From positions 1-64,000 of the forward strand of contig JAFPWH010000021.1 in NCBI GenBank assembly GCA_017395065.1: a stretch of 64,000 bases of DNA. The letters run 5' to 3'. The position numbers and the translations under genes are program-made. The number at the start of each line of letters is the position of its first letter. The first letter of the stretch is position 1. The stretch comes from Clostridia bacterium (lineage in GTDB: Bacteria > Bacillota > Clostridia > Christensenellales > Aristaeellaceae). Positions 1-64,000 of this stretch are shown here, in pieces. The notes beneath the pieces were generated by a model. That model searched no databases, was not told where the DNA came from, and was given only the letters and a program-made list of their open reading frames with translations.

Positions 1-1
1 A

Positions 2-580
2 AGCATCGTCTATGAGGATATAATCGTACCTATCAAAAGCGGCGACAGCGTCGAATACCTTTCTGTCGGCCAATATGCCGGTACGGATAAATATACGCTC
101 GATCTGGAATACCGGATCAGTGAAGATCCCCGAAAAAGCGAGTGGAAATACGATGGACCTGAAGGCGATCCCATATATTTAATGTTTGTGACCGGTGTAG
201 CAGCGTCGGCTGACATTATGGTGGACTCGCTCATAGAATTATATCAGGTCAAAAACGAAAACGGCGAAAAGGAATTCATTGGAACAGAAGGTACGGGCAT
301 CAATAAAGCAGGGCTTGTGTACAAATGGGTCTGCGCACAGATAGAGGAAGATATCGATTACAGTCAGGAAAATCCTGTATTGGTCGGATACACTAAACGC
401 TTGTCCATGTATGTGATCACCGGCGAAGAAATGTGCGTGCTGGTGACTGTTCACGCAAAAGCGGACACTCCCGACGGGATACCCGAGGGCGAAACTCTGT
501 TGGAACGCGGCTTCGAATTCGTTGAACTGATCTTCCCGCCAAGTGAACCCGCGCAGAAAAGAGCAGAGTTTCCGATATAA
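2..580 (+). CDS. Hypothetical protein, 5' truncated by window edge
   Basis: The reading frame is open from base 2 to the TAA at 578-580, so the 192 visible residues are the C-terminal part of a larger protein. An internal ATG at 182 has no ribosome site before it and is not believed to be the start. The sequence is acidic and soluble, with no membrane segment in view and no motif that I recognise. Codon use and GC are lower than in the genes after 3 kb, in line with the accessory character of this edge. Function is unknown. Confidence 0.7.
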   Translation, partial: SIVYEDIIVPIKSGDSVEYLSVGQYAGTDKYTLDLEYRISEDPRKSEWKYDGPEGDPIYLMFVTGVAASADIMVDSLIELYQVKNENGEKEFIGTEGTGINKAGLVYKWVCAQIEEDIDYSQENPVLVGYTKRLSMYVITGEEMCVLVTVHAKADTPDGIPEGETLLERGFEFVELIFPPSEPAQKRAEFPI

Positions 581-758
581 ATAAGTTGACCCTTTAGTAC
601 GGAAACAAACAGTCGGGTTACATAACGACCGAAACTAACCGCAAGTGACCTGCTTGGCGAGTCGCGGCCGGTCATAAACGCACAAGAATCCGTTGCTTTC
701 CGAGTGGATCGATTTGAGCAAAATTGGGCGGCATACGAGGGAATAGCGTGGAAGGGCG

Positions 759-884
759 ATGAAGATCGTCGGCCACACGGACTACAAGACCACGGCGAAC
801 AACTACACTCATGTGCGGGACGAGATGCTGAAGAAGGCGACGGTGAACATGGGCGAAGTGTTCGGGAGCAGGGAGAAGGGTTGA
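759..884 (+). pseudogene. Tyrosine recombinase (phage integrase) C-terminal remnant
   Basis: Translation from the ATG at 759 gives a short peptide containing IVGHTDYKTTANNYTHV, the end of the catalytic domain of tyrosine recombinases (the conserved H-x-x-Y region with the nucleophile Tyr of NNYTHV), followed by a short tail and a TGA. A TAG lies in frame at 744-746 and no other part of an integrase can be found upstream. This is therefore a scar of a lost mobile element and not an active gene. A rho-independent terminator follows at once. Confidence 0.75.
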
Positions 885-894
885 CAGGCTGGAA

Positions 895-1122
895 TTATGA
901 CGGCTCCGGGCGTTTGCCCGGGGTTTTTGCTATTTGGATTGAAATAGCCGGTGGAAAATAGCATAATAGAGCAGAATAAATCGTCAACACGCACAGGTCG
1001 AAATCCTTTACACGGAACGACTCAATCAGTGCCGGGTCGGTCGCGTCGCCGATCTCTGTGTTGGTCACATAGTTCATCAGCGTCTTCAACCCGAAGGCAA
1101 ACTCTATTATTTTATTTTTCAT
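895..1122 (-). CDS. Small hypothetical ORF overlapping the end of the TetR gene
   Basis: A 75-codon frame starts at an ATG that overlaps the last codons of the tetR gene by 11 bases. The first 55 residues (MKNKIIEFAFGLKTLMNYV...) look protein-like, but the last part is encoded by the terminator hairpin of the opposite strand, so the natural 3' end is probably lost. No family is recognised. It may be a truncated leftover of a gene once downstream of tetR, or chance. Confidence 0.3.
   Translation of the reverse strand: MKNKIIEFAFGLKTLMNYVTNTEIGDATDPALIESFRVKDFDLCVLTIYSALLCYFPPAISIQIAKTPGKRPEPS
906..928 (+). terminator. Rho-independent terminator after the integrase remnant
   Basis: CCGGGC (906-911) pairs with GCCCGG (916-921) around a 4-base loop and is followed by GGTTTTTG. 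It would end transcripts crossing the recombinase remnant. Confidence 0.7.
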
Positions 1123-1699
1123 CCGCAGCCTGAAGAAGCGGAGCGTCATTTGCTCTGAAGCTCATCTGCAAAACAAGTTCCGCAAAAGCCCGATCCTCCA
1201 ATGGGAACCCTCCGTTGATCCATTCTCTCATCAGGCCGATCACGCCACTGGTAGCGTAAATATACCCCCACCGTGCCAGCAGAGGATAGGCCGCTTCTTG
1301 GCCAGGCTTTGGAAAGCGCTGCATAACCGCCTCCATGAGACGTTCGCTGAAATGGACATCACCCGTTTGCAGTAAAACATTAAAATCTCTGGCGTGTTTT
1401 CTCACATAGCCAAAGAACAGGGTGAAATCTTCAATCAGGCTTTGATCCAAGTCGATTCGCCGCCCTTTGGCGTCCGCTACCGGGATCTTCTCTATCACAT
1501 CGTTTTCAATCTCTTTCAGCAGCTCGATCGTATCATTATAGTAGCTGTAAAAAGTGGATCGGTTGACATCCGCAAGATTGCAGAGGTCTGTGACGCTGAC
1601 GGCAGCAAGCGGTTTTTCTTCCATTAGATCCATCAACGCGTCCTTGAGCAATCTCTTTGTCATTTTGACCCGCCGGGATTCTGACTCTGACTTGATCAT
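1112..1699 (-). CDS. TetR/AcrR family transcriptional regulator
   Basis: A 195-residue protein. The N-terminal DNA-binding domain (about residues 10-60) has the helix-turn-helix VSVTDLCNLADVNRSTFYSYY, and the rest resembles the C-terminal ligand domain of Firmicute TetR proteins. The frame is open further upstream, but the ATG at 1699 is preceded by GAGAGGG at good spacing and begins just before the usual helix 1 (KMTKRLLKDALMDLM). It is divergent from the dehydrogenase gene at 1852 and probably represses it and itself. Short inverted repeats TTGTT-GGA-AACAA (1734-1746) and TTGT-TT-ACAA (1767-1776) lie between the two genes and are candidate operators; the second overlaps the -35 box of the neighbour. 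Confidence 0.85.
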   Translation of the reverse strand: MIKSESESRRVKMTKRLLKDALMDLMEEKPLAAVSVTDLCNLADVNRSTFYSYYNDTIELLKEIENDVIEKIPVADAKGRRIDLDQSLIEDFTLFFGYVRKHARDFNVLLQTGDVHFSERLMEAVMQRFPKPGQEAAYPLLARWGYIYATSGVIGLMREWINGGFPLEDRAFAELVLQMSFRANDAPLLQAADEK

Positions 1700-1769
1700 A
1701 TTTTTCCCTCTCATTCCAACAAGAAAGCGGTTTTTGTTGGAAACAAAACGAATAGAACAATACTGTTTG

Positions 1770-1798
1770 TTTACAAGCCAACATTCTGTATGTAGAAT
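1770..1798 (+). promoter_or_regulatory. Sigma-A promoter of the SDR gene
   Basis: TTTACA (1770-1775), 17-base spacer, TAGAAT (1793-1798). The inverted repeat at 1767-1776 overlaps the -35 box, a position suited to repression by the divergent TetR protein. Confidence 0.7.
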
Positions 1799-1851
1799 AA
1801 TACACGAAAGAGACAGATCTGTCAAGGCGAAATTCTGAGGAGGAAGAGCAG

Positions 1852-2844
1852 TTGAATAAAGCTTATCTGATTACAGGGGCCGCGGGTCACCTGGCTTCCA
1901 CGACCATTGAAAAACTGCGGAAACAGGACTGCCGTATCCGCGGCCTGATTCTGCCGGATGAGCCCGGTACAGATGATGAGCAGATCACCTATTTCCGCGG
2001 AGACGTGACAAAACCGGATACGCTGGTCGCATTTTTCTCCGGCTTGGAGGATTCGGAGGTTATCGTCCTGCACATGGCTGCAATCATCAGCATTCAGGAT
2101 AAAGTGTCTCCCGCTGTATACAACGTGAATGTGAATGGTACGAGGAACATTTTGGACAAGTGCCTTCAATACCATATTAAACGGCTTGTCTATGTCAGCA
2201 GCGTCCATGCGATTCCGGAGCCGGACAAAATCTCAACCATCACAGAGGTCGATCATTTTTCCAAAGACGCGGTGGAAGGGGCCTATGCAGTCACAAAAGC
2301 AGAGGCCACACAGTTGGTACTTGACACAGGCAAAAAAGGGCTGGACGTCGTCGTGGTACATCCCTCCGGTATCACCGGCCCCGGTGATTTGGGCAGAAAC
2401 CACTTGACGCAGCTTGCGCAGATGTATCTCCATCATAAGCTGCCGATGGGCGTGCGGGGTGGTTATGACTTTGTGGATGTGCGGGACGTTGCAGACGGAA
2501 TTCTTCGTGCGGCGGAGCGTGGGCGCAGCGGTGAATGTTATCTTTTGAGCAACCGTTATGTTGCCATTTCAGAGTTCCTGGAGTTTATGCGTGTAGCGAC
2601 AGGGCGAAAAACGCATAAGGGCTGCTGCCCTCTCTGGCTGGCTAAGGTCGTGGCTCCTGCAGCCGAAGGAATCGCAAAGCTCCAAAAGAAACGTCCCATT
2701 TTTACAAAGTATTCGCTGAAAACGATGGAATCGAACGGCCATTTCTGTCATGACAAAGCCACAATGGATTTGGGCTACCATCCTCGTGATTTTAAGGATA
2801 CCGTGGCAGATACAATCTCATTTCTTGTTGCGCATAACGCGTGA
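1852..2844 (+). CDS. NAD(P)-dependent epimerase/dehydratase (extended SDR)
   Basis: A 330-residue extended short-chain dehydrogenase. The N-terminus carries the dinucleotide-binding TGAAGHLAS glycine motif (residues 8-16), and the catalytic Y-x-x-x-K is seen as YAVTK. Overall it resembles the 3-beta-hydroxysteroid dehydrogenase/dihydroflavonol reductase-like branch, which reduces or oxidises a hydroxyl or keto group on small molecules; the substrate is not predictable. The start is a TTG preceded by GAGGAGGA. It is divergent from a TetR gene and has its own promoter, so it is probably an inducible single-gene detoxification or modification function. Confidence 0.85.
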   Translation: MNKAYLITGAAGHLASTTIEKLRKQDCRIRGLILPDEPGTDDEQITYFRGDVTKPDTLVAFFSGLEDSEVIVLHMAAIISIQDKVSPAVYNVNVNGTRNILDKCLQYHIKRLVYVSSVHAIPEPDKISTITEVDHFSKDAVEGAYAVTKAEATQLVLDTGKKGLDVVVVHPSGITGPGDLGRNHLTQLAQMYLHHKLPMGVRGGYDFVDVRDVADGILRAAERGRSGECYLLSNRYVAISEFLEFMRVATGRKTHKGCCPLWLAKVVAPAAEGIAKLQKKRPIFTKYSLKTMESNGHFCHDKATMDLGYHPRDFKDTVADTISFLVAHNA

Positions 2845-3051
2845 TAAACAAATAAACTGATTATAAGGAACCTGTCATGTTTTGTGAAGTCGGAAAACGC
2901 CCAAAACGGTGAACAGTATATCCGGTGTTGCCATCGCCGAGCCGTATGTTGCCATCAGCCCAAGAGTAACACCGTACCAAAATATGCGTTCTTTGCTGAG
3001 CCTCCCGAGGGCTTTCGCACTTTTGCAAAAATCCGTTTGTCTGCGCAATAA

Positions 3052-3090
3052 ACGGGAAACGGCCGCAAGCGGGGCCGTTTCCCGTCTTTT
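3052..3090 (-). terminator. Terminator of metG, possibly bidirectional
   Basis: A perfect 13-bp stem, ACGGGAAACGGCC (3052-3064) with GGCCGTTTCCCGT (3073-3085), lies 20 bases past the metG stop. T-rich sequence follows on both strands (CTTTTG on plus, GTTTATTG on minus). Confidence 0.75.
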
Positions 3091-3104
3091 GTCTGTTTAT
3101 TCCC

Positions 3105-5087
3105 TCAGCCTACTTCGCTTCCCGGGGCGAAGGCGCCGCCGTCCACGGTGAGCAGGCGGACGTTGCCGTTTTTGTCGTCCGCGCACAGGAGCATGCCTTC
3201 GCTGAAGATGCCCTTCATCTTGCGGGGCGGCAGGTTCTTTACGAGGATGACGGTCTTGCCCTGCATGTCCTCGGGCGTATAGTATTTGGCTATGCCGCTT
3301 AAGACCGTGCGGGTCTCTCCCCCACCGATGTCGAGCGTGGATTTTAGCAGCTTGTCGCTGCCCTCCACCTTTTCGCAGGCGACGATCTTCGCGGCGATCA
3401 GTTTGGTCTTGAAGAACTCGTCCACCGTCACGAGACCGTCTTCGCTCTTTGCGGGCGCGCTCTTTTCCGCCGGCTTTTCGGCAGGCTTTGCGGGCGCCTC
3501 CTGCGGTTTGCCGCCGCTTAGCGCCTCCAGTTCCTTTTGCACGTCCACGCGCGGGAACAGCGCCTGGCCCTTTTTGACCGTAAGGCCCGCGGGCAGCGCG
3601 CCGAACTTCTTTACGCTGTCCCAGGTTTTGAGCTTATCGTCGCTGACACCGAGCTGCTCGTAGATGCGCTCGGGCGTCGTGGGCATGACGGGATATATCT
3701 GAACGGCTATGCCGCGAACGCCTTCAGCCAATACGTACAGCACGGTCTTTAAGCGCGGCAGGCCCTCTTCGCTCTTTCCGAGCACCCAGGGCTGTGTGAT
3801 GTCGATATAGCGGTTGAGTTCGCCCACGAACTTCCAGATTTCGCCCAGCGCCAGCGAGAACTGAAGCTCGTTCATGTGCTTTTCGACCTGCGCGGGCAGC
3901 GCCTCGAACAGCTCGATAATGTGCCTGTCCGCCTCTTCGTAGGCGCCGGGCGCGGGCACTTCACCGCCGAAATACTTTTCGATCATGGCCACCGTGCGGC
4001 TGACCAGATTGCCCAGGTCGTTGGCCAGATCGGCGTTTATGCGGGTTAAGAAGGACTCGTTGGTGTAGTTGCCGTCCGAACCGAAGGGCATCTCGCGCAT
4101 CAGGTAATAGCGCAGCGCGTCCACGCCGTAGCGGGCCACGATGGGGCCGGGATAGACGACGTTGCCCTTGGATTTGCTCATCCTGTCCGCGCCGAAGAGC
4201 AGCCAGCCGTGGCCGAAGACCTGTTTGGGCAGGGGCAGCCCCAGCGCGTGCAGCATGATGGGCCAATAGATCGTATGGAAGCGCACGATCTCCTTGCCCA
4301 CGAGGTGCACGTCCGCGGGCCAGTACTTTTTGAACAGGCTGTCGTCTTCGCTCTGATAGCCGAGGGCGGTTATGTAGTTGCTCAGCGCGTCGATCCATAC
4401 GTAGACGGTGTGCTTGGGATCGAAGTCCACCGGAATGCCCCACTTGACGCTGGTGCGGCTGACGCACAGGTCCTGAAGGCCGGGGCGCAGGAAGTTGTTG
4501 AGCATTTCGTTCGCGCGGCTCGCGGGCTGAATGAAATCGGGATGCTCCTCGATGTAGCGGATCATCCAGTCCTGATACTTGCTCATGCGGAAGAAATAGC
4601 TCTCCTCCTTCATGGGCTGGCAGGGACGGCCGCAGTCGGGGCAGACCTTCTCGCCGTTCTTTTCGACCAGCTGCGTGGGCGTCCAGAAGCTCTCGCAGGG
4701 CGTGCAGTACATGCCTTCGTATTCGGCCTTGTAGATGTCTCCCTGATCGTAGAACTGTTTGAAGATCTTCTGCACGATGCGGATGTGCCTGTCCTGGGTG
4801 GTGCGGATGAAGTCGTCGTATTCGATGTTCATCAGCTTCCACAGGTCCTTGGTCTCGGCCACGATCTTGTCCACGTACTGTATGGGCGTGACGCCCGCCT
4901 CGGCGGCCTTGCGCTCGATCTTCTGGCCATGCTCGTCGGTGCCTGTCAGGAAATAGGTGTCGTAGCCGCACATCTTCTTGAAGCGGGTCATCGTGTCCGC
5001 CGCGACGGTGGTATATGTATGGCCGATGGTCATATTGCCCGAGGGGTAATAGATCGGCGTGGTTATATAAAACGTAGGCTTATTCAA
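3105..5087 (-). CDS. metG: Methionyl-tRNA synthetase with C-terminal tRNA-binding domain
   Basis: A 660-residue class I synthetase that charges tRNA-Met. The HIGH-type signature is TIGH (residues 20-23) and the KMSKS loop is DRMSKSKGN. A zinc knuckle with CTPC and CPDCGRPC lies in the connective domain. A Pro/Ala/Lys-rich linker (about 530-560) leads to an EMAP-II/Trbp111-like OB fold (VDEFFKTKLIAAKIV...), so the dimerising tRNA-binding module is fused as in many Firmicutes. The start is a TTG with GAGGTG upstream. It is a single-gene unit with a near-consensus promoter and a strong terminator; no T-box leader is present in the short 5' region. Confidence 0.97.
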   Translation of the reverse strand: MNKPTFYITTPIYYPSGNMTIGHTYTTVAADTMTRFKKMCGYDTYFLTGTDEHGQKIERKAAEAGVTPIQYVDKIVAETKDLWKLMNIEYDDFIRTTQDRHIRIVQKIFKQFYDQGDIYKAEYEGMYCTPCESFWTPTQLVEKNGEKVCPDCGRPCQPMKEESYFFRMSKYQDWMIRYIEEHPDFIQPASRANEMLNNFLRPGLQDLCVSRTSVKWGIPVDFDPKHTVYVWIDALSNYITALGYQSEDDSLFKKYWPADVHLVGKEIVRFHTIYWPIMLHALGLPLPKQVFGHGWLLFGADRMSKSKGNVVYPGPIVARYGVDALRYYLMREMPFGSDGNYTNESFLTRINADLANDLGNLVSRTVAMIEKYFGGEVPAPGAYEEADRHIIELFEALPAQVEKHMNELQFSLALGEIWKFVGELNRYIDITQPWVLGKSEEGLPRLKTVLYVLAEGVRGIAVQIYPVMPTTPERIYEQLGVSDDKLKTWDSVKKFGALPAGLTVKKGQALFPRVDVQKELEALSGGKPQEAPAKPAEKPAEKSAPAKSEDGLVTVDEFFKTKLIAAKIVACEKVEGSDKLLKSTLDIGGGETRTVLSGIAKYYTPEDMQGKTVILVKNLPPRKMKGIFSEGMLLCADDKNGNVRLLTVDGGAFAPGSEVG

Positions 5088-5117
5088 GCAGCATCACCTC
5101 GCAAACATATTGATGGC

Positions 5118-5146
5118 ATTGTATAACCGCGAACGCGCTTTGTCAA
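5118..5146 (-). promoter_or_regulatory. Sigma-A promoter of metG
   Basis: On the minus strand TTGACA (5146-5141), 17-base spacer, TACAAT (5123-5118), about 30 bases before the TTG start of metG. Confidence 0.8.
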
Positions 5147-5176
5147 GCAAAAGCGTGTAAAAGGCACAAAAAACGC

Positions 5177-5205
5177 TTGATTCACGCGCAAAAAGGGTAT
5201 ATAAT
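5177..5205 (+). promoter_or_regulatory. Sigma-A promoter of the XRE-S24-like gene
   Basis: TTGATT (5177-5182), 17-base spacer, TATAAT (5200-5205), 31 bases before the ATG at 5237. It is divergent from the metG promoter. Confidence 0.85.
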
Positions 5206-5236
5206 AGCTTCAAAACGACAGCCGGAGGGTATATTT

Positions 5237-5950
5237 ATGGGCAGAATGGGCGATACGATACGGCAAAACCGCATCAAATACAAAATGACCGAAAAACAGC
5301 TGGCCAAAAAGACGGGGCTGGCCGAAAGCGTGATCAAGGATTTCGAGTCCGGCAAACGCATTCCCTCGGACGATCAGGCGCGGCGCATCCTGAAGGCGAT
5401 GGGCGCAGCGGACACGGTCAGCACCGAGATCGACAGCGCAAACGAGCCGGAGGTAAAGCTCAGGCCCCGGCCGAGACCCTACATCATCCCGGTCGAGCCG
5501 GACGAGCCCGAACCGACGCCGCAGGAGATAAAAGCCCAGACAGAGAGCAACGACGCCTGGCTGGACGCGCTGGGCGGCGTGGTAAAGCGCATCCCAGTCG
5601 TCGACGAAAACGGGCTGGTGATGGATCACATGCTCTTCCCCGTGACGGGCGGAAAGATCGAAGGCGGACAGCCGGACAAGGTGATCCTTTTCCGCGTCGC
5701 GGACGAGGAGATGGGCGGCTTCCGCATCCACGCGGGCGACGTTTTGCTCATCGTGCCGGACAAGACGCCCGTGGACGACGCGTTCATGCTGATAAGCGCA
5801 AACGGAAAACGCAGGCTGCGCAGGGTGAAAAAACTGGACGGTTCGAAGCTTCTGCTTCAGTCCTACGACCGGGAGATCAAAGTGGAGACCCGCCTCTGGG
5901 CCGAGGTGCAGTTTCTGGGCCGCTGCGTAAAGCTGATCCGCGCGCTGTAG
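5237..5950 (+). CDS. XRE-family regulator with a degenerate S24/LexA-like C-terminal domain
   Basis: A 237-residue protein. Residues 5-57 form a Cro/CI helix-turn-helix (MTEKQLAKKTGLAESVIKDF). A Pro/Glu-rich linker (about 75-100) joins it to a C-terminal domain with the layout of the LexA/CI self-cleaving fold: FRVADEEMGGFRIHAGDVLLIV, then an RRLRRVKKL strand. In active S24 proteins the first block is G-D-S-M with a catalytic Ser; here the matching place is DEEM, so the Ser is missing. The domain may act as a non-proteolytic sensor or dimeriser. The ATG at 5237 follows GGAGGG; the frame is open further upstream but that part lies in the promoter. The DUF6273 gene follows 48 bases downstream and may be co-transcribed. 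Confidence 0.8.
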   Translation: MGRMGDTIRQNRIKYKMTEKQLAKKTGLAESVIKDFESGKRIPSDDQARRILKAMGAADTVSTEIDSANEPEVKLRPRPRPYIIPVEPDEPEPTPQEIKAQTESNDAWLDALGGVVKRIPVVDENGLVMDHMLFPVTGGKIEGGQPDKVILFRVADEEMGGFRIHAGDVLLIVPDKTPVDDAFMLISANGKRRLRRVKKLDGSKLLLQSYDREIKVETRLWAEVQFLGRCVKLIRAL

Positions 5951-5998
5951 AGAAGCCTTCAAAGCGCCTTGTAATTCCTTGCATCGGAGGGCACAAAA

Positions 5999-7765
5999 AT
6001 GAAGCGCATACTTGTACTGCTGCTTACGCTCGCGCTGATCAGCGGCGCTTATGCCGAAACGGGCATAGAAGCGGACGCCCTGCTGCCTTCAGCCGAGTTC
6101 GCGATCGGCCGCAAGCCCAACGCCGACCACGGCACCGGCGGCAACCGTACGCAGATCTACCGCGGCTTTACCGAGGAAGACTACGAGGCGTTCAGCCTGT
6201 ATCTGGGCGCCCGGGGCTGCAAGAGCAAAAGCGCCGCGCGCAGGGAATACGTGCTGACGCTCGACATCGTCAAGGGCGATACCGTGATCGCCTTCACGTA
6301 CGACCGCCAAAAGCAAACCGCCACGCTCAAATATCCGTCCGGCGCCGCGCTCGAAACCGAACGCACGGACGGCGGCGAAGAAAAGCCGGCCCTGCCCGCG
6401 CTGGACAGTGTCTACGGCGAACTGATGCCGAATGCCTCCGCCGTACTGGGCAGAGCAGGCGATCCGAACTATCGCTTCTCTGACGGCAAGCGCGACGACT
6501 GGTTGACCTACCGTTTTTTCGACGTGTCCTACGAGGACTACACGCGCTTTGGCAGCTATTGCGCGCAAATGGGCTGCGTTTATTCGGACAGCAAGATCCA
6601 ACCTTTCCTGTACGCAGGCGAAGCCCGGAAGGATTCCCGGCATTACGCGATCGACTGTGACCTGAAGAAGGGCGACGCAGTGATGGAGGTGCTGTACTAT
6701 ATCGGTGATGGAAAGTACGACTTCGCGGGCGGCGTTTTGACGGTGAAGTATTCGTTCAAGGGCTATCCCGAGGATACTGTGGCGCTGAGCGAGCCTTCGG
6801 CGCCGAGCTCGCTGCCGCCGTGCGAGCTTTTGAGCGTAAGGATGCCCTCCGCCTCGGCGGTGCTGGGCAGGCAGCCGGACAGATCCGAAACGATCGACGA
6901 GGGTATGGCCGCCTTCTATTACGAAAACGTCAGCGGCCGCGAAGCGAACGCTTTCAAGGATTACGCGCGGGCCTGCGGCTGCGACGTCCAGATCACCGGC
7001 TTCGAAGAGGATTATTATCCGGCGGAGATATACAGGGACGGACAGGTTTTCTATATCGAATACGGCTACCGCGATCATATCCTCTGCGTGTACTATCCCC
7101 TTGGCACGCATCCCGAAAAGGTCAGCTTCCCACTGAGCGAAAGCGCGGCCGCGGGCGACCTTGTGACCTTCGGCAAATACGAGCAGGACGGCGACGAAGA
7201 AAACAGGAAGGAAGCCATCGAATGGCTCGTGCTCGACCGTTTCGACGACGCAAGCCTCCTGCTGATCAGCCGCTATGTGCTGGACGCCGGCCCCTACGAC
7301 GCGGAATATGCCGACACCTCGTGGGAGGCCTGCTCCCTGCGCGAATGGCTCAACGGCGATTTTCTTGCAGCCGCATTCAGCCCGCAGGAGAAAAGCCGGC
7401 TCAGCGACATCGTTTCACGCGATAACGAAAACCCCGTCTACGGTTCAGCCGGCAGCGCGGATACCGTGGACAAGGTCACGATCCCGAGCATCGCCGAAGC
7501 CGCGTGGTATTTCCGAAACGATTACACCCGCATGTGCGCGGCTACCGCCTTCGCCGCGAAAAACGGCGCGGTCGTATCAAGCGGCTACAAGACCTGGGAC
7601 GAGGACCTCGACTGCTGCACGTGGTGGCTGAGAAACTCAGGCAGCACGGAAAAGCTCGCCGCGCTCGTCAGCAACAACGGCTACATCGCCGCAAGCGGCA
7701 AGAAGGTCAGCGATAAAACGCGCGGCATACGGCCGATGATACTGCTTCTCCCCTATGCCGATTGA
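5999..7765 (+). CDS. Exported protein with three repeats and a DUF6273 domain
   Basis: A 588-residue protein with a clear signal peptide (hydrophobic 4-17, cleavage after AYA at about 19). Three related units of roughly 120 residues follow, each starting with a (S/N)AxxxxGR motif: SAEFAIGRKPN, NASAVLGRAGDPN and SASAVLGRQPDRS, then aromatic and Cys-Gly rich segments (ARGC, QMGC, ACGC). The last 200 residues match the DUF6273 type seen in clostridial surface proteins (TFGKYEQDG..., EWLVLDRFDD..., SLREWLNGDFL, WWLRNSG). The role is unknown. RBS is GGAGGG. The gene may be transcribed with the XRE gene before it, and a strong bidirectional terminator ends it. Confidence 0.75.
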   Translation: MKRILVLLLTLALISGAYAETGIEADALLPSAEFAIGRKPNADHGTGGNRTQIYRGFTEEDYEAFSLYLGARGCKSKSAARREYVLTLDIVKGDTVIAFTYDRQKQTATLKYPSGAALETERTDGGEEKPALPALDSVYGELMPNASAVLGRAGDPNYRFSDGKRDDWLTYRFFDVSYEDYTRFGSYCAQMGCVYSDSKIQPFLYAGEARKDSRHYAIDCDLKKGDAVMEVLYYIGDGKYDFAGGVLTVKYSFKGYPEDTVALSEPSAPSSLPPCELLSVRMPSASAVLGRQPDRSETIDEGMAAFYYENVSGREANAFKDYARACGCDVQITGFEEDYYPAEIYRDGQVFYIEYGYRDHILCVYYPLGTHPEKVSFPLSESAAAGDLVTFGKYEQDGDEENRKEAIEWLVLDRFDDASLLLISRYVLDAGPYDAEYADTSWEACSLREWLNGDFLAAAFSPQEKSRLSDIVSRDNENPVYGSAGSADTVDKVTIPSIAEAAWYFRNDYTRMCAATAFAAKNGAVVSSGYKTWDEDLDCCTWWLRNSGSTEKLAALVSNNGYIAASGKKVSDKTRGIRPMILLLPYAD

Positions 7766-7777
7766 CGAAAGAAAACG

Positions 7778-7820
7778 AAACACTCCCCTTGCGCGTTGCT
7801 GCGCAAAGGGAGTGTTTTTT
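7778..7820. terminator. Bidirectional rho-independent terminator
   Basis: ACACTCCC and TTGCGC on the left (from about 7780) pair with GCGCAA and GGGAGTGT on the right (to 7815), followed by TTTTTT on plus and a T-rich stretch on minus. It separates the convergent DUF6273 and thiT genes. Confidence 0.85.
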
Positions 7821-7829
7821 GAATGCGCC

Positions 7830-8666
7830 TTAGTTGGCCCGGGTCTTTTTGCTCTGCGCCTTTCCATAGGCGAGAAGGGAAACCCCCGCGATCAGGCAGA
7901 CCGCGGTGATGATCGCGACGTTGACCCATTTTACGCTCTTTAGGCCCTCGATCAGCCATTCGCCGTTGTCTTCGTTCTGGAGCTTGGAGAAGATCATCGC
8001 GATGTCCGCGATGAAGCCGCCGATCAGAACGAGCGTGCCGACGATGGCGTAGGAAGCGTAGGCGTCTCTTGGCTTGCGCTGCAGGCGCACCGGCTGCTCG
8101 CTCGTGAAGTCGAGCGCGCCGCCGAGGTACCAGGCAGCGACCGCGAGCACCGCGATCTCGGGCAGCATGTAGACCGAGTTGTAGGAGAGCGAGTGGATCA
8201 CGGCCATTTTGGTAGGCACGCCCCAGCCCGCCCAGACGGTGATGCCGCTTATGAAGTGGCAAACGAAGCGCAGTGCGCCTGCGACGAGCGCGCCGACAGT
8301 GAGCTCCGTGCGCTGAGAGGCAAACTTTCCGCGGAACGCGCCGCCAAAGCCCAGCACGACGAAGGCCAGCAGATAATCCAGCACGATCACCGCGATGACC
8401 GAGTACCATTCGCTGACGTAGCCCAGGTTCTTAAGCCCCAGCAGCTGCTGGATCGCGCCGTAGGCGAGGCCGGCGAGCAGGCCCTTGAAGCACACGCCGT
8501 AGCGGTAGGCGATGATGACGATGGGCAGCATGGACGCGATGGTGACCGAGCCGCCGTAAGGCATGTCGACGATCTTGATGACGCTGAGCACGGCTGCGAT
8601 GGCGATCATCATCGAGCATTCCACCAGGTATTTCGTGCTGCCCGCGACACTTTTTGTTTGACTCAT
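7830..8666 (-). CDS. thiT: Thiamine ECF transporter S component ThiT, C-terminally extended
   Basis: A 278-residue polytopic membrane protein. The first 190 residues resemble ThiT, the thiamine-binding S component that works with the shared ECF ATPase/T module (VECSMMIAIAAVLSVIK, GGSVTIASMLPIVIIAYRYG, ARG-like loop LAYGAIQQLLGL, HFISGITVWAGW). A further 85 residues with two hydrophobic segments (YAIVGTLVLIGGFIADIAMIF and VNVAIITAVCLIAGVSLLAYG) are extra compared with the usual length of about 190. The start at 8666 is set by GGAGGG; the frame runs further upstream but into the riboswitch. A TPP riboswitch upstream confirms the thiamine link. No ECF module is encoded nearby. Confidence 0.92.
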   Translation of the reverse strand: MSQTKSVAGSTKYLVECSMMIAIAAVLSVIKIVDMPYGGSVTIASMLPIVIIAYRYGVCFKGLLAGLAYGAIQQLLGLKNLGYVSEWYSVIAVIVLDYLLAFVVLGFGGAFRGKFASQRTELTVGALVAGALRFVCHFISGITVWAGWGVPTKMAVIHSLSYNSVYMLPEIAVLAVAAWYLGGALDFTSEQPVRLQRKPRDAYASYAIVGTLVLIGGFIADIAMIFSKLQNEDNGEWLIEGLKSVKWVNVAIITAVCLIAGVSLLAYGKAQSKKTRAN

Positions 8667-8695
8667 GGGTATGACCCTCCTTCTGAAATTGAAAT

Positions 8696-8725
8696 CGCAT
8701 ACCGCATCAAATAATGCGGTATGCG
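8696..8725 (-). terminator. Expression-platform hairpin of the TPP riboswitch
   Basis: An 11-bp perfect stem (CGCATACCGCA at 8696-8706 with TGCGGTATGCG at 8715-8725) lies between the aptamer and the thiT ribosome site. On the minus strand it is followed by the U-rich ATTTCAATTTC, so it probably acts as the ligand-dependent terminator. Confidence 0.65.
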
Positions 8726-8743
8726 AACATAACCAATCATTCA

Positions 8744-8826
8744 TGCTCCCTACGCCGGCATTATCCGTATCAGGTTAAAGGGTTCGATGAACATCGTCTC
8801 AGCCTTTCGGCACCCCTGATGCTTTA
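8744..8826 (-). promoter_or_regulatory. TPP riboswitch (THI element)
   Basis: Read on the minus strand the segment contains the hallmark TPP aptamer pieces in order: AGGGGTGCC, GGCTGAGA, ACCCTTTAACCTGAT, CGGATAATGCCGGCGTAGGGA. It sits between a consensus promoter and thiT. Binding of thiamine pyrophosphate would lower thiT expression. Confidence 0.95.
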
Positions 8827-8842
8827 TGCGATTTTCAGAAAA

Positions 8843-8871
8843 AGTATAGTCTTCTCTGTGCGTTTTGTCAA
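8843..8871 (-). promoter_or_regulatory. Sigma-A promoter of the riboswitch-thiT transcript
   Basis: On minus TTGACA (8871-8866), 17-base spacer, TATACT (8848-8843), just before the TPP aptamer. Confidence 0.85.
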
Positions 8872-8902
8872 GATGGTTTCGGTGATTTTAACTTTGCGCG
8901 GC

Positions 8903-9763
8903 TCACTCGAACGCCGCGGCGTTAGCCTTGAAAAACTCGTAGTACGCGCGCACGTTGGGCAGCTCCGTCCACTTCCTGATCGCAGCGGGGTCTGCGTCCA
9001 GATCGTAGACGCGCGCGCCCCTAAGGGCCAGAAGGAAGGGCGAATGCGTGGCGATCACGAACTGGCAGTCGTAAAAGCGCGTCGAATCCTCTATGAACTG
9101 CGCAAGCTTCACCTGTTTTTCGGGCGACAGGCTGTTTTCCGGCTCGTCCAGCAGGTACAGACCGCCCTCGCCGATCTTGTCGGTGAAAAAGCCGTAGGCG
9201 CTTTCGCCGTTGGAGCGCTCGCGCACGTTGTTTTTGAGGTTCAGCCGCACGTAGCGCGACTGCGTCTTGCTTCGCGCCTGCACGATCTGCTTCAGATGCT
9301 CGTAGTCGTCGATGCTTTTCAGCCTGAAGTCGCGATCGTACTTGTTTTCCTGATACTCCCTGAACAGCTCCTCGCGCCGGCGGTCGATGCCGCCGTTTAT
9401 GGCGCGCACGTCCAGCATGAAGTCGAACACGTCGTCGCTCACGATCACGCGGCTCGTGTCGGGGATGGGCATGCGCGTTTCGTAGCGGCAAAGCCTCGTG
9501 TAGTCCTCAAAGAAGTTTGAGCGGTTGTAAAGCGTGTCCCGCTGTAAGCCCAGCGTTTCGCCGATGACGTTCAGCGCCGTGGTCTTTCCGGAACCGTTTC
9601 CGCCGTAGAACATCGTGATCGGCTCGAATTCGACCGTTCCAAGCCCCTTGGCGCTCAGCACGTGGAACGGATACACGCTGTCGTAGCAGGTACGTTTTAC
9701 CGTCAGCCGAAAGTCGAACTCGCGGTCGGCGTCCGGAAAGCTGAAAGCGCTCAGGTAGATCAT
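8903..9763 (-). CDS. Solitary AAA/ABC-type ATPase (OLD/RecF-like)
   Basis: A 286-residue soluble ATPase of the SMC/RecF/OLD type. Walker A is GGNGSGKTT (about residue 54), a signature-like LSPEKQ is near 207, Walker B is LYLLDEPE (about 198) and the H-loop is ATHSP (about 232). There is no TOPRIM domain and no hinge coiled coil, so it is the compact form often labelled AAA family ATPase. Such proteins are found alone or in defence and repair modules. Here no partner gene is adjacent: thiT lies downstream and a divergent exported protein upstream. The start at 9763 follows AAGGAG; an upstream in-frame ATG lacks a ribosome site. Confidence 0.85.
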   Translation of the reverse strand: MIYLSAFSFPDADREFDFRLTVKRTCYDSVYPFHVLSAKGLGTVEFEPITMFYGGNGSGKTTALNVIGETLGLQRDTLYNRSNFFEDYTRLCRYETRMPIPDTSRVIVSDDVFDFMLDVRAINGGIDRRREELFREYQENKYDRDFRLKSIDDYEHLKQIVQARSKTQSRYVRLNLKNNVRERSNGESAYGFFTDKIGEGGLYLLDEPENSLSPEKQVKLAQFIEDSTRFYDCQFVIATHSPFLLALRGARVYDLDADPAAIRKWTELPNVRAYYEFFKANAAAFE

Positions 9764-9822
9764 GGACAAAACTCCTTCGGCGGTCATGCGAAATAGCGGA
9801 AAAGAAAAAAGCTCCCGTCCCC

Positions 9823-9851
9823 ATTATAAGCGTTCCCGGAACGGATTGCAA
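9823..9851 (-). promoter_or_regulatory. Sigma-A promoter of the AAA ATPase gene
   Basis: On minus TTGCAA (9851-9846), 17-base spacer, TATAAT (9828-9823). Confidence 0.75.
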
Positions 9852-9912
9852 GAAAAACGGCAAGTTTGTGCATATTTTTGCAGAAGAAGTCATGAAACCA
9901 CCGTTTTTGTGC

Positions 9913-9942
9913 TTGAAAGCGCGCCTCTTTTTGCTGTATAAT
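9913..9942 (+). promoter_or_regulatory. Sigma-A promoter of the exported OB-fold-like gene
   Basis: TTGAAA (9913-9918), 18-base spacer, TATAAT (9937-9942), 36 bases before the ATG at 9979. Confidence 0.7.
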
Positions 9943-9978
9943 GGACGCGTAAAGCAAAAAAACAAAGGAGAAAGCCAA

Positions 9979-10863
9979 ATGAAAAAGACGGTGTGCGTAC
10001 TACTTTCGCTCGTGCTGTGCGTGTGCGCCGCGGTGATCGGCGAGCCCGCGAGCCTCAGCTTTTCCGCCTCGAACGATTTAAGCGAATTGAACGCACTGAA
10101 CGGAAAGCAAGTCACGATCGTCGGCTACATGGCCACGATGTCGCCCGTGACCGGCGAGTTCATGTATCTTATGAATCTGCCCTATCAGAGCTGCCCGTTT
10201 TGCGTGCCGAACACGACGCAGCTTGCAAACACCATGGCCGTGTACGCAAAGAGCGGAAAAAGCTTTGAATTCACCGATCAGGCAATCCGCGTGACCGGCA
10301 CACTGCGGGTCGAGGATTACAGCGACGAATTCGGCTACGTTTACAATTACCGGATCGTGGACGCGGAATACGAAACGGTGGATTTAAGTCAGATCAGCAC
10401 CGAATACGCCCTGTGGACGCGCCTTGCGTCGGAGGGCATCACCGCCGAGATCTATTCGATGTTCGACTACCTCTACTTTATCTGCCAGTGGCAGGACTAT
10501 CAGTTCAACTACTATGACGAGGACGGTTCCTACCATACCGTGCCGATCTGGCCCGGCGACGTGATGAACCTGCTGGAGGACGAAGAGCACGGCTACAAAA
10601 CGCAGACGAGCGACGATTACTTCACAAATCTGATCGAAAGGGTGCGCGCCGTAAGCCCGACCGGATTGGAGGATCTGGTCAAAATACTCGAAGAGTGCGA
10701 AAAGGTGCGCGCCTTCGCGCTGGACGAGCTCTACGGTGAAAAGTTCCATTACATCGAGGAGACCGACGGTTACGGGCAGGACGCCTACGACGAATTGTAC
10801 CTTGCATGGCAGGAGGTTTACTACGAATTTTCAGGTGACTGGATCAATAAATGGCAGCTGTAG
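9979..10863 (+). CDS. Exported protein of unknown function, OB-fold-like N-terminal part
   Basis: A 294-residue protein with a signal peptide (MKKTVCVLLSLVLCVCAAVIG). After it, LNGKQVTIVGYMATMSPV, SCPFC and AIRVTGTLRVED have the look of the small OB-fold (DUF3299-like) domain of exported proteins, including a C-x-x-C that could bind metal or form a disulfide. The C-terminal half is acidic, rich in Tyr, and matches no family that I know. The start at 9979 follows AAAGGAG; the frame is open upstream but crosses the promoter. It is monocistronic. Confidence 0.7.
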   Translation: MKKTVCVLLSLVLCVCAAVIGEPASLSFSASNDLSELNALNGKQVTIVGYMATMSPVTGEFMYLMNLPYQSCPFCVPNTTQLANTMAVYAKSGKSFEFTDQAIRVTGTLRVEDYSDEFGYVYNYRIVDAEYETVDLSQISTEYALWTRLASEGITAEIYSMFDYLYFICQWQDYQFNYYDEDGSYHTVPIWPGDVMNLLEDEEHGYKTQTSDDYFTNLIERVRAVSPTGLEDLVKILEECEKVRAFALDELYGEKFHYIEETDGYGQDAYDELYLAWQEVYYEFSGDWINKWQL

Positions 10864-10886
10864 AGCGATGACGTGCGTAAAGAAAT

Positions 10887-10920
10887 ACAGAGGCGGCGGA
10901 AGGCTGCCTCTGTAATATTG
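10887..10920. terminator. Probable terminator between convergent genes
   Basis: ACAGAGGC (10887-10894) pairs with GCCTCTGT (10906-10913). The tail AATATTG is only weakly T-rich, so activity is uncertain. Confidence 0.45.
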
Positions 10921-10936
10921 CGCTTGATTTGCCGTT

Positions 10937-12709
10937 TTATGCGTCCGCGTCCGGGTCGACGCCCAGCCGCTTCAGGGTCTCCACGACATAGCTTTCGCGG
11001 TATTCCTGATCCTTGGGACGGCCGAAGTAGCTCTTGAAGAACTCCTCACAGGCCTGCTCGTAGCTGATGTGCGCAAGCTCCGCGATGATGCGGGTGGAGC
11101 GGTCGATCAGCTTTTTGTTCGTGGGCAGCACCTGGATCATCCAGTTGCTCCAGACGCGGCCCATTTTGGCCATCGTCGCCGTGGAAAGCAGGTTGAAGGC
11201 GAGCTTTACGAACACGTGCGGCATGAGCTCCATCAGCGTGTGCGGAAGCTTTACGGGGATGCGCAGTTCGTTTTCGCCGAGTTTTTCGTCGGGGATGTCG
11301 CCAAGGCGCAGTATCAGGCCGCCGTCGAACTTGCCGATGTATTTGTCGTACCAGTCCTTTACGCCGTTGTGGGCGCTTCTTCCGTCCACGTCCACGAGCA
11401 CGAGGCGCGCTGGATGCTGGCTGTAGCGGGTCGCGTCGTCCGACCAGCCAAGATCGTAGTAGCTCAGCTCCTCGCTGCCGACCTTTGGCGGATTGTCGAC
11501 GATCGCTTGCGCGGCGTTCATCGCGATGTAGTCCTCCTTCGTCCAGTCGAGACCCTTGAGCGGCCGGCGGATGATGTGGTTCCACGCGACGGAGGCGGGG
11601 TACAGCGGGTCCTTGGCGTAGGCCCAGGACAGGGGGCTCGTGTGATCGTCCGTCCTGCGGAAGGGCGGCAGGGTGAAGGTGGGCTGCCGCTCGGTGGTAT
11701 CGGTCAGTATGTCCTGCAGATAATCGTGCGTGATGTAGGTGATCAGCCCGCCGCGGGTGTAGGTATCCGCCTCGTATTCCACGGCCTTTGCCATGTTTTC
11801 GAGCGCCTCGACGCTGCACATATCCTTGACGAGCTTAGAGAAAGACCTGCTGTATTCCACGGGATCGAGCGCCTTCGCGCCCACCGCTTCGAGCTCTTCG
11901 GGAGACAGATTGTCCTTGAGCCATCCCCAGGCGGCGACTTCCAGCGCGGCGCCCGCGACCAGAAGCTCGATCGTGGTCACCTGCATGCGCGTGGAGCCGG
12001 CGACCGCCATGTTGCCCGCAAACAGCGGAACGAAGGTGATGCCCTCGCGCGCGAAGACCTTTCTCGCGCGCTCCAGATGCTCGCACAGCACCTCTTTGGG
12101 ATTGCAGTAGAAATAGTAAGTGGAGATGCCCATCTCGTCGCCGCGGATCGCGCTTCCGACCGTGCTGGAGCTCAAGCCGCACTCGGCGAGCACGACCAGC
12201 ACGTCGCCGACCTTGATGCCGGAGTCCTCGGTCTGCCTTGCGCCGAAGGTCATGTAGTCTTCGAAGTTTTCCACGCTGCGCACGCACGCCCTGTCGCCGC
12301 CGGTCATGAAGCTGTCGGTGACGCAGGCCATCTTTACGAAGGTCTCCGCGCGCAGGGGAAGCTTCAAAATGAGCTGATGCCAGAACAGGCGCCAGGTGGA
12401 GTCGAGCTGCAGCGCCATGCGGCCGGACGCGCCCACGGACGAAAAGATCACGCGCCTGCCCTCGTCCATGCAGCGGCGGATGTCCTTTACAAGCTTGTCG
12501 AATTCCTTGCTCTTAAAGCAGTTTTCAGAAACCTCCGGGATGTACTTGTCCGCCGCGAGGATGGTCTTCACGCCCTCGGCAGTGTCCTTTTTGATCTTAC
12601 CGCTGAGACCGCGCGTGAGCGGGTTCGACTGTTCTGTGGGGATCGCGCCCAGATGGAATTGCTTTTCGTTGTCAATGAAATCTCTTGCGGCGGCCTTATA
12701 GTCCTGCAT
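10937..12709 (-). CDS. Double-SIS-domain protein, MurQ/GckR-like
   Basis: A 590-residue protein, about twice the length of N-acetylmuramate-6-phosphate etherase MurQ (about 300). The N-terminus has TEQSNPLTRGL, as in the MurQ opening, followed by a sugar-phosphate (SIS) domain with IFSSVGASGRMALQLDS. A second half ends in FNLLSTATMAKMGRVWSNWMI and LPTNKKLIDRSTRIIAEL, which correspond to the conserved C-terminal MurQ motif. The architecture is like the two-SIS GckR group. A role in binding or converting an amino-sugar phosphate from cell-wall recycling is inferred, supported by the beta-lactamase-family gene 17 bases upstream. ATG at 12709 follows GGAGGA. Confidence 0.75.
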   Translation of the reverse strand: MQDYKAAARDFIDNEKQFHLGAIPTEQSNPLTRGLSGKIKKDTAEGVKTILAADKYIPEVSENCFKSKEFDKLVKDIRRCMDEGRRVIFSSVGASGRMALQLDSTWRLFWHQLILKLPLRAETFVKMACVTDSFMTGGDRACVRSVENFEDYMTFGARQTEDSGIKVGDVLVVLAECGLSSSTVGSAIRGDEMGISTYYFYCNPKEVLCEHLERARKVFAREGITFVPLFAGNMAVAGSTRMQVTTIELLVAGAALEVAAWGWLKDNLSPEELEAVGAKALDPVEYSRSFSKLVKDMCSVEALENMAKAVEYEADTYTRGGLITYITHDYLQDILTDTTERQPTFTLPPFRRTDDHTSPLSWAYAKDPLYPASVAWNHIIRRPLKGLDWTKEDYIAMNAAQAIVDNPPKVGSEELSYYDLGWSDDATRYSQHPARLVLVDVDGRSAHNGVKDWYDKYIGKFDGGLILRLGDIPDEKLGENELRIPVKLPHTLMELMPHVFVKLAFNLLSTATMAKMGRVWSNWMIQVLPTNKKLIDRSTRIIAELAHISYEQACEEFFKSYFGRPKDQEYRESYVVETLKRLGVDPDADA

Positions 12710-12726
12710 GATGGTTCGTCCTCCGT

Positions 12727-13773
12727 TTATTGCTGATAATACTTGCTGAAGCAGGCGTAGAGCGCGTTGTGGAAGCTGCGGCGGAAGCGGAACAGCTTAT
12801 CGCTTTCGCGGGTGGGATGCACGCGGTTGGACAGAAGGATCACGTAAAAGCCGGTCGTGGGATCGACGGCGGCGGACGTGCCCGTAAAGCCCGTGTGCCC
12901 GAAGGAGCAGGCCGGGAACAGGTCGCCCATGTAGTTGTACTCCGTGCCGCCCAGATGGAAGCCCAGGCCCCTGTGCACGTCGAAACCGTCCGTATAGCAG
13001 ACAGTCGCCTTTTTGAGCAGGGGCCTGGAGATGAAGCCGTCTCCCTCCAGCGAAAGCATCCTGCAGAAGGTGAGCATGTCGTTTATATCGGAAAACACGC
13101 CGGCGTTGGCAGAGACGCCGCCCAGGAAGCGGGCGTTTTCGTCGTGCACCACGCCGCACCACGCTTTTCCGGTCTCGGGGTCGACCTCGGTGGCGGCGAT
13201 GTTCCCGCCCTCGGGCAGATAGCCGGTGTGCTTCATTCCGAGAGGTCCGAACACCATCTCTTCGGCCAGCACGTTCAGCGGCTTTCCGTACGCCTTTTCG
13301 AGGATCTTGCCCAGCACGATGTACCCCATGCAGGAGTAATTCGGCTGCGTTCCCGGCGCGCACACGAGCTCGCTTTTCAAAATCGCGTCCAGCGCTTTAT
13401 CCGGCGAAGGCACCGTCTTATCCAGCCGGAACGAAGGGATAAAGCCCGCTATATGGGTCATGAGCTGAAAGACGGTGATCTCTTTTTTGTCCTCCGGGGC
13501 TTTTGGAAACCAGTAGTCCAGCGTGTCGTAGAGCGTGATGATACCGTTCTCCAGCGCCTGAAAAGCGATCATCGTGGGAGAAAGCACCTTTGTGAGCGAA
13601 GCCATGTCGTAGCGGGTCTGCTCGTTTACCTTTTTCCCGCCCAGGGCAGTCACGCCCGCGCAGGAGACGGCGAGCGTCTTTCCCTTTACGCCGCAGGCGG
13701 CCACGGCGCCCGGGTAGCAGCCCGCGTCCAGACCGCGCCGAAGAAGCTCGTCCAAAAGCTTTTGAATATCCAT
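12727..13773 (-). CDS. Serine hydrolase, beta-lactamase class C/PBP4* family
   Basis: A 348-residue enzyme of the AmpC/EstB fold. The nucleophile motif S-x-x-K is SLTK (residues 59-62) in RYDMASLTKVLSP, the Tyr motif is in PNYSCMGY (the usual Asn is replaced), and the K-T-G equivalent is GHTGFTGT. No signal peptide is visible, so it is probably cytoplasmic. In Firmicutes such genes accompany MurQ/NagZ muropeptide recycling genes, and the MurQ-like gene follows here. Substrate (D-amino ester, muropeptide or other) is not decided by sequence. RBS is GGAGGG. Confidence 0.85.
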   Translation of the reverse strand: MDIQKLLDELLRRGLDAGCYPGAVAACGVKGKTLAVSCAGVTALGGKKVNEQTRYDMASLTKVLSPTMIAFQALENGIITLYDTLDYWFPKAPEDKKEITVFQLMTHIAGFIPSFRLDKTVPSPDKALDAILKSELVCAPGTQPNYSCMGYIVLGKILEKAYGKPLNVLAEEMVFGPLGMKHTGYLPEGGNIAATEVDPETGKAWCGVVHDENARFLGGVSANAGVFSDINDMLTFCRMLSLEGDGFISRPLLKKATVCYTDGFDVHRGLGFHLGGTEYNYMGDLFPACSFGHTGFTGTSAAVDPTTGFYVILLSNRVHPTRESDKLFRFRRSFHNALYACFSKYYQQ

Positions 13774-13809
13774 ATCGTCCCTCCGTCCGTTCTGGTGTGG
13801 TTAAACGGC

Positions 13810-13864
13810 AAGAGTACAGACCGGAGTCGCTTTTCAGGCGCGTTTCGGGTCTGCACTCTTTTTT
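13810..13864. terminator. Terminator after the rubrerythrin gene
   Basis: AAGAGTACAGACC (13810-13822) pairs with GGTCTGCACTCTT (13848-13860), one mismatch. The clear T-run follows on plus; on minus, the direction of the neighbouring genes, the tail is weak, so partial read-through into the serine hydrolase gene is possible. Confidence 0.6.
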
Positions 13865-13866
13865 GA

Positions 13867-14406
13867 TCAATAGTTCTCGGCGTTTACTTCGAAGTAGCTT
13901 TGGGGATGGTTGCAGGTCGGGCAGATCTCGGGGGCCTTCTCCCCCACGACGATGTGACCGCAGTTGCGGCACTCCCAGACCTTGATCTCGCTCTTTTCGA
14001 ACACCGCCGCGGTCTCTACGTTCCTGAGCAGCGCGCGGTATCTCTCCTCGTGATGCTTCTCGATCGCGGCCACGAGGCGGAACTTCTTGGCCAGCTCGTC
14101 AAAGCCTTCGGCTTCGGCGGTCTTTGCAAATCCCTCGTACATGTCCGTCCACTCGAAGTTTTCGCCGTCGGCGGCTGCCTTGAGGTTCTGGGCGGTGTCG
14201 CCGATGCCCTCGAGCTCCTTGAACCAGAGCTTTGCGTGCTCCTTCTCGTTCTCGGCGGTCTTCAGAAACAGCGCCGCGATCTGCTCAAAGCCGTCCTTTT
14301 TGGCTCTGGAGGCGAAGTAGGTGTACTTGTTTCTGGCCTGCGATTCGCCCGCGAAAGCGGCCTCGAGGTTCTTTTCCGTCTGTGTTCCCGCGTATTTGTT
14401 TGCCAT
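13867..14406 (-). CDS. rbr: Rubrerythrin
   Basis: A 179-residue non-haem di-iron protein that reduces hydrogen peroxide in anaerobes. The ferritin-like four-helix domain carries the E-x-x-H type ligands ([34 protein letters not shown]). The C-terminal rubredoxin knuckle ([13 protein letters not shown]... [13 protein letters not shown]) has the two C-x-x-C pairs for the FeS4 site. Start ATG follows GGAGGG. It lies 24 bases after mltG and could share its transcript. Confidence 0.95.
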
Positions 14407-14430
14407 GATACTGTCCCTCCGTCTATTTGT

Positions 14431-15909
14431 TTATTTTGAATTCTTCTGCGATTGCTGTCTGTCGTATTCCTCCCAGAGGGGGCGATACTTTTCCACGTTC
14501 GCCTGATGCTCCGCGTAGGTCTTTGCGAACACGAGCTCTCCGCTCGTGGGCTCGGCTGCGCAGAAGAACAGGTAGTTTTCGTCGAGGTACTGCGGGTCGG
14601 GGTTGAGCGCCGCGTTCAGCGCCGCCGTGCCGGGCGAACAGATGGGGCCAAGCGGCAGCCCGTCGACGACGTAGGTGTTGTAGGGCGAAGAGCGGTTCGT
14701 CTGCGCGCTGGTAAGGCTGATGTTCGTGATGCCGCTCAGATACTTCGCCGTGGGGTCGCTCTGCAGGCGCATGTTTGCGGCGAGGCGGTTGTAGAACACC
14801 GCGCTCACCCTCTGCATGTCCTCGGGTGTGGAGGCTTCTTTCTCGATGACGCTCGCCAGCGTGTAGATCTCGTCGGAGCTGAGCGTAACGCCCTTTGCGC
14901 CATAGGTCGGGGCCTCGCCGTTGTAGTTCTCGCTCTCGTCGCCGCCTTCGCTGACGAAGAGCTTGTTGTACACCACGTCGCTTTGCTTGATCAGCGTTCT
15001 CAGGATCGAAGGCGCGTCCGCGTTCAGGTAGATGCGGTAGGTATCCGGGGCGAGGTAGCCCTCCAGCGGATACGTCCTTTGCCCGAGGTCCTTGTTTTCG
15101 TTTGCGCTGATCAGGGCAAGAGAATAGTCGATATAGTCCCGGTAGAGATACTTGCTGTTCGTCGGGGTATTCCGGCACAGCATGATCAGTTCGTAGCGGT
15201 TTTTGAGCGCGCCGACCTGAACCAGATAGTCCGCGATGTCCTCGACGGTCCAGCCGGGCAGTATGCGGATCGTGCGCTCGTTGCTGGCTTTGCCGGAGGA
15301 AAGCACCGTTGCAACCTCAAACAGGTCCATGCTCCTGGAAAGCTGGTACACGCCGCTTTGCAATTGGTTCGTGAGCCCGTAAAACTGTATGTAGTACTTA
15401 AAGAGCGAGCTTGACGAGATGTAGCCCTGCTCCTCCAGGTGCTGCCCGATCGTCGTGACCGATTCGCCGCTTGCGACGGAGAAGGAATAGCTGGTCACGT
15501 CGCTGTCGTCTCTGGGCGCGATGTAGCCGTTGTAGAGCCTGTCCCAGGCGATGCTGACGATGCCCAAAAGCACCAGCAGCGCGCAGATAAAGCACAGCGC
15601 GGGGCGCAGAAGGTGCCACAGCCAGTCGTACCAGAACATGCCGTATTCCCTGTCCCGCGATACGCTCTTACGGGTGTAGCGCTCGGTCCTGAACAGGCTG
15701 TTGTAGCGTTCCCGGTTGTAGACGGCTTTTTTGCGGCTTAAGCCTTCGCCGTTGTTGCGGCCGTATTTGTGCGGCTGCGCTTTTTCCTCTTCGCCGAAAA
15801 GGTCCTCCGCCTGCGTGTCAAACAGGCTTTCGCTGTCCGTCTTCTTCTTGGCGGGCAGCTTCGGCGCGTGTTTTTGGGTTGTCAACGCGTTTTTTGGCTT
15901 TGACGCCAT
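14431..15909 (-). CDS. mltG: Endolytic murein transglycosylase MltG (YceG-like)
   Basis: A 492-residue inner-membrane lytic transglycosylase that cuts nascent glycan strands and sets their length. A long charged N-terminal cytoplasmic part (1-90) precedes one membrane segment (LLRPALCFICALLVLLGIVSIAW), a LysM-like region (VASGESVTTIGQHLEEQGYI), and the catalytic YceG domain with YPLEGYLAPDTY and the catalytic Glu of ASVIEKEA. SDPTAKY and PLGPICSPGTAALNAALNP complete the family signature. It is followed by rbr and preceded by a ylbF-type gene at 11 bases. Confidence 0.95.
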   Translation of the reverse strand: MASKPKNALTTQKHAPKLPAKKKTDSESLFDTQAEDLFGEEEKAQPHKYGRNNGEGLSRKKAVYNRERYNSLFRTERYTRKSVSRDREYGMFWYDWLWHLLRPALCFICALLVLLGIVSIAWDRLYNGYIAPRDDSDVTSYSFSVASGESVTTIGQHLEEQGYISSSSLFKYYIQFYGLTNQLQSGVYQLSRSMDLFEVATVLSSGKASNERTIRILPGWTVEDIADYLVQVGALKNRYELIMLCRNTPTNSKYLYRDYIDYSLALISANENKDLGQRTYPLEGYLAPDTYRIYLNADAPSILRTLIKQSDVVYNKLFVSEGGDESENYNGEAPTYGAKGVTLSSDEIYTLASVIEKEASTPEDMQRVSAVFYNRLAANMRLQSDPTAKYLSGITNISLTSAQTNRSSPYNTYVVDGLPLGPICSPGTAALNAALNPDPQYLDENYLFFCAAEPTSGELVFAKTYAEHQANVEKYRPLWEEYDRQQSQKNSK

Positions 15910-15920
15910 AGAGCCTCTCC

Positions 15921-16277
15921 TTAGGACTGCGTGAGCGCGTCGATGTCGATCCCGGCCACGTCGCCCAGAATTTTGTAGATGTCGGCGATGAGCTTCTGAA
16001 AGCGGAATTCCGCCAGCAGATAGGCGCTCGCGTCCTGATTGAGCTGAAGAAGCGAGGTGATGCGCATGAGCTTTTGCATTTCCTCCTCGTCCGGCTTTTC
16101 GCCCGAGGCGGCCTTGGCCTGCATTTTGAACTGCAGGCGCTTGAGCTCGTCCAAAAGCGCCTTGTTCGTGCCGTCCTCGTAGGCTTCGGTCTTCAGGCGG
16201 TGAAATTCCTTGTATTCCTCGGTCTCCTTGAGCTGGGAGGCCAGAAGATGCGCTGTGTCGTATACGTTTACTGCCAT
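15921..16277 (-). CDS. YlbF/YmcA family protein
   Basis: A 118-residue helical protein of the YlbF/YmcA (Com_YlbF) family (MAVNVYDTAHLLASQLKET, YEDGTNKALLDELKRLQFKMQ, LLAEFRFQKLIADIYKILGD). In Bacillus, relatives form the Y-complex that modulates RNase Y. Here the gene is 9 bases after RNase J, which supports a role in mRNA turnover (inference). Confidence 0.85.
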   Translation of the reverse strand: MAVNVYDTAHLLASQLKETEEYKEFHRLKTEAYEDGTNKALLDELKRLQFKMQAKAASGEKPDEEEMQKLMRITSLLQLNQDASAYLLAEFRFQKLIADIYKILGDVAGIDIDALTQS

Positions 16278-16286
16278 TTTGTCTCC

Positions 16287-17966
16287 TTACGTGATGATCG
16301 TCAGGATCATGGGATCGCGGCGGATCGTGTCGCTGATGTAGCGCTTGAGCGTGTCGCGCACGGCTTCCTTGAGCGCGGCGGTGGAGTTGTATTCGTACAG
16401 GTGCTTTTCGAGGAGCCTGAGCACGGCTTCCTTTGCGCCTTCGAGCAGCTTTTCGTTTTCCTTGGCGTACACGAAGCCGCGGCTTATGATGTCGGGGCCC
16501 GAGATCAGTTCCCCGGTGTCCCTGTCGAAGCCCAGCACGGCGATCAGCATGCCGTCCTCGGACAGGCGCTTTCTGTCGCGCAGCACGCTCTCGCCCACGT
16601 CGCCGACGCCAAGGCCGTCGATCAGCACTTCTCCCGCCGTGACGGAGCCGCCCCGGCGTATGGAATCACTTCTGACCTCGATGATGCCGCCCGTTTCGGG
16701 GATGAGCACCTTTTCTTCCTGCATGCCCAAAATCCTGGCAAGGCGCGCGTGATGGAACAGGTGCCTGTATTCGCCGTGCACGGGCACGAAGAATTCTGGG
16801 CGCGTAAGGCTGTGCATGAGCTTGAGCTCCTCCTGCCGCGCGTGTCCCGACACGTGCACCTCCGCCAGCGCTTCGTAAACCACGTTCGCGCCGGTCGAAA
16901 CCAGCTGGTTGATCACCCTCGAAATGCTCATCTCGTTGCCCGGGATGGGGTTTGCGGAGATGATGATCGTATCCGTGGGACGCACGTTCAGCTTCTTATG
17001 TTCTGAAAACGCCATGCGGCTCAATCCGCTCATGGGCTCGCCCTGGCTGCCGGTGGTGAGCACGACCATGTCCTCGTCGCGGTAGCGGTCGAGCTCGTCC
17101 ATGCTTACGAGCAGGCCGTCCGGGATCTTGAGATAGCCCAGCTGCGTGCTGACGCGGGCGACGCTGACCATACTCCTGCCGATCAGGCACAGATGCCTTT
17201 TGTGCTTGACCGCCGCGTCCACGACCATCTGTATGCGGTGGACGTTGCTTGCGAACATCGCGATGATGATTCGCTTTTGCGTCTTTTCGAACAGCTGGGC
17301 GAAGGTCTCGCCGACCTTGCGCTCGCTCATCGTGTAGCCGGGGCGCTCCACGTTCGTGGAGTCCGCCATGAGCAGCTTCACGCCGCCCGCTCCAAGAGCC
17401 GCGAGGCGCTGGAAATCGGTGGTCTGTCCGGCCACGGGCGTATAGTCGATCTTGAAATCTCCGGTGTGCACCACGACGCCCACGGGTGTGTGCAGCGCAA
17501 GGGCGCACGCGCCGGCGATGGAGTGGTTTACGTTGATGAATTCAACGCCGAAGCAGCCCGCGACGATCGTGTCGCCGGGTTCCACCTCGATGAGCTCCAC
17601 CTTGTCGCTCATGTGGTGTTCCTTGAACTTTAAGTCCATCAGTGCGCAGGTAAGGCGCGTCGCGTACACGGGCGCATTCACGTCGCTGAGCACGTAGGGC
17701 GCGGCGCCGATGTGGTCCTCGTGGCCGTGGGTCACGAAAAAGCCCCTCACGCGCTCCGCGTTCTGCTTGAGATAAGTGATGTCCGGGATCACCAGATCCA
17801 CGCCCGGCATATTGTCGTGCGGGAACATGGACCCAATGTCCACGACGATGATGTCGTTTCCGTATTCAAAGGCGGTCATGTTCTTGCCGATTTCGCCGAT
17901 GCCGCCCAAAGGGATGACCTTAAGCACGCCCTCCTGATGGGCGTGTTCCCATTTCTTTTTTGACAT
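16287..17966 (-). CDS. rnj: Ribonuclease J
   Basis: A 559-residue metallo-beta-lactamase/beta-CASP nuclease with 5'-exo and endonuclease activity in RNA decay and maturation. It shows the zinc motif THGHEDHIGA, further ligand blocks (HSIAGACAL, HTGDFKID), the beta-CASP region with MADSTNVERPG and TTGSQGEPMSGL, and HVSGHARQEELKLM. The C-terminal RNase J domain is present. The ATG at 17966 follows AAAGGAGG; the frame continues upstream without another ribosome site. First gene of the rnj-ylbF-mltG-rbr unit. Confidence 0.96.
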   Translation of the reverse strand: MSKKKWEHAHQEGVLKVIPLGGIGEIGKNMTAFEYGNDIIVVDIGSMFPHDNMPGVDLVIPDITYLKQNAERVRGFFVTHGHEDHIGAAPYVLSDVNAPVYATRLTCALMDLKFKEHHMSDKVELIEVEPGDTIVAGCFGVEFINVNHSIAGACALALHTPVGVVVHTGDFKIDYTPVAGQTTDFQRLAALGAGGVKLLMADSTNVERPGYTMSERKVGETFAQLFEKTQKRIIIAMFASNVHRIQMVVDAAVKHKRHLCLIGRSMVSVARVSTQLGYLKIPDGLLVSMDELDRYRDEDMVVLTTGSQGEPMSGLSRMAFSEHKKLNVRPTDTIIISANPIPGNEMSISRVINQLVSTGANVVYEALAEVHVSGHARQEELKLMHSLTRPEFFVPVHGEYRHLFHHARLARILGMQEEKVLIPETGGIIEVRSDSIRRGGSVTAGEVLIDGLGVGDVGESVLRDRKRLSEDGMLIAVLGFDRDTGELISGPDIISRGFVYAKENEKLLEGAKEAVLRLLEKHLYEYNSTAALKEAVRDTLKRYISDTIRRDPMILTIIT

Positions 17967-18061
17967 TCCAACCTCCTTTCTATCGGAATGCGGGGTTTGA
18001 TCTATATGCAGGCTCGCGGCGCGACGGCCGCCAAAGCCCAAAGCTCTTTATTATTGTATCA

Positions 18062-18090
18062 AGTATAGCATTTTGCGCGCCTGTTTTCCA
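18062..18090 (-). promoter_or_regulatory. Putative promoter of the RNase J operon
   Basis: On minus TGGAAA (18090-18085), 17-base spacer, TATACT (18067-18062). The -35 box is imperfect. The leader to the RNase J start is about 95 bases. Confidence 0.5.
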
Positions 18091-18124
18091 GCGCAAAGCA
18101 TGATATGTGCGTTATTTTTTGCTC

Positions 18125-19288
18125 TCAAAGCACATTCCCTGCGCTTTTGACTTTCGTTTCCGCAAGGATCCTTTCGGCGGCGAGGCGGGAAGCTTTGCCG
18201 CTTTCGCAGATGCCCAGTGCCGCGTGGTGCGCCTGCACGCGCCGCACGTAATCGTCTTCGTCGAAGTTCAGTATGTTTCTTTCGAGGCTGCCGTTGTCCC
18301 GCGCGAGCGGGTACGGCCAGGTGCCGACCGGCGTGTAAAAGCCGCGGCCGGCGTCGTAGGTATCCAGGTCCGGGCAGTACAGGAACACGGGCTTAAAGCG
18401 GAGCGACATGTCCCACATGCTCGAAGAATAGTCGGTGATCAGTACGTCGGCGACCGCGAGCAGCGGCTGCATGTCTTCGTAGTCGCTCAGGTCCGTGAGC
18501 GGCACGTCTCCGCCCTTCACGAATACGTGTCCGCGATAGGCCAGCGCCCATTCTCCACCGAAGCGCTTTTCGAGCGCGCTCTTCAAACGCGCGCAGTCAA
18601 GACCGTGGCCGTCCGCTTTCAGATCGTCCCTGTAGGTCGGCGCGTAGAGGGCAAAGCGCTGCCCCTCCTTCAGGCCGACAGAGGCTCTGATTTCTTCGGC
18701 CTTCTCTTCCCCTACGCCGTTTATCAGCATGTCGTTTCGGGGCATGCCGATTTCGAGCACCTCGCCGCGATAGCCGAAGGAGGCGCGTATCGTCTGCTCG
18801 GTGAACGCCCTGCTCGAGGAGAGGTAGAGCGTGGCCCCGCTCAGCTGCGTGCGAATGCTCAAGCGCTTGAGGGCGCTCAGCTGCTCCATTTCGGCCACCT
18901 TTTTGTACGCGCCGCCGCCGTGCCAGGTGCGCAATTGCACCTGCCCCTTCCGGCGCGGGAGCGTGGGTTTATAGTAGGTATTCACGCACACGACCTTCGC
19001 CGTCAGCGCGTATCTGATCGCTTCCCATGAGCCCGCCTTCAATACGCGAATGCCCCTTTCCTTCAGGAAAGAAAACCTCTCCGGCTCGCGGAAGCTCCAG
19101 GCGACCTCAACGCCATTCGGGCAGAGGTCCATGAGCGCCTCGCAGATGTACCTCGGATTGCAGGCGTATTTCTTCTCGCGGTAGCTTTGAAACAGAACAC
19201 GGTCTGTTTTTATCTTCAGAAACGGAAGACACAGCCGAAGCGCGCAGCGGCTGCAAAACGCCATTATCAGCTGCAAAAGCTCCTTCAT
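18125..19288 (-). CDS. CDP-glycerol glycerophosphotransferase family protein (TagF/TagB-like)
   Basis: A 387-residue peripheral membrane transferase of the Glyphos_transf family, which transfers glycerol- or ribitol-phosphate from CDP donors to surface polymers. Landmarks are LRTWHGGGAYKK, IGMPRNDML, ALYAPTYRDD and LITDYSSSMWDMSLRFKPVFLYCPD, the last with the conserved D-Y-S-S. The N-terminal 25 residues are hydrophobic/basic and suit membrane attachment. The RBS (GGGGGA) is weak. No other teichoic acid gene is adjacent, so the acceptor is unknown. Confidence 0.88.
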   Translation of the reverse strand: MKELLQLIMAFCSRCALRLCLPFLKIKTDRVLFQSYREKKYACNPRYICEALMDLCPNGVEVAWSFREPERFSFLKERGIRVLKAGSWEAIRYALTAKVVCVNTYYKPTLPRRKGQVQLRTWHGGGAYKKVAEMEQLSALKRLSIRTQLSGATLYLSSSRAFTEQTIRASFGYRGEVLEIGMPRNDMLINGVGEEKAEEIRASVGLKEGQRFALYAPTYRDDLKADGHGLDCARLKSALEKRFGGEWALAYRGHVFVKGGDVPLTDLSDYEDMQPLLAVADVLITDYSSSMWDMSLRFKPVFLYCPDLDTYDAGRGFYTPVGTWPYPLARDNGSLERNILNFDEDDYVRRVQAHHAALGICESGKASRLAAERILAETKVKSAGNVL

Positions 19289-19320
19289 GCGGCATCCCCC
19301 ATTTCCCGTATTTCTGATTT

Positions 19321-19349
19321 ATTATACTGTTTTTGGCGCAGCAAATCAA
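19321..19349 (-). promoter_or_regulatory. Sigma-A promoter of the CDP-glycerol transferase gene
   Basis: On minus TTGATT (19349-19344), 17-base spacer, TATAAT (19326-19321). It overlaps the last codons of the isomerase gene. Confidence 0.8.
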
Positions 19350-20065
19350 GCGTTTCGGCTCAAAAGCAGCGCTTTTGTGTATTCGAGGCCCGCTTTCAGT
19401 TCGCCGAAAGCGTCCGTCCACGTTTCCTGCTCTGCCAAAATCAATTTGGCGCCGGCCTTCAGGCAGGCCGTGAGCGCGCTTTCAAAATCCGTGACGCCTT
19501 TTCCCACGCTGCAGAGCGCGCCGCTTTCGTTTCTGTCCTTGAAGTGCACCGTGTCGATCCTGCCGGAATGGGACAGGATGAACTGCGCGGGGTCGAGCCC
19601 AGCGTCCCGGATCTGGCAGACGTCCGGCGTAAGTCGCAGCGCAGGCCTCATGCACAGAAGCGCTTCGGCGGCCCCTGCGAAGTCCGCTTTGACCGGATGG
19701 TAGCTCAAGTGGATTCCCTTTGCAAGCGCCCGCTCTTCGAGCGCGTCGAGCTTCGGCATGAGGCTTTGAACGTCCCCGTTCGGGACGCCGCTGAAGCACA
19801 GTTCGTCCCCGCCGGCTAAAGAGCAGAGCTCAATATAGTATTCGCTGTCTGCCAGGATCCCGGCTGTTTTGTCCTGTACGCCTGTGGCCTTGATGCCGTA
19901 TTTTTGAAGCAGTTCGGCGATCGTGCCTGCGGGAACGGCTCTGCCGATCCATTGCAGCGCCGTGTCCCGGCAGCCGATTTCCCGCATAAAGGAAAGCACG
20001 CCGTCAAGCCCCGCCGCGTCCGTCATCAGCGGCTTAAAGCTCGAAATTTGTATTCCGACATTCAT
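19346..20065 (-). CDS. Sugar phosphate isomerase/epimerase (xylose-isomerase-like TIM barrel)
   Basis: A 239-residue AP-endonuclease-2/xylose-isomerase-like TIM barrel. Metal-binding positions of the family can be followed as YHPVKADF (His), LTPDVCQIRDAGLDP (Asp, in place of the usual D-x-x-H), DTVHFKDRN (His) and LILAEQE (Glu). The ATG at 20065 overlaps the TGA of the methyltransferase gene (ATGA), so translation is coupled. The substrate is unknown. Confidence 0.8.
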   Translation of the reverse strand: MNVGIQISSFKPLMTDAAGLDGVLSFMREIGCRDTALQWIGRAVPAGTIAELLQKYGIKATGVQDKTAGILADSEYYIELCSLAGGDELCFSGVPNGDVQSLMPKLDALEERALAKGIHLSYHPVKADFAGAAEALLCMRPALRLTPDVCQIRDAGLDPAQFILSHSGRIDTVHFKDRNESGALCSVGKGVTDFESALTACLKAGAKLILAEQETWTDAFGELKAGLEYTKALLLSRNA

Positions 20066-20937
20066 GGCCTTATCCCCCGCACGACCATCGTGAGCGAAAC
20101 GGCCGTGTCCCACTGCTTCTGTCCCTGATCGAACAGCTTTTTGCGCAGGTCATGCTTTTCGTTTATGCGCTTTTCGATTGCCGCGTATTCGTCTTTCGTG
20201 AAATGCTCTCCCAAAGTGCGCTGCGCGCCGAAGAGGGCGTCCAGTTCGTCCTGTCTGAGCGTTTCCAGCATCTGCAGCGCAAACGGGCGCGAATATTTGG
20301 GATCGTCGGGCGTCAGGTCGCTGACCGCGTAGCCCGTGTGCACGTCGCAAAACCCATATTTTTCCATCGCCCGGGGCAGCTCGCTTTCGTTCATCGGATA
20401 GCGGCAGACGGCGTATTTTTCAAAGCTGTCGTCGAGCTCAGCCGCTTTGCGCCAGAACGCCTCCTCCGCTTCGTCGTTCGTGAGGCACGGCGCCTGTACA
20501 CGTATGCCCTTCCTCGCGGAGAGCACGAGGCAGACGCCTCCCTTTTTCAGTACGCGCCGCTGCTCACCGAAAAAGGCCGTGGGCTCTACGTGTTCGCTGA
20601 CCGTGTTTGAGATCGTGACGTCGAAGCTTTCATCGCCGAATGGCAGCTGCGTCGCGTCGCCTTCCATGAAGTTTGCGCCGCTTATGTGCTTTTGGGCATA
20701 ATCTATAAAGGCGCTGTCCCTGTCTATGCCGCAGATATGCGTTTTCGGATAAGCGCGCCTGAGCGCCTCGCACAGCGCGCCCGGCCCGCAGCCGATTTCG
20801 AGGATGGTAAATTCCCTGTCTGCGTCAAGCCGGAACAGCTTCAGAAACGAATCAAAAAAGACTTCGTCGAAGCGGTTTTTGCGGCTCAGATACAGCGTGT
20901 TTATGCCCTGTACGTAATCGGACCAGACGGTGTTCAT
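20062..20937 (-). CDS. Class I SAM-dependent methyltransferase
   Basis: A 291-residue Methyltransf_11-type enzyme. SAM motif I is ILEIGCGPGALCEAL, motif II the acidic GIDRDS, then EGDATQLPFGDESFDVTISNTVSEHV and LKKGGVCLVLSARKG. Two close ATG codons are possible; the one at 20937 has GGAGGA six bases before it and is preferred over 20949. It follows the ribosomal operon terminator and overlaps the isomerase gene by four bases. No promoter could be seen in the short gap, so it may rely on read-through. Target unknown. Confidence 0.85.
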   Translation of the reverse strand: MNTVWSDYVQGINTLYLSRKNRFDEVFFDSFLKLFRLDADREFTILEIGCGPGALCEALRRAYPKTHICGIDRDSAFIDYAQKHISGANFMEGDATQLPFGDESFDVTISNTVSEHVEPTAFFGEQRRVLKKGGVCLVLSARKGIRVQAPCLTNDEAEEAFWRKAAELDDSFEKYAVCRYPMNESELPRAMEKYGFCDVHTGYAVSDLTPDDPKYSRPFALQMLETLRQDELDALFGAQRTLGEHFTKDEYAAIEKRINEKHDLRKKLFDQGQKQWDTAVSLTMVVRGIRP

Positions 20938-20963
20938 GGCTTCCTCCATGCGTCGATCGAATT

Positions 20964-20998
20964 GCCAAAAAAGCAACGGCGAGGGAAACTCCCCCGCC
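20964..20998 (-). terminator. Terminator at the end of the S10-spc operon
   Basis: On minus, GGCGGGGG pairs with CCCTCGCC (one mismatch) around a short loop, followed by GTTGCTTTTTTGG. It lies 10 bases past the rpmJ stop. Confidence 0.8.
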
Positions 20999-21008
20999 AT
21001 GATGCTTA

Positions 21009-21122
21009 TCAGCCCTGCTTTTGCTTGTGCTTGGGATTTTCGCAAATCACCATTACGTGACCCTTGCGCTTTATGATCTTGCACTTTTCGCAGATGACTT
21101 TTACGGACGGTCTTACCTTCAT
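21009..21122 (-). CDS. rpmJ: 50S ribosomal protein L36 (bL36)
   Basis: A 37-residue protein starting [21 protein letters not shown] and ending PKHKQKQG. The zinc ligands C-x-x-C, a later Cys and His are intact (C+ form). AAAGGAGG precedes the ATG. It is the last gene of the operon; a terminator follows and rpsM, rpsK, rpsD, rpoA and rplQ are missing from their usual place. Confidence 0.97.
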
Positions 21123-21144
21123 TGTGTGTTCCTCCTTTCGGGAT

Positions 21145-21366
21145 TCACTGCTTGCTGCGCCACGTGATGCGACCGCGGGTGAGGTCGTAGGGCGACAGCT
21201 CTATGGTCACCTTGTCGCCGGGGTAAATGCGGATGTAGTTCATGCGCATCTTGCCGGAAACATGGGCAAGTATCTTGTGGCCGTTGGGCAGCTGTACCTC
21301 AAACATCGCGTTGGGGTAGGCTTCGGTTACAACGCCTTCGACTTCGATTACATCGGATTTTGACAA
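21145..21366 (-). CDS. infA: Translation initiation factor IF-1
   Basis: A 73-residue S1/OB-fold protein ([28 protein letters not shown] ... [10 protein letters not shown]) that assists start-site selection on the 30S subunit. The start is a TTG preceded by AAGGAGG, which is within the end of the KOW gene; a longer in-frame start would overlap that gene and give a length unlike the family's 72. Confidence 0.96.
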
Positions 21367-21370
21367 AACG

Positions 21371-21640
21371 CTATTCCTCCTTATCGGACAGCCATTTACG
21401 TATCTCGTGATTTTCCGCACTGCCGTTTAGCAGTCTTGTGACGATTTCGGGGGCGGGCTCACGAACGAGCTTCAAATGCTTGCGCTTTTTCTTTTTGGGC
21501 TTTTCGACCTTATGGGTCCTGCCGTCCGAGATGAGCACATATTCATCGTCCAGAGACGAGATCACCACGAAGAGGCGGCCTTCGTCCCTGCCGGCCCTGG
21601 AAAGAACCACCGAGCCGGTTTGGACAGGCGGTTTATTCAT
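21371..21640 (-). CDS. KOW-domain RNA-binding protein (L14e-like)
   Basis: An 89-residue basic protein. Residues 8-35 ([21 protein letters not shown]) form a KOW motif, followed by a Lys-rich stretch (KPKKKKRKH). Small KOW proteins are common between map and infA in Clostridia and are presumed to bind rRNA; the function is not established. The ATG lies inside the end of map (8-base overlap). Confidence 0.88.
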
Positions 21641-22409
21641 TCGGAATACCTCCCGTCCCGCTGCCGGGCAGGGAAAGAATTTCCGGTTCGCCTTCGGTGA
21701 TCAGAAGCGTGTGCTCGTAGTGAGCGCAGGGCTTATTGTCTCTGGTGACCGCCGTCCAGTCGTTGTCCTTGATGAAAATCTTCCATGTGCCCATGGCTAT
21801 CATCGGTTCGATCGTCAGGGTCATGCCCGGTTGAAGGCGCACGCCCCTGCCGGGCTTGCCGTAGTTGGGCACCGAGGGATCCTCGTGCATTTCGCGCCCT
21901 ATGCCGTGACCGCAAAAGTCCCGTATGACGCCGTAGCCGTGATCCTCGGCGTGCTTTTGCACTGCCCAGCCGATGTCACCGATTCTGTTGCCCGCTTTCG
22001 CCTGGGAAACTCCCTTCCAGAAGCATTGCTCCGTTACTTTGATGAGCCTGAGCGCATCCTTGGAGCAGGTGCCTACCGGAGATGTAAATGCGGAATCCGA
22101 TTGCCAGCCGTTCAAAAGGAGCGTACAGTCGATCGATACGATTTGCCCTTCCTTGAGCGGCTTGTCCGTTGGAAAGCCGTGCACCACTTCGCTGTCCACG
22201 CTCGCGCAGATGGAACCGGGAAAACCCTCGTAGCCCTTTGAGGACGGGATGGCTCCCCCGTCGCGTATGAGCTTTTCGGCTCTTTCGTCGATTTCCAGGG
22301 TCGTGATGCCGGGTTTTATCATGGCCTTGAGCTCTTCAAGCACGTCGTGAAGCAGCCATCCGGCCTTGCGCATGAGGTCGACCTCAGCGCTGCTCTTGGT
22401 GTAGATCAT
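21633..22409 (-). CDS. map: Methionine aminopeptidase, type I
   Basis: A 258-residue cytosolic enzyme that removes the initiator Met. The metal-site residues of the pita-bread fold are present in SIDCTLLLNGWQSDSAFT, GHGIGREMHEDP, LTIEPM and EHTLLIT. Its start lies one base after the adk stop, and its end overlaps the KOW gene by 8 bases, as expected for coupled translation. Confidence 0.96.
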   Translation of the reverse strand: MIYTKSSAEVDLMRKAGWLLHDVLEELKAMIKPGITTLEIDERAEKLIRDGGAIPSSKGYEGFPGSICASVDSEVVHGFPTDKPLKEGQIVSIDCTLLLNGWQSDSAFTSPVGTCSKDALRLIKVTEQCFWKGVSQAKAGNRIGDIGWAVQKHAEDHGYGVIRDFCGHGIGREMHEDPSVPNYGKPGRGVRLQPGMTLTIEPMIAMGTWKIFIKDNDWTAVTRDNKPCAHYEHTLLITEGEPEILSLPGSGTGGIPNE

Positions 22410-22410
22410 C

Positions 22411-23034
22411 TCAGCACCCGAGCGCGTTCAAAATCGCGCTTGTGACCTTGTCCGGCTCGTCATCGCCGTCCACCGTTTTGAGCGTACCCATGGCGGTGTA
22501 AAAGTCGATGAGGGGCGCGGTCTGAGAGTGATAGACACTGAGCCTGTTCGAGATGGTCTCGGGGGAATCGTCCTTGCGCTGATACAGTTCGCCGCCGCAA
22601 TCGGGGCAGACCTTATCGTTTTCGAGCTGCGAGATGTGGAAGGTGTTTTGGCACTGCCTGCACACCCTGCGGCCCGTCAAGCGCTTTAAAAGCTTTTCGT
22701 CCCTGACCTCTACGTCTATGACGGTGTCCGGAGCACAGATAACGTTCAGCGCCTCGGCCTGATGCACCGTACGGGGAAAGCCGTCCAGCAGATAACCGTT
22801 AGCGCAATCGGCATTTGAAAGCCTTTCGCGCACCATTTCCACGAGCACCTCGTCGGGCACAAGGCCGCCGCTTTCGACGAAAGCTTTGGCCTTGAGACCG
22901 GTGGGCGTACCCTTGGCTATGGCGCTTCTGAGCATGTCGCCGGTGGAGATATGAGGGATCGAAAGCTTTTCGCAAATCCTTGCGGCCTGCGTTCCCTTAC
23001 CTGCGCCGGGAGGGCCAAGAAATACTAACTTCAT
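22411..23034 (-). CDS. adk: Adenylate kinase with zinc LID
   Basis: A 207-residue kinase that interconverts ATP + AMP and 2 ADP. The P-loop is GPPGAGKGT (residues 7-15). The LID holds CRQCQNTFH and CPDCGG, a four-Cys zinc site as in Gram-positive enzymes. The start at 23034 has GGAGGA and gives the normal N-terminus MKLVFLGPPG; the open frame upstream runs into secY. Confidence 0.97.
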   Translation of the reverse strand: MKLVFLGPPGAGKGTQAARICEKLSIPHISTGDMLRSAIAKGTPTGLKAKAFVESGGLVPDEVLVEMVRERLSNADCANGYLLDGFPRTVHQAEALNVICAPDTVIDVEVRDEKLLKRLTGRRVCRQCQNTFHISQLENDKVCPDCGGELYQRKDDSPETISNRLSVYHSQTAPLIDFYTAMGTLKTVDGDDEPDKVTSAILNALGC

Positions 23035-23053
23035 AACGGATTTCCTCCGCGTC

Positions 23054-24319
23054 TTACTTAAGGAAGCCCTTGTAGTGACGCATGAGCATCTGGCTTTCCA
23101 GCGTTCTGGCGGTTTCGACCGCAACGCTTACGGCGATCAGCAGGGAGGAGCCGGCAAAGCTCAGGCTCACGCCCGCGACCTTGTAAACGATGGAGGGAAG
23201 CAGCGCCAGCACTGCAAGGAAGATAGCGCCAAAGAGGGTAATATGGCTGTTGATCTTGGTGATGTAATCCACCGTCATCTTGCCCTGGCGGATGCCGGGG
23301 ATCAGACCGCCGTTGTTCTGGATGTTCTCAGCCATCTCCTTGGGGTTGAAGGTGATGGAGGAATAGAAGAACGTAAAGCCCAGGATCAACAGCGCGTTGA
23401 TGGCGATATACCACCAGGTGGTGTTGCCAAGGTTCTTGCTCCACCAATCCTTGCCGCTGGACCAGAAGAAACCGAGAATGGTTTCGGGGAACTGCATGAT
23501 GGCGGAAGCGAAGATCAGAGGCAGAACGCCGGAAGCGTTGAGCTTGAGCGGGATGTGGGTGGACTGACCGCCGTACATCTTGCGGCCGACCATGCGCTTT
23601 GCGTACTGTACGGGGATGCGCCTTTCGGCCAAATCCACCAGTACGACGCCTACGATCATGGCAAGGCTTATCACGAGCACGGCCAGCGTGCCGGGCACGC
23701 CCCTGAAGGAACCGTTGAAGATGGAGGTGAACAGGTCGGCGGTGCCGCTTGCGATGCTGGAGGCAAAGCGGGAGATGATGCCCGCGAAGATCAGCAGGGA
23801 AACGCCGTTGCCGATGCCGTTCTCGGTGATGCGCTCACCGATCCACATGGCCAGCGCCGTGCCGGCGGCAAGGCAGAAGCCGATGGTTACGATGTTCAGG
23901 AAGGTCTTCTGCGCATAGGCCTGCAGGGAGTAGGTCAGCGCGACCGCCTGCACGAAGCCCAGGCCGACCGTCACGTAGCGGGTGATCTGGGCGATCTTTT
24001 TTCTGCCCTCTTCGCCGCTCTTGTTGAGCTCCTCCAGCTTGGGTATGGCCACGCACAAAAGCTGCATGATAATGCTGCTGTTGATGTAAGGCGTAATGCC
24101 CATGGCCATGATGGTGAACTGGCTCAGGTTCGAACCGGTCATGCTCTCAATGTAGGAGAGCATCGAGGAGTTCTGTATGGCCGTCGCAAGGGAAGCGGTG
24201 TTGATGCCGGGGGTGGGAACGAAGCACAGCAGCCTGTACAAAAGCAGCATGCCCAGGGTGTAGAGAATCTTTTTTCTCAGATCCGGTATTTTCCAAGCGT
24301 TTTTCAGCGTCTGAAGCAT
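23054..24319 (-). CDS. secY: Protein translocase subunit SecY
   Basis: A 421-residue pore subunit of the Sec translocon with ten membrane helices. Typical segments are PGINTASL, the plug/TM2 region MGITPYINSSIIMQLL, GNGVSLLIFAGI and the loop RRIPVQYAKRMVG. It lies one base after rplO. Confidence 0.97.
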   Translation of the reverse strand: MLQTLKNAWKIPDLRKKILYTLGMLLLYRLLCFVPTPGINTASLATAIQNSSMLSYIESMTGSNLSQFTIMAMGITPYINSSIIMQLLCVAIPKLEELNKSGEEGRKKIAQITRYVTVGLGFVQAVALTYSLQAYAQKTFLNIVTIGFCLAAGTALAMWIGERITENGIGNGVSLLIFAGIISRFASSIASGTADLFTSIFNGSFRGVPGTLAVLVISLAMIVGVVLVDLAERRIPVQYAKRMVGRKMYGGQSTHIPLKLNASGVLPLIFASAIMQFPETILGFFWSSGKDWWSKNLGNTTWWYIAINALLILGFTFFYSSITFNPKEMAENIQNNGGLIPGIRQGKMTVDYITKINSHITLFGAIFLAVLALLPSIVYKVAGVSLSFAGSSLLIAVSVAVETARTLESQMLMRHYKGFLK

Positions 24320-24320
24320 A

Positions 24321-24761
24321 TCAGATCACCTCGCAGCTTCCGCCTGCCGCTTCGATCTTCTCCTTCGCGGTAGCAGTGAATTTGTTAGCCTGCACCGTGA
24401 GCTTTTTGGTGATTTCGCCATCGCCAAGAATCTTAATGCCGTCGAGCACCTTGTTGATGACGCCGACCTCAAGCAGCTCTACGGGGCCCACGACGTCGCC
24501 GTCTTCGAAGATGTTGAGCACATCGACGTTGATGGTCTCGTATTCCTTGGCCCACTTGTTGGTGAAGCCTCTCTTGGGCAGACGCATGGTCAGCGGCATC
24601 TGGCCGCCTTCGAAGCCGGGGCGCTTGCCGCCGCCCGAACGAGCCTTGGCACCCTTGTGACCTTTACCGGAGGTCTTTCCTATGCCGGATCCGATTCCGC
24701 GTCCCAGACGCTTCGGGGCTTTTGTGGATCCGATTGCGGGTTGCAGTTCATGAAGTTTCAT
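24321..24761 (-). CDS. rplO: 50S ribosomal protein L15 (uL15)
   Basis: A 146-residue protein with the Gly-rich N-terminal extension ([20 protein letters not shown]) that threads into 23S rRNA and a globular end ([19 protein letters not shown]). It sits 11 bases after rpmD and one base before secY. Confidence 0.97.
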
Positions 24762-24772
24762 GTCGGACCTCC

Positions 24773-24955
24773 TTAGTCTTCAATTTCTTCAACCTTGACC
24801 ATGTGCTTGACCTTAAAGATCATGCCGCGCACGGCAGGATTGTCTTCTTTGATGACGGTGTCGCCCACATGGTGAAGACCGAGCGCCTGAATGTTCGCGA
24901 TGTGATTCTTCAGGCACGCGATGGTTGATTTGGTTTGTGTAATCTTAAGCTTCAT
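24773..24955 (-). CDS. rpmD: 50S ribosomal protein L30 (uL30)
   Basis: A 60-residue protein ([18 protein letters not shown] ... [18 protein letters not shown]) of standard length. It lies 13 bases after rpsE. Confidence 0.96.
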
Positions 24956-24968
24956 CGTATCGTCCTCC

Positions 24969-25469
24969 TCAGCCCAGGAGCTCTTCGACGGTCTTGCCGC
25001 GAAGTCTGGCTACCTTTTCGGCATCCTGCAGGCGGCCCAGGCCGTTGAGCGTGGCGCGCACCATGTTGATGGGGTTGTTGGTGCCAATGGACTTGGTGCG
25101 GATGTCCTTGATGCCTACGGCTTCGATGACCGCACGCACGGGGCCGCCCGCGATGACGCCGGTGCCCTCGGGAGCGGGCATGAGCAGCACCTTGCCGGTG
25201 CCGTAGATGCCGGTGATCTCGTGCGGGATGGTGGTTCCGTCCATGGGAACGTTGATGAAATGCTTCTTGGCGTCTTCGATGCCCTTGCGAACGGCTTCGG
25301 GGATTTCGACGGCCTTGCCCATTCCGCAGCCAACCTTGCCCTTTTCATCGCCCACTACCATGAGGGTGGTGAAGCGGAAGTTTTTGCCGCCCTTTACGAC
25401 CTTGGCGACGCGGTTGATGTAAACGAGCTTCTCTTTGTATTCGCTCACTGGTCTTTCTCTGCGCTGCAT
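24969..25469 (-). CDS. rpsE: 30S ribosomal protein S5 (uS5)
   Basis: A 166-residue protein with the double-stranded RNA-binding N-terminal domain ([20 protein letters not shown]) and the C-terminal domain ([21 protein letters not shown]). The start at 25469 (MQRRERPVS) follows GGGAGGAG; the ATG six codons upstream lies within that Shine-Dalgarno region. Confidence 0.96.
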
Positions 25470-25486
25470 TGCGTTATCTCCTCCCA

Positions 25487-25855
25487 TTAGAAGTTCAAGC
25501 CGCCCTCGCGAGCGCCAGCTGCCAGCTGAGCTACACGACCGGTGTAGATGTATCCGCCGCGATCGAACACGACTTCCTCGATGCCGTTGGCCTTGGCGCG
25601 CTCGGCGATGGTCTTACCCACGAGCTTGGCGGCGTTCTTCTTGTCCATATCGGCGATCTGAGCAGCGATGTCCTTTTCCACGGTGGAGGCTGCACAAAGA
25701 GTGTGGCCCTTGGTGTCATCGATGATCTGTGCGTAGATGTGCGCGTTGGAACGGAACACGCACAGGCGCGGACGCTCGGGCGTACCGCTGATCTTTTTGC
25801 GAACGCGCTCATGGCGTATCACGCGGATTTCGTTTCTATCCGTCTTTTTGAACAT
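25487..25855 (-). CDS. rplR: 50S ribosomal protein L18 (uL18)
   Basis: A 122-residue 5S rRNA-binding protein ([29 protein letters not shown] ... [28 protein letters not shown]). The family-typical C-terminus is complete. Confidence 0.97.
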
Positions 25856-25873
25856 TGCGATACCCTCCCTATA

Positions 25874-26416
25874 TTATTTCTTACCGCTCTTGCCTTCCTT
25901 GTGGCGTACGAACTCGCCCTCATAGCGGATACCTTTGCCATGATAGGGTTCGGGCTTACGGATGGCACGGATTTCGGCTGCGATTTCACCTACGACCTGC
26001 TTGTCGATGCCGGCGACAGTGATCTTGTTCGGAGTAGGCGTGGCGAAAGTTACGTTTTCGGGCGCCTTCACGATGACAGGATGGCTGAAACCGATGTTGA
26101 TGGTGAGCTGGGTGGGGTTGTCCGCCTGTGCGCGGTAACCTACGCCGACGAGCTCGAGGGACTTGGTGAAGCCGGTGGTTACGCCGGTCACCATGTTGTG
26201 GATCAGGGCTCGGTACAGGCCGTGCATTGCGCGGTTTTCCTTTTCATCGTTGGGTCGGCTGACCTTCAGTTCGCCGTTTTCGATGGAGATACCGATATTC
26301 TGATTCACGCTCTGGGACAACGTGCCTTTGGGACCTTTGACGGTCACGACGTTGTCTTCAACCTTTACGTCAACGCCCGCGGGTATTTTGACCGGGAGCT
26401 TTCCGATTCGTGACAT
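25874..26416 (-). CDS. rplF: 50S ribosomal protein L6 (uL6)
   Basis: A 180-residue protein with two related domains (MSRIGKLPVKIPAGVDVKV; YRALIHNMVTGVTTGF; conserved end PEPYHGKGIRYEGEFVRHKEGKSGKK). Confidence 0.97.
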   Translation of the reverse strand: MSRIGKLPVKIPAGVDVKVEDNVVTVKGPKGTLSQSVNQNIGISIENGELKVSRPNDEKENRAMHGLYRALIHNMVTGVTTGFTKSLELVGVGYRAQADNPTQLTINIGFSHPVIVKAPENVTFATPTPNKITVAGIDKQVVGEIAAEIRAIRKPEPYHGKGIRYEGEFVRHKEGKSGKK

Positions 26417-26435
26417 TTGAATACCTCCGTTATTA

Positions 26436-26834
26436 TTACCAGATATACGCGAGGACTTCGCCGCCGATGTTGCTTCTGCGGGCTTCCCTGTCTACCATGA
26501 GGCCCTTGGAAGTGGAGACGATGGCGATGCCCAGGCCGCCGAGTACCTTGGGGATCTCTTCGCTCTTGGCGTAGACGCGAAGGCCGGGCTTGGAGATGCG
26601 CTTTAAGCCCTTGATGACGGACTCTTTGCCTTCGGCATACTTCAGGCCGATCTTGATCTGGCCCTGCAGACCGTCGTCAACGAAATCAACGCTCTTGATG
26701 AAGCCTTCGTCCAGAAGGATCTGAGCGATGCTCTTTTTGATGTTGGAAGCGGGTACGATTACCTCGTCATGCTTGGCAATCAAACCGTTGCGGATCCTTG
26801 TGAGCATATCCGCGATGGGATCGTTTACGAGCAT
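26436..26834 (-). CDS. rpsH: 30S ribosomal protein S8 (uS8)
   Basis: A 132-residue protein ([18 protein letters not shown] ... [31 protein letters not shown]) with the conserved STSKG motif that contacts helix 21 of 16S rRNA. Confidence 0.97.
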
Positions 26835-26852
26835 ATTTGAACCTCCTTCCGA

Positions 26853-27038
26853 TTACCAGCTGGCCTTTCTGACTCCGGGAATCTCACCCTTGTAGGCGAG
26901 GTTGCGGAAGCAGACGCGGCAGACTCCGTACTTGCGAAGCACGGCATGGGGACGGCCGCAGATACGGCAGCGGGTATATGCGCGGGTGGAGAACTTGGGT
27001 TCTCTGGCCTGCTTGATTTTAAGACTGGTCTTTGCCAC
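26853..27038 (-). CDS. rpsN: 30S ribosomal protein S14, zinc type (uS14)
   Basis: A 61-residue short S14 with CRICGRPH and CRVCF, the C-x-x-C pairs that bind zinc. This is the C+ type common in Gram-positive bacteria; no long zinc-free S14 is seen here. Confidence 0.97.
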
Positions 27039-27056
27039 GCTTATTTCCTCCTTGCA

Positions 27057-27596
27057 TTACGCCTGGAACGGCATGCCCAGCTGGGCCAGCAGTTCCTTCG
27101 CCTCTTCGTCAGTCTTGGCGGTGGTGACGAAGATCATTTCCATACCGCGGATCTTCTCTACCTTATCGTAATCGATTTCGGGGAAGATGAGCTGTTCACG
27201 TACGCCCAGGGCGTAATTTCCGCGCCCGTCAAAGGCTTTGCTGCTTACGCCGCGGAAGTCGCGCATACGGGGCAGTACGATGGAGATAAGCTTGTCAGCA
27301 AACTCATACATACGGTCGGAACGGAGGGTAACCTTCGCGCCTACATTCATGCCGGCACGCACTTTGAAGTTCGCGATGGACTTCTTGGCCTTGGTCACCA
27401 GGGGCTTCTGGCCGGAGATGGTCGCCAGCTCGTTTACGGCAACTTCGAGGGATTTGGCGTTGTCCTTGCAATCGCCAAGGCCCATGTTGATGACGATCTT
27501 TTCGAGCTTGGGAACTTCCATTACGTTCTTGTAGCCGAACTTCTGCGTCAAGGCAGGAATGACTTCATTGCGATACTTTTCTTGCAGTCTGGTCAT
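27057..27596 (-). CDS. rplE: 50S ribosomal protein L5 (uL5)
   Basis: A 179-residue 5S rRNA-binding protein ([54 protein letters not shown]) of normal length. Confidence 0.97.
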
Positions 27597-27613
27597 TTGT
27601 TATTCCTCCTCAA

Positions 27614-27952
27614 TCACTTGATGGTCGCGCCGCACTTCTTGCACACGCGGACCTTCTCGGGCTTCTTGCCTTCGGCGGTAATGAACTTATGCGCCAGACG
27701 GGTAGCCTTTTTGCAAGAGGGGCAAACGAGCATGACCTTGCAGGCAGGGATGGCAGCTTCCTTTTCGATGATGCCGCCGGGGATGCCCTGGCCGCGCGCC
27801 TTCTGATGCTTCTTTACCATGGCCACGCCTTCAACGACGATCTTGCCGGTGGAGGGGAAGGCCTTCTGGATCTTGCCCTGCTTGCCTTTGTCTTTACCGG
27901 AGATCACGACTACGGTATCACCGGACTTTACGCCGAGTTTATTGAGTGCCAT
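27614..27952 (-). CDS. rplX: 50S ribosomal protein L24 (uL24)
   Basis: A 112-residue assembly-initiator protein with an N-terminal KOW motif ([20 protein letters not shown]). The C-terminal part has CPSC and CKKC pairs, so this copy probably binds zinc, unlike the Cys-free form found in Bacillus. Confidence 0.96.
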
Positions 27953-27967
27953 ATCGTAAACCTCCTT

Positions 27968-28336
27968 TTACAGTACTTCGGGAGCGAGCGAAACGATCTT
28001 CATGTAATCCTTTTCGCGGAGCTCTCTGGCCACGGGCCCGAAAATGCGGGTGCCCTTGGGCTGCTTTTGTGCGTCGATGATTACCGCAGCGTTGTCGTCG
28101 AAACGGATATAGCTTCCGTCGGGACGGCGATACTGCTTCTTGGTGCGGACGATAACGGCCTTGACCACTTCGCCCTTTTTGATGGCTCCACCGGGTTGCG
28201 CGCTTTTTACGGAGGCGACGATGACATCGCCCACGCTGCCGCTCTGACGGAAAGAGCCGCCCAGTACGCGGAAGCACATGATTTCTTTCGCGCCACTGTT
28301 ATCTGCAACCTTTAATCTGGTTTGCGGCTGAATCAT
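27968..28336 (-). CDS. rplN: 50S ribosomal protein L14 (uL14)
   Basis: A 122-residue protein ([20 protein letters not shown] ... [19 protein letters not shown]), full length, with the conserved DNSGA opening. Confidence 0.97.
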
Positions 28337-28354
28337 TGTGGTTTCCTCCTGCTC

Positions 28355-28615
28355 TTACTTCGCCTTTTCGACGATCTCTACCAGTCTCCAGTGCTTTTCC
28401 TTGGAAAGGGGCCTGGTCTCCATCACGCGCACGGTGTCGCCGATGCCGCACTCATTGTTCTCGTCGTGAGCCTTGAGCTTGGTCGTGCGGTTCATGATCT
28501 TGCCATACAGCGGATGCTTTACACGGGTGCGGATCGCGACTACGATGGTCTTGTCCATCTTATCGGATACGACTACGCCGACGCGCTCTTTGCGCATACC
28601 TCTCTGCTCGGACAT
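28355..28615 (-). CDS. rpsQ: 30S ribosomal protein S17 (uS17)
   Basis: An 86-residue OB-fold protein ([21 protein letters not shown] ... [21 protein letters not shown]). The ATG at 28615 follows TGGAGGAG; an ATG five codons upstream forms part of that ribosome site and overlaps rpmC, so it is not used. Confidence 0.96.
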
Positions 28616-28629
28616 TTTACTCTCCTCCA

Positions 28630-28833
28630 TTAGTTCTTCACACCACGCTGGGTAAGAACGGTCTTGATGCGAGCGATGTCCTTTTTGCAGGCACGTACCG
28701 CTGCATTGTTCTGAAGCTGACCGGTAGCCAGCTGGAAGCGCAGGTTGAACAGTTCGCTCTTCTTGTTTTTGAGTTCGGTGTCGAGCTCCTGAGTGGTCAT
28801 ATCTTTAAGAGTATTCAAAATGCTGTTTTTCAT
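28630..28833 (-). CDS. rpmC: 50S ribosomal protein L29 (uL29)
   Basis: A 67-residue helical hairpin ([32 protein letters not shown]). Its ATG overlaps the TGA of rplP (ATGA), so the two are translationally coupled. Confidence 0.96.
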
Positions 28834-29276
28834 TGCTCTTCACCACCCGCCTGAGTTGCCTTATCAAAATCCTTTTTGGTGACAATCTTGGTCTTTATGG
28901 GAAGCTTGTGGCCGGCAAGGCGCAGGGCTTCCTTCGCTACGGATTCGTCGATGCCCGCCATCTCGAACAGTACGCGGCCGGGCTTGACTACCGCTACCCA
29001 ATACTCGGGAGCGCCTTTACCGGAACCCATTCGGGTCTCGGCGGGCTTCGCCGTTACGGGCTTGTCGGGGAAAATCTTGATCCAGACGTTACCGCCGCGC
29101 TTCGTTGTACGCGTCATGGACTGACGGGCGGCCTCGATCTGATTGGAGGTGATCCAGCCGGGCTGAAGCGCCACGAGGCCGTAGTCACCGTATGCAAGGA
29201 AATTGCCGCGCTGGGCCTTTCCCTTCATGCGACCGCGCTGCTGCTTGCGGTGCATAACTCTCTTGGGCATCAGCAT
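28830..29276 (-). CDS. rplP: 50S ribosomal protein L16 (uL16)
   Basis: A 148-residue protein ([24 protein letters not shown] ... [21 protein letters not shown]). The GGAGGG for this start is inside the last codons of rpsC. The MLMPKR opening is usual for the family. Confidence 0.97.
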
Positions 29277-29279
29277 TGC

Positions 29280-30068
29280 TTATTTCCCTCCTTCTCTGGG
29301 CTGTTGGTTGTCGCGGGGACGTCTGTCTTCGCGGTTGAAGTTTCTTCTGTCGCGCCTGTCGCCGCGCTCGTTGCCTGTGGCCTTGATGGACCTGGGCGCG
29401 TAGCCCTTGCCAAGGAACTGGCCCTTGTAGATCCAAACCTTCACGCCGATGCGGCCGTAGGTGGTGTGCGCCTCGCAGAAGCCGTAATCGATGTTGGCTC
29501 TCAGGGTCTGCAGCGGGATGCTGCCCTCGTGATAGCCTTCGCTGCGGGCGATGTCCGCGCCGCCGAGACGGCCTGCCACGCTGGTCTTGATACCCTTGGC
29601 GCCTGCCTTGAGCGCGTGCTGAAGCGCTTGCTTCATGGCTCTGCGGAAGGATACGCGCTTTTCGATCTGCTGGGCGATGTTTTCGGCGACCAGCTGCGCG
29701 TCGCACTCGGGGTTCTTGACTTCAAGGATGTTCAGGTTGATGTTCTGCGTGCCGGTGCGCTTGGCGATCAGGTTCTTGAGCTCTTCCACGCCTGCGCCGC
29801 CCTGGCCGATGACGATACCGGGCTTGGCGACCCAGATGCTGATGTCGAGCTTGTCGCCCGCGCGGGCGATGTCGATGTGGCTGATGCCGGCTTCGTACAG
29901 CTTTACCTTACCCTTTGCGGTGAGCTCGCACTCGTTTTTGAGCCAATTGCGAAGATCGTAGTCCAGGATAAGATTCTTTGAAAAATCCTTCTTGCCCGCA
30001 TACCATTTGGTGCTCCAGTCCATGATGACACCAACGCGCGCGCCGTGGGGATTAACTTTCTGACCCAT
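29280..30068 (-). CDS. rpsC: 30S ribosomal protein S3 (uS3)
   Basis: A 262-residue protein with a KH domain ([22 protein letters not shown]) and the C-terminal S3 domain ([31 protein letters not shown]). A basic, Arg/Gln-rich tail of about 45 residues ([19 protein letters not shown]) makes it longer than the Bacillus protein. Confidence 0.97.
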
Positions 30069-30081
30069 TCTGTTTCCTCCC

Positions 30082-30465
30082 TTATTTCTGGTCGAGCACG
30101 ACGGTAATGTGACTGGTTCTCTTGAGAATCATGTCAGCGCGGCCGTGGGAACGAGGCCAATAGCGCTTGAAAGTCGGGCCCTGATTTGCGTAGATTTCCG
30201 CGACGTAGAGCTGATCGCGGCTCATGCTGAGATTGTTCTCGCCGTTGGCGATGGCGCTTTCCAGAAGCTTTTTGACTACGGGAGCGGCGCTCTTGGGAGT
30301 AAACTCAAGGATGGCCAGTGCGTCGTCTACCTTCTTGCCGCGGATAAGGTCGATGACGATTTTGACCTTGCGGGAAGAAATGCGCACGTTCTTCACGGTG
30401 GCATGCGGCCGGTTGTCACGCTTTTCCTGACGCGCAGCTGCTTTTTCTTTGATTCGAGTTGCCAT
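30082..30465 (-). CDS. rplV: 50S ribosomal protein L22 (uL22)
   Basis: A 127-residue protein with [24 protein letters not shown] and the tunnel-lining hairpin region ([29 protein letters not shown]). An N-terminal basic extension of about 20 residues precedes the core. Confidence 0.97.
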
Positions 30466-30483
30466 TCGTCTATCTCCTTTCCG

Positions 30484-30762
30484 TTATTTTTTTGCGGAAG
30501 ACTTCTCGCCGGCGTGGCCCCTGAAGGTCCTCGTGGGGGCGAACTCGCCTAACTTGTGACCGACCATATCTTCGGTGATGTATACCGGTACGTGCTTTCT
30601 GCCGTCGTGGATGGCAATGGTGTGACCGATGAAATCAGGGAAGATCGTAGAGGAACGGGACCAGGTCTTCAGTACCTTTTTCTCGCCCGTCTTATTCATA
30701 TCCTGAACGCGCTTAAGCAGCTTTTCCTGAATAAACGGTCCTTTTTTAACGGATCTGCTCAT
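30484..30762 (-). CDS. rpsS: 30S ribosomal protein S19 (uS19)
   Basis: A 92-residue protein ([19 protein letters not shown] ... [41 protein letters not shown]). Confidence 0.97.
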
Positions 30763-30786
30763 TGTTCGTTTTGCCTCCTTTGCCGC

Positions 30787-31620
30787 TTACTTCTTGCCGG
30801 CTCTCTTGACGATCATCTTGTCGGAATACTTGCGATGCTTACGGGTCTTGACGCCCTGCGTCTTTTTGCCCCAAGGAGACATAGGAGCGGGCATACCTAC
30901 GGGAGAACGGCCTTCGCCGCCGCCGTGGGGGTGATCAACGGGGTTCATTACGACGCCGCGGACGGTGGGACGGATGCCCATGTGACGCTTGCGGCCGGCC
31001 TTGCCGATGCGCACGTTCTCGTGCTCGTTGTTGCCGACTTCGCCGATGGTGGCGCGGGCGTTGATGGATACCTTGCGCACTTCGCCGCTGGGCAGACGGA
31101 CCTGGGCGTAATCGCCTTCCTTGGCCATGACCTGCGCGGAGGTGCCGGCGGAACGGACCATCTGGCCGCCCCTGCCGACCTTGATCTCTACGTTGTGGAT
31201 CAGGGTGCCCAGGGGGATGTTGCTAAGAGGCAGGCAGTTGCCGGGCTTGATGTCGGCCTGCGCGCCGCTCATTACGGTGTCGCCTACGTTCAGGCCGAGG
31301 GGCGCGAGGATGTATCTCTTTTCGCCGTCGGCGTAGAACAGAAGGGCGATGAAGCAGGTGCGGTTGGGATCGTATTCGATGGCAGCAACCTTCGCAGGGA
31401 TGTTGTCCTTGTTGCGCCTGAAGTCGATGATGCGGTACTTGCGCCTTTCGCCGCCGCCCTGATGGCGAACGGTGATCTTGCCCTGGTTGTTGCGGCCCGC
31501 CCTTTTGCGAAGGTCAGTCACCAAAGAGCGCTCGGGCTCCTTCTTGGTGATCTCGTCGAAGGTCAGAACCGACATGAAGCGCCTTGCAGGCGAGGTCGGC
31601 TTGTAAACTCGAATTGCCAT
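30787..31620 (-). CDS. rplB: 50S ribosomal protein L2 (uL2)
   Basis: A 277-residue protein needed for subunit association and the peptidyl-transferase centre. The conserved [20 protein letters not shown] loop with the functional His is intact. Confidence 0.98.
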
Positions 31621-31635
31621 TTGCTTTCCTCCCTT

Positions 31636-31932
31636 TTACTGCGCCATGCCTTCGAAGAACTCGATAGGCTTTGAATCACTCTTGAGAGTGACGTAGGCTT
31701 TTTTGATTTCGGGTGTCCTGCCCTGGGTGCGGCCCTGACGGCGGATCTTGCCGATGGTGCGCAGGGTGTTGACGGAGTCGACCTTCACGCCGAAAATTTT
31801 CTCGACCGCTTCTTTGATCTCGGTCTTGTTGGCGGTCTTGTCTACCACGAAGACGTATTTCTTGTCGGCGATGGTAGCGTAGCTTTTTTCGGTGAGCACG
31901 GGGCGAATGATGATGTCGTATACGCTCTTCAT
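31636..31932 (-). CDS. rplW: 50S ribosomal protein L23 (uL23)
   Basis: A 98-residue protein (DIIIRPVLTEKSYATIADKKYVFVVDKTANKTEIK) at the tunnel exit, docking site for trigger factor and SRP. Its ATG shares one base with the rplD stop (TAATG). Confidence 0.96.
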   Translation of the reverse strand: MKSVYDIIIRPVLTEKSYATIADKKYVFVVDKTANKTEIKEAVEKIFGVKVDSVNTLRTIGKIRRQGRTQGRTPEIKKAYVTLKSDSKPIEFFEGMAQ

Positions 31933-32594
31933 TATTCATTTACCTCCGTTTCGGTTTCGTCGATGTACTGGTCGTTATACATTTCTTCGATGAGGCCGAC
32001 GGCTTCCTTGGTCACGATGAAGGATGTATACTTGAGAATGTCTACAACGTTCAGCATGCCGGTGTGGCTTACCTGTACGCCGGGGATGTTGGCGGCGGCG
32101 CGCAGCACGTTTTCGTCGGAAGCGGCGGTCACGATCATGGCCTTCTTGGCAGCGCCCAGGTCCTTGAGCATCTTGACGATGATCTTGGTCTTGGCTTCGG
32201 TGAGGTTGAGCTGATCCAGAAGGATGATCTCGTTTTCGGCGCACTTGCAGCTGAGCGCGCTCTTCATCGCCAGGCGGCGGACTTTGCGGGGCACGCTGAT
32301 CCTGTAGGAGCGGGGCTTGACCGCAAACACCATACCGCCGTGGGTGAACTGGGGAGCTCTGCGGCCATGGTGACGCGCGTTACCGGTGCCCTTCTGGCGA
32401 TAGATCTTTCTGCCGCCGCCGCGCACTTCGGTGCGGGTCAGGGCGGACTGCGTGCCCTGGCGCTGAGCGTTCAGAATCGCCTTGGACACCATATGCATTG
32501 CGCTGACATTGATCTCGGCGCCGAATACGTCTTCATTGAGCTCGTAGGTGCCGACCGTCTGGCCCTGCATATTTTTTACATTAATACTTGGCAT
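31932..32594 (-). CDS. rplD: 50S ribosomal protein L4 (uL4)
   Basis: A 220-residue protein with the extended tunnel loop (RGGGRKIYRQKGTGNARHHGRRAPQ is the conserved region, seen here at about residues 60-85). In other bacteria L4 can repress its own operon; whether it does here is not shown by sequence. Confidence 0.97.
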   Translation of the reverse strand: MPSINVKNMQGQTVGTYELNEDVFGAEINVSAMHMVSKAILNAQRQGTQSALTRTEVRGGGRKIYRQKGTGNARHHGRRAPQFTHGGMVFAVKPRSYRISVPRKVRRLAMKSALSCKCAENEIILLDQLNLTEAKTKIIVKMLKDLGAAKKAMIVTAASDENVLRAAANIPGVQVSHTGMLNVVDILKYTSFIVTKEAVGLIEEMYNDQYIDETETEVNE

Positions 32595-32618
32595 TTATGC
32601 GTCCTCCTTCCGGTGTGA

Positions 32619-33260
32619 TCAGGCCTTGATGGAATCGCGGATGACCAGCAGGCTCTCGTTGGCTCCGGGCAGAGCGCCCTTGATGAGCAACAGGTTCCTT
32701 TCGGCGTCCACCGAAACCACTTCCAGGTTCTGCACGGTCACCTTTTCGTTGCCGTACTGACCTGACATGTGCTTGCCCTTGAATACGCGGGAAGGATCTG
32801 AGTTAGCGCTTAAGGAGCCTACGCCGCGATGATACTTGGAGCCGTGCGCCATGGGGCCGGTGTGCTGATTCCATCTCTGGATGGCGCCGGTGAAGCCGTG
32901 GCCTTTGCTGATGCCGGAAACATCTACTTTATCGCCCTGGGCGAACTGGTCAGCCTTGAGGACCGTGCCTACGCTGTAGGCGGAGATGTCGTCAAAGCGG
33001 AATTCGCGCAGGTAACGGGTTGCGGGCACGTTCGCTTTTGCGAAATGGCCGAGCTCGGGCTTGGTCTTCAGTTTCTGAGCGCGCTTTTCGCTGAGCTCTC
33101 CGAAACCGACCTGAACCGCCTCATAGCCGTCGGTTTCGACCGTCTTCACCTGGGTTACGGTGCAGGGGCCAGCTTCGACGACCGTGACCGGGACGAGACG
33201 ACCATCCGGAAGGAAGATCTGGGTCATGCCGATCTTTTTGCCGAGAATTGCCTTCTTCAT
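32619..33260 (-). CDS. rplC: 50S ribosomal protein L3 (uL3)
   Basis: A 213-residue protein ([56 protein letters not shown] with the methylatable Gln region), complete. Confidence 0.97.
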
Positions 33261-33281
33261 TAGTGGTTCCTCCTGATTGGA

Positions 33282-33590
33282 TTACAGTTTGATTTCGATC
33301 TCGACACCCGCGGGAAGATCGAGCTTGGTAAGGGCTTCGATGGTCTTGGGTGTGGGCTGAAGGATGTCGATCAAGCGCTTGTGGGTGCGCTGCTCGAACT
33401 GCTCGCGGCTGTCCTTGTGCTTGTGGGGGCTGCGCAGGATGGTGATGATCTCCTTTTCCGTGGGCAGCGGGATGGGGCCGCTTACTCTGGAGCCGTTGCG
33501 CTTTGCGGTTTCAACGATGCGCGCTGCGCTCTGGTCGATCAGAGAGTGTTCGTAAGCCTTCAGCTTGATGCGGATCTTCTGGCTTGCCAT
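33282..33590 (-). CDS. rpsJ: 30S ribosomal protein S10 (uS10)
   Basis: A 102-residue protein ([29 protein letters not shown] ... [35 protein letters not shown]). First gene of the operon. The ATG at 33590 follows AAGGAGG; the frame extends 11 codons upstream without a ribosome site. Confidence 0.97.
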
Positions 33591-33808
33591 GTTTGGGTTT
33601 CCTCCTTGTTGAGACTCATGCACACGCTGCCGGGCGTGCCCTAATTATTTTTTTATTCGACGGCGCATGAGCCGTCGCCCGATTGTCGGACTGGTCCCCG
33701 GAAATTCCCGGCCCTGCGGCCGCAACCTCCCGGTTCATCCCTCATTCGCAGTGGCTTTCAAAAACCATACCCGCCGGCAGACGGGCATAATTCACCCACA
33801 CGCGAACA
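33591..33808 (-). promoter_or_regulatory. Long 5' leader of the S10-spc operon
   Basis: About 215 transcribed bases lie between the promoter and rpsJ. They hold several hairpins: CGACGGC/GCCGTCG near 33660-33680, CCCG/CGGG near 33770-33787, and CACGC/GCGTG near 33625-33640. None is followed by a U-run in the direction of the operon. Such a leader is suited to autogenous control by a ribosomal protein, but no known L4 target can be named from sequence alone. Confidence 0.45.
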
Positions 33809-33813
33809 TTTGA

Positions 33814-33842
33814 ATTATACCGTATGCCCGCTTCTTTCTCAA
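33814..33842 (-). promoter_or_regulatory. Sigma-A promoter of the S10-spc operon
   Basis: On minus TTGAGA (33842-33837), 17-base spacer, TATAAT (33819-33814). It is divergent from the beta-glucuronidase promoter. Confidence 0.85.
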
Positions 33843-33891
33843 GTTATTTTTCGGTTATATACGTTAATTGAGCGTTATTTCCGGGAAGCTG

Positions 33892-33920
33892 TTGAAATCC
33901 GGGCATTCTATCTTTATAAT
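33892..33920 (+). promoter_or_regulatory. Sigma-A promoter of the beta-glucuronidase gene
   Basis: TTGAAA (33892-33897), 17-base spacer, TATAAT (33915-33920), 55 bases before the ATG. GTTGAA (33891-33896) and TTCAAC (33950-33955) form a wide inverted pair around it that could be a repressor site. Confidence 0.75.
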
Positions 33921-33975
33921 ATGATACAGAAACTACCGTCGGAACTGTATTCAACCGGAAAGAGGAGGTCGTCTC

Positions 33976-35778
33976 ATGGGCATCTACACGGAATTGTATC
34001 CCGTAAGCAACGAATTCAGACACGCGGAATCGCTGGACGGTCTTTGGCGCTTTCGCTTCGACCCGGAAGGAGAAGGCGAAAAGCGAGGCTGGGCCGATAA
34101 GGGCCTGCCCGAAGCGCTGTCCATGCCCGTTCCTTCCAGCTTTGCCGATCTGTTCACCGACGCGGCGAAAAGGGATTACTGCGGCGATTTCTGGTACGAA
34201 GCCGAATTCTATCTGAAAGAAGTCGACGAAAGCAGGCGCCGCTTCCTGCGCTTCGGAAGCGTGACGCACACGTGCCGGGTGTTCGTAAACGGCAAGGAAT
34301 GCGCCTCCCACGTGGGCGGGTTTTTGCCCGTCGTCGCCGAGATCACGGGCGCCGTCGTCCCGGGGCGCAACGTACTCGTCGTGAAGGTAAACAACGAGCT
34401 CAGCGAAACCAACATTCCCTGCGGCACCACCGTGCGCAGGTCGGACGGAACGAAGCGCGCGATGGGCTATTTCGATTTCTTCAATTATTCCGGCATCCAG
34501 CGCAGCGTGTACCTTATGGAACTGCCCCGGGAAGCCATATACGATTACGAGCTCAGCTACCGCCTGGACGGGAAGGACGCCTATGTCGATTACGCCGTCA
34601 TGGCGGACGGCGACGCGGACGTGAAAATCACGTTCAAAGACGCAGAAGGCAATGTCGCCGCGAGTGCCTCTGGCAGAAGCGGCACGCTGTTCATCCCCTG
34701 CGCGCATCTTTGGAAGGTGCGCAGCGCCTACCTTTACGACGTGGTAATCGAGCTCGTTCGCGAAGGAAAGACGGTCGACCGCTACCAAGCGAAGGCCGGC
34801 GTGCGCACGGTGGAGATAAGCGGTGAAAACATACTGATCAACGGCGAAAAGACCTATCTGAAGGGCTTCAGCAAGCACGAGGACGCGGACATCGTCGGCC
34901 GCGGCTTCAGCTATCCCGTGCTCAAGCGCGACTTCGAGTGCCTCAAATGGATGGGCGCCAACTGCTTCCGCACGAGCCACTACCCCTATTCGGACGAGTG
35001 GTACCGCATGGCGGATGAGGAAGGCTTCCTCGTCATCGACGAAGTGCCTGCCGTGGGCATGATGCGCTCGATCGCCAATTTCCTTGCGGCAGGCCGCGGC
35101 GAGGCGAAGGGCTTTTTTGCGGACTGTCCGGATACGGCGCTGCTTAGCAAAAACCACGCGTCCGCGCTGAGCGAGATGATCGCCCGCGACAAAAACCATC
35201 CGTCCGTCATCGCCTGGAGCGTCTTCAACGAGGCGGAGACGACCAGTGAGGAGGCCGAGCGCTACTTTGCGCCGCTGTTTGCCCGGGCGCGTGAGCTCGA
35301 CCCGCAAAAGCGCCCCGTGACCGGCGTGCTGGAGTCGAGCTCCTCCCCCAAGCGCTGCCGCGTCAACAAGATGATGGATTTCATCTGCCTCAACCGCTAT
35401 TACGGCTGGTACATCTGCGGAGGCGAATTGAAAGAGGCCGAGAACCTGTTCCGCAGCGAAATGGACGCGTGGCAGGCGCTCGACTTGAAAAAACCGTTCG
35501 TATTCACGGAATTCGGCACCGACACGCTGGATTCGCTCCACAAGCTCCCGGGCGTCATGTGGAGCCAGGAATACCAGCAGGAGTACATGCTGATGCATTT
35601 CGACGTGTTCGACAGCTACCCAATGATCCAAGGCGAGCTCGTCTGGAACTTCGCAGATTTCCAGACGGGACAGGGCATCATGCGCGTAAACGGCAACAAA
35701 AAGGGCCTCTTTACGCGCCAGCGCCAGCCCAAGGCCGCCGCCTACACGATGCGTGACAGATGGCTCAGGCAGAAATGA
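33976..35778 (+). CDS. uidA: Beta-glucuronidase, glycoside hydrolase family 2
   Basis: A 600-residue GH2 enzyme that releases glucuronic acid from beta-glucuronides. The order is sugar-binding domain (1-180), Ig-like domain (180-280) and TIM barrel (280-600). The acid/base Glu is E419 (AWSVFNEAET) and the nucleophile E512 (FTEFGTDT). The glucuronic-acid-recognising N-x-K is N574/K576 in VNGNKKGLFTRQRQPKAAAY, which separates it from beta-galactosidases. The stretch between DEVPAVG and ARDKNHPS is as long as in the E. coli enzyme, as in the Loop-1 type able to process drug glucuronides (inference). No signal peptide is present, so it is cytoplasmic and needs imported substrate; an ABC importer is convergent downstream. 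RBS is AGGAGG. Confidence 0.95.
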   Translation: MGIYTELYPVSNEFRHAESLDGLWRFRFDPEGEGEKRGWADKGLPEALSMPVPSSFADLFTDAAKRDYCGDFWYEAEFYLKEVDESRRRFLRFGSVTHTCRVFVNGKECASHVGGFLPVVAEITGAVVPGRNVLVVKVNNELSETNIPCGTTVRRSDGTKRAMGYFDFFNYSGIQRSVYLMELPREAIYDYELSYRLDGKDAYVDYAVMADGDADVKITFKDAEGNVAASASGRSGTLFIPCAHLWKVRSAYLYDVVIELVREGKTVDRYQAKAGVRTVEISGENILINGEKTYLKGFSKHEDADIVGRGFSYPVLKRDFECLKWMGANCFRTSHYPYSDEWYRMADEEGFLVIDEVPAVGMMRSIANFLAAGRGEAKGFFADCPDTALLSKNHASALSEMIARDKNHPSVIAWSVFNEAETTSEEAERYFAPLFARARELDPQKRPVTGVLESSSSPKRCRVNKMMDFICLNRYYGWYICGGELKEAENLFRSEMDAWQALDLKKPFVFTEFGTDTLDSLHKLPGVMWSQEYQQEYMLMHFDVFDSYPMIQGELVWNFADFQTGQGIMRVNGNKKGLFTRQRQPKAAAYTMRDRWLRQK

Positions 35779-35812
35779 GTCGGTTATAAAACAAGCCTTG
35801 CACAGGGCTGCA

Positions 35813-35855
35813 AAAGAAAGAGGAAGGCGTTCCGCCCTCCCCTTTCTTTTTCTTC
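35813..35855. terminator. Bidirectional terminator between uidA and the ABC operon
   Basis: A GAAAGAGGAAGGCG arm pairs with CGCCCTCCCCTTTC (small bulges), followed by TTTTTCTT on plus. Both convergent units can end here. Confidence 0.65.
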
Positions 35856-35868
35856 CGAAGGTTGTCGT

Positions 35869-36741
35869 CTATCCCTTCAGGCCGCTTGTCGCTACGCCCT
35901 GCACGAAATATCTCTGCAGGAAAACGAACATGATGAATACCGGGATCAGCGCCACGGTGGCCGCCGCCATCATCTGCGCGTAGTTGGACGAATACTGCGT
36001 GTTGAACAGGCGCAGCACGAGCTGAAGCGTCATCTTGTCCGTCGAGGACAGGTAGATGCGCGGGCCCATGAAGTCGTTCCACTCAAAGACGAACGAAGTG
36101 ATCGCAAGCGTCGCGACGGCCGGCTTGGACAGGGGCACCATGATCCTGGCCCAGATGCCGTATTCCGAAAGGCCGTCGATGCGGGCCGCCTCCAACAGTT
36201 CGTTCGGGATGCCCATGTAGAACTGGCGCATCATGAACACGCCGAAGGCGGTAAAAGCGTGCATGATTACGATGCCGAGCAAACTGTCTGTCAATCCCCA
36301 GTTGGACATCATGATGTACTGCGGCACCATGTATACCTGCCAGGGGATGGCGATGGTTGTCACGTACGCGAGGAACAGAAAGTTTCTGCCCTTGAATTCG
36401 AGCTTGGCAAACGCGTAGGCCGCAAGGCTCGAAGTGGTGATCTGCAATACCATCGTGCAGACGGTCAGGATCGCCGAGTTCTTGAAGCCGAGCAGCAGCG
36501 GCACCTTTTCCCAGATCAGCTCGTAGTTTTTCCAGCGGGCCTCGGCGGGGATCCATTGGATCGGGTAGGTAAACACGTCCTTTTCCGCCTTGAGCGAGGA
36601 GGAGATCATCCATATGAACGGCAGCAGCATGATCGCGCAAGCGGCGATGAGCAGTATGTACACGATCGTCCTGCCTGCAACGCGGGAGGGCTTTATGTGC
36701 GCTTTGCCCGTCGATCTTTTGATGGTCACGGAACTGTTCAT
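35869..36741 (-). CDS. Carbohydrate ABC transporter permease, MalG type
   Basis: A 290-residue inner-membrane permease of the CUT1 family with six membrane segments. The ATPase-docking EAA loop is EAARIDGLSEYGIWARIMVPLSKP. It follows the MalF-type gene by 18 bases. No ATPase is in the operon, so a shared MsmX-type ATPase encoded elsewhere is expected. Confidence 0.93.
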   Translation of the reverse strand: MNSSVTIKRSTGKAHIKPSRVAGRTIVYILLIAACAIMLLPFIWMISSSLKAEKDVFTYPIQWIPAEARWKNYELIWEKVPLLLGFKNSAILTVCTMVLQITTSSLAAYAFAKLEFKGRNFLFLAYVTTIAIPWQVYMVPQYIMMSNWGLTDSLLGIVIMHAFTAFGVFMMRQFYMGIPNELLEAARIDGLSEYGIWARIMVPLSKPAVATLAITSFVFEWNDFMGPRIYLSSTDKMTLQLVLRLFNTQYSSNYAQMMAAATVALIPVFIMFVFLQRYFVQGVATSGLKG

Positions 36742-36759
36742 GCGTTTTCCCCTCCTTTC

Positions 36760-37677
36760 TTACAGGTAGTTGGTGAAGCGCTTCTCGCCGCGGAACTGGA
36801 TCAGCGTGATCAGCAGCACGACGAAGAACAGGAAAACGCTCAGGGCGCTGGCGTAGCCGAACTTCATGTAGACGAAGGCGTTGTTGTAAATGTGGTACGC
36901 GAGCACCTTCGTGGCCGTTCCGGGGCCGCCCTGGGTGGTCACGTACATGATGTCGTAGGACTTGAAGGTGCCGATGATCAGCATCATGCTGACGAAGAAC
37001 GTGGTCGGCGTGACCATCGGCCAGGTCACATGTAAGAAACGCTGGAAGGCGTTGGCGCCGTCCATGCGCGCGGCCTCGTAGAGCTCCGTTGGCACGCCCT
37101 GCAGGGCGGCGAGATACACGACCATGTAATAGCCCGTCTGCTTCCATATGGTCAGCCCGATCACCGTGGGCATCGCCCACTCCGCGGTGCCGGCCCAGCC
37201 CGGCGGGTCCTTCACGCCTATGCTCCGCAAAGCCTCGTTGACGGGGCCCTTGTCGGGATTGAACAGGGCCATCCACACGACTGCGACGGCCACGAGCGAG
37301 GCGACGTAGGGAAAGAAGAACACAGAGCGGAAAAAGACCTTGCCCTTCATTCTCTGATTCATCAGTATCGCCAGCAGCAAAGACAGTATCAGACAGATCG
37401 GGACCGTGCCGATCGTATAATAGAAGGTATTCCAGACGACCTGCCAAAAGTCCAGATCCTCAAAGAGCATGTACCTGAAATTGGTGATGCCGACGAAGCT
37501 CTTGCTGACGCCCAGATTCCATTCGCTCAGGCTGTACACGAAAGACAGCACGATGGGCACGAAGGTCAGTACCATATAGCCGATAAAGTTCGGCAATATG
37601 AACGTGTACGCCACCAGCGTCCGCTTCAGATGCAATTTGGCGCCGGGCCTTTTCCGCCCGGTCAGTTCCGTAGTCAT
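36760..37677 (-). CDS. Carbohydrate ABC transporter permease, MalF/UgpA type
   Basis: A 305-residue permease. TLVAYTFILPNFIGYMVLTFVPIV is the first membrane segment; the EAA loop is YEAARMDGANAFQRFLHVTWPMVTP; TTQGGPGTATKVL is typical of the family. The ATG at 37677 follows GGGGAG; the frame upstream overlaps an attenuator hairpin and is not translated. Confidence 0.93.
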   Translation of the reverse strand: MTTELTGRKRPGAKLHLKRTLVAYTFILPNFIGYMVLTFVPIVLSFVYSLSEWNLGVSKSFVGITNFRYMLFEDLDFWQVVWNTFYYTIGTVPICLILSLLLAILMNQRMKGKVFFRSVFFFPYVASLVAVAVVWMALFNPDKGPVNEALRSIGVKDPPGWAGTAEWAMPTVIGLTIWKQTGYYMVVYLAALQGVPTELYEAARMDGANAFQRFLHVTWPMVTPTTFFVSMMLIIGTFKSYDIMYVTTQGGPGTATKVLAYHIYNNAFVYMKFGYASALSVFLFFVVLLITLIQFRGEKRFTNYL

Positions 37678-37711
37678 ATTCACACTCCCCGCTCCCGCTC
37701 CGTTCTCAGTG

Positions 37712-37753
37712 AAAGCAGAAAAGCCCAGACATAAAGACCGGGCTTTCTGCTTT
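37712..37753 (-). terminator. Attenuator between binding protein and permease genes
   Basis: AAAGCAGAAAAGCCC (37712-37726) pairs with GGGCTTTCTGCTTT (37740-37753), one bulge. On minus the 3' arm is itself T-rich (GGGCTTTTCTGCTTTC). It would lower permease expression relative to the binding protein. Confidence 0.65.
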
Positions 37754-37855
37754 TTAGACCTTGTTGCGTAAACCATGCAGTCGGCCTGTATCGCCTGTAT
37801 CGCCCGGCGTCTTATTCAGGCGCCGGGACGCAAGGGTAGGACTGCGTAAGTGTGC

Positions 37856-39139
37856 TTATTCGCCCTGGCTCGCGCCGGCCGCGATCGCCTTCTCCTTGTA
37901 TTCGGCGATGGCTTCCTCAATGGACATGGAGCCGGTCATGATGGCGCTGTGCATTTCGTCGCCGACTGCGACGATGGCCTTGCCGTTTTCATCCATGGGC
38001 TGCTCGACGATGAAGTTGGAGCCGCTGATGTACTTGGACAGGCCTTCGGGGGCATTGGGATGCTCGTCGTGGAAGCTGTCGAAGATGTCGAGCACTTCCT
38101 GGCCGGCCCACGCGGGAACGATACCGGTCCTGGCGAGGACCTGCGCGCCTTCGGCGCCGGTGATGTAGGTCAGGAACGCCCAGGCTTCGTCGGGATGCTT
38201 GGCATAGGCGCCGATGGCGACGGGCGTGATGCCGCCCACGACGTTCTCGGTGGTGATGCCGTAGTTGTTGGGCACGGAGCAGACGCCCCAGTTGAAGGAA
38301 GCGATGCCCTCATCCTCGTTGGGAACGTTCTCGAGCAGCATGTTGATGTACCAGGTGCCGATCTGCATCATGGCCGCTTCCTGCTTGTAGAAAACGCCGC
38401 TGTAATGGATGTTGCCGCTCTTGAGGGAACCGTAGTTCTGGATGCAGCCCTCTTCCTGCAGCTCGAGGATCGCCTCGTAGTAGGGGATCAGCGCATCCCA
38501 GGTGGAAGCGTCGTTGTAGACGTACTCTTCCACGAAGCGGGGATACATGTACACATTGGAGGCCCAGGTGTGCACGTGGGTGCCGTAGACCTTGTCGGCG
38601 CCTTCGCCGCTGGTCATTTCTTTGGCAAGATCGATGTACTCGTCGAAGGTCATGCCGTCGGTGGGATACTCAACGCCCGCGGCGTCGAAGAGGTCCTTGT
38701 TGTAGAAGATCAGGTTGTTGTCCTTGCGGAAGGGCAGGCCGTAGAGTTCGCCGTTTACTTCCAGCGATTTCTCGGTGCCGCCGTAGGGCGCGAAGTCGTA
38801 GCCTTCGGCCAGCTCGTTCAGGCTCATGAGCCTACCGCCGTTGATCAGGGCAGCCATCTCGGGCAGGCCCTTCATGAAGATGACGTCATAGTCTTCTTCG
38901 GCGGCCATCTTAACGACGATGGTATCGGAGTATTCGGCGGCGGAGAATTCGATGATCTCCACGTCGATGCCGGGGTTGGCCTCTTTGAAGCCGTTGATCA
39001 TGGTCTTGTAGTACTCGGTGTTGGAATAGTCCCAAAGGGCTACGCGGATCGTGGTGCCTTCGGCCATGGCGGGAACGCTCACGGCGAAGCAGGAAAGCAG
39101 CATCACGACGGTCAGTACGAAAGCGAGTCTTCTGTTCAT
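37856..39139 (-). CDS. Extracellular solute-binding protein, family 1 (sugar ABC)
   Basis: A 427-residue exported binding protein. The signal peptide (MNRRLAFVLTVVMLLSCFAVSVPAMA) ends at AMA; a Cys at 17 is not in a good lipobox. IRVALWDYSNTEYYKTMINGFKEANPGIDVEI is the usual start of the sugar-binding fold, and MMQIGTWYINML and YAKHPDEAWAFLTYITG are typical later parts. Being first in the operon and before an attenuator, it should be made in excess. The ligand is unknown; the nearby beta-glucuronidase makes an oligosaccharide or glucuronide plausible but not shown. Confidence 0.93.
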   Translation of the reverse strand: MNRRLAFVLTVVMLLSCFAVSVPAMAEGTTIRVALWDYSNTEYYKTMINGFKEANPGIDVEIIEFSAAEYSDTIVVKMAAEEDYDVIFMKGLPEMAALINGGRLMSLNELAEGYDFAPYGGTEKSLEVNGELYGLPFRKDNNLIFYNKDLFDAAGVEYPTDGMTFDEYIDLAKEMTSGEGADKVYGTHVHTWASNVYMYPRFVEEYVYNDASTWDALIPYYEAILELQEEGCIQNYGSLKSGNIHYSGVFYKQEAAMMQIGTWYINMLLENVPNEDEGIASFNWGVCSVPNNYGITTENVVGGITPVAIGAYAKHPDEAWAFLTYITGAEGAQVLARTGIVPAWAGQEVLDIFDSFHDEHPNAPEGLSKYISGSNFIVEQPMDENGKAIVAVGDEMHSAIMTGSMSIEEAIAEYKEKAIAAGASQGE

Positions 39140-39226
39140 TGGGTATCCTCCTTTTATTAATCACTGGGATGAAGCATCCCGGTCATTCGGATGGAATAAA
39201 AAACGGAGCCGTAACAAAATGTGCAT

Positions 39227-39248
39227 CTTGAATAAACGCTGATTCAAG
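39227..39248. promoter_or_regulatory. Candidate operator of the sugar ABC operon
   Basis: CTTGAAT (39227-39233) and ATTCAAG (39242-39248) form a perfect 7-bp inverted repeat with an 8-base centre. It begins at the -10 box and covers the likely transcription start, a classic repressor position. Confidence 0.6.
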
Positions 39249-39275
39249 TATACTGTTTCCCCGCACATTTGTCAA
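39247..39275 (-). promoter_or_regulatory. Sigma-A promoter of the sugar ABC operon
   Basis: On minus TTGACA (39275-39270), 17-base spacer, TATACT (39252-39247). The leader to the binding-protein start is about 100 bases. Confidence 0.85.
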
Positions 39276-39302
39276 GGGCTCCGTATCGATTTTGTAACTT
39301 TT

Positions 39303-39342
39303 CGCGCCCCTCTCTGACAGAAGAGAGTGGAGGCGCGTTTTT
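39303..39342. terminator. Hairpin after the Na/Pi transporter gene
   Basis: CGCGCC and CTCT pair with AGAG and GGCGCG, followed by TTTTTCGTTTT on plus only. It lies between the transporter stop and the promoter of the ABC operon, so it probably ends the minus transcript even though the T-run is on the other strand. Confidence 0.45.
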
Positions 39343-39352
39343 CGTTTTACCC

Positions 39353-40984
39353 TTATGCCGGCGTGTCGCTCAACAGCGTCGCGATGCGCACCGCGTGGTC
39401 GGAGCAGCGCTCGAGGTCTATGGCCATGTCGTTGAAGATCACGCCGCCGTTGGGTTCGCATTTTTCGTTCATCAGGCGCTCTACGTGGTTTTGCGTGATC
39501 GTTTCCACGATCTCGTCCACATATTCTTCCAAAGCCAGCATTTCCGGGATCTGCTCGTATTTTTCGAGCTCGAAGATCTCAATCGCCTCGTTCATCGAAT
39601 CCATCGTCGCGTGAGCAAGCTTTTTCAGCTCTTCCATCGCGACGGGCGAGATGACGGCCTTTTTGTTCATCAGCTTTTCCGCGTACTCCGCGATGTTTTC
39701 CGCGTGGTCGCTGACGCGCTCGAGGTCGTCCACGATCTGGATCATGTGGTAGAGCGTGTTCATGTACTTGGGCGTCATGTTCGTGGTGCGCAGCTGAACG
39801 AGCTTGGACTCGATGCTTTCGGTCAGCACATCCACGTTCTCCTCCGTCTCAAACACCCGGCGCGCCTTCGCGGCGTCGCCCTCGAACAGGCTCTCCAACG
39901 AGAGCTGCAGGCAGTTGATCGAGATATGGCCCATGCGGCTGATCTCCCTGCGCGCAAGGCCGATGGTCATGACCAGGGGGATGTTGGCTATCTGGGGCTG
40001 GTTCAGATAGACAAGCTGCTTTTCCTCGCTGCGGCGCTTTTCCTGCTCGGTCACGGGGATGACGATTTCGCTGAGCTTTACGATAAAGCCCGCAAACGGC
40101 AATAGGCACAATACAGAAACCAGCGCCGAAAGCGTGTGCGTGTTTGCGATCTGGCGGCCGACGTTGCCCGGGGACAGGCTCTTAACGAAGCTGAGCGTGC
40201 CCGGGATGTGTATGATGACGAGTATGATGGCCGCGCGCAGAAGGTTGAAAATGAGGTTCAGCATCGCGCACCTTTTGCCCGCGCGGTTGGAGGTCAGGCT
40301 GGCAAGTATGTTGGGCGTGACCGCGCCGATGGCAGCGCCGATGATCAGGTACACCGCGTCGTTGTAGCTGATCAGGCCCTCGATCGCAAAGGCCTGGAAA
40401 ATGACCGTCGAAGAGGACGAGCTTTGCAGAAGCGCCGTGAAGGCGACGCCGAAAATGACCAGCAGCGCGGGGTTTTCGAGGCTGTCGATAAAGCGCCTGA
40501 AGCCCTCGGTGTCGGCAAGGGGCGCGATGGAGCTCTTCATCAGCGCGATGCCCTCAAACAGCATGCCGAAGCCCAGCACCACGCGGCCGATGTCCTTGAC
40601 CGTCTTGTTTTTTATGAAGAGGCTCACCACCGCGCCAAGGAACAGGATCATCGGCGCGACAGTGCCTATGTTGAAGGCGGTGATCTGGGCAGTGATCGTC
40701 GTACCGATGTTTGCGCCCATGATGACGCCGATAGCCTGGAACAGCGTCATCAGCCCCGAAGAAACGAAGCCGATGACCATCATGTCGGTGGCCGAAGAGC
40801 TCTGCACGAGCACGGTCACGCCGATGCCCGCGAGCACGCTGACCACCCTGTTCTGCGTGGCTTTGCCCAGCATGACCTGCAGCTTTTCGCCGCAGGCGCT
40901 GCGCAGGGCCGTGGACATGATGCTCATTCCGTACAGGAAAAGGCCTATGCCTCCGAACAGTACAAAAACGCCGGCAACGGTCAT
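39353..40984 (-). CDS. Na/Pi cotransporter family protein with PhoU-like domain
   Basis: A 543-residue protein. The N-terminal 310 residues are a NptA-type sodium/phosphate symporter with two inverted repeats, each carrying the QSSS motif (VLVQSSSATDMMVIGFVSSG and ALLQSSSSSTVIFQAFA). The C-terminal 220 residues are a PhoU-like helical bundle (LYHMIQIVDDLERVSDHAENIAEYAEKL; DMAIDLERCSDHAVRIATLL). It is 14 bases after the SGNH hydrolase gene. Confidence 0.92.
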   Translation of the reverse strand: MTVAGVFVLFGGIGLFLYGMSIMSTALRSACGEKLQVMLGKATQNRVVSVLAGIGVTVLVQSSSATDMMVIGFVSSGLMTLFQAIGVIMGANIGTTITAQITAFNIGTVAPMILFLGAVVSLFIKNKTVKDIGRVVLGFGMLFEGIALMKSSIAPLADTEGFRRFIDSLENPALLVIFGVAFTALLQSSSSSTVIFQAFAIEGLISYNDAVYLIIGAAIGAVTPNILASLTSNRAGKRCAMLNLIFNLLRAAIILVIIHIPGTLSFVKSLSPGNVGRQIANTHTLSALVSVLCLLPFAGFIVKLSEIVIPVTEQEKRRSEEKQLVYLNQPQIANIPLVMTIGLARREISRMGHISINCLQLSLESLFEGDAAKARRVFETEENVDVLTESIESKLVQLRTTNMTPKYMNTLYHMIQIVDDLERVSDHAENIAEYAEKLMNKKAVISPVAMEELKKLAHATMDSMNEAIEIFELEKYEQIPEMLALEEYVDEIVETITQNHVERLMNEKCEPNGGVIFNDMAIDLERCSDHAVRIATLLSDTPA

Positions 40985-40998
40985 ACCGATCTCCTCCT

Positions 40999-42225
40999 TC
41001 AGCTGATGCCCATGCAGGTGACTGTGAACGGCTTGTCCAGGCTGTCTTCAGACACGCGTATTTCGACCGTGTGTTCGCTTTCCTTCGGCTGCTGGAAAGC
41101 GAGGACCACCTCGGTCTGCCCCCAGGAGCCCGCGGGCTGAAGGAGCTTTGCGGCGAGCTTCTCATCCACGTAGACTTCGGCGGTGCCGTAGCCGCTGACC
41201 GTGCGGTAGCCGATCAGGAGTTTGGAGAAAGTGGCAGTGAAGGCCAAAGGCTGATTGCCCGCCTCCGGCTGGCGGCAGAAGTTCTGCCCGCACACGCGGC
41301 CGACGGGAAGATTGGTGTAGCTTTTCTTGTCGTCCGCAGAAAAGCTGCCGGGATCGAGCGCGACGCCTTCGGGCAGCTCCCTGCCCGCGAAAATGCGCCG
41401 TATGTTCAGATAGTCGAGCCCGTAGGCCGGCGCGGCGTCAAGATCGACGTCGGAAGGAGCGGTCTCGGCGTCGTAGGCCTGCGCGATCACGTGCATGATG
41501 CAGTCGGACATGATCTTGTGACCGAGGCTCGTGGGATGGTATTCGTCGGAAAACCACTCGTCCATCGTCCAGAGCTTGCCCATCATGGGATAGGCCGCGT
41601 CGCGCACGGAGATCATCATCAGGTCGTAGGCTTCGCCGATCTTTTTGAGCTCGTCCTGCAGGTTCCAGCCGTTTTTGAAGACGCTGAAAAGCAGTATCAC
41701 CGCGGGGCTGTTTTCGCTTTCGAGCACGCCCTTGACCATCGATTCGTAACAGCGATGGTTGGTGGGCTCATTCCAGTCGTTGACCGAAAACTCGATGATC
41801 ACGATGTCCGGCAGGCCGTCGGCGTCCGAAGCGGGCACGCGCTTCAATACGTCCTGCTCGTATCGGATCCAGCCGAAGGTCGAGGGCGTGCCGCCCACGC
41901 CCGCGTTGATCAGATTTATGTTGTTGCTTTTTCCGTAGGTGTTGTTCAGGCGAACACCCACGCGGCTTGCGTAGCACTCGCGGTAATTGGACGCGCCCGC
42001 GCCCTCGGTGATCGAGCCGCCGATCAGCGCGACCGTTATGTTTTCGCCCGCCTTTGCGCGGTCCAGCACGTTTTTCAGGCGATAGTTGTTGCCCGCGCTC
42101 ATGCAGGCTTTTGAAAGCATCTGCGCTGTCATCTGTTCGGTATCGGCGCTTTCGCTTAAGCTTGTGCCCGTCATCAGTATCATCACCGCCATCAGTAAAA
42201 TCACTGTTCGTTTGAGCTTCTTCAT
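40999..42225 (-). CDS. Exported SGNH/GDSL-type hydrolase
   Basis: A 408-residue protein with a signal peptide (LKRTVILLMAVMILMTGTSLS). The SGNH blocks are present: GGSITEGAGASN (Ser), NAGVGG (Gly), IIEFSVND (Asn) and DEYHPTSLGHKIM (Asp and His). An extra C-terminal beta-rich domain (about 280-408) resembles a carbohydrate-binding or jelly-roll module. Likely an acyl or acetyl esterase acting on surface or dietary polysaccharide (inference). Own promoter upstream. Confidence 0.88.
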   Translation of the reverse strand: MKKLKRTVILLMAVMILMTGTSLSESADTEQMTAQMLSKACMSAGNNYRLKNVLDRAKAGENITVALIGGSITEGAGASNYRECYASRVGVRLNNTYGKSNNINLINAGVGGTPSTFGWIRYEQDVLKRVPASDADGLPDIVIIEFSVNDWNEPTNHRCYESMVKGVLESENSPAVILLFSVFKNGWNLQDELKKIGEAYDLMMISVRDAAYPMMGKLWTMDEWFSDEYHPTSLGHKIMSDCIMHVIAQAYDAETAPSDVDLDAAPAYGLDYLNIRRIFAGRELPEGVALDPGSFSADDKKSYTNLPVGRVCGQNFCRQPEAGNQPLAFTATFSKLLIGYRTVSGYGTAEVYVDEKLAAKLLQPAGSWGQTEVVLAFQQPKESEHTVEIRVSEDSLDKPFTVTCMGIS

Positions 42226-42276
42226 TTGTGTCCTCCCGAGCGCCGCAAAGCGCAGTCTCCCCTTTTTACATTTCGT

Positions 42277-42306
42277 ATTTTAGCACAACCCGGCCCGGTT
42301 CGTCAA
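42277..42306 (-). promoter_or_regulatory. Sigma-A promoter of the SGNH hydrolase-Na/Pi unit
   Basis: On minus TTGACG (42306-42301), 18-base spacer, TAAAAT (42282-42277). Confidence 0.65.
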
Positions 42307-42349
42307 CACCGTCGCGGCGATTGTTCAAAAACGGAAAGCATGCCGGGCG

Positions 42350-43516
42350 TCATACTTTTATGAACTTCTGCCTGCATTCGAGGCTGGCCCTTCTGTAGTC
42401 GTCCCGCGCGGTCATGAGCCCCCAAAGCTCCGTCGCGCGGCACTCCGCCGAAAATTCGCTATAGGGCAAAAGCTCGCTCGCCCGCGTGACGAGCGCGCCG
42501 CCGCTTCGCTTCTTAAGTTCCGCAAGCAGATCGAGCGCGCTTTCCCTGATGCCCAGCAAGCGCAGATAAGGCACCTTTTCAGGCGCGGGCGGAAGAAGCA
42601 GCACTGCGTTCATGATCAATCGCCTAATGCGGGAAAGCGTATACCTGCGGGTCTTGACAAGGGTCAGCAGTTCGTTTACGGACGCGCTTTTGAGCGCTGA
42701 AAGCCGTATGCGGTTGAGAAGTCCCTCCGCTTCGTCTGGGCTTTCGACCGCGGACGCGTCCATATGCCTGAGCTTATCCAGAATCAGCGCGCCCGCCCTT
42801 TCCGTATCGGCAGTGCCGTCCGGAAGCTCTCTTTCGTACAGGGCAGCGACGCTCTCAGGCAGAAGCTTTGTCGCCTCCCCCGGCTTTCCCAGGCTTATCA
42901 GCTGCCTGATCCCGGAGGCGGAAGAAAGGTCGCCGGCTTCGGCGTGGTAGGGGCTCGTGCGCTTTACGGCGCAGACGTCCATCCGGGTGTTCAGCCTTCG
43001 CATCGCCTTCAAATATTCGACGGCGAGGATGAAGTTCGGGCTTTTGAAAAGCGTTTCAAGGCGTTTGTCGCCGCCCGCCGCGGCGCGCGAAAGCGCCGCG
43101 GGATAAGGCTCCCCGCGGGACAGCGCCAGAAGGAGGCTTTCCCTGTCTTCGCCGTTTGCGCGATCCAGCGCCTCCAGCGCGGCGCAGATTTCGCTTATAT
43201 CGTCGGTTTCGCAGCCGAAGGCGACCGCGTCTGCGCCGATTCCGTTCAGTATTCCGATGCCGCCCTGCGCGAAGAGCTCGGCAGGCCGGAGCGCGTAGAC
43301 GCACGGAAGCTCCAGTACGGCGTCGATCCCGGCGCGCAGGGCCATTTCCGCGCGGACGAACTTATTGAAGAGCGCCGCTTCTCCCCGCTGGGTAAAGTTT
43401 CCGCCCATGACGGCGACGAGGTAGTCGGCGCCCGTAAGGCGCCTTGCCTCTTTCATATGGTGGATATGGCCCGCGTGCAGGGGATTGTATTCGGCAATAA
43501 TTCCCGTTATCTTCAC
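42350..43516 (-). CDS. tmcAL: tRNA(Met) cytidine acetate ligase TmcAL (YlbM)
   Basis: A 388-residue nucleotidyltransferase-like enzyme that acetylates the wobble cytidine of elongator tRNA-Met. The opening KITGIIAEYNPLHAGHIHHM has the H-x-G-H nucleotide-binding motif, followed by VAVMGGNFTQRGEAALFNKFVRAEMAL. The start is probably the GTG at 43516, placed six bases after AAAGGTG; a GTG nine bases earlier is part of that ribosome site. Confidence 0.93.
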   Translation of the reverse strand: MKITGIIAEYNPLHAGHIHHMKEARRLTGADYLVAVMGGNFTQRGEAALFNKFVRAEMALRAGIDAVLELPCVYALRPAELFAQGGIGILNGIGADAVAFGCETDDISEICAALEALDRANGEDRESLLLALSRGEPYPAALSRAAAGGDKRLETLFKSPNFILAVEYLKAMRRLNTRMDVCAVKRTSPYHAEAGDLSSASGIRQLISLGKPGEATKLLPESVAALYERELPDGTADTERAGALILDKLRHMDASAVESPDEAEGLLNRIRLSALKSASVNELLTLVKTRRYTLSRIRRLIMNAVLLLPPAPEKVPYLRLLGIRESALDLLAELKKRSGGALVTRASELLPYSEFSAECRATELWGLMTARDDYRRASLECRQKFIKV

Positions 43517-43532
43517 AAAAATCACCTTTTCT

Positions 43533-43561
43533 ATTATAGCCCAAGCGCATAAAATAGTAAA
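43533..43561 (-). promoter_or_regulatory. Sigma-A promoter of tmcAL
   Basis: On minus TTTACT (43561-43556), 17-base spacer, TATAAT (43538-43533), only about 16 bases before the GTG start, so the leader is short. Confidence 0.7.
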
Positions 43562-43585
43562 GCAAAATCGTTTCGGAGTTGAATT

Positions 43586-44155
43586 ATGGCCAAGTTATAT
43601 TTCCGCTACGGCGCGATGGGTTCGTCCAAGACCGCCAACGCGATCATGGTGCGCTTCAACTACATCGAACGCGGCCAGAAGTGCATCATGCTCAAGCCCA
43701 GACTGGATACCCGCGACGGCGAAAGGATCGTGGCGTCCCGCTCGGGGCTCACCGCACAGTGCTATTATATGGAAGAGATCGATTCCCTGGACCTGAGCGG
43801 GCTGGACTGCATCATCGTGGACGAAGCGCAGTTCCTCACGAAAGCGCAGGTCGAAAAGCTCACCTATATCGTGGACGAGATGGATATCCCCGTCATCGCC
43901 TACGGTCTCAGGGCAGATTTCCGGGGCGAACTGTTCGAGGGCAGTACCTGGCTCATGGCCTGGGCCGATTCGATCGAGGAGATCAAAACCGTGTGCTGGT
44001 GCGGCAAAAAGGCCACCTACAACGCCCGTCTGCTGGGCGGAAAGGTGATCAAGACAGGCGAGCAGATCGTCCTTGGCGGCAACGAAAGCTACGTCGCGCT
44101 CTGCCGCAAGCACTGGAAAAGCGGGCAGACGACGCCGGACAACAAGGGTGAATGA
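43586..44155 (+). CDS. tdk: Thymidine kinase
   Basis: A 189-residue class II thymidine kinase. It shows the P-loop GAMGSSKT, the DEAQ motif (IIVDEAQFL) and a zinc-lid region (CWCGKKATYNARLLGG ... CRKHW). It phosphorylates thymidine in pyrimidine salvage. RBS is GGAG. It is divergent from tmcAL; a possible promoter TTCACA-N17-TATAGC lies in the shared gap. Confidence 0.95.
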   Translation: MAKLYFRYGAMGSSKTANAIMVRFNYIERGQKCIMLKPRLDTRDGERIVASRSGLTAQCYYMEEIDSLDLSGLDCIIVDEAQFLTKAQVEKLTYIVDEMDIPVIAYGLRADFRGELFEGSTWLMAWADSIEEIKTVCWCGKKATYNARLLGGKVIKTGEQIVLGGNESYVALCRKHWKSGQTTPDNKGE

Positions 44156-44172
44156 CGGCAAAAAAGTCATTC

Positions 44173-44224
44173 AACACAGCGCGCCCGTTTTGACGGATAA
44201 CCGACGCGGCCGTGTTTTCATTTT
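44173..44224 (+). terminator. Terminator of tdk
   Basis: AACACAGCGCG pairs imperfectly with CGCGGCCGTGTT, then TTCATTTTG. Located 18 bases after the stop. Confidence 0.6.
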
Positions 44225-44285
44225 GTAAACAATGGCCGAAAATTCGGTGCGATAGTTTCTTTTGTGTGAATAACCAAAAAATCCA

Positions 44286-44314
44286 TTGATTTTTTGATGC
44301 AATCTGACTAAAAT
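44286..44314 (+). promoter_or_regulatory. Sigma-A promoter of the flavodoxin-like gene
   Basis: TTGATT (44286-44291), 17-base spacer, TAAAAT (44309-44314). Confidence 0.65.
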
Positions 44315-44356
44315 AATGTCATGATTCAATACCCTACGAAAGGCAGCGACCACAAA

Positions 44357-44770
44357 ATGATTATCAAAGTCTACTATGTCAGTCCCAAGGGCTGCGCGAT
44401 GGCGATCGCAGAGGCGATCAGCACCGAATGCAAGTGCACCAAGGAAGCGCTGATGCCGGCCTACATGCCCGAAAACGTGAGCCTGATGTTCTTGGGCTGC
44501 GAAGGAAGCAAGGCCGACAACTCCACCGTGGAGTTTTTAAGCTCGCTCAACAACAAGCGCGTGCGCAACGCCGCCATCTATGCCTGCAGCCCCAAGCTCG
44601 ATACCGGCGCGATCGAACAGATGAAGAGCCTGCTCGAAAGCAAGGATATCAACGTCGTAGGCATCAAGGCCTTCCCCGGCAAGGGCTTCCTGAGCGGAAA
44701 GAAGCCCGGCGAAGAGGACTTCAAGGCCGCGGCCCAGTTCGCCAAGGAGGCCATGGCCGCCGTCAAATAG
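44357..44770 (+). CDS. Flavodoxin-like protein
   Basis: A 137-residue protein with alternating strand-helix order of the flavodoxin fold (IIKVYYVSPKGCAMAIAEAIS; SLMFLGCEGSK; AAIYACSP; INVVGIKAFPGKGFLSGKKPGEEDFKAAAQFAKEAM). The loop that normally binds the FMN phosphate (T/S-x-T/S-G-x-T) is altered to SPKGCAM, so FMN binding is uncertain. The ATG at 44357 is preferred; an in-frame ATG at 44321 lies only 7 bases past the -10 box. The Shine-Dalgarno sequence is weak for either. Single-gene unit. Confidence 0.7.
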   Translation: MIIKVYYVSPKGCAMAIAEAISTECKCTKEALMPAYMPENVSLMFLGCEGSKADNSTVEFLSSLNNKRVRNAAIYACSPKLDTGAIEQMKSLLESKDINVVGIKAFPGKGFLSGKKPGEEDFKAAAQFAKEAMAAVK

Positions 44771-44779
44771 GCAAAAAAG

Positions 44780-44811
44780 CGCCCTGCGGGAAAAAACCGC
44801 AGGCTTTTTTT
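44780..44811 (+). terminator. Terminator of the flavodoxin-like gene
   Basis: CCTGCGG (44783-44789) pairs with CCGCAGG (44797-44803) around an A-rich loop, followed by CTTTTTTTG. Confidence 0.9.
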
Positions 44812-44843
44812 GCGCGTCGAGCCCTCTGTACCAAAGATTTTAC

Positions 44844-44872
44844 TTTACAAACGGCCTTTGCTGCGCTATAAT
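44844..44872 (+). promoter_or_regulatory. Sigma-A promoter of thrS
   Basis: TTTACA (44844-44849), 17-base spacer, TATAAT (44867-44872), just before the T-box leader. Confidence 0.85.
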
Positions 44873-44879
44873 ACGCTAA

Positions 44880-45092
44880 AATCGTTGATGGGGACGAGTA
44901 AGCGGTCCTACGGACACACAGAGAGGCGCGCGCACGCTGAAAGCGCACCTGCCCGAGCCGCCCAAAACCACCCCGGAGTGCCCCGTTCAATGCGGGGACG
45001 GCTGGCACCGTTAAAGGCCTTCGAGCAGCAATACAGGGTGGAACCGCGTTATATACGCCCCTTACGGATATTTTGTCCGCAAGGGGCGTTTT
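44880..45092 (+). promoter_or_regulatory. Threonine T-box leader of thrS
   Basis: The leader has the stem I landmarks GACGAGTA and AGAG, the specifier region AAA-ACC-ACCCCGGAG with the Thr codon ACC at 44967-44969, the T-box AGGGTGGAACCGCG (45035-45048), and the terminator ACGCCCCTT...AAGGGGCGT-TTTG (about 45054-45092). Uncharged tRNA-Thr would favour the antiterminator and allow thrS transcription. Confidence 0.95.
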
Positions 45093-45174
45093 GATATACC
45101 GCGGCCCTGCGCCCGAAAAGCACGGCCGCGCGGCCAGACAGCAGAAAAATCATAAGCCGAAAGGAAGAACCGTC

Positions 45175-46962
45175 ATGAACGAAATGTCAAAGGAAGAGTA
45201 CAAGGCGTTTTACGCAGGCGTATACCGCCACAGCCTCAGCCACATTCTGGCCAAGGCCGTCATCGAGCTCTACGGCAAGGAAAACGTACAGTACGCCATC
45301 GGCCCCCAGATCGCCGACGGCTTCTACTACGATTTCCTGATGCCCGAGAGCATCTCCGCGGCGGACTTTGCGAAGATCGAGGACAAGATGCGCGAGATCA
45401 TCAAGCGCAGGGAACCCTGGACGGTCAAAGAGGTCTCCCGGGACGAGGCGCTTAAAATCTTCGCCGGTCAGAAGTTCAAGAAGGAACTCATCGAAGACAT
45501 GCCCGAAGAAGAGAAGATCACGATCTACTATACGGGCGACGATTTCGTGGACCTTTGCCGCGGCCCGCACATTTCCAACAGCCAGGAGCTGATGAACGCG
45601 GCATTCCAGATCAAGGCCGTCTCCGGCTCCTACTGGCGCGGCGACGAGCACCGCGACCAGCTGCAGCGCGTGTACGTTTACGCGTTCGAAGACAAGCAGG
45701 CGTTAAAAGCCCATCTGCAATTGATCAAGGAAGCCATGGAGCGCGACCACAGGAAGCTGGGCAAGGAACAGGAGCTTTTCATGCTGGACGAAACGGCGCC
45801 CGGCATGCCCTATTTCCTGCCCCGCGGCTGGAACATGTTCAACGCGATCCTCTCCTATTGGAGAAAGCTGCACGTAAAGCACGGCTACAACGAGATCTCG
45901 GGCCCCATCATCAACTCCAAACAGCTCTGGGAGACGAGCGGTCACTGGGGACACTACAGGAACAACATGTTCCTGATCCAGAATCCCGAGGGCGACGAGG
46001 CCGAGTACGCCTGCAAGCCCATGAACTGCCCCAACGCCATCAAGGTCTATCAGAGCCAGGCGCGCTCCTATAAGGACCTGCCGCTTCGCTTCTCCGAGAC
46101 AGACGTCATCCACAGGAAGGAAAAGAGCGGCGAGCTCAACGGCCTGTTCCGCGTGCAGATGTTCCGCCAGGATGACGACCATACGCTTCTGATGGAGGAT
46201 CAGATCGAAGACGAGATCGCGGACATCCTGACGATCGCCGGCGAGATCTACGGAACGTTCGGCCTCACGTACGAAGCCGAGCTCTCCACGCGCCCCGAGG
46301 ATTACATGGGCGACATCGAACTGTGGAATCAGGCCGAGGCCGCGCTCAAAAAGATACTGGATAAGCATTACGGCGAGGGCAATTACGAGGTCAACGAGGG
46401 CGACGGCGCCTTCTACGGCCCCAAGATCGACCTCAAGATGAAGGACTGCCTTGGCCGCGAGTGGCAGATGGGCACGATCCAGCTGGACTTCCAGCTGCCG
46501 CTGAACTTCGACCTCGAATACCAGGCCGCGGACGGCACGCGCAAGCGCCCCGTCATGATCCACAGGGCGATCCTGGGCTCCTTCGAGCGCTTCATCGGCA
46601 TCATCATTGAGAACTTCAAGGCGTCCTTCCCCTTCTGGCTCAGCCCCTATCAGGTCGCCATCGTGCCCATCCGCCCCGAGCACAACGAGTACGCCAAAAA
46701 GGTGCAGGATCTGCTGATGGAAAACGACATCCGCGTGGAGGCCGACTATCAGGACAAGAACATGAAGGAGAAGATCAAGGCCTATCGCAAGTATCACGAT
46801 CCCTACATCCTGGTATTGGGCGACAAGGAAGCCGCCGAGAACACGGTATCCGTGAACATCCGCGGCGGAAAGCAGATGAACGACGTGCCGCTGGACAAGT
46901 TCGTCGAAATCTGCAAAGAGCTCAACCGTTCGAAGAGCCTCGAGCTGGTTGAGAGCGTCTGA
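45175..46962 (+). CDS. thrS: Threonyl-tRNA synthetase lacking the TGS domain
   Basis: A 595-residue class II synthetase. The protein starts almost directly with the editing domain (HSLSHILAKAV, later CRGPHI), so the N-terminal TGS domain of about 60 residues found in most bacterial ThrRS is absent. The catalytic core is complete (motif 2 RFSETDVIHRKEKSGELNGLFRVQMF; zinc ligand region KPMNCPN; motif 3 PVMIHRAILGSFERFIGIIIE), followed by the anticodon-binding domain. The ATG at 45175 follows AAAGGAAG; the open frame upstream is within the T-box and does not code for TGS. Regulated by the T-box. Confidence 0.96.
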   Translation: MNEMSKEEYKAFYAGVYRHSLSHILAKAVIELYGKENVQYAIGPQIADGFYYDFLMPESISAADFAKIEDKMREIIKRREPWTVKEVSRDEALKIFAGQKFKKELIEDMPEEEKITIYYTGDDFVDLCRGPHISNSQELMNAAFQIKAVSGSYWRGDEHRDQLQRVYVYAFEDKQALKAHLQLIKEAMERDHRKLGKEQELFMLDETAPGMPYFLPRGWNMFNAILSYWRKLHVKHGYNEISGPIINSKQLWETSGHWGHYRNNMFLIQNPEGDEAEYACKPMNCPNAIKVYQSQARSYKDLPLRFSETDVIHRKEKSGELNGLFRVQMFRQDDDHTLLMEDQIEDEIADILTIAGEIYGTFGLTYEAELSTRPEDYMGDIELWNQAEAALKKILDKHYGEGNYEVNEGDGAFYGPKIDLKMKDCLGREWQMGTIQLDFQLPLNFDLEYQAADGTRKRPVMIHRAILGSFERFIGIIIENFKASFPFWLSPYQVAIVPIRPEHNEYAKKVQDLLMENDIRVEADYQDKNMKEKIKAYRKYHDPYILVLGDKEAAENTVSVNIRGGKQMNDVPLDKFVEICKELNRSKSLELVESV

Positions 46963-46983
46963 TCAAAACAGCAAAAAACTGTG

Positions 46984-47012
46984 GCGCCGGGTCAAAGCCC
47001 GGCGCTGTTTCT
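46984..47012 (+). terminator. Terminator of thrS
   Basis: GCGCCGGG (46984-46991) pairs with CCCGGCGC (46998-47005), followed by TGTTTCTTGG. It faces the end of the convergent cysteine-hydrolase-like gene. Confidence 0.8.
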
Positions 47013-47019
47013 TGGTTTC

Positions 47020-47949
47020 TTAATTTGCAGCTCTCAGCAGCTCCCAGCCGTCGTAGAGCGGGTAGTATTTCAGGCCGTTTGCCTGTGCGTAGGCCTGCGC
47101 CGCGCTGTTTTCCGGCGCGAACACGGCAGCCCTTCCCAGCGCACCCGGCTCCAGCTCCGTCACGCTGCCGGGCACGATGACCGCGCAGCCGTCGGTCGGC
47201 TCGAACGCCTCCTCACCGATTTTGACGATGCCGTCCGGCACGGTGACGACGCGCGTGATGCCCATGCCGCCGAGCAGGTATTCCTTGCCCGCGCCGTCGC
47301 AGAGGATGCCGGAGGACGCGGTTCTGTACGGTATGACCGCGTGGCTTACGACGTAGCCCGAGCGCATGACGTACTTGTTTACGTATTCCCAGTTCTTCGT
47401 GTGCAGGTGTACGTAATACTTGGGCGTTCCCCAGTTGGCGTCGAGCCAGGTAAGGCCGTCTTCGTCGTAGCCGAGCACGATCAGGCTGTGGCCCGCGCTG
47501 CTGGAGTAAGCGGCGTCCTTTCGGTCGGTCGTGCGAAGGTAGGTGCCCGTTCCAACGCCCGCGGCGGCCAAGGTCGCGCAGTCCAGCTTTTTGCAGCCCT
47601 TGAGCGCCGTGAACGAATAGCGGTAGCTGTCCTTTCCCTTGTTCGGGATCTCGCCGAAAAGATAGTAATAGACGGCGTTTGCGTAGATCCAGCACTCCGA
47701 GCCGTAAAAATCTCCGTCCACGTAAAACCGGCCGCTGCCGATGAAGCTGTCCAGCGGATAGCCCTGATCGGTATTGGAAAACAATTTGGCTTCGCCGGTA
47801 AAGATCTCGTCGAGTTTTTTTGCAAGGGCCGCGTCGCCGGTATAGTCCGCGCCGCTTTCCGCCCGTGCCGGGGCGCACGAAAACAGCAGCGCCGTAAGGC
47901 ACAGCGCCGCTATCGTGAGCTTCGTGATTTTATATCCTGTGCGTTTCAT
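47020..47949 (-). CDS. Secreted papain-fold-like cysteine hydrolase with BspA-type repeats
   Basis: A 309-residue exported protein. Residues 1-30 form a signal peptide (cleavage after ARA; LFSC at 22-25 could alternatively serve as a lipobox). A candidate catalytic triad is C86 in SECWIYANAV, H154 in SAGHSLIVLGYD and D170 in TWLDANWG, in the order of C39/NlpC-like cysteine peptidases; the exact family is not certain. The last 100 residues contain BspA-like LRR_5 units (RVVTVPDGIVKIGEEAF; AVIVPGSVTELEPGAL). The start is set by MKRTGYK; the consensus -10 box ends 6 bases before this ATG, leaving no room for a ribosome site. Confidence 0.7.
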   Translation of the reverse strand: MKRTGYKITKLTIAALCLTALLFSCAPARAESGADYTGDAALAKKLDEIFTGEAKLFSNTDQGYPLDSFIGSGRFYVDGDFYGSECWIYANAVYYYLFGEIPNKGKDSYRYSFTALKGCKKLDCATLAAAGVGTGTYLRTTDRKDAAYSSSAGHSLIVLGYDEDGLTWLDANWGTPKYYVHLHTKNWEYVNKYVMRSGYVVSHAVIPYRTASSGILCDGAGKEYLLGGMGITRVVTVPDGIVKIGEEAFEPTDGCAVIVPGSVTELEPGALGRAAVFAPENSAAQAYAQANGLKYYPLYDGWELLRAAN

Positions 47950-47955
47950 GCGATG

Positions 47956-47984
47956 ATTATACCACACAAGAAGAAATTTTGCAA
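47956..47984 (-). promoter_or_regulatory. Promoter of the secreted cysteine-hydrolase-like gene
   Basis: On minus TTGCAA (47984-47979), 17-base spacer, TATAAT (47961-47956), then six bases and the ATG. The expected transcription start coincides with the start codon, which predicts a leaderless mRNA. Confidence 0.7.
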
Positions 47985-48015
47985 ACGGGCATTCGATCTT
48001 CGGTCCGTTCGTTTC

Positions 48016-48858
48016 TTACATGAACGACTTGAGGAAGCCCACGGCCTTTGCGATGTCGCCGGTGGGATCGTCGCCGACCTCGCGCTCTATCGTCAAAAAG
48101 CCGTCAAAGCCGATGTCCTCGAGCGCAGCGAGATACGCTTTGAAGGGCACGCCTCCCTCGCCGAGGGGCACTTCCTCGAACGCCGGGTCGGTGACCAGCG
48201 CGTCGTCCCGCACGAGGCCGTAGACCTTTTCGGGGTCGCTTGCGCGCAGCTTCACGCCGTCCTTCGCGTGGGTGTGCACGATGTATTTTTTCAGATTGTA
48301 TACCGCCTGCACGGGGTCGTCGCCCGTGACCATGACGAGGTTCGCGGGGTCCAGGTTGACCGCGACGCCGGTGGAATGCAGGGAATCGAGGAAATTTTTG
48401 AGGGTCAGCGAGGTCTCGGGGCCGGTCTCGATGGCGAAGTGCGCATTCAGGCTGTCTGCATAGGCGGCGAGCTCGCCGCAGGCGGCCTGCAGGATCTTAT
48501 AGCGCGGATGCGCGCTGTCGGCGGGAACCACGCCGATGTGCGTCGTCACGATGTCGGTTTCGAGCTCCTTGGCCATGTCGAGGATCAGCTTTGAGCGCTC
48601 GATCAGGGCAGGGTTTTGCTTTTCGTCCCAGAAGCCGTGGCCGAGGTCGCCGCACAGCGCGCTGATCCTGAGGCCCCTTGCCTTGACCTCCTTCAAAAAC
48701 TGCTTCCTCTTTTCGCCCTTCAGGTTTTCGGGAGCCATTTCGCCGCGCGTGGCGTAGACCTGCAAGCCCTGCGCGCCGAGCTGCGCGGTGAGGTCGAGCG
48801 CCTCGAGCATGGGCTTTTTGAACGAATCCAGTATGATGCCGATGGGGAACTTTTTCAT
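48016..48858 (-). CDS. Sugar phosphate isomerase/epimerase (xylose-isomerase-like TIM barrel)
   Basis: A 280-residue TIM-barrel protein. Ligand-like residues appear in TTHIGVVP (His), FAIETGPE (Glu), NLDPANLVM (Asp), YIVHTHAKDG (His) and FLTIEREVG (Glu), as in the IolE/IolH/hydroxypyruvate-isomerase group. The ATG at 48858 is chosen over a GTG three codons upstream because of spacing from AAGGCGG. It is a separate gene from the isomerase at 19.3 kb and only distantly similar. Substrate unknown. Confidence 0.88.
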   Translation of the reverse strand: MKKFPIGIILDSFKKPMLEALDLTAQLGAQGLQVYATRGEMAPENLKGEKRKQFLKEVKARGLRISALCGDLGHGFWDEKQNPALIERSKLILDMAKELETDIVTTHIGVVPADSAHPRYKILQAACGELAAYADSLNAHFAIETGPETSLTLKNFLDSLHSTGVAVNLDPANLVMVTGDDPVQAVYNLKKYIVHTHAKDGVKLRASDPEKVYGLVRDDALVTDPAFEEVPLGEGGVPFKAYLAALEDIGFDGFLTIEREVGDDPTGDIAKAVGFLKSFM

Positions 48859-48888
48859 TTGCTTCACCGCCTTATACTTGTTGGTTCT

Positions 48889-48917
48889 ATTTTACAACAA
48901 AGCGCCCCGAATTGCAA
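48889..48917 (-). promoter_or_regulatory. Sigma-A promoter of the isomerase gene
   Basis: On minus TTGCAA (48917-48912), 17-base spacer, TAAAAT (48894-48889). Confidence 0.7.
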
Positions 48918-48932
48918 TACGCAAAAAGCATA

Positions 48933-48961
48933 TTGTTTCGGGGACGAAAAGATGGTATAAT
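48933..48961 (+). promoter_or_regulatory. Sigma-A promoter of the polytopic membrane protein gene
   Basis: TTGTTT (48933-48938), 17-base spacer, TATAAT (48956-48961). Confidence 0.7.
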
Positions 48962-48997
48962 GCCTGTGGCTGAATATGCTTTCGATCCGGAGGATAT

Positions 48998-51088
48998 ATG
49001 CTGGGTATCGCGTTGCTTGCGCTGTTTGAGCTGTGCGGAGTGATGACCGTGTTTGCGGTTTCACGAAAGCGTGCGCTCACAATAAAAATATGGTTCGGTC
49101 TCGTCGTGGGGCTCATGGAAATGATGTGGCTGCCCACGCTGTACGCCTTTGCCTTCGGCTTTACGGAGAGGGCGCATATTCTGTCGCTCGCCAGCGCGTT
49201 TGCTGTTGGCGCGCTGCTTTTGGCTTTGTCGCGCGGCAAGGCGTCCGATCCCTTCAAGGATAAAACGGCGCGCCCGCCGATTTGGCTGATGCTGCTTTTG
49301 CTCGTGCCCTTTACCGTGCTTTCGGCAAGGCTTCACTACACGCACAGCCTGCGTGAGATCGACGGCGCACTGTACGCGGGACAATCCACCTTCGGCGACC
49401 TCTGCATGCACGCAAGCTTCGTCACCGGCCTGATCGGCCAGTCTTCTCCCGCGGAGTACACGATGCTGCCCGGCACGCGCCTCGGCTACCCCTACCTGGT
49501 CGACGCGCTGAGCTCCTCGATGTATTTATACGGAACGCCCCTGAACCTTTCGATCGTGATCCCGGGCGTATTGATGACCTTCCTCGTGCTCTGGAGCTTT
49601 TTGCTGTTCAGCTGGGAGATTACGAAGTCCCGTATTGCAAGCGCGCTGTCGCTTATACTGCTCGTTTTCAGCGGCGGGCTCGGCTTTCTGTACTATTTCG
49701 ACCTGAACGGCGCGCTCGATCCCAAAGGACTCGGCTTCGGATCGGGGCGCTTCGCCGCCATCGAAGCCGCGCTGCACAATTACTACAACGCGCCGGCAAA
49801 CCTTCCGGACCTGAATCTGAGATGGGTAAACGCGCTTTGCGACCTGCTGATCCCCCAGCGCACGCTGATGGCAGGCTGGACGTGCGTGCTGCCCGCACTG
49901 TATATGCTCTATACCGCCCTTCAGCGCGGCGAAAAGCGCGATTTCGTGCTGCTGGGTCTGTACGCCGGCCCCATGGTGATGATCCACACGCATTCGTTTC
50001 TGGGCCTCGGCGCGATCAGTCTGGGCGCTTTGATCGACGCGCTGATCCGCGGCCGCGACCGCCGGAAGCAGACGCTGATCAACTTCGGGCTCTACGGCAC
50101 GATCGCCGTGCTGATCGCCCTGCCGCAATTGCTGGTGTGGACGTTTCCGCAGTCGCTGGGCGGCGATTCGATAAGCTTTTTGTTCAACTGGGTCAACAAC
50201 AACGGGGACGGCACGCTCAGGGACCCGTATCTCTGGTTCTGGCTCAAGAACGTGGGTCCAATGTTCCTGATCATTCCCGTGGCCGTCTACTTTAACAAAA
50301 ACGCACGCGTAAGAGCGCTGTCGCTTGGGAGCCTGATGCTGTTTCTGCTGGCCGAGTTCGTGGTCTTCCAGCCCAACGTCTACGACAACAACAAGCTGTT
50401 CTGGGTCGCGTACCTTTGCATGCTGCCGGTCGGGTGCGGTTTCCTGTGCCGCTTCACGTTTGGCAAAAGGCACCCCGTCGCCCGTTTGCTGACCGGCCTC
50501 GTGCTGCTCGTCGTCATGACGCAGTCCGGCTTCATCAGCATTTTGCGCGAGGTCAACAGCGGCGAAACGCCGAACAGTATTCTGTCCCTCTCCCCCGTCG
50601 TAAGATACCTGCACAAGGAAAGGACCGGCAGGGAGCTCGAGCACCAGCTGTATCCCTATCAGGTCTTCAGTCAAAGCCAGACGGCCGCCGCCGAATTCGT
50701 AAAGCAGAACACGCAGCAGGACGCGGTATTTTTGAGCGACACGAACCACAACAACGCCGTAGCCTCGCTGACCGGGCGCAGGATCGTCTGCGGCGCGGGG
50801 ACGTACCTTTACTATCACGGCGTGGATTATCAGACCCGTGAAGAGGACGTAAAGAAGATGCTAAGCGACCCCGAAGGCAACCTTGCGCTGTTTACTGCGT
50901 ACGGCGTGGACTACGTGTACCTTTCGAGCTACGAGCTGACGAGCGGCGCTTCGCCCGCCGTGTTCGGAAGTCTTTTCCCGCTCGTATACGAAGACGAGGA
51001 ATACTGGTACGATCCGGTGCGCATCTACGCCGTCTCGGAGCGGGCGCGCGTAAAATTTGAGACAGAGGCCGCAAATCTATTGCAATAA
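48998..51088 (+). CDS. Large polytopic membrane protein, possibly a GT-C-type glycosyltransferase
   Basis: A 696-residue protein with about 12 membrane segments. An early outside loop SLREIDGALYAGQSTFGDLCMHASF contains acidic residues placed like the first-loop Asp/Glu of GT-C enzymes, which use lipid-linked sugars at the outer membrane face. The last 170 residues (FSQSQTAAAEFVKQNTQQDAVFLSDTNHNN...; YGVDYVYLSSYE) form a soluble outside domain like those ending YfhO- and Arnt-like proteins. The family call is inference; no donor or acceptor can be named. RBS GGAGG. The next gene is the peptidoglycan-binding lipoprotein, pointing to the cell envelope. Confidence 0.65.
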   Translation: MLGIALLALFELCGVMTVFAVSRKRALTIKIWFGLVVGLMEMMWLPTLYAFAFGFTERAHILSLASAFAVGALLLALSRGKASDPFKDKTARPPIWLMLLLLVPFTVLSARLHYTHSLREIDGALYAGQSTFGDLCMHASFVTGLIGQSSPAEYTMLPGTRLGYPYLVDALSSSMYLYGTPLNLSIVIPGVLMTFLVLWSFLLFSWEITKSRIASALSLILLVFSGGLGFLYYFDLNGALDPKGLGFGSGRFAAIEAALHNYYNAPANLPDLNLRWVNALCDLLIPQRTLMAGWTCVLPALYMLYTALQRGEKRDFVLLGLYAGPMVMIHTHSFLGLGAISLGALIDALIRGRDRRKQTLINFGLYGTIAVLIALPQLLVWTFPQSLGGDSISFLFNWVNNNGDGTLRDPYLWFWLKNVGPMFLIIPVAVYFNKNARVRALSLGSLMLFLLAEFVVFQPNVYDNNKLFWVAYLCMLPVGCGFLCRFTFGKRHPVARLLTGLVLLVVMTQSGFISILREVNSGETPNSILSLSPVVRYLHKERTGRELEHQLYPYQVFSQSQTAAAEFVKQNTQQDAVFLSDTNHNNAVASLTGRRIVCGAGTYLYYHGVDYQTREEDVKKMLSDPEGNLALFTAYGVDYVYLSSYELTSGASPAVFGSLFPLVYEDEEYWYDPVRIYAVSERARVKFETEAANLLQ

Positions 51089-51108
51089 TTCCGAAATAAT
51101 ATTATAAT
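51080..51108 (+). promoter_or_regulatory. Sigma-A promoter of the peptidoglycan-binding lipoprotein gene
   Basis: TTGCAA (51080-51085), 17-base spacer, TATAAT (51103-51108); it overlaps the end of the preceding gene. Confidence 0.8.
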
Positions 51109-51142
51109 ATATATGAATAACCATACCTACGGGAGGAAACGC

Positions 51143-54121
51143 ATGCGAAAGGTAAAAGGCTTTGCGTTCGGGCTGTTGCTTGTTGTGACGGTCTGTTTGC
51201 TCTGCGGCTGCGGTCCCGAAGACGACTCCACCGACGATCTGCTCATCAACGTGGACGTGCCCTTTTCCACGATGGGCGTGCTCTCCACGCCCGCCGCGAT
51301 CCAATTAAGCGGCTGGTTCGGCGAAACGGTCACGATCGACGAAGACGAATATACGGTACTGAACCAGAAGGACATCGGCACGCCGGTCGAAAAGCTGCAG
51401 ACGCGCCTGATCGAGCTTGGCTATCTGTCCAACGAAAAGAGCGCAAGCACCGGCAAGCTCAAGCGCGTCACCGGCAAATTCGACGCGGCGACGCAGCAGG
51501 CGGTGGAGAAATTCGAGGCGGCCTACGGGCAGACGCCAAGCGGCGTGGCCACGGAGCTGATGCAGTACTATCTATACAAAACCGACGCGACGCCCTACAG
51601 CGCCGCCGTGACGGCGACGCCCACCGCGACGCCCGTTCCGTACGCCACCGCGCGCACGTACCGCTACCTGCAAAGGGGCGACAGCGGCGACGACGTGAAG
51701 GCGCTTCAGCAGCGCCTTTACGAGCTCGGCTACCTGAGCTTCGTAAGCGGCGAATACGACACGGCGACGGAAAAGGCGGTCAAGCTGTTCGGCTCGGCCT
51801 ATTATAAGGATACCAACGGAAACGCGACGATCGAATTGCAAAAGGCGCTGTTCTCGCAAAGCGCAAAGACGTATTCCGAAATGCTCGCGTCCGTCACCCC
51901 CACGCCCTCGCCCACGCCGACGGCCGATCCTTACGCAGGCTACACGGCGCTCAAAGAAGGCGATCACGGCGCGCAGGTGACGCAGTTGCAAAAGCGCCTG
52001 CGCGAGCTGGGCTATATGCACACGACCGCGGACGGCATCTACGGCGAAAGGACGGTCACGGCGGTCAAAAAGTTCGAGGCCGCCTACGGAAGGCCGGAAA
52101 CGGGCGTGGCGACAGTCGCGCTGCAGGCAGTGCTGTTCTCAGACGACGCGCTCAGGTACGGCGAAGTTACGCCGACGCCTGCCTTTACCTTCACCCCCAC
52201 GCCCACGCCCGCGCCGGCGTATACGCTGCTGAGCACCGGCTCGATGGGTGAGGACGTGCGAAGGCTTCAGTTGAGGCTGATCGAGCTCGGTTATTTAAGC
52301 GGCGAGGCGGACGGCGAATACGGCAGCATGACGCGCCGCGCCGTGGAAGCGTTCGAGCAGGCCTACGGCCAGCCCGCAACCGGCGTCGCCACGACTACGC
52401 TTCAGCAGTACCTGTTCTCCGACAGCGCGCTGCCCAATCCCAACGCCACCGCTACGCCCAGGAACGTCGGTTACGCGGATCTGAATCCCGGTTCCTACGG
52501 GCAGGAAGTGAGCGATCTGCAGGGGCGGCTGATGGAGCTTGGCTACTATGACGGCGAAGTCAGCGGTTACTACGACGAGCAGACCGCCGAGGCCGTAAAG
52601 CTGTTCGAAGCGGCCTACGGTAAGCCCATGACCGGCATCGCGACGAGCGCGCTGCAGGTGTTTCTGTACCGCACCGACGCAAAAGTGAACGTGACGCCCA
52701 CGCCCGCGCCGTCCTACGCGCAGCTTCAAAAAGGCGACAAGGGCGACGAGGTCAAGCGCCTTCAGACCCGCCTGGTGGAGCTCGGCTATCTGAGCGGCAC
52801 CGTGGACGGCTATTACGGCGAAGGCACCGCGCTCGCGGTAAGATACTTCGAGGCCGCCTACGGCAGGGCGCAAACCGGCATCGCCACGGGCGAACTGCAG
52901 GCGACGCTGTATTCGTCAAACGCCAGAAGGAACACGAGCGGCAACGTCGCCGTAAGCTATTCCACGCTCAAGATCGGCGACAGCGGAAACGGCGTGACGG
53001 CGCTGCAAAACCGCCTGATCGCGCTGGGCTACATGAACGGCTCGGCCTCCGGCAGCTACAACAACCGCACGGTGAACGCCGTGAAGGCCTTCCAGAAGCT
53101 GATGGGTCTCAGCGTAAACGGCGCGGCTTCGAGCGAGCTTCAGCAAAGGCTGTTCTCCTCCGGCGCGAAGCGCTTTTCGGAAGAAAAGATCGTTTCCGTA
53201 AACAAGCCTGCGAAGGTCAGCGCCTCCTCGACCGGCGTGTACGAATCGTTGTACGACAACAATCCCTCGATCACCATCCCCCGCGGGACACAGCTTACCG
53301 TGCTCAGGACCCGCGGCATCTGGGCAGAGGTCAGCAACGCCGGCGGCAGCGTGGGCTACGTCATGCTGTCCGATCTGGAATACGTGAGCAGTTCGACGCC
53401 CACCCCGGCGCCCACGGCGAAGACGACCTCCGTGAACAGACCCGCCGTCATCAGCAAGGATTCCGTGACCGTGTACGAAGGTGCCTCTTCGAGTGCAAGA
53501 AAGATGGGCACGCTCAACAAGGGCTTTCAGGTGTTCTGGGTATCCACGACGGGCGAATGGGCGCAGATCCGCAACAACGCGGGCACGATGACCGGCTACG
53601 TCAAGAGCTCTCAGTTGATCTTTTACGAGGCGCCAAGCGCGAGCGGGGATTTCAAGCCCCTTTCGAACGGCAGCACGGGCGACGACGTCAAGCGCCTGCA
53701 GTCGCGCCTGAAGGAGCTGGACTACTATTACGGCGACATCGGCGGCAACTACCTGACGCGCACCACGGCAGCCGTCAAGCTGTTCCAGCAGGAGATCGGC
53801 ATCACGGCGGACGGAAAGGCGACGTCCGGCCTGCAGGACATACTGTTTTGCAGCTACGCCCCGACGCACAAGACCTACAGCCGCAGCGAAAAGAGCTACA
53901 GCGACATGTACTCCGGCCGCAGCGACAGCGCGGTAACGGATTTTCAGAATCTGCTCAAGCGCCTCGGCTACCTCTCAAGCGTAAGCGGCACGTACGACAG
54001 CGCCACCGTGAAAGCGGTAAAGCAGGTGCAGACGAAGCTGGGTATGAGAGACACGAGCGGCATCGCCACGAAGGAGCTTCAGGCGTTTTTGTTCAAGGCG
54101 GGAGATCTGATCAAAAAATAG
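51143..54121 (+). CDS. Lipoprotein with nine peptidoglycan-binding repeats and two SH3 domains
   Basis: A 992-residue surface protein. The signal peptide ends in a lipobox (CLLCGC, lipidated Cys about residue 24). Seven PG_binding_1 units of about 75 residues follow (G-x-x-V-x-x-L-Q-x-R-L-x-E-L-G-Y ... AAYG ... G-x-A-T-x-x-L-Q), joined by Thr/Pro/Ala-rich linkers (TATPTATPVP, TPTPSPTPTADP). Then come two bacterial SH3 domains (about 690-830; GVYESLYDN... and VTVYEGASSSARKMG) and two more PG-binding units. No catalytic domain is present, so it is probably a wall anchor or scaffold. The ATG at 51143 follows GGGAGGAAAC; an earlier ATG at 51113 is directly after the -10 box and lacks a ribosome site. 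Confidence 0.88.
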   Translation: MRKVKGFAFGLLLVVTVCLLCGCGPEDDSTDDLLINVDVPFSTMGVLSTPAAIQLSGWFGETVTIDEDEYTVLNQKDIGTPVEKLQTRLIELGYLSNEKSASTGKLKRVTGKFDAATQQAVEKFEAAYGQTPSGVATELMQYYLYKTDATPYSAAVTATPTATPVPYATARTYRYLQRGDSGDDVKALQQRLYELGYLSFVSGEYDTATEKAVKLFGSAYYKDTNGNATIELQKALFSQSAKTYSEMLASVTPTPSPTPTADPYAGYTALKEGDHGAQVTQLQKRLRELGYMHTTADGIYGERTVTAVKKFEAAYGRPETGVATVALQAVLFSDDALRYGEVTPTPAFTFTPTPTPAPAYTLLSTGSMGEDVRRLQLRLIELGYLSGEADGEYGSMTRRAVEAFEQAYGQPATGVATTTLQQYLFSDSALPNPNATATPRNVGYADLNPGSYGQEVSDLQGRLMELGYYDGEVSGYYDEQTAEAVKLFEAAYGKPMTGIATSALQVFLYRTDAKVNVTPTPAPSYAQLQKGDKGDEVKRLQTRLVELGYLSGTVDGYYGEGTALAVRYFEAAYGRAQTGIATGELQATLYSSNARRNTSGNVAVSYSTLKIGDSGNGVTALQNRLIALGYMNGSASGSYNNRTVNAVKAFQKLMGLSVNGAASSELQQRLFSSGAKRFSEEKIVSVNKPAKVSASSTGVYESLYDNNPSITIPRGTQLTVLRTRGIWAEVSNAGGSVGYVMLSDLEYVSSSTPTPAPTAKTTSVNRPAVISKDSVTVYEGASSSARKMGTLNKGFQVFWVSTTGEWAQIRNNAGTMTGYVKSSQLIFYEAPSASGDFKPLSNGSTGDDVKRLQSRLKELDYYYGDIGGNYLTRTTAAVKLFQQEIGITADGKATSGLQDILFCSYAPTHKTYSRSEKSYSDMYSGRSDSAVTDFQNLLKRLGYLSSVSGTYDSATVKAVKQVQTKLGMRDTSGIATKELQAFLFKAGDLIKK

Positions 54122-54147
54122 CGAAAATCATTTCTGAAGAACAAACA

Positions 54148-54193
54148 AGGGGCTGTTGCAAAAGTTCATCCGCAACGAGCCCCTGAATTTTTG
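54148..54193 (+). terminator. Terminator after the peptidoglycan-binding lipoprotein
   Basis: AGGGGCT and TTGC (from 54148) pair with GCAA and AGCCCCT (to 54184), then GAATTTTTG. Confidence 0.85.
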
Positions 54194-54221
54194 TCAGCGT
54201 GTTTTTCGTTTCCGCTTGCCG

Positions 54222-54725
54222 CTAAAGCGTCATCCGGTAGGCCGTTTCCTCTGCTTCGAGACGCTTTAGGAACGCTTCATACTCCGCGTCAGAGGCCAGA
54301 ATCTGCACCGCTTCTTCGGCGGCCTTCACGAAGTCGGCCCGCAGGCCCTTTTTGCCCCAGCCGTACAGGGGGCAGACGGCGGCGGCGCGCCTGTCCATGC
54401 GCACGCTCCAAAGCTGTTTTTTGTCGGAAAAATACGGCGTCAGCGGAAAAATGCGGCACAGAAACGGCCTGAAATCCCGCTCGCAGGGGGCGGCACAATA
54501 CAGCGCACGGACGGACGCCTTCGTGACGGGCATTTCGCTTTCGTACTGCTTTCCCCAGTTCATGGTTTCGCCGTCCTCGCCCGGCAGAAGCCAGACGCAC
54601 GAACCCGCTTCTCCGTTGTCTTTGCAGCACGCGCGATCGCAATACAGACCGCAGTCTGTTTTCAGCGGCGTCACGTCCTTCAGTAGATCCAGCGCGCTTT
54701 GCAGAAGTTCGGTTTTCATGCTCAT
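54222..54725 (-). CDS. Cys-rich protein, YkgJ-like metal-binding
   Basis: A 167-residue protein with clusters CGLYC, ACC, SC and later CAAPCERDFRPFLCRIFPL, reminiscent of the CxxCxxCC (YkgJ) zinc/iron-binding group, but not an exact match. Its ATG overlaps the stop of the DUF362 ferredoxin gene (ATGA), so the two are coupled; an alternative ATG two codons later is possible. It may handle a metal or cluster for its neighbour (inference). Confidence 0.65.
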   Translation of the reverse strand: MSMKTELLQSALDLLKDVTPLKTDCGLYCDRACCKDNGEAGSCVWLLPGEDGETMNWGKQYESEMPVTKASVRALYCAAPCERDFRPFLCRIFPLTPYFSDKKQLWSVRMDRRAAAVCPLYGWGKKGLRADFVKAAEEAVQILASDAEYEAFLKRLEAEETAYRMTL

Positions 54726-55876
54726 TTCATCCTGTTCAGCAGTTTGGCGACGGCGGGGCGCTTTACCTTCATCGCGCCCTTGGGGCAGAATTCCTGGCAG
54801 CAGAAGCAGCGGATGCACTTGCCCCGATCGATCCGAGGCTTGTGTTTTTGCATGGCGATCGCCTTCGCCGGGCAGATCTGAAAACACTTCTCACAGCCAA
54901 CGCACTCGCTTTTTTTAACTCTGGGCTCGCTGCGCAGCGCTTTTTGTATGAACGCGCTCACGGCTTTTCCGATCAGACCGCCCGCCTGCGTTTCAAAATT
55001 CAGATCCTTGCGCTGACGCACCAGCTCGTAATCGTCGACGCGGAAAACGTCCGGGTTTCCGAAAACCTCAAACGGCTCCTCGAGACCGCGCTTTTTTGCC
55101 GCCGCGATCGTTTCGACGCCGTCCGGGTCGAGGCCGATGATCCCCGCGCAGACCCTGTCGCAGCAATAGGGGCTGTCGCTTGCGAGCAGCGCGCCGATGT
55201 GGCGGGGCTTGCCCGCCGTGGGGCCGTTGCCTTCCATGCCGGTCACCGCGTCCACAAGGCACAGCGCGGGCTTGAAGCGCTCGTTCAGGTCCACGAGCAT
55301 GTTCGCAAAATCCTCGTGCTTCGGGTACTTAAAGTGGTATTCCGGCTTGAACGTGCCCGGCACCGCGCCGAACATGTTCTTGACGCAGGCGCTCATGCCC
55401 ATCATGCCGTGGGTCTTGAGCTTGCAGAAATCGATGATCGCGTCCGCCTCGTCGAGATAGGACGTATAATCGAGTTCCTTTACGATGAGGCCGCCCGGGT
55501 TTTCCGCGTGGACGTGCTCGAAGTTCTGATTGAGTTTTGCCCCGGTTTTGGTCAGCTCCTTCATGCCCGTCACGGCGTAGACGCGGTTGACGTAGGCGCT
55601 GTTGTACAGGCCGCCGGGGCTGTCCCCCACCGTCACTTCACAGCCGCCCGCGATCAGATATTCGCACAGCGCGTACAAAAGCGCGGGATGCGTGGTCGCC
55701 GCGGACTCCGGCTTCATCATGCTGACCAAATTGGCCTTGATCACGACGCGCTTTCCCGGCGCGATAAAAGAAAAGCGGCCGAAGGGCTCAAGAAGCTCCT
55801 TCAGCGCGCTTTTGACCGTCTCCGGCTCGTAGTTTTCGCAGGCGACGACGGAAACCTTTTTAGGCGTTGGGTTCAT
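54722..55876 (-). CDS. DUF362 protein with two [4Fe-4S] ferredoxin motifs
   Basis: A 384-residue protein. The DUF362 domain (about 1-290; VVIKANLVSMMKPESAATTHP, TVGDSPGG, DFCKLKTHGMMGMSACVKNMFGAVPG) precedes a bacterial ferredoxin-type domain with CVGCEKCFQICP and CIRCFCCQEFCP. Such proteins are common in anaerobes and are presumed to be redox proteins, but no reaction is established. It overlaps the TPR-like gene before it by 17 bases and the Cys-rich gene after it by 4. Confidence 0.9.
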   Translation of the reverse strand: MNPTPKKVSVVACENYEPETVKSALKELLEPFGRFSFIAPGKRVVIKANLVSMMKPESAATTHPALLYALCEYLIAGGCEVTVGDSPGGLYNSAYVNRVYAVTGMKELTKTGAKLNQNFEHVHAENPGGLIVKELDYTSYLDEADAIIDFCKLKTHGMMGMSACVKNMFGAVPGTFKPEYHFKYPKHEDFANMLVDLNERFKPALCLVDAVTGMEGNGPTAGKPRHIGALLASDSPYCCDRVCAGIIGLDPDGVETIAAAKKRGLEEPFEVFGNPDVFRVDDYELVRQRKDLNFETQAGGLIGKAVSAFIQKALRSEPRVKKSECVGCEKCFQICPAKAIAMQKHKPRIDRGKCIRCFCCQEFCPKGAMKVKRPAVAKLLNRMK

Positions 55877-56882
55877 TGTCGTCCTCCGGCGATGCTTTCC
55901 CGGCGAGCAGCAGACTGCTTAAGCTGTTGTCCTCGGGCAGCAGCTCAAGATAGTCCTGCCAGTTGGCCACGAGCTTCACCGTTTCGAGCGCGGCCTGATC
56001 CTGCCCCGCTTCGGCCTGCTGGTTTGCCAGCAGCACGCGGCACTCGTCCATTTTGACCGCGCTGTCGGCGTAGGCCTGAATGTCCTCGAACTGTGCGATG
56101 GCGTCCTGGTATTTGCCCTCGTTCATGCTGAGCACGCCGCCGTAATAGGCGCTGCGCAGGTCTCTCAGGTATACGTGGGCGGGCTCATATTCGTCCCTGA
56201 TCGCCTCCATGCCGTTTACGGCGAAGGCCAGATCGGTCCATGTAAAAGAATCGTAATAATTGAATTCCGTCTCGTAGCTGCCGTCCATCAGATTCTGAAG
56301 CGGCGCGCTGAGGGCGTGGCTCTGGCTCAGATACGCCGTGATCTCGCTCCTGGCTTCGTCGTAGCGCTTTTCGGCGATCAGTTGTTCGCTGTCCAAATAG
56401 ACGCTGATCGCGTACATCGCGTCGTCGCGCTCCGGATTGTCGGCGTCGAGGGAATAGTAGACGTACGCCTCGCGGTATTTGCCCTCGTCGACGGCATTTT
56501 CCGCCATTTCACCGAAGGAGCCGAGGCTGAGCTGTACGTTCAGCTGATCTTCCTTGCGCAGGGCAAGATACGCGTCCGCGGCTTTGCTCAGTTCTCCCGC
56601 GTCGAACAGCGCCATGCACTCCGTATAGGAAGCAAGGCGTCTGCTGTCCCGGAAGGAGCCCAGCGCTTTGAAGCCGTCCCGCGCGGCTGCCCAGTCGCCC
56701 CTGTTCATGGCGTCCTCGGCGATCTCGTAGTTTTTGGCGGGCTTCAGTACGAGCGCGTAGCACGCGATCAGTGAAAACACGATCACAAACGCCAGCGCCG
56801 TGCTCATAAGCCGGACCCTGCGCTTTGCCTTTTTCTTGATCGCCCTGCGTTCTTTTTCGTAAATGCTTTCTTTCCTGCTCAT
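55860..56882 (-). CDS. Membrane-anchored TPR-like repeat protein
   Basis: A 340-residue protein. A basic N-terminus (KERRAIKKKAKRRVR) and one membrane helix (LMSTALAFVIVFSLIACYALVL) anchor an outside domain of helical repeats rich in Ala, Tyr and Asp (YEIAEDAMNRGDWAAARDGFKALGSFRDS; YREAYVYYSLDADNPERDDAMYA; YQDAIAQFEDIQAYADS). The repeat pattern GDWAAA...F..LG.F.DS is typical of clostridial surface proteins. Function unknown. First gene of the three-gene unit; RBS GGAGG. Confidence 0.75.
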   Translation of the reverse strand: MSRKESIYEKERRAIKKKAKRRVRLMSTALAFVIVFSLIACYALVLKPAKNYEIAEDAMNRGDWAAARDGFKALGSFRDSRRLASYTECMALFDAGELSKAADAYLALRKEDQLNVQLSLGSFGEMAENAVDEGKYREAYVYYSLDADNPERDDAMYAISVYLDSEQLIAEKRYDEARSEITAYLSQSHALSAPLQNLMDGSYETEFNYYDSFTWTDLAFAVNGMEAIRDEYEPAHVYLRDLRSAYYGGVLSMNEGKYQDAIAQFEDIQAYADSAVKMDECRVLLANQQAEAGQDQAALETVKLVANWQDYLELLPEDNSLSSLLLAGKASPEDDNEPNA

Positions 56883-56908
56883 AACGGCCTCCTGTGCTAT
56901 ACGGATAA

Positions 56909-56937
56909 ATTATAACACATCGAAATACTTTTGTAAA
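56909..56937 (-). promoter_or_regulatory. Sigma-A promoter of the TPR-DUF362-Cys-rich operon
   Basis: On minus TTTACA (56937-56932), 17-base spacer, TATAAT (56914-56909). Confidence 0.8.
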
Positions 56938-56993
56938 TATTGGAAATAAATATTTCACAAATATATTTCGGCCGGCGAGCAAAAAACAGTGTA

Positions 56994-57509
56994 TTACGGA
57001 TCGTAGGCGCGGGCAGCCTCCGCGTTTTCAAGCTGCAGCAGTTTCAATTTTCGCTGTGTGCCTGCGGCGTAGCCGGTCAGTCGCCCTTGATCGCCCAGTA
57101 CGCGGTGACAGGGCACGATGATCGACACGGGATTTCGCGCGACCGCCTGCCCCACGGCCTGCGCGGAGAAGCTTGCAAGACCCCGCCGCGCGGCGAGAAG
57201 CTGCGCGATGTCGCCGTAGGTAACCGTCTTTCCGTAGGGAATGGTCGTCAGGATCTCCCAGACCTCTTTTTGAAAGGCCGTGCCGCTTAACCGAAGCGGC
57301 GGCGCAAAGGACGGTGCGCTGCCGCCGAAATAGTCCGAAAGCCAGCGTTCCGCACAATCGAACACGGGCAAATGCGCCTCGAGGGCCTCCTCGGAAAGCG
57401 TGCTTCCGAAATGCTTCTGCCCGTCGAACCAAAGGCCCGTGAGCGCTTCGCCGTCCGAGGACAGTGTGATGCCGCCAAGCGGAGACGCACAGTGATGAAC
57501 GTATTGCAT
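56994..57509 (-). CDS. ogt: Methylated-DNA-protein-cysteine methyltransferase
   Basis: A 171-residue suicide repair protein that removes alkyl groups from O6-guanine. The acceptor Cys is in IIVPCHRVLG, with the DNA-binding helix region GTAFQKEVWEILTTIPYGKTVTYGDIA and the Asn hinge (ARNPVS). RBS is GGAGG. Monocistronic with its own promoter. Confidence 0.95.
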   Translation of the reverse strand: MQYVHHCASPLGGITLSSDGEALTGLWFDGQKHFGSTLSEEALEAHLPVFDCAERWLSDYFGGSAPSFAPPLRLSGTAFQKEVWEILTTIPYGKTVTYGDIAQLLAARRGLASFSAQAVGQAVARNPVSIIVPCHRVLGDQGRLTGYAAGTQRKLKLLQLENAEAARAYDP

Positions 57510-57574
57510 GCCGTTTCCTCCGTGAACGCAAAATCGGACTGAGCTGCTTTTTCTCTCTTCTTCCGTCCTGTATC

Positions 57575-57603
57575 ATCATACCATCCGGCAGTCGCTTTTG
57601 CAA
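57575..57603 (-). promoter_or_regulatory. Sigma-A promoter of ogt
   Basis: On minus TTGCAA (57603-57598), 17-base spacer, TATGAT (57580-57575). Confidence 0.65.
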
Positions 57604-57701
57604 GCGCGTCCTTTGAATGCTTCAATGAAAACGTATGCGCCCCTGCGGCGGACAAAACGGCGGATTCATTAAAGAAATTCGACAAAATGTAAAAAACCAT
57701 C

Positions 57702-57730
57702 TTGCAAAAAAATGTTGCATACGCTATAAT
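57702..57730 (+). promoter_or_regulatory. Sigma-A promoter of the structured RNA/zinc-ribbon transcript
   Basis: TTGCAA (57702-57707), 17-base spacer, TATAAT (57725-57730). Confidence 0.8.
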
Positions 57731-57737
57731 ATTCGGT

Positions 57738-57965
57738 GATCGCGTGCTTTGAGTCTGTGGTTGAAAGTCGATGCCAGTCGCAGGCGAAACGATCCACGTA
57801 AACCGGACAAAGCTCCGGCGAGCATGGTGCGGCTTAGAGGTAAGTCCGACCGTTCAGTGAATGGACGAGAGGGTCAGTAGTGGGGAGCTCAAGGCTTATG
57901 AGCGAACGCTCCGGTCGGCGAGTGTGGGGTCAAAGACCAGGTCAGTCAACGCGCGCGGTTCATAT
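57738..57965 (+). ncRNA. Structured RNA upstream of the zinc-ribbon gene
   Basis: About 225 bases between a strong promoter and the zinc-ribbon gene carry no plausible coding frame but many paired elements: GATCGCG near 57738 with CGCGCGGTTC near 57955 as a closing stem; GTGG...CCAC (about 57760-57800); CCGGA-CAAAGC-TCCGG (about 57802-57817); GTCC...GGAC (about 57845-57868); GCTCA...TGAGC (about 57888-57904); GGTC-AAA-GACC (about 57927-57936). Unpaired stretches such as GTTGAAAGTCGATGCC look conserved-like. Size, context and style recall the raiA-type RNA of Firmicutes, but this identity is from memory and not proven. It could be a stable RNA processed from the leader or a cis-regulator. Confidence 0.6.
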
Positions 57966-57988
57966 ATTAATTTGGGGGTATTTATTCA

Positions 57989-58276
57989 ATGTACGAGGAC
58001 AAGACTCTGATCTGCAAGGATTGCGGCAAGGAATTCATCTTCTCTGCCGGTGAGCAGGCGTTCTACGCCGAGAAGGGTTTCCAGAACGAGCCCACCCGCT
58101 GCAAGGACTGCCGTAACGCCCGCAAGGCCGCGCGCAACAACGCCGGCGGTGAGCGCGAGATGTTCGAGACCGTGTGCGCCGAGTGCGGCAAGCCCACTCG
58201 CGTGCCCTTCATCCCGAAGAGCGACCGTCCCATCTACTGCAGTGAGTGCTACGCGGCCAAGATGCAGCATCAGTAA
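57989..58276 (+). CDS. Double zinc-ribbon protein (CxxC motifs)
   Basis: A 95-residue protein with two zinc-ribbon halves: CKDCGKEFIFSAGEQAFYAEKGF...CKDC and CAECGKPTRVPFIPKSDRPIYCSEC. The first matches the zinc-ribbon type with the F-S-x-G-E-Q-x-F-Y signature. Such proteins are frequent in Clostridia; their function is not known, though RNA or nucleic acid binding is plausible. The Shine-Dalgarno sequence (GGGGG) is placed about 10 bases before the ATG. It is preceded by the structured RNA leader. Confidence 0.85.
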   Translation: MYEDKTLICKDCGKEFIFSAGEQAFYAEKGFQNEPTRCKDCRNARKAARNNAGGEREMFETVCAECGKPTRVPFIPKSDRPIYCSECYAAKMQHQ

Positions 58277-58297
58277 ATATAGGTTTCGACCCGACTG

Positions 58298-58345
58298 AAA
58301 GGGGCTGCCGTGGATCTTGCGATCCTGCGGCAGCCCCTTTGTATC
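58298..58345. terminator. Bidirectional terminator after the zinc-ribbon gene
   Basis: A perfect 13-bp stem, AAAGGGGCTGCCG (58298-58310) with CGGCAGCCCCTTT (58328-58340). It lies between two convergent units and can serve both. Confidence 0.9.
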
Positions 58346-58362
58346 CGGTTCCTTTTTTCTCT

Positions 58363-61158
58363 TCAGATGTCGGTGTCTGTTGCGGGCACGGCCTCTTCGG
58401 GGGCCTCTTCCCAGCCGTAATCGGCATCATATTCGTCGTAATCGTATTCGTCGTAGCTGTAATCGAAATAGTCGACGGGCTTGTAGTCCGGGCTGTAATA
58501 GGTCGAACCGCTGAATCGCACGCGGCAGCGCTGGGTCTCGATGCTGTTGTAGCCGCAGTCGCGGATGGTCACGTTGTTGAACTCTGTGCCCTCGCAGTCG
58601 CTGACCACGGCGGCGTACATGCTGCATTCGTAGATCTCGCTGTCGTTTACATGGATGTCCCTGCTGCCGAAGGCGTTCACGCCGTTTACGCCGCAGCCGT
58701 ACAGCTCGCAGTTGCTCAGCGTGCACTCTTCGCAGCCCATGAAGGAGACGACGTCGCCGGTGCAGCTGCCCGCGCCCTTGACGTGGCCAAGCACCAGGTT
58801 TTCGACGGTGACGCGGCTGCAGTACTTGAAGGACAGCACGTCCGCCGAGCGGGGCATGAGCTCCATGTTGGTTTTGCCTTCGACGCCCACGATCCTGAGG
58901 TTGTCCGCGCCGATGATCACGAGGCCGTAGCCGTCGTAGCAGTGCGTCCAGTAGTAGTTCTCGCCGCCGTCTTTGCCGTAGGACGCGCAGGCGGAAATCT
59001 CGTAGTCGTCGCCGTCCAGGTAGATCACGCAGTCGTCGCCCAGGCATTTGAGCAGTTCGTCGACGTTAGAAACGTGATACTCTGTCGTGCCGTCGCTGCG
59101 CTTTATGCCCTCGGGTCTCTCGGAGACGGGCAGGGTCTGCTTGTCGAGCGGGAATTCGGCCAGCTGCATGCTTTCAAGCGCCTTCGCGTCCAGCTTTTCG
59201 CCGTCGAGGCCGAGCACGCCGTCATATTCGGGACCGAACCAGTCGGAGCGCAGCGCGTTGTCTTTGAATTCACAGCTGTCGACCGTGACGTTGTCGCCGT
59301 AGATCCAGAAGCCGGAGTAAAAGCGGTTGTCGTGAATGCTGCAGCCCGCGATCGTAAGTCCGAGCGTGTTGGAGGAATCGACGAAGCTGTCCACATGGTT
59401 GTTGTAGATGGCGGTATTGTAGATGCCAAGGAACGTCGTGTTGCAGGTCTCGATCAGCCAGAGGCCGGCAAAGCCTTCGTGCGCCTGGCAGTCGTGGAAT
59501 TCGCATCCGTTGAAGGTCACGTCGTAGCTGTCGGAAATGTCGATCGCGCCCTGCGTGCACTCCTTGATGACGGTGTTTTCGCAGCGCAGCTTCCAGCACC
59601 CGCTGACCTGAATGCCGACCGTGCCACAGCCGAAGAGCACGCTGTCACTGATACTGACGTTCCGGCAGCCGTAGAGGTTGATGACCGCGCCCTGGCAGGC
59701 GTCCGGCAGCACGGTGTGGCCGCAGGTGATTCCGGAAATGCTCACGTCGTTTGCGCCGATCAGGCGCAGTACCGCTGCGTTCCTCGGGCGGGTGACGATG
59801 GAGACTTCCTCCGCGCCGCCTTCGCCCTCGATGGTCAGGTTGTGGACGACGTCGAGCACCAGCTGGAAATCGCCGTCGTAGCAGTCTTCCCAGTAGTAGT
59901 TCGTGCCCTGCGCGCTACCGTAGCCAGCGGACGAGGACAGGTCGTATTCGCCGGGGGCGAGGACGATCTTTCTGTCGCTGCCGATGGCGGCGATGAATTC
60001 GTCGACGTCGGTTACGCGGATGGTCTCATAGACGGCTTCTGCGGCGGCCCCGTTCTGATCGGCGTCGGAGCTTGCCCTTGCCGGGCCGAGCACGAACGCG
60101 CAGCCCAGGATCGATATCAGTGCGGCGAGGCTAAGCGCCAGCGCCTGTTTTCCGAGTTTTTTGAATGTCATGATTTGTACCAGCCTTTCTTTTAAATCGC
60201 GCTTCTGCGTGGTGAAGCTTACCGCGATGACGCGGCGGGGAAGCGCTCTTTCGGCGGCGAGGTTCAGTAAAAGCTCGCCATAGGATTGTTTGTCTTGCCT
60301 GTCCATGCGCTTGAGCAGCCTTTGATCACAGCTCAGTTCGCAATACAGCGTCGTCTGCGTCCTGAACAGGTATACCAGGGGATTGAACCAATGGGCGGAA
60401 TAGACCAGCGTCTGAAGCCATTTGATCGCAAGATCGCCCCTGCGGTAATGGGTGAGCTCGTGCCTTAAGATCCGGTCGAGGTCCTCGGACGAATATTCGC
60501 GGTCCGGCAGCACAATCACCGGCCTGATCAGCCCGAGCAGCACGGTGGTGCTCACCTTGTCGCTGCGGTAAAGCGCGGGAAAGGGCGAAGCGTTCAGCGC
60601 GTTCAGCACGGAGCTGTCCAGGGGCTGCGCGGGCTTGAGGGTCCTGTAGAGCAGGCGCCTGAAGCGGGCAAAGCTTAAAAGCGTTCCGCAAAAGCTGATA
60701 AGCGCGCCGGCCAGCCACAGATAAAACCAGAACTCATAGCTTCTGTACAGTGGAAGCCTGTCCGGCCGGGCAGCAACGGTTCCCGACGACGTTTGATCGG
60801 CTTTTTCGGCATTGGGCTCGGTTAGTGCTTCAGCTGTATCCGAGCGTTCGCGCAGGTTTTTATTGACTTCCTCGCGGGTCAGAAGGCCCTCCGTGCGGTT
60901 GTAGGGGGATGCGTAGAGCCCCGCTTCGTAATCGCTGTCCCGGGCAGCGGTTTCGACCGCCGGCGCGTCCTTCAGAAAGCTCGGTCCGACAATGCCCTGC
61001 AGCGGCAGGCAAAAGCGCAGTATCACCAGCGCCCAGCAAAGGTAGAGAAAGCCGCTCGAAAGCTTCTTTTTGCCGACCTTTGCAAGGAGCATCACGATCA
61101 GCCCCAGCGCGCTTCCGGCCAGCGTAAGAGAGAGCAATGTATACAGGAATCGTGCCAT
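58363..61158 (-). CDS. M56 (BlaR1/MecR1-type) metalloprotease receptor fused to two beta-helix modules
   Basis: A 931-residue membrane protein. Residues 1-360 are a BlaR1-like unit: membrane segments at about 5-27, 36-58, 141-163 and 339-358, the zinc protease motif HELTH (233-237) with YCELSCD (E274) as further ligand, and RDLKERLVQIM, typical of the family. In BlaR1 the fourth helix leads to an outside penicillin-binding sensor. Here two right-handed parallel beta-helix modules take that place (about 375-690 and 697-905). Each begins with a short alpha/beta lead (VDEFIAAIGSDRKIVLAPGEYDL; VDELLKCLGDDCVIYLDGDDYEI) and shares NYYWxxCYDG, which points to internal duplication. A Tyr/Asp/Glu-rich tail ends the protein. 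It is coupled to the BlaI-type gene (1-base gap). The ligand is unknown; a polysaccharide is a reasonable guess. Confidence 0.88.
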   Translation of the reverse strand: MARFLYTLLSLTLAGSALGLIVMLLAKVGKKKLSSGFLYLCWALVILRFCLPLQGIVGPSFLKDAPAVETAARDSDYEAGLYASPYNRTEGLLTREEVNKNLRERSDTAEALTEPNAEKADQTSSGTVAARPDRLPLYRSYEFWFYLWLAGALISFCGTLLSFARFRRLLYRTLKPAQPLDSSVLNALNASPFPALYRSDKVSTTVLLGLIRPVIVLPDREYSSEDLDRILRHELTHYRRGDLAIKWLQTLVYSAHWFNPLVYLFRTQTTLYCELSCDQRLLKRMDRQDKQSYGELLLNLAAERALPRRVIAVSFTTQKRDLKERLVQIMTFKKLGKQALALSLAALISILGCAFVLGPARASSDADQNGAAAEAVYETIRVTDVDEFIAAIGSDRKIVLAPGEYDLSSSAGYGSAQGTNYYWEDCYDGDFQLVLDVVHNLTIEGEGGAEEVSIVTRPRNAAVLRLIGANDVSISGITCGHTVLPDACQGAVINLYGCRNVSISDSVLFGCGTVGIQVSGCWKLRCENTVIKECTQGAIDISDSYDVTFNGCEFHDCQAHEGFAGLWLIETCNTTFLGIYNTAIYNNHVDSFVDSSNTLGLTIAGCSIHDNRFYSGFWIYGDNVTVDSCEFKDNALRSDWFGPEYDGVLGLDGEKLDAKALESMQLAEFPLDKQTLPVSERPEGIKRSDGTTEYHVSNVDELLKCLGDDCVIYLDGDDYEISACASYGKDGGENYYWTHCYDGYGLVIIGADNLRIVGVEGKTNMELMPRSADVLSFKYCSRVTVENLVLGHVKGAGSCTGDVVSFMGCEECTLSNCELYGCGVNGVNAFGSRDIHVNDSEIYECSMYAAVVSDCEGTEFNNVTIRDCGYNSIETQRCRVRFSGSTYYSPDYKPVDYFDYSYDEYDYDEYDADYGWEEAPEEAVPATDTDI

Positions 61159-61159
61159 A

Positions 61160-61537
61160 TCAGTCTCCCTCCACTTTGAACATCTTTCTCAGTTCGTCTA
61201 TGTCGCCGCTCGTCAAGCCCTTTCCCTTGACCAGCGCGGCCACGAGTTCCTGCGCGTTTCCCTTGAACAGGCGGTTGACCATGTCGCCCGCTGCCCAGGC
61301 GTTGTATTCGTCGCGGCTCAGGCAGGGCAGATAATAAAATACTTCCCTTTTCTCCTGCCTGAGCACACCCTTTTCGCACAGGCGCCTGATCAGCGTTTTG
61401 ACCGTGGGATCGCTCCAGTCAAAGCGCGATTGCAGGGTTTTGCGTATGTCCGCAAGCGGCAGGGCGTCCCCCGCCTCCCACAGGACCTGCATGACTTCGA
61501 GCTCCGAAGCGGAAATTTTCTCGGCGAGATTTTTCAT
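61160..61537 (-). CDS. BlaI/MecI/CopY family repressor
   Basis: A 125-residue winged-helix repressor (ISASELEVMQVLWEAGDALPLADIRKTL; WSDPTVKTLIRRLCEKGVL; YYLPCLSRDEY). In known systems the M56 partner leads to cleavage of such a repressor. The ATG at 61537 follows GAGGAGG; the frame runs further upstream into the operator. It is the first gene of a two-gene operon with the M56 receptor. Confidence 0.93.
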   Translation of the reverse strand: MKNLAEKISASELEVMQVLWEAGDALPLADIRKTLQSRFDWSDPTVKTLIRRLCEKGVLRQEKREVFYYLPCLSRDEYNAWAAGDMVNRLFKGNAQELVAALVKGKGLTSGDIDELRKMFKVEGD

Positions 61538-61550
61538 GCTGTACCTCCTC

Positions 61551-61576
61551 ATACAGATGACGCGCGTCATCTGTAT
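61551..61576. promoter_or_regulatory. Operator: perfect 26-bp palindrome
   Basis: The half-site ATACAGATGACGC (61551-61563) is followed directly by its exact complement in reverse (61564-61576). It contains TACA...TGTA ends as in BlaI/MecI operators. It lies between the -10 box and the repressor's ribosome site, so binding would block its own operon. Confidence 0.85.
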
Positions 61577-61578
61577 AT

Positions 61579-61607
61579 ACTATAACACCGCAGGTGACAT
61601 ATGTCAA
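61579..61607 (-). promoter_or_regulatory. Sigma-A promoter of the BlaI-M56 operon with a second palindrome
   Basis: On minus TTGACA (61607-61602), 17-base spacer, TATAGT (61584-61579). A perfect palindrome TGACATATGTCA (61595-61606) covers the -35 box and may be a second repressor site. Confidence 0.8.
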
Positions 61608-61652
61608 CTGCATTTTTCGATATAATATAAATATAACAAAATGCTTTTGCGG

Positions 61653-61694
61653 ACAGAAAAGGCCGCCGCGAAACACTCCGTTCCGCGGCGGCCT
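61653..61694 (-). terminator. Terminator of aspS
   Basis: AGGCCGCCGCG (61660-61670) pairs with CGCGGCGGCCT (61684-61694); on minus it is followed by TTTTCTGT. Confidence 0.85.
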
Positions 61695-61735
61695 AATAAA
61701 ATGTACCCTGTATTCTTATGTCTGTCTTGAGATCG

Positions 61736-63505
61736 TCAGTCGGCCTTTTTCGTGACCGCGATGTTCAGTTCCTCAAGCTGCTTGGGCAGCACCTCGCTCG
61801 GCGCGCCCATCATGACGTCCTGCGCGTTTTTGTTCATCGGGAAGGCGATGACCTCGCGGATGCTCTCTTCGCCCGCCAGGAGCATCACCATGCGGTCGAC
61901 GCCCGGGGCGATGCCCGCGTGCGGCGGCGCGCCGTAGCAGAAGGCGTTGTACATGGCGGGGAATTTGCTCTTCACGTCCTCTTCGCCCAGGCGCACGAGC
62001 TCGAAGGCCTTGATCATGATCTCGGGATCGTGGTTCCTGACCGCGCCGCTGGACAGCTCGACGCCGTTGCATACCAGGTCGTACTGGTCGGCGATGATCG
62101 TGAGCGGGTCGATTTCTCCCCTTTCGGCCTTGAGCAGGGGCTCTATGCCGCCGATTGGCATGCTGAAGGGATTGTGGCAGAATTCCAGTTCGCCGCTCTC
62201 TTCGCCGATCTCGTACATCGGGAAGTCGACGATCCAGCAGAATTCGTACCTTTCCTTGTCCATGTGGCCTTCGCAGGCGGCGCCGAAAACCTTGATCATG
62301 ACGCCCGCCATCTTGACGGCGTACTCGCCGGCGGAGACGACCACCAGCGTGTTCGGCGCGAGGGAAACGTACTTCGAGAGCGCCTCTTCCTTGCCCGCGA
62401 CGAATTTGGCGATGCCGCCGGCGATCTTGCCTTCGGCGTCGGTCTTGAACCAGTAGCCCTTTACGCCCGAGATGACCTCGCAGTCACTGAGCAGCTTTTC
62501 GATCTGCTTGCGGGTCAGCGTGCAGTTGCTTATGTCCACGGCCTTTACGGTCTTTGCGCGCAGCTGCTCCATTTCGCAGTCTTCGAACAGGACGCTTACG
62601 TCCTTGGCGGTCAGGTCGATGCGAAGGTCGGGCTTGTCGCTGCCGTAGGTCGCAAGCGCGTCCAGATACTTGATGCGCTTGAACGGCGCGCTCGAAGCGA
62701 CGGAGTATTTGCCGTATTTTGCGAAGATCGGCGGCAGGACCTGTTCCAGAACGGCGAAGACGTCCTCTTTTCCGGCAAAGGCCATTTCCATGTCGAGCTG
62801 GTAAAACTCGCCGGGCGAGCGGTCGCCCCTGGCGTCCTCGTCCCTGAAGCACGGCGCAATCTGGAAATACTTATCGAAGCCGGAGGCCATGAGCAGCTGC
62901 TTGAACTGCTGCGGCGCCTGCGGCAGTGCGTAGAACTTGCCGGGATGCTTTCTGGCGGGCACGAGATAGTCTCTGGCGCCTTCGGGAGAAGAAGCCGTGA
63001 GGATGGGCGTCGTGATCTCCATAAAGCCCTGTTCGGTCATCGCCTGCCTGAGCGCGGAGACGACGTTGGAGCGCATGATGATATTCTGCTTGACCAGGGG
63101 GTTTCTCAGATCCAGATACCGGTACTTGAGGCGCTGGATCTCGTCCGCTTCGCGGGAGTGGTTGATCTCGAAGGGCAGGCTGTTGTAGCGGCAGCGGCCG
63201 AGGATAAGCACCTTGTCCGGCACGACCTCGATCTCGCCCGTGGGGAGCTTCGGGTTCTTGTTCGATCTTTCCCTGACGACGCCTTCGACGCTGATCGTGG
63301 TCTCCTTGTTCTGAGCCAGCAGCGTTTTGAGCGTTTCTTCGTCTTCGACGACCAATTGCGTGGTGCCGTAAAAGTCGCGCAGGACGACGAAGGCCAGGTT
63401 CTGCCCCACCTCGCGCACGTTCTCCATCCAGCCCGCGAGGGTCACGCGTTTGCCGGCGTCGCTCAAGCGGAGTTCGCCGCAGTTGTGTGTTCTGTACTGT
63501 GACAT
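61736..63505 (-). CDS. aspS: Aspartyl-tRNA synthetase
   Basis: A 589-residue bacterial-type class II synthetase. It has the N-terminal OB anticodon-binding fold (VTLAGWMENVREVGQNLAFVVLRD), motif 2 FRDEDARGDRSPGEFYQLDMEMAFA, the GAD insertion (about 290-410) and motif 3 GIAPGVDRMVMLLAG. No asparaginyl synthetase or amidotransferase gene is seen nearby, so the tRNA specificity (discriminating or not) is open. Controlled by an Asp T-box. Confidence 0.97.
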   Translation of the reverse strand: MSQYRTHNCGELRLSDAGKRVTLAGWMENVREVGQNLAFVVLRDFYGTTQLVVEDEETLKTLLAQNKETTISVEGVVRERSNKNPKLPTGEIEVVPDKVLILGRCRYNSLPFEINHSREADEIQRLKYRYLDLRNPLVKQNIIMRSNVVSALRQAMTEQGFMEITTPILTASSPEGARDYLVPARKHPGKFYALPQAPQQFKQLLMASGFDKYFQIAPCFRDEDARGDRSPGEFYQLDMEMAFAGKEDVFAVLEQVLPPIFAKYGKYSVASSAPFKRIKYLDALATYGSDKPDLRIDLTAKDVSVLFEDCEMEQLRAKTVKAVDISNCTLTRKQIEKLLSDCEVISGVKGYWFKTDAEGKIAGGIAKFVAGKEEALSKYVSLAPNTLVVVSAGEYAVKMAGVMIKVFGAACEGHMDKERYEFCWIVDFPMYEIGEESGELEFCHNPFSMPIGGIEPLLKAERGEIDPLTIIADQYDLVCNGVELSSGAVRNHDPEIMIKAFELVRLGEEDVKSKFPAMYNAFCYGAPPHAGIAPGVDRMVMLLAGEESIREVIAFPMNKNAQDVMMGAPSEVLPKQLEELNIAVTKKAD

Positions 63506-63539
63506 GTTCTATCCTTCCTTTACGATTATTCGGGAAACA

Positions 63540-63755
63540 AAAAAAGCTTTCGTTCCCTGTCTTTGGGACGAAAGCGAATGCTGCTTCGTGGTGCCACCCA
63601 AATTCGGCCTTGCGGCCCTTTGACTTGATTGACGGCAAGCCCCCGCCGACGCTCTGCCGCTGTCTTCCTCCCGCGCTGCCGCCGCGCTCTTTCAGCCAAT
63701 GGAGCGCTTCTCTGTGGGCGCGTATGCGGGAATACTCCTGCCGCTTCATCACGTC
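63540..63755 (-). promoter_or_regulatory. Aspartate T-box leader of aspS
   Basis: Read on minus: AGAG bulge region and stem I; the specifier context GAA-GAC-AGCGGCAGAGC with the Asp codon GAC at 63664-63662; the T-box TGGGTGGCACCACG (63600-63587); and the terminator GCTTTCGTCCC...GGGAACGAAAGC followed by TTTTTTT (63577-63540). It fills most of the 320-base gap between aspS and mutY. Confidence 0.93.
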
Positions 63756-63761
63756 ACGTTC

Positions 63762-63790
63762 ATTATAATCATATGATGTGGGAAAATCAA
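63762..63790 (-). promoter_or_regulatory. Sigma-A promoter of the aspS T-box transcript
   Basis: On minus TTGATT (63790-63785), 17-base spacer, TATAAT (63767-63762). Confidence 0.8.
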
Positions 63791-63825
63791 ATTAAGTTTC
63801 GGCGAAGCGGCGCTTTTTGCGCGTT

Positions 63826-63999
63826 TTACAGATACAGCGAAAGAAAAGCCGAAAAGGCGGAGGGCACGGCGAAGCGCTCCCGTATTTCCTTTTTGTCCGC
63901 AAGGAAAACGGACGAGCGCAAGCCCTCGTCGCACGCACAGTCTGCCGGGAAGGGCGAAAGCTCGTCCGCGCGGATCTCGTAGCCCGCCATGTGCCACTC
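63826..63999 (-). CDS. mutY: A/G-specific adenine glycosylase, C-terminal fragment
   Basis: The last 57 residues of a gene entering from beyond the right edge. EWHMAGYEIR at the start is the conserved WHM-x-G-Y motif of the MutY C-terminal NUDIX-like domain that recognises 8-oxoguanine, and the end (PSAFSAFLSLYL) fits MutY tails. The catalytic N-terminal part is outside the window, so the call rests on this motif. Confidence 0.65.
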   Translation of the reverse strand, partial: EWHMAGYEIRADELSPFPADCACDEGLRSSVFLADKKEIRERFAVPSAFSAFLSLYL

Positions 64000-64000
64000 C

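Follow-up and report, generated by a model that had tools for sequence, protein, structure and literature searches.

The window, a 64,000-nucleotide stretch of one contig of a Clostridia bacterium, contained a two-gene operon on the minus strand. A repressor gene of the BlaI type was followed, after a gap of 1 base, by the gene of an M56 receptor. The locus had the following features.

61660-61694, minus strand: terminator between aspS and the operon, scored in the terminator scan
61579-61607, minus strand: operon promoter, TTGACA (61602-61607), 17 bp, TATAGT (61579-61584); 11 of 12 consensus positions, TG before the -10
61595-61606: operator 1, perfect dyad TGACATATGTCA overlapping the -35; conserved in G038, G073, G098 and G118 of the genus
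61551-61576: operator 2, palindrome ATACAGATGACGCGCGTCATCTGTAT directly after the -10, 37 bp from operator 1
61160-61537, minus strand: BlaI/MecI-type repressor, 125 aa, ATG at 61537 after AGGAGG (open reading frame and profile searches)
58363-61158, minus strand: BlaR1-type receptor, 931 aa in one open frame (open reading frame, Pfam, model)
60175-61140, minus strand: Peptidase_M56 region, aa 7-328, TM1-TM3 and the cytoplasmic gluzincin domain (Pfam, 1.4e-45)
60448-60462, minus strand: zinc site HELTH, aa 233-237, with E274 as a further ligand; H, E, H and E invariant in 37 aligned fusions
60214-60219, minus strand: S314-F315, aligned with the BlaR1 autocleavage bond Ser283-Phe284 (alignment; PMC9834060)
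60088-60150, minus strand: TM4, aa 337-357, ending in the lipobox AALISILGC with Cys353 (membrane and lipobox prediction, model, alignment)
59164-60030, minus strand: sensor module 1, right-handed beta-helix, about aa 377-665; NYYWEDCYDG; ladder H481-C488-C511-C534
58489-59085, minus strand: sensor module 2, right-handed beta-helix, about aa 692-890; NYYWTHCYDG; ladder H792-C799-C822-C845
58366-58467, minus strand: acidic Tyr/Asp-rich C-terminal tail, aa 898-931, predicted to be disordered
58298-58340: strong hairpin between convergent gene ends, a likely terminator with a weak U run (folding energy)

The preliminary description had reported a BlaI-type gene coupled to an M56 receptor with an intact HELTH motif, in an operon without an effector gene. 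Pfam and the open reading frames agreed with the first point, and the list of open reading frames gave two genes only, with no effector among them. A beta-lactamase or PBP target gene was likewise absent from the operon, and none was conserved within 10 kb of the 49 further fusions described below. The terminator proposed downstream fared less evenly. The operon does end at the receptor gene, because the next gene (57989-58276) is convergent, whatever the status of the hairpin. The hairpin itself was stable (-40.7 kcal/mol, z -7.2), but its U run was short and it got no score in the consensus terminator scan. On the upstream side, the scored terminator separates the operon from aspS. Bla/mec systems differ in being arranged as a divergon and in having a beta-lactamase or PBP2a target, whereas this operon has two genes under its own promoter.

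The repressor matched Pfam Penicillinase_R over its full length (2.3e-28, 99.3 bits against a cut-off of 22.6), and the winged-helix and dimerisation domain of that family extended over the whole protein. Its best solved relative was MecI (1okr, E = 1.4e-14 over aa 2-120). However, the scissile pair of MecI, Asn101-Phe102, was not conserved: it aligned with A101-L102 here and with A, S or T before L in the relatives, so the bond typical of the BlaI/MecI family is absent. Cleavage may occur at A101-L102 or at another bond.

The protease half resembled the receptors of the BlaR1/BlaI and MecR1/MecI pairs of staphylococci and Bacillus licheniformis. It had an M56 domain with HExxH...E and four membrane helices, the conserved Y and R, the S-F autocleavage position and an extracytoplasmic C-terminal sensor after TM4. 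H201, E202, H205, E242, Y261, F284 and R294 of BlaR1 aligned with H233, E234, H237, E274, Y293, F315 and R325, all of them invariant in 37 rows. Ser283 of BlaR1, at the P1 side of its reference autocleavage bond (PMC9834060), aligned with S314, and S or T occupied P1 across the 37 rows. By this alignment, the autocleavage position S314-F315 is conserved. A Foldseek search with the full receptor model found the BlaR1 cryo-EM structures 8exp_A (E = 1.6e-4) and 8exs_A (E = 1.7e-4), both with a probability of 1.00 but with low TM-scores (0.26-0.28 on the target). The first extracellular loop, which differed from that of BlaR1/MecR1, was variable, and its model had low confidence.

Given its homology to the bla/mec system, the receptor could also be a sensor of beta-lactams whose penicillin-binding domain has degenerated, or two genes joined by an artefact. 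We consider this scarcely credible. Pfam and NCBIfam revealed no transpeptidase-like sensor domain with SxxK in the open reading frame, and the NCBIfam model blaR1_generic scored 95.9 bits against a cut-off of 400, covering aa 21-350 only. Thus, neither the SxxK penicillin-binding sensor nor the adjacent target gene of the BlaR1/MecR1 beta-lactam sensors was found, and the C-terminal half folds as a beta-helix. A frame error at about residue 360, which the preliminary description had named as a possible flaw, is excluded because the protein lies in a single frame and the same junction recurs in 49 other loci.

About 570 residues follow TM4. The preliminary description had read them as a duplicated beta-helix sharing NYYWxxCYDG, standing where BlaR1 and MecR1 hold their penicillin-binding domain, and structure prediction bore this out. 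AlphaFold2 gave a tandem right-handed beta-helix (pLDDT 90, pTM 0.87), and the motifs were found exactly, NYYWEDCYDG at 420 and NYYWTHCYDG at 734. Pfam Beta_helix (PF13229 type) matched in three stretches (aa 469-576, 2.1e-20), in keeping with a parallel beta-helix. The two sensor modules are duplicates, with 66 identities over 187 positions (35%) and an alignment score of 279, compared with a shuffle maximum of 72.

The fold was that of PL6 alginate lyases, AlgE mannuronan epimerases and phage tailspikes (VIA Z 22-25, 9-17% identity). The VIA comparison gave Z 25.4 over 239 aa (rmsd 2.4) with the alginate lyase 6kfn and Z 23.9 with AlgE4, and almost all solved relatives were glycan-active or phage-spike proteins. 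Elsewhere in Clostridia, the module occurred in secreted proteins, lipoproteins and proteins with SLH or Cu_amine_oxidN1 domains. Both observations fit a glycan as the signal, in line with the preliminary description, which had proposed an inducible system for a carbohydrate or wall polymer; a glycan of the envelope or the diet is the probable ligand. A fold match alone is no proof of glycan binding, however, and neighbouring carbohydrate genes were not conserved.

The top structural matches (alginate lyases, AlgE epimerases, tailspike depolymerases and pectate lyases) would equally suit a tethered polysaccharide lyase or epimerase for which signalling is secondary, and secreted stand-alone relatives exist, one of them in the same genome. 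This seems improbable to us. Whereas the solved relatives are enzymes or spikes, the modules here hang on an intact signalling protease with BlaI beside it and conserved operators before it, which points to sensing, and they carry a GH-C-GCG-C ladder. A catalytic Asp-Pro-His motif like that of AlgE was not seen at conserved positions, in a comparison made above the level of single residues.

The ladder itself suggests a different signal. Each of the 80 aligned sensors had two copies of GH-x-C-x-GCG-x-C, and seven of eight single-module wall or secreted proteins had one; W, R, H and the three Cys were the most conserved polar or aromatic residues. The invariant His-Cys-Cys-Cys residues occupy the same turn of successive coils in both modules, as might be expected if the sensor read a metal (Cu, Zn, Fe) or, through a disulfide switch, the redox state. 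A weak NosD match in Pfam points the same way. Ladders of like residues in beta-helices may be purely structural, though, no metal transporter or chaperone was conserved next to the operon, and the distant homologue L278 lacked two of the cysteines. There is a precedent in PetR/PetP of Synechocystis, a copper-responsive BlaI/M56 pair (PMC7896320). A metal or redox signal is the main rival to a glycan ligand, although we judge it rather unlikely. In the Synechocystis pair, an M56 protease controls a BlaI-type regulator in a response other than to beta-lactams, as might be the case here, but the pair acts in trans on petE and petJ in a copper-dependent manner, and the description consulted mentions no beta-helix sensor (PMC7896320).

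The end of TM4 posed a further question. The lipobox with Cys353 lies near the end of an outward-facing helix and is of the PS51257 type, at an internal position where processing is a prediction; TM4 of BlaR1/MecR1 has no such ending. It was found in TM4 of 44 of 51 fusions, compared with one in TM1-3. In BlaR1, the signal peptidase SpsB cuts this same linker, at Gly331 (PMC9834060). A control within the same genomes made the lipobox less telling for the beta-helix fusion, since the majority of the non-fused M56 proteins checked in Oscillospiraceae genomes also had one. In the family to which the window belongs, by contrast, 31 of 33 M56 proteins lacked it. It is conceivable, though doubtful, that Lgt/LspA cut at TM4, leaving a lipid-anchored beta-helix sensor and a separate M56 protease whose contact would control BlaI cleavage.

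The single example noticed initially was a real locus, and it proved to be one of a family of dozens. A genome search for M56 proteins ending in beta-helix domains found another 49 loci, spread over 47 species-level genomes, most of them from ruminant-gut Oscillospiraceae. Some species had two copies, and about 50 species of gut clostridia were involved in all. The M56 sites were intact across these fusions. BlaI adjoined 40 of the 49, and no other neighbour was conserved within 10 kb. No plasmid record covered 80% of the receptor, and the sensor had no phage match. Targeted searches of open-licence papers revealed no report of an M56-beta-helix protein.

Almost all fusions fell into one group in the tree of the M56 domain, while stand-alone and fused forms interleaved in the sensor tree, with 12 changes, at least 11 of them forced by well-supported branches. 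Because the sensor module thus occurs in and out of fusion, the BlaI/M56 engine is modular. Six exported clostridial proteins (L279, L281-L283, L285 and L287) share the module family and its GH-C-GCG-C signature but lack the M56 protease, the module being secreted or wall-associated on its own; they carry SLH, Cu_amine_oxidN1, RCC1 or DUF5050 domains. The genome of the window also encodes a secreted stand-alone paralogue (on C58) that is most closely related to a fused form in G098. Such interleaving, and this paralogue, might indicate that the ligand is a protein, with secreted beta-helix relatives pairing with the receptor and reporting the state of the envelope or of neighbours. Repeated gene fission would produce the same pattern, however, and the stand-alone genes showed neither co-localisation nor a shared operator, so we hold this to be very unlikely.

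The palindrome at 61551-61576, the one given in the preliminary description, proved to be one of two operators, the second being the dyad overlapping the -35. Both contain the core TGACnnnnGTCA. As in bla/mec systems, the operators were BlaI-type dyads of the TACAnnTGTA type. The promoter carried two such dyads spaced 37-41 bp apart, and its layout was common to relatives in the genus. Among 40 fusion promoters upstream of BlaI, 38 had at least one dyad [TG]ACAnnTGT[AC]; there were 66 sites in all, against a shuffled expectation of about 0.7 (0.66 in 40). By contrast, none of 28 upstream regions of stand-alone beta-helix genes had one, and these genes were rejected as regulon targets.

We also scanned for further operator copies with strict consensus patterns; G000 was in 81 contigs. 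In ten Oscillospiraceae genomes, double YKACANNTGTARNCT sites occurred only before BlaI-M56-beta-helix operons, and the single sites inspected lay within genes or at a contig end. A scan with TTGACANNTGTCA covered six genomes of the genus and gave double sites in G038:C5 and G118:C136, together with a related double site in G098:C211. These were fully symmetric (TTGACAnnTGTCAA) and lay at Lon-type genes, with a divergent TetR-type gene at two of the three, and were rejected as sites of another regulator. Counts of ATGACNNNNGTCAT were 1.3 to 4 times those of a reversed-pattern control (six against three in G000), and most of its sites were isolated. Because the operator pair was found only before these operons in eleven genomes (G000 and the ten Oscillospiraceae), the pair looks mainly self-regulating, as far as operator patterns can tell. 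Of the two possibilities raised earlier, targets elsewhere or self-regulation only, the latter is thus the better one; any trans targets would be few or have weaker operators. A regulon confined to itself would be an exception among characterised BlaI systems.

Taken together, the locus likely encodes a self-regulating BlaI/M56 pair that senses the envelope through a beta-helix sensor; the missing N-F pair of BlaI counts against this. When the signal is absent, BlaI would shut its own promoter and the membrane would contain a small amount of receptor. A ligand outside the cytoplasm, most likely a glycan of the envelope or the diet, would bind the beta-helix tandem, and the change would pass via TM3/TM4 to the M56 domain. 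This domain would then cleave BlaI near the position matching N101-F102 of MecI (A-L here), and the derepressed operon would supply more receptor in a positive feedback. The least certain step is the last: because the lipobox at the end of TM4 stands where signal peptidase I cuts BlaR1, Lgt/LspA may process the sensor, which would then remain membrane-bound as a lipoprotein.

BlaR1/MecR1 is usually regarded as a beta-lactam-specific device. In about 50 species of gut clostridia, the same type of repressor-protease engine carries a quite different sensor. The lipobox of TM4 raises a concrete question about the maturation of M56 receptors: a split receptor, if true, would be a lipoprotein counterpart of BlaR1 shedding by signal peptidase, one that many clostridial M56 proteins would share. 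With its conserved operators and aligned autocleavage site, the pair lends itself to direct testing as a reporter system.

The repressor and receptor genes form an isolated operon, whose features are as follows.

61160-61537, minus strand: BlaI/MecI-type repressor, 125 aa, clean frame
58363-61158, minus strand: M56 receptor, 931 aa, clean frame, starting one base after the repressor gene
Upstream of the operon: promoter TTGACA-17-TATAGT
61595-61606: operator 1, TGACATATGTCA, over the -35 element
61551-61576: operator 2, the palindrome of the preliminary description, core TGACGCGCGTCA, directly after the -10 element

Pfam matched Penicillinase_R in the repressor (2.3e-28), and Peptidase_M56 (1.4e-45, aa 7-328) and Beta_helix (2.1e-20) in the receptor. 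Together with the clean frames, this confirmed the proposed coupling of a BlaI-type repressor to an M56 receptor. The upstream gene, aspS, is set apart by a scored terminator, and the downstream gene converges on the operon, the ends of the two genes being separated by a very stable hairpin. Elsewhere in the window (51113-54121), we noted by eye a 1002-aa protein resembling a lipoprotein, in which about eight repeats of the peptidoglycan-binding type are accompanied by PTPTP linkers and SH3-like segments.

The scissile pair of MecI is N101-F102, whereas the aligned pair in BlaI here is A-L in the window and A/S/T-L in relatives. For BlaR1, we take the glutamate zinc ligand to be number 242. 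Window residues H233, E234, H237, E274 and Y293 align with the zinc residues H201, E202, H205 and E242 and with Tyr261 of Staphylococcus aureus BlaR1, and S314-F315 and R325 align with its autocleavage bond Ser283-Phe284 and Arg294 (PMC9834060). Across 37 fusions (M56 receptors with a beta-helix sensor) these positions were invariant, except that P1 of the autocleavage bond was S or T. Because the zinc, Tyr, Arg and autocleavage positions align, the protein is, by the features tested, a BlaR1-type M56 receptor, and it is predicted to work like BlaR1. It is not a beta-lactam sensor and falls outside the beta-lactam-sensing equivalogs: the NCBIfam BlaR1 model, whose cut-off is 400 bits, scored only 96 and matched the protease part alone.

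The sensor halves shared 66/187 identities, with an alignment score of 279 versus a shuffle maximum of 72, so the tandem modules are duplicates, as first described; their common motif NYYWxxCYDG was found exactly at aa 420 and aa 734. AlphaFold2, supplied with an alignment of 79 relatives, modelled aa 377-931 at a pLDDT of 90 and a pTM of 0.87. The model consists of two right-handed beta-helices followed by an acidic tail that is disordered, and it bore out the suggested fold. VIA-align matched this model to alginate lyase (Z 25.4, 239 aligned, rmsd 2.4) and AlgE4 epimerase (Z 23.9); the first module took up the list, and the top rows were nearly all glycan-active or phage-spike proteins. The full-length model showed TM1-TM3, a cytoplasmic protease, TM4 and then the same sensor, and its structural matches included the BlaR1 cryo-EM entries 8exp and 8exs.

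Each of the five other genomes that were searched in the genus encodes the receptor; where it matched, identity was 58-71%, and two contigs hold it only in part. One of the five has a second fused paralogue. A species-level genome scan with the sensor yielded 221 relatives. Among the best 80 of these, which were classified, 49 were M56-beta-helix fusions, and their accession prefixes point to 47 genomes. Many of these genomes bear the title Oscillospiraceae or Ruminococcaceae, and many come from the ruminant gut. The other relatives among the 80 were secreted or lipoprotein forms without the protease. BlaI adjoined 40 of the 49 fusions, several of the remainder being cut by contig ends, and no other conserved neighbour of the 49 was found. 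The sensor was present in only six of 396 sampled genomes of the window's order and in 22/391 of a class sample. Fused and stand-alone forms were mixed on the sensor tree, with 12 changes, of which well-supported branches force 11. Only two changes among 89 rows were needed to account for the fusions on the M56 tree, and the remaining M56 proteins from the window's family fell outside them. The fused gene has probably been exchanged between lineages or lost from many.

The window's own genome also encodes a stand-alone secreted paralogue (contig C58, locus L036, 8109-9860, minus strand; 26% identity), which by eye sits behind a hydrolase-like and a glycoside-hydrolase-family-20-like gene. Its nearest tree relative is a fused receptor (L041) in G098, a genome of the same genus. 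At locus L167 (8963-12979), the same module is joined to an M56 protein of another lineage, next to a distantly related BlaI; this is apparently an independent fusion, and the palindromes differ (GTTTAATGCATTAAAC).

The residues W, R, GH, C, GCG and C were invariant in both modules of all 80 sensors. In the DSSP string of the model, the His and three Cys lie at, or just past, the end of the third strand in successive coils, so they should stack as a ladder. This ladder is compatible with a metal or redox signal, for which the copper-responsive BlaI/M56 pair PetR/PetP (PMC7896320) is a precedent, although we regard that reading as rather unlikely. In distant Clostridia, single modules are joined to SLH, Cu_amine_oxidN1, RCC1 or DUF5050 domains, or occur in a lipoprotein, which suggests that the module is exported and often wall-associated. 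Given the beta-helix fold and this company, a glycan or envelope polymer fits as the ligand and seems somewhat probable; other readings take up the rest. The preliminary observation was confirmed and extended, and its interpretation was supported in part.

Four further genomes from the genus have the same operator pair, likewise spaced 37 bp. BlaI-type dyads ([TG]ACAnnTGT[AC]) were found at 38/40 Oscillospiraceae fusion promoters, often as two copies 37-41 bp apart (shuffled expectation, 0.66 of 40), and at none of 28 upstream regions of stand-alone genes. In the window's genome the pair occurs once, at this operon, and in ten Oscillospiraceae genomes scanned double sites were confined to positions before such operons. 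These distributions provide strong sequence evidence that the operon is autoregulated. Of the two options first proposed, self-regulation was favored; the same scans gave no evidence of a trans regulon, though weaker sites would escape them.

Several other circuits were observed. A second BlaI/M56 pair in the window's genome (contig C50, locus L037, 7814-9843), with a 551-aa receptor lacking the beta-helix, has dyads of its own, CTACAATAGTAG and CTACAAATGTAG. Where TetR-type and Lon protease genes diverge, TTGACAnnTGTCAA dyads occur in pairs with a spacing of about 39-40 bp (L086, ~3221-3273; L085, ~5887-5938; L089, 5443), apparently a separate circuit. An ECF-type sigma factor gene, common to five loci in neighbour clustering, lies upstream of some BlaI-M56-beta-helix operons (L240, 1508-3126, with a membrane partner gene; L148, 6389-6976).

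A lipoprotein pattern was found at the outer end of TM4 in 44/51 fusions (AALISILGC353 in the window receptor, whose TM4 spans aa 337-357), whereas TM1-TM3 of these proteins gave a single match. It occurred in 2/33 M56 proteins fetched from the window's own family, 32 of them without a beta-helix. In the same Oscillospiraceae genomes most non-fused M56 proteins carry it too, so the lipobox marks a class of M56 proteins and not the beta-helix sensor. Many clostridial M56 proteins, such as those at L247, L250, L262 and L265, likewise have TM4 ending in a lipobox, regardless of sensor. The position is of interest because signal peptidase I cuts BlaR1 in exactly that linker, after Gly331 (PMC9834060). 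This pattern clearly predicts that the sensor would be lipid-anchored and released.
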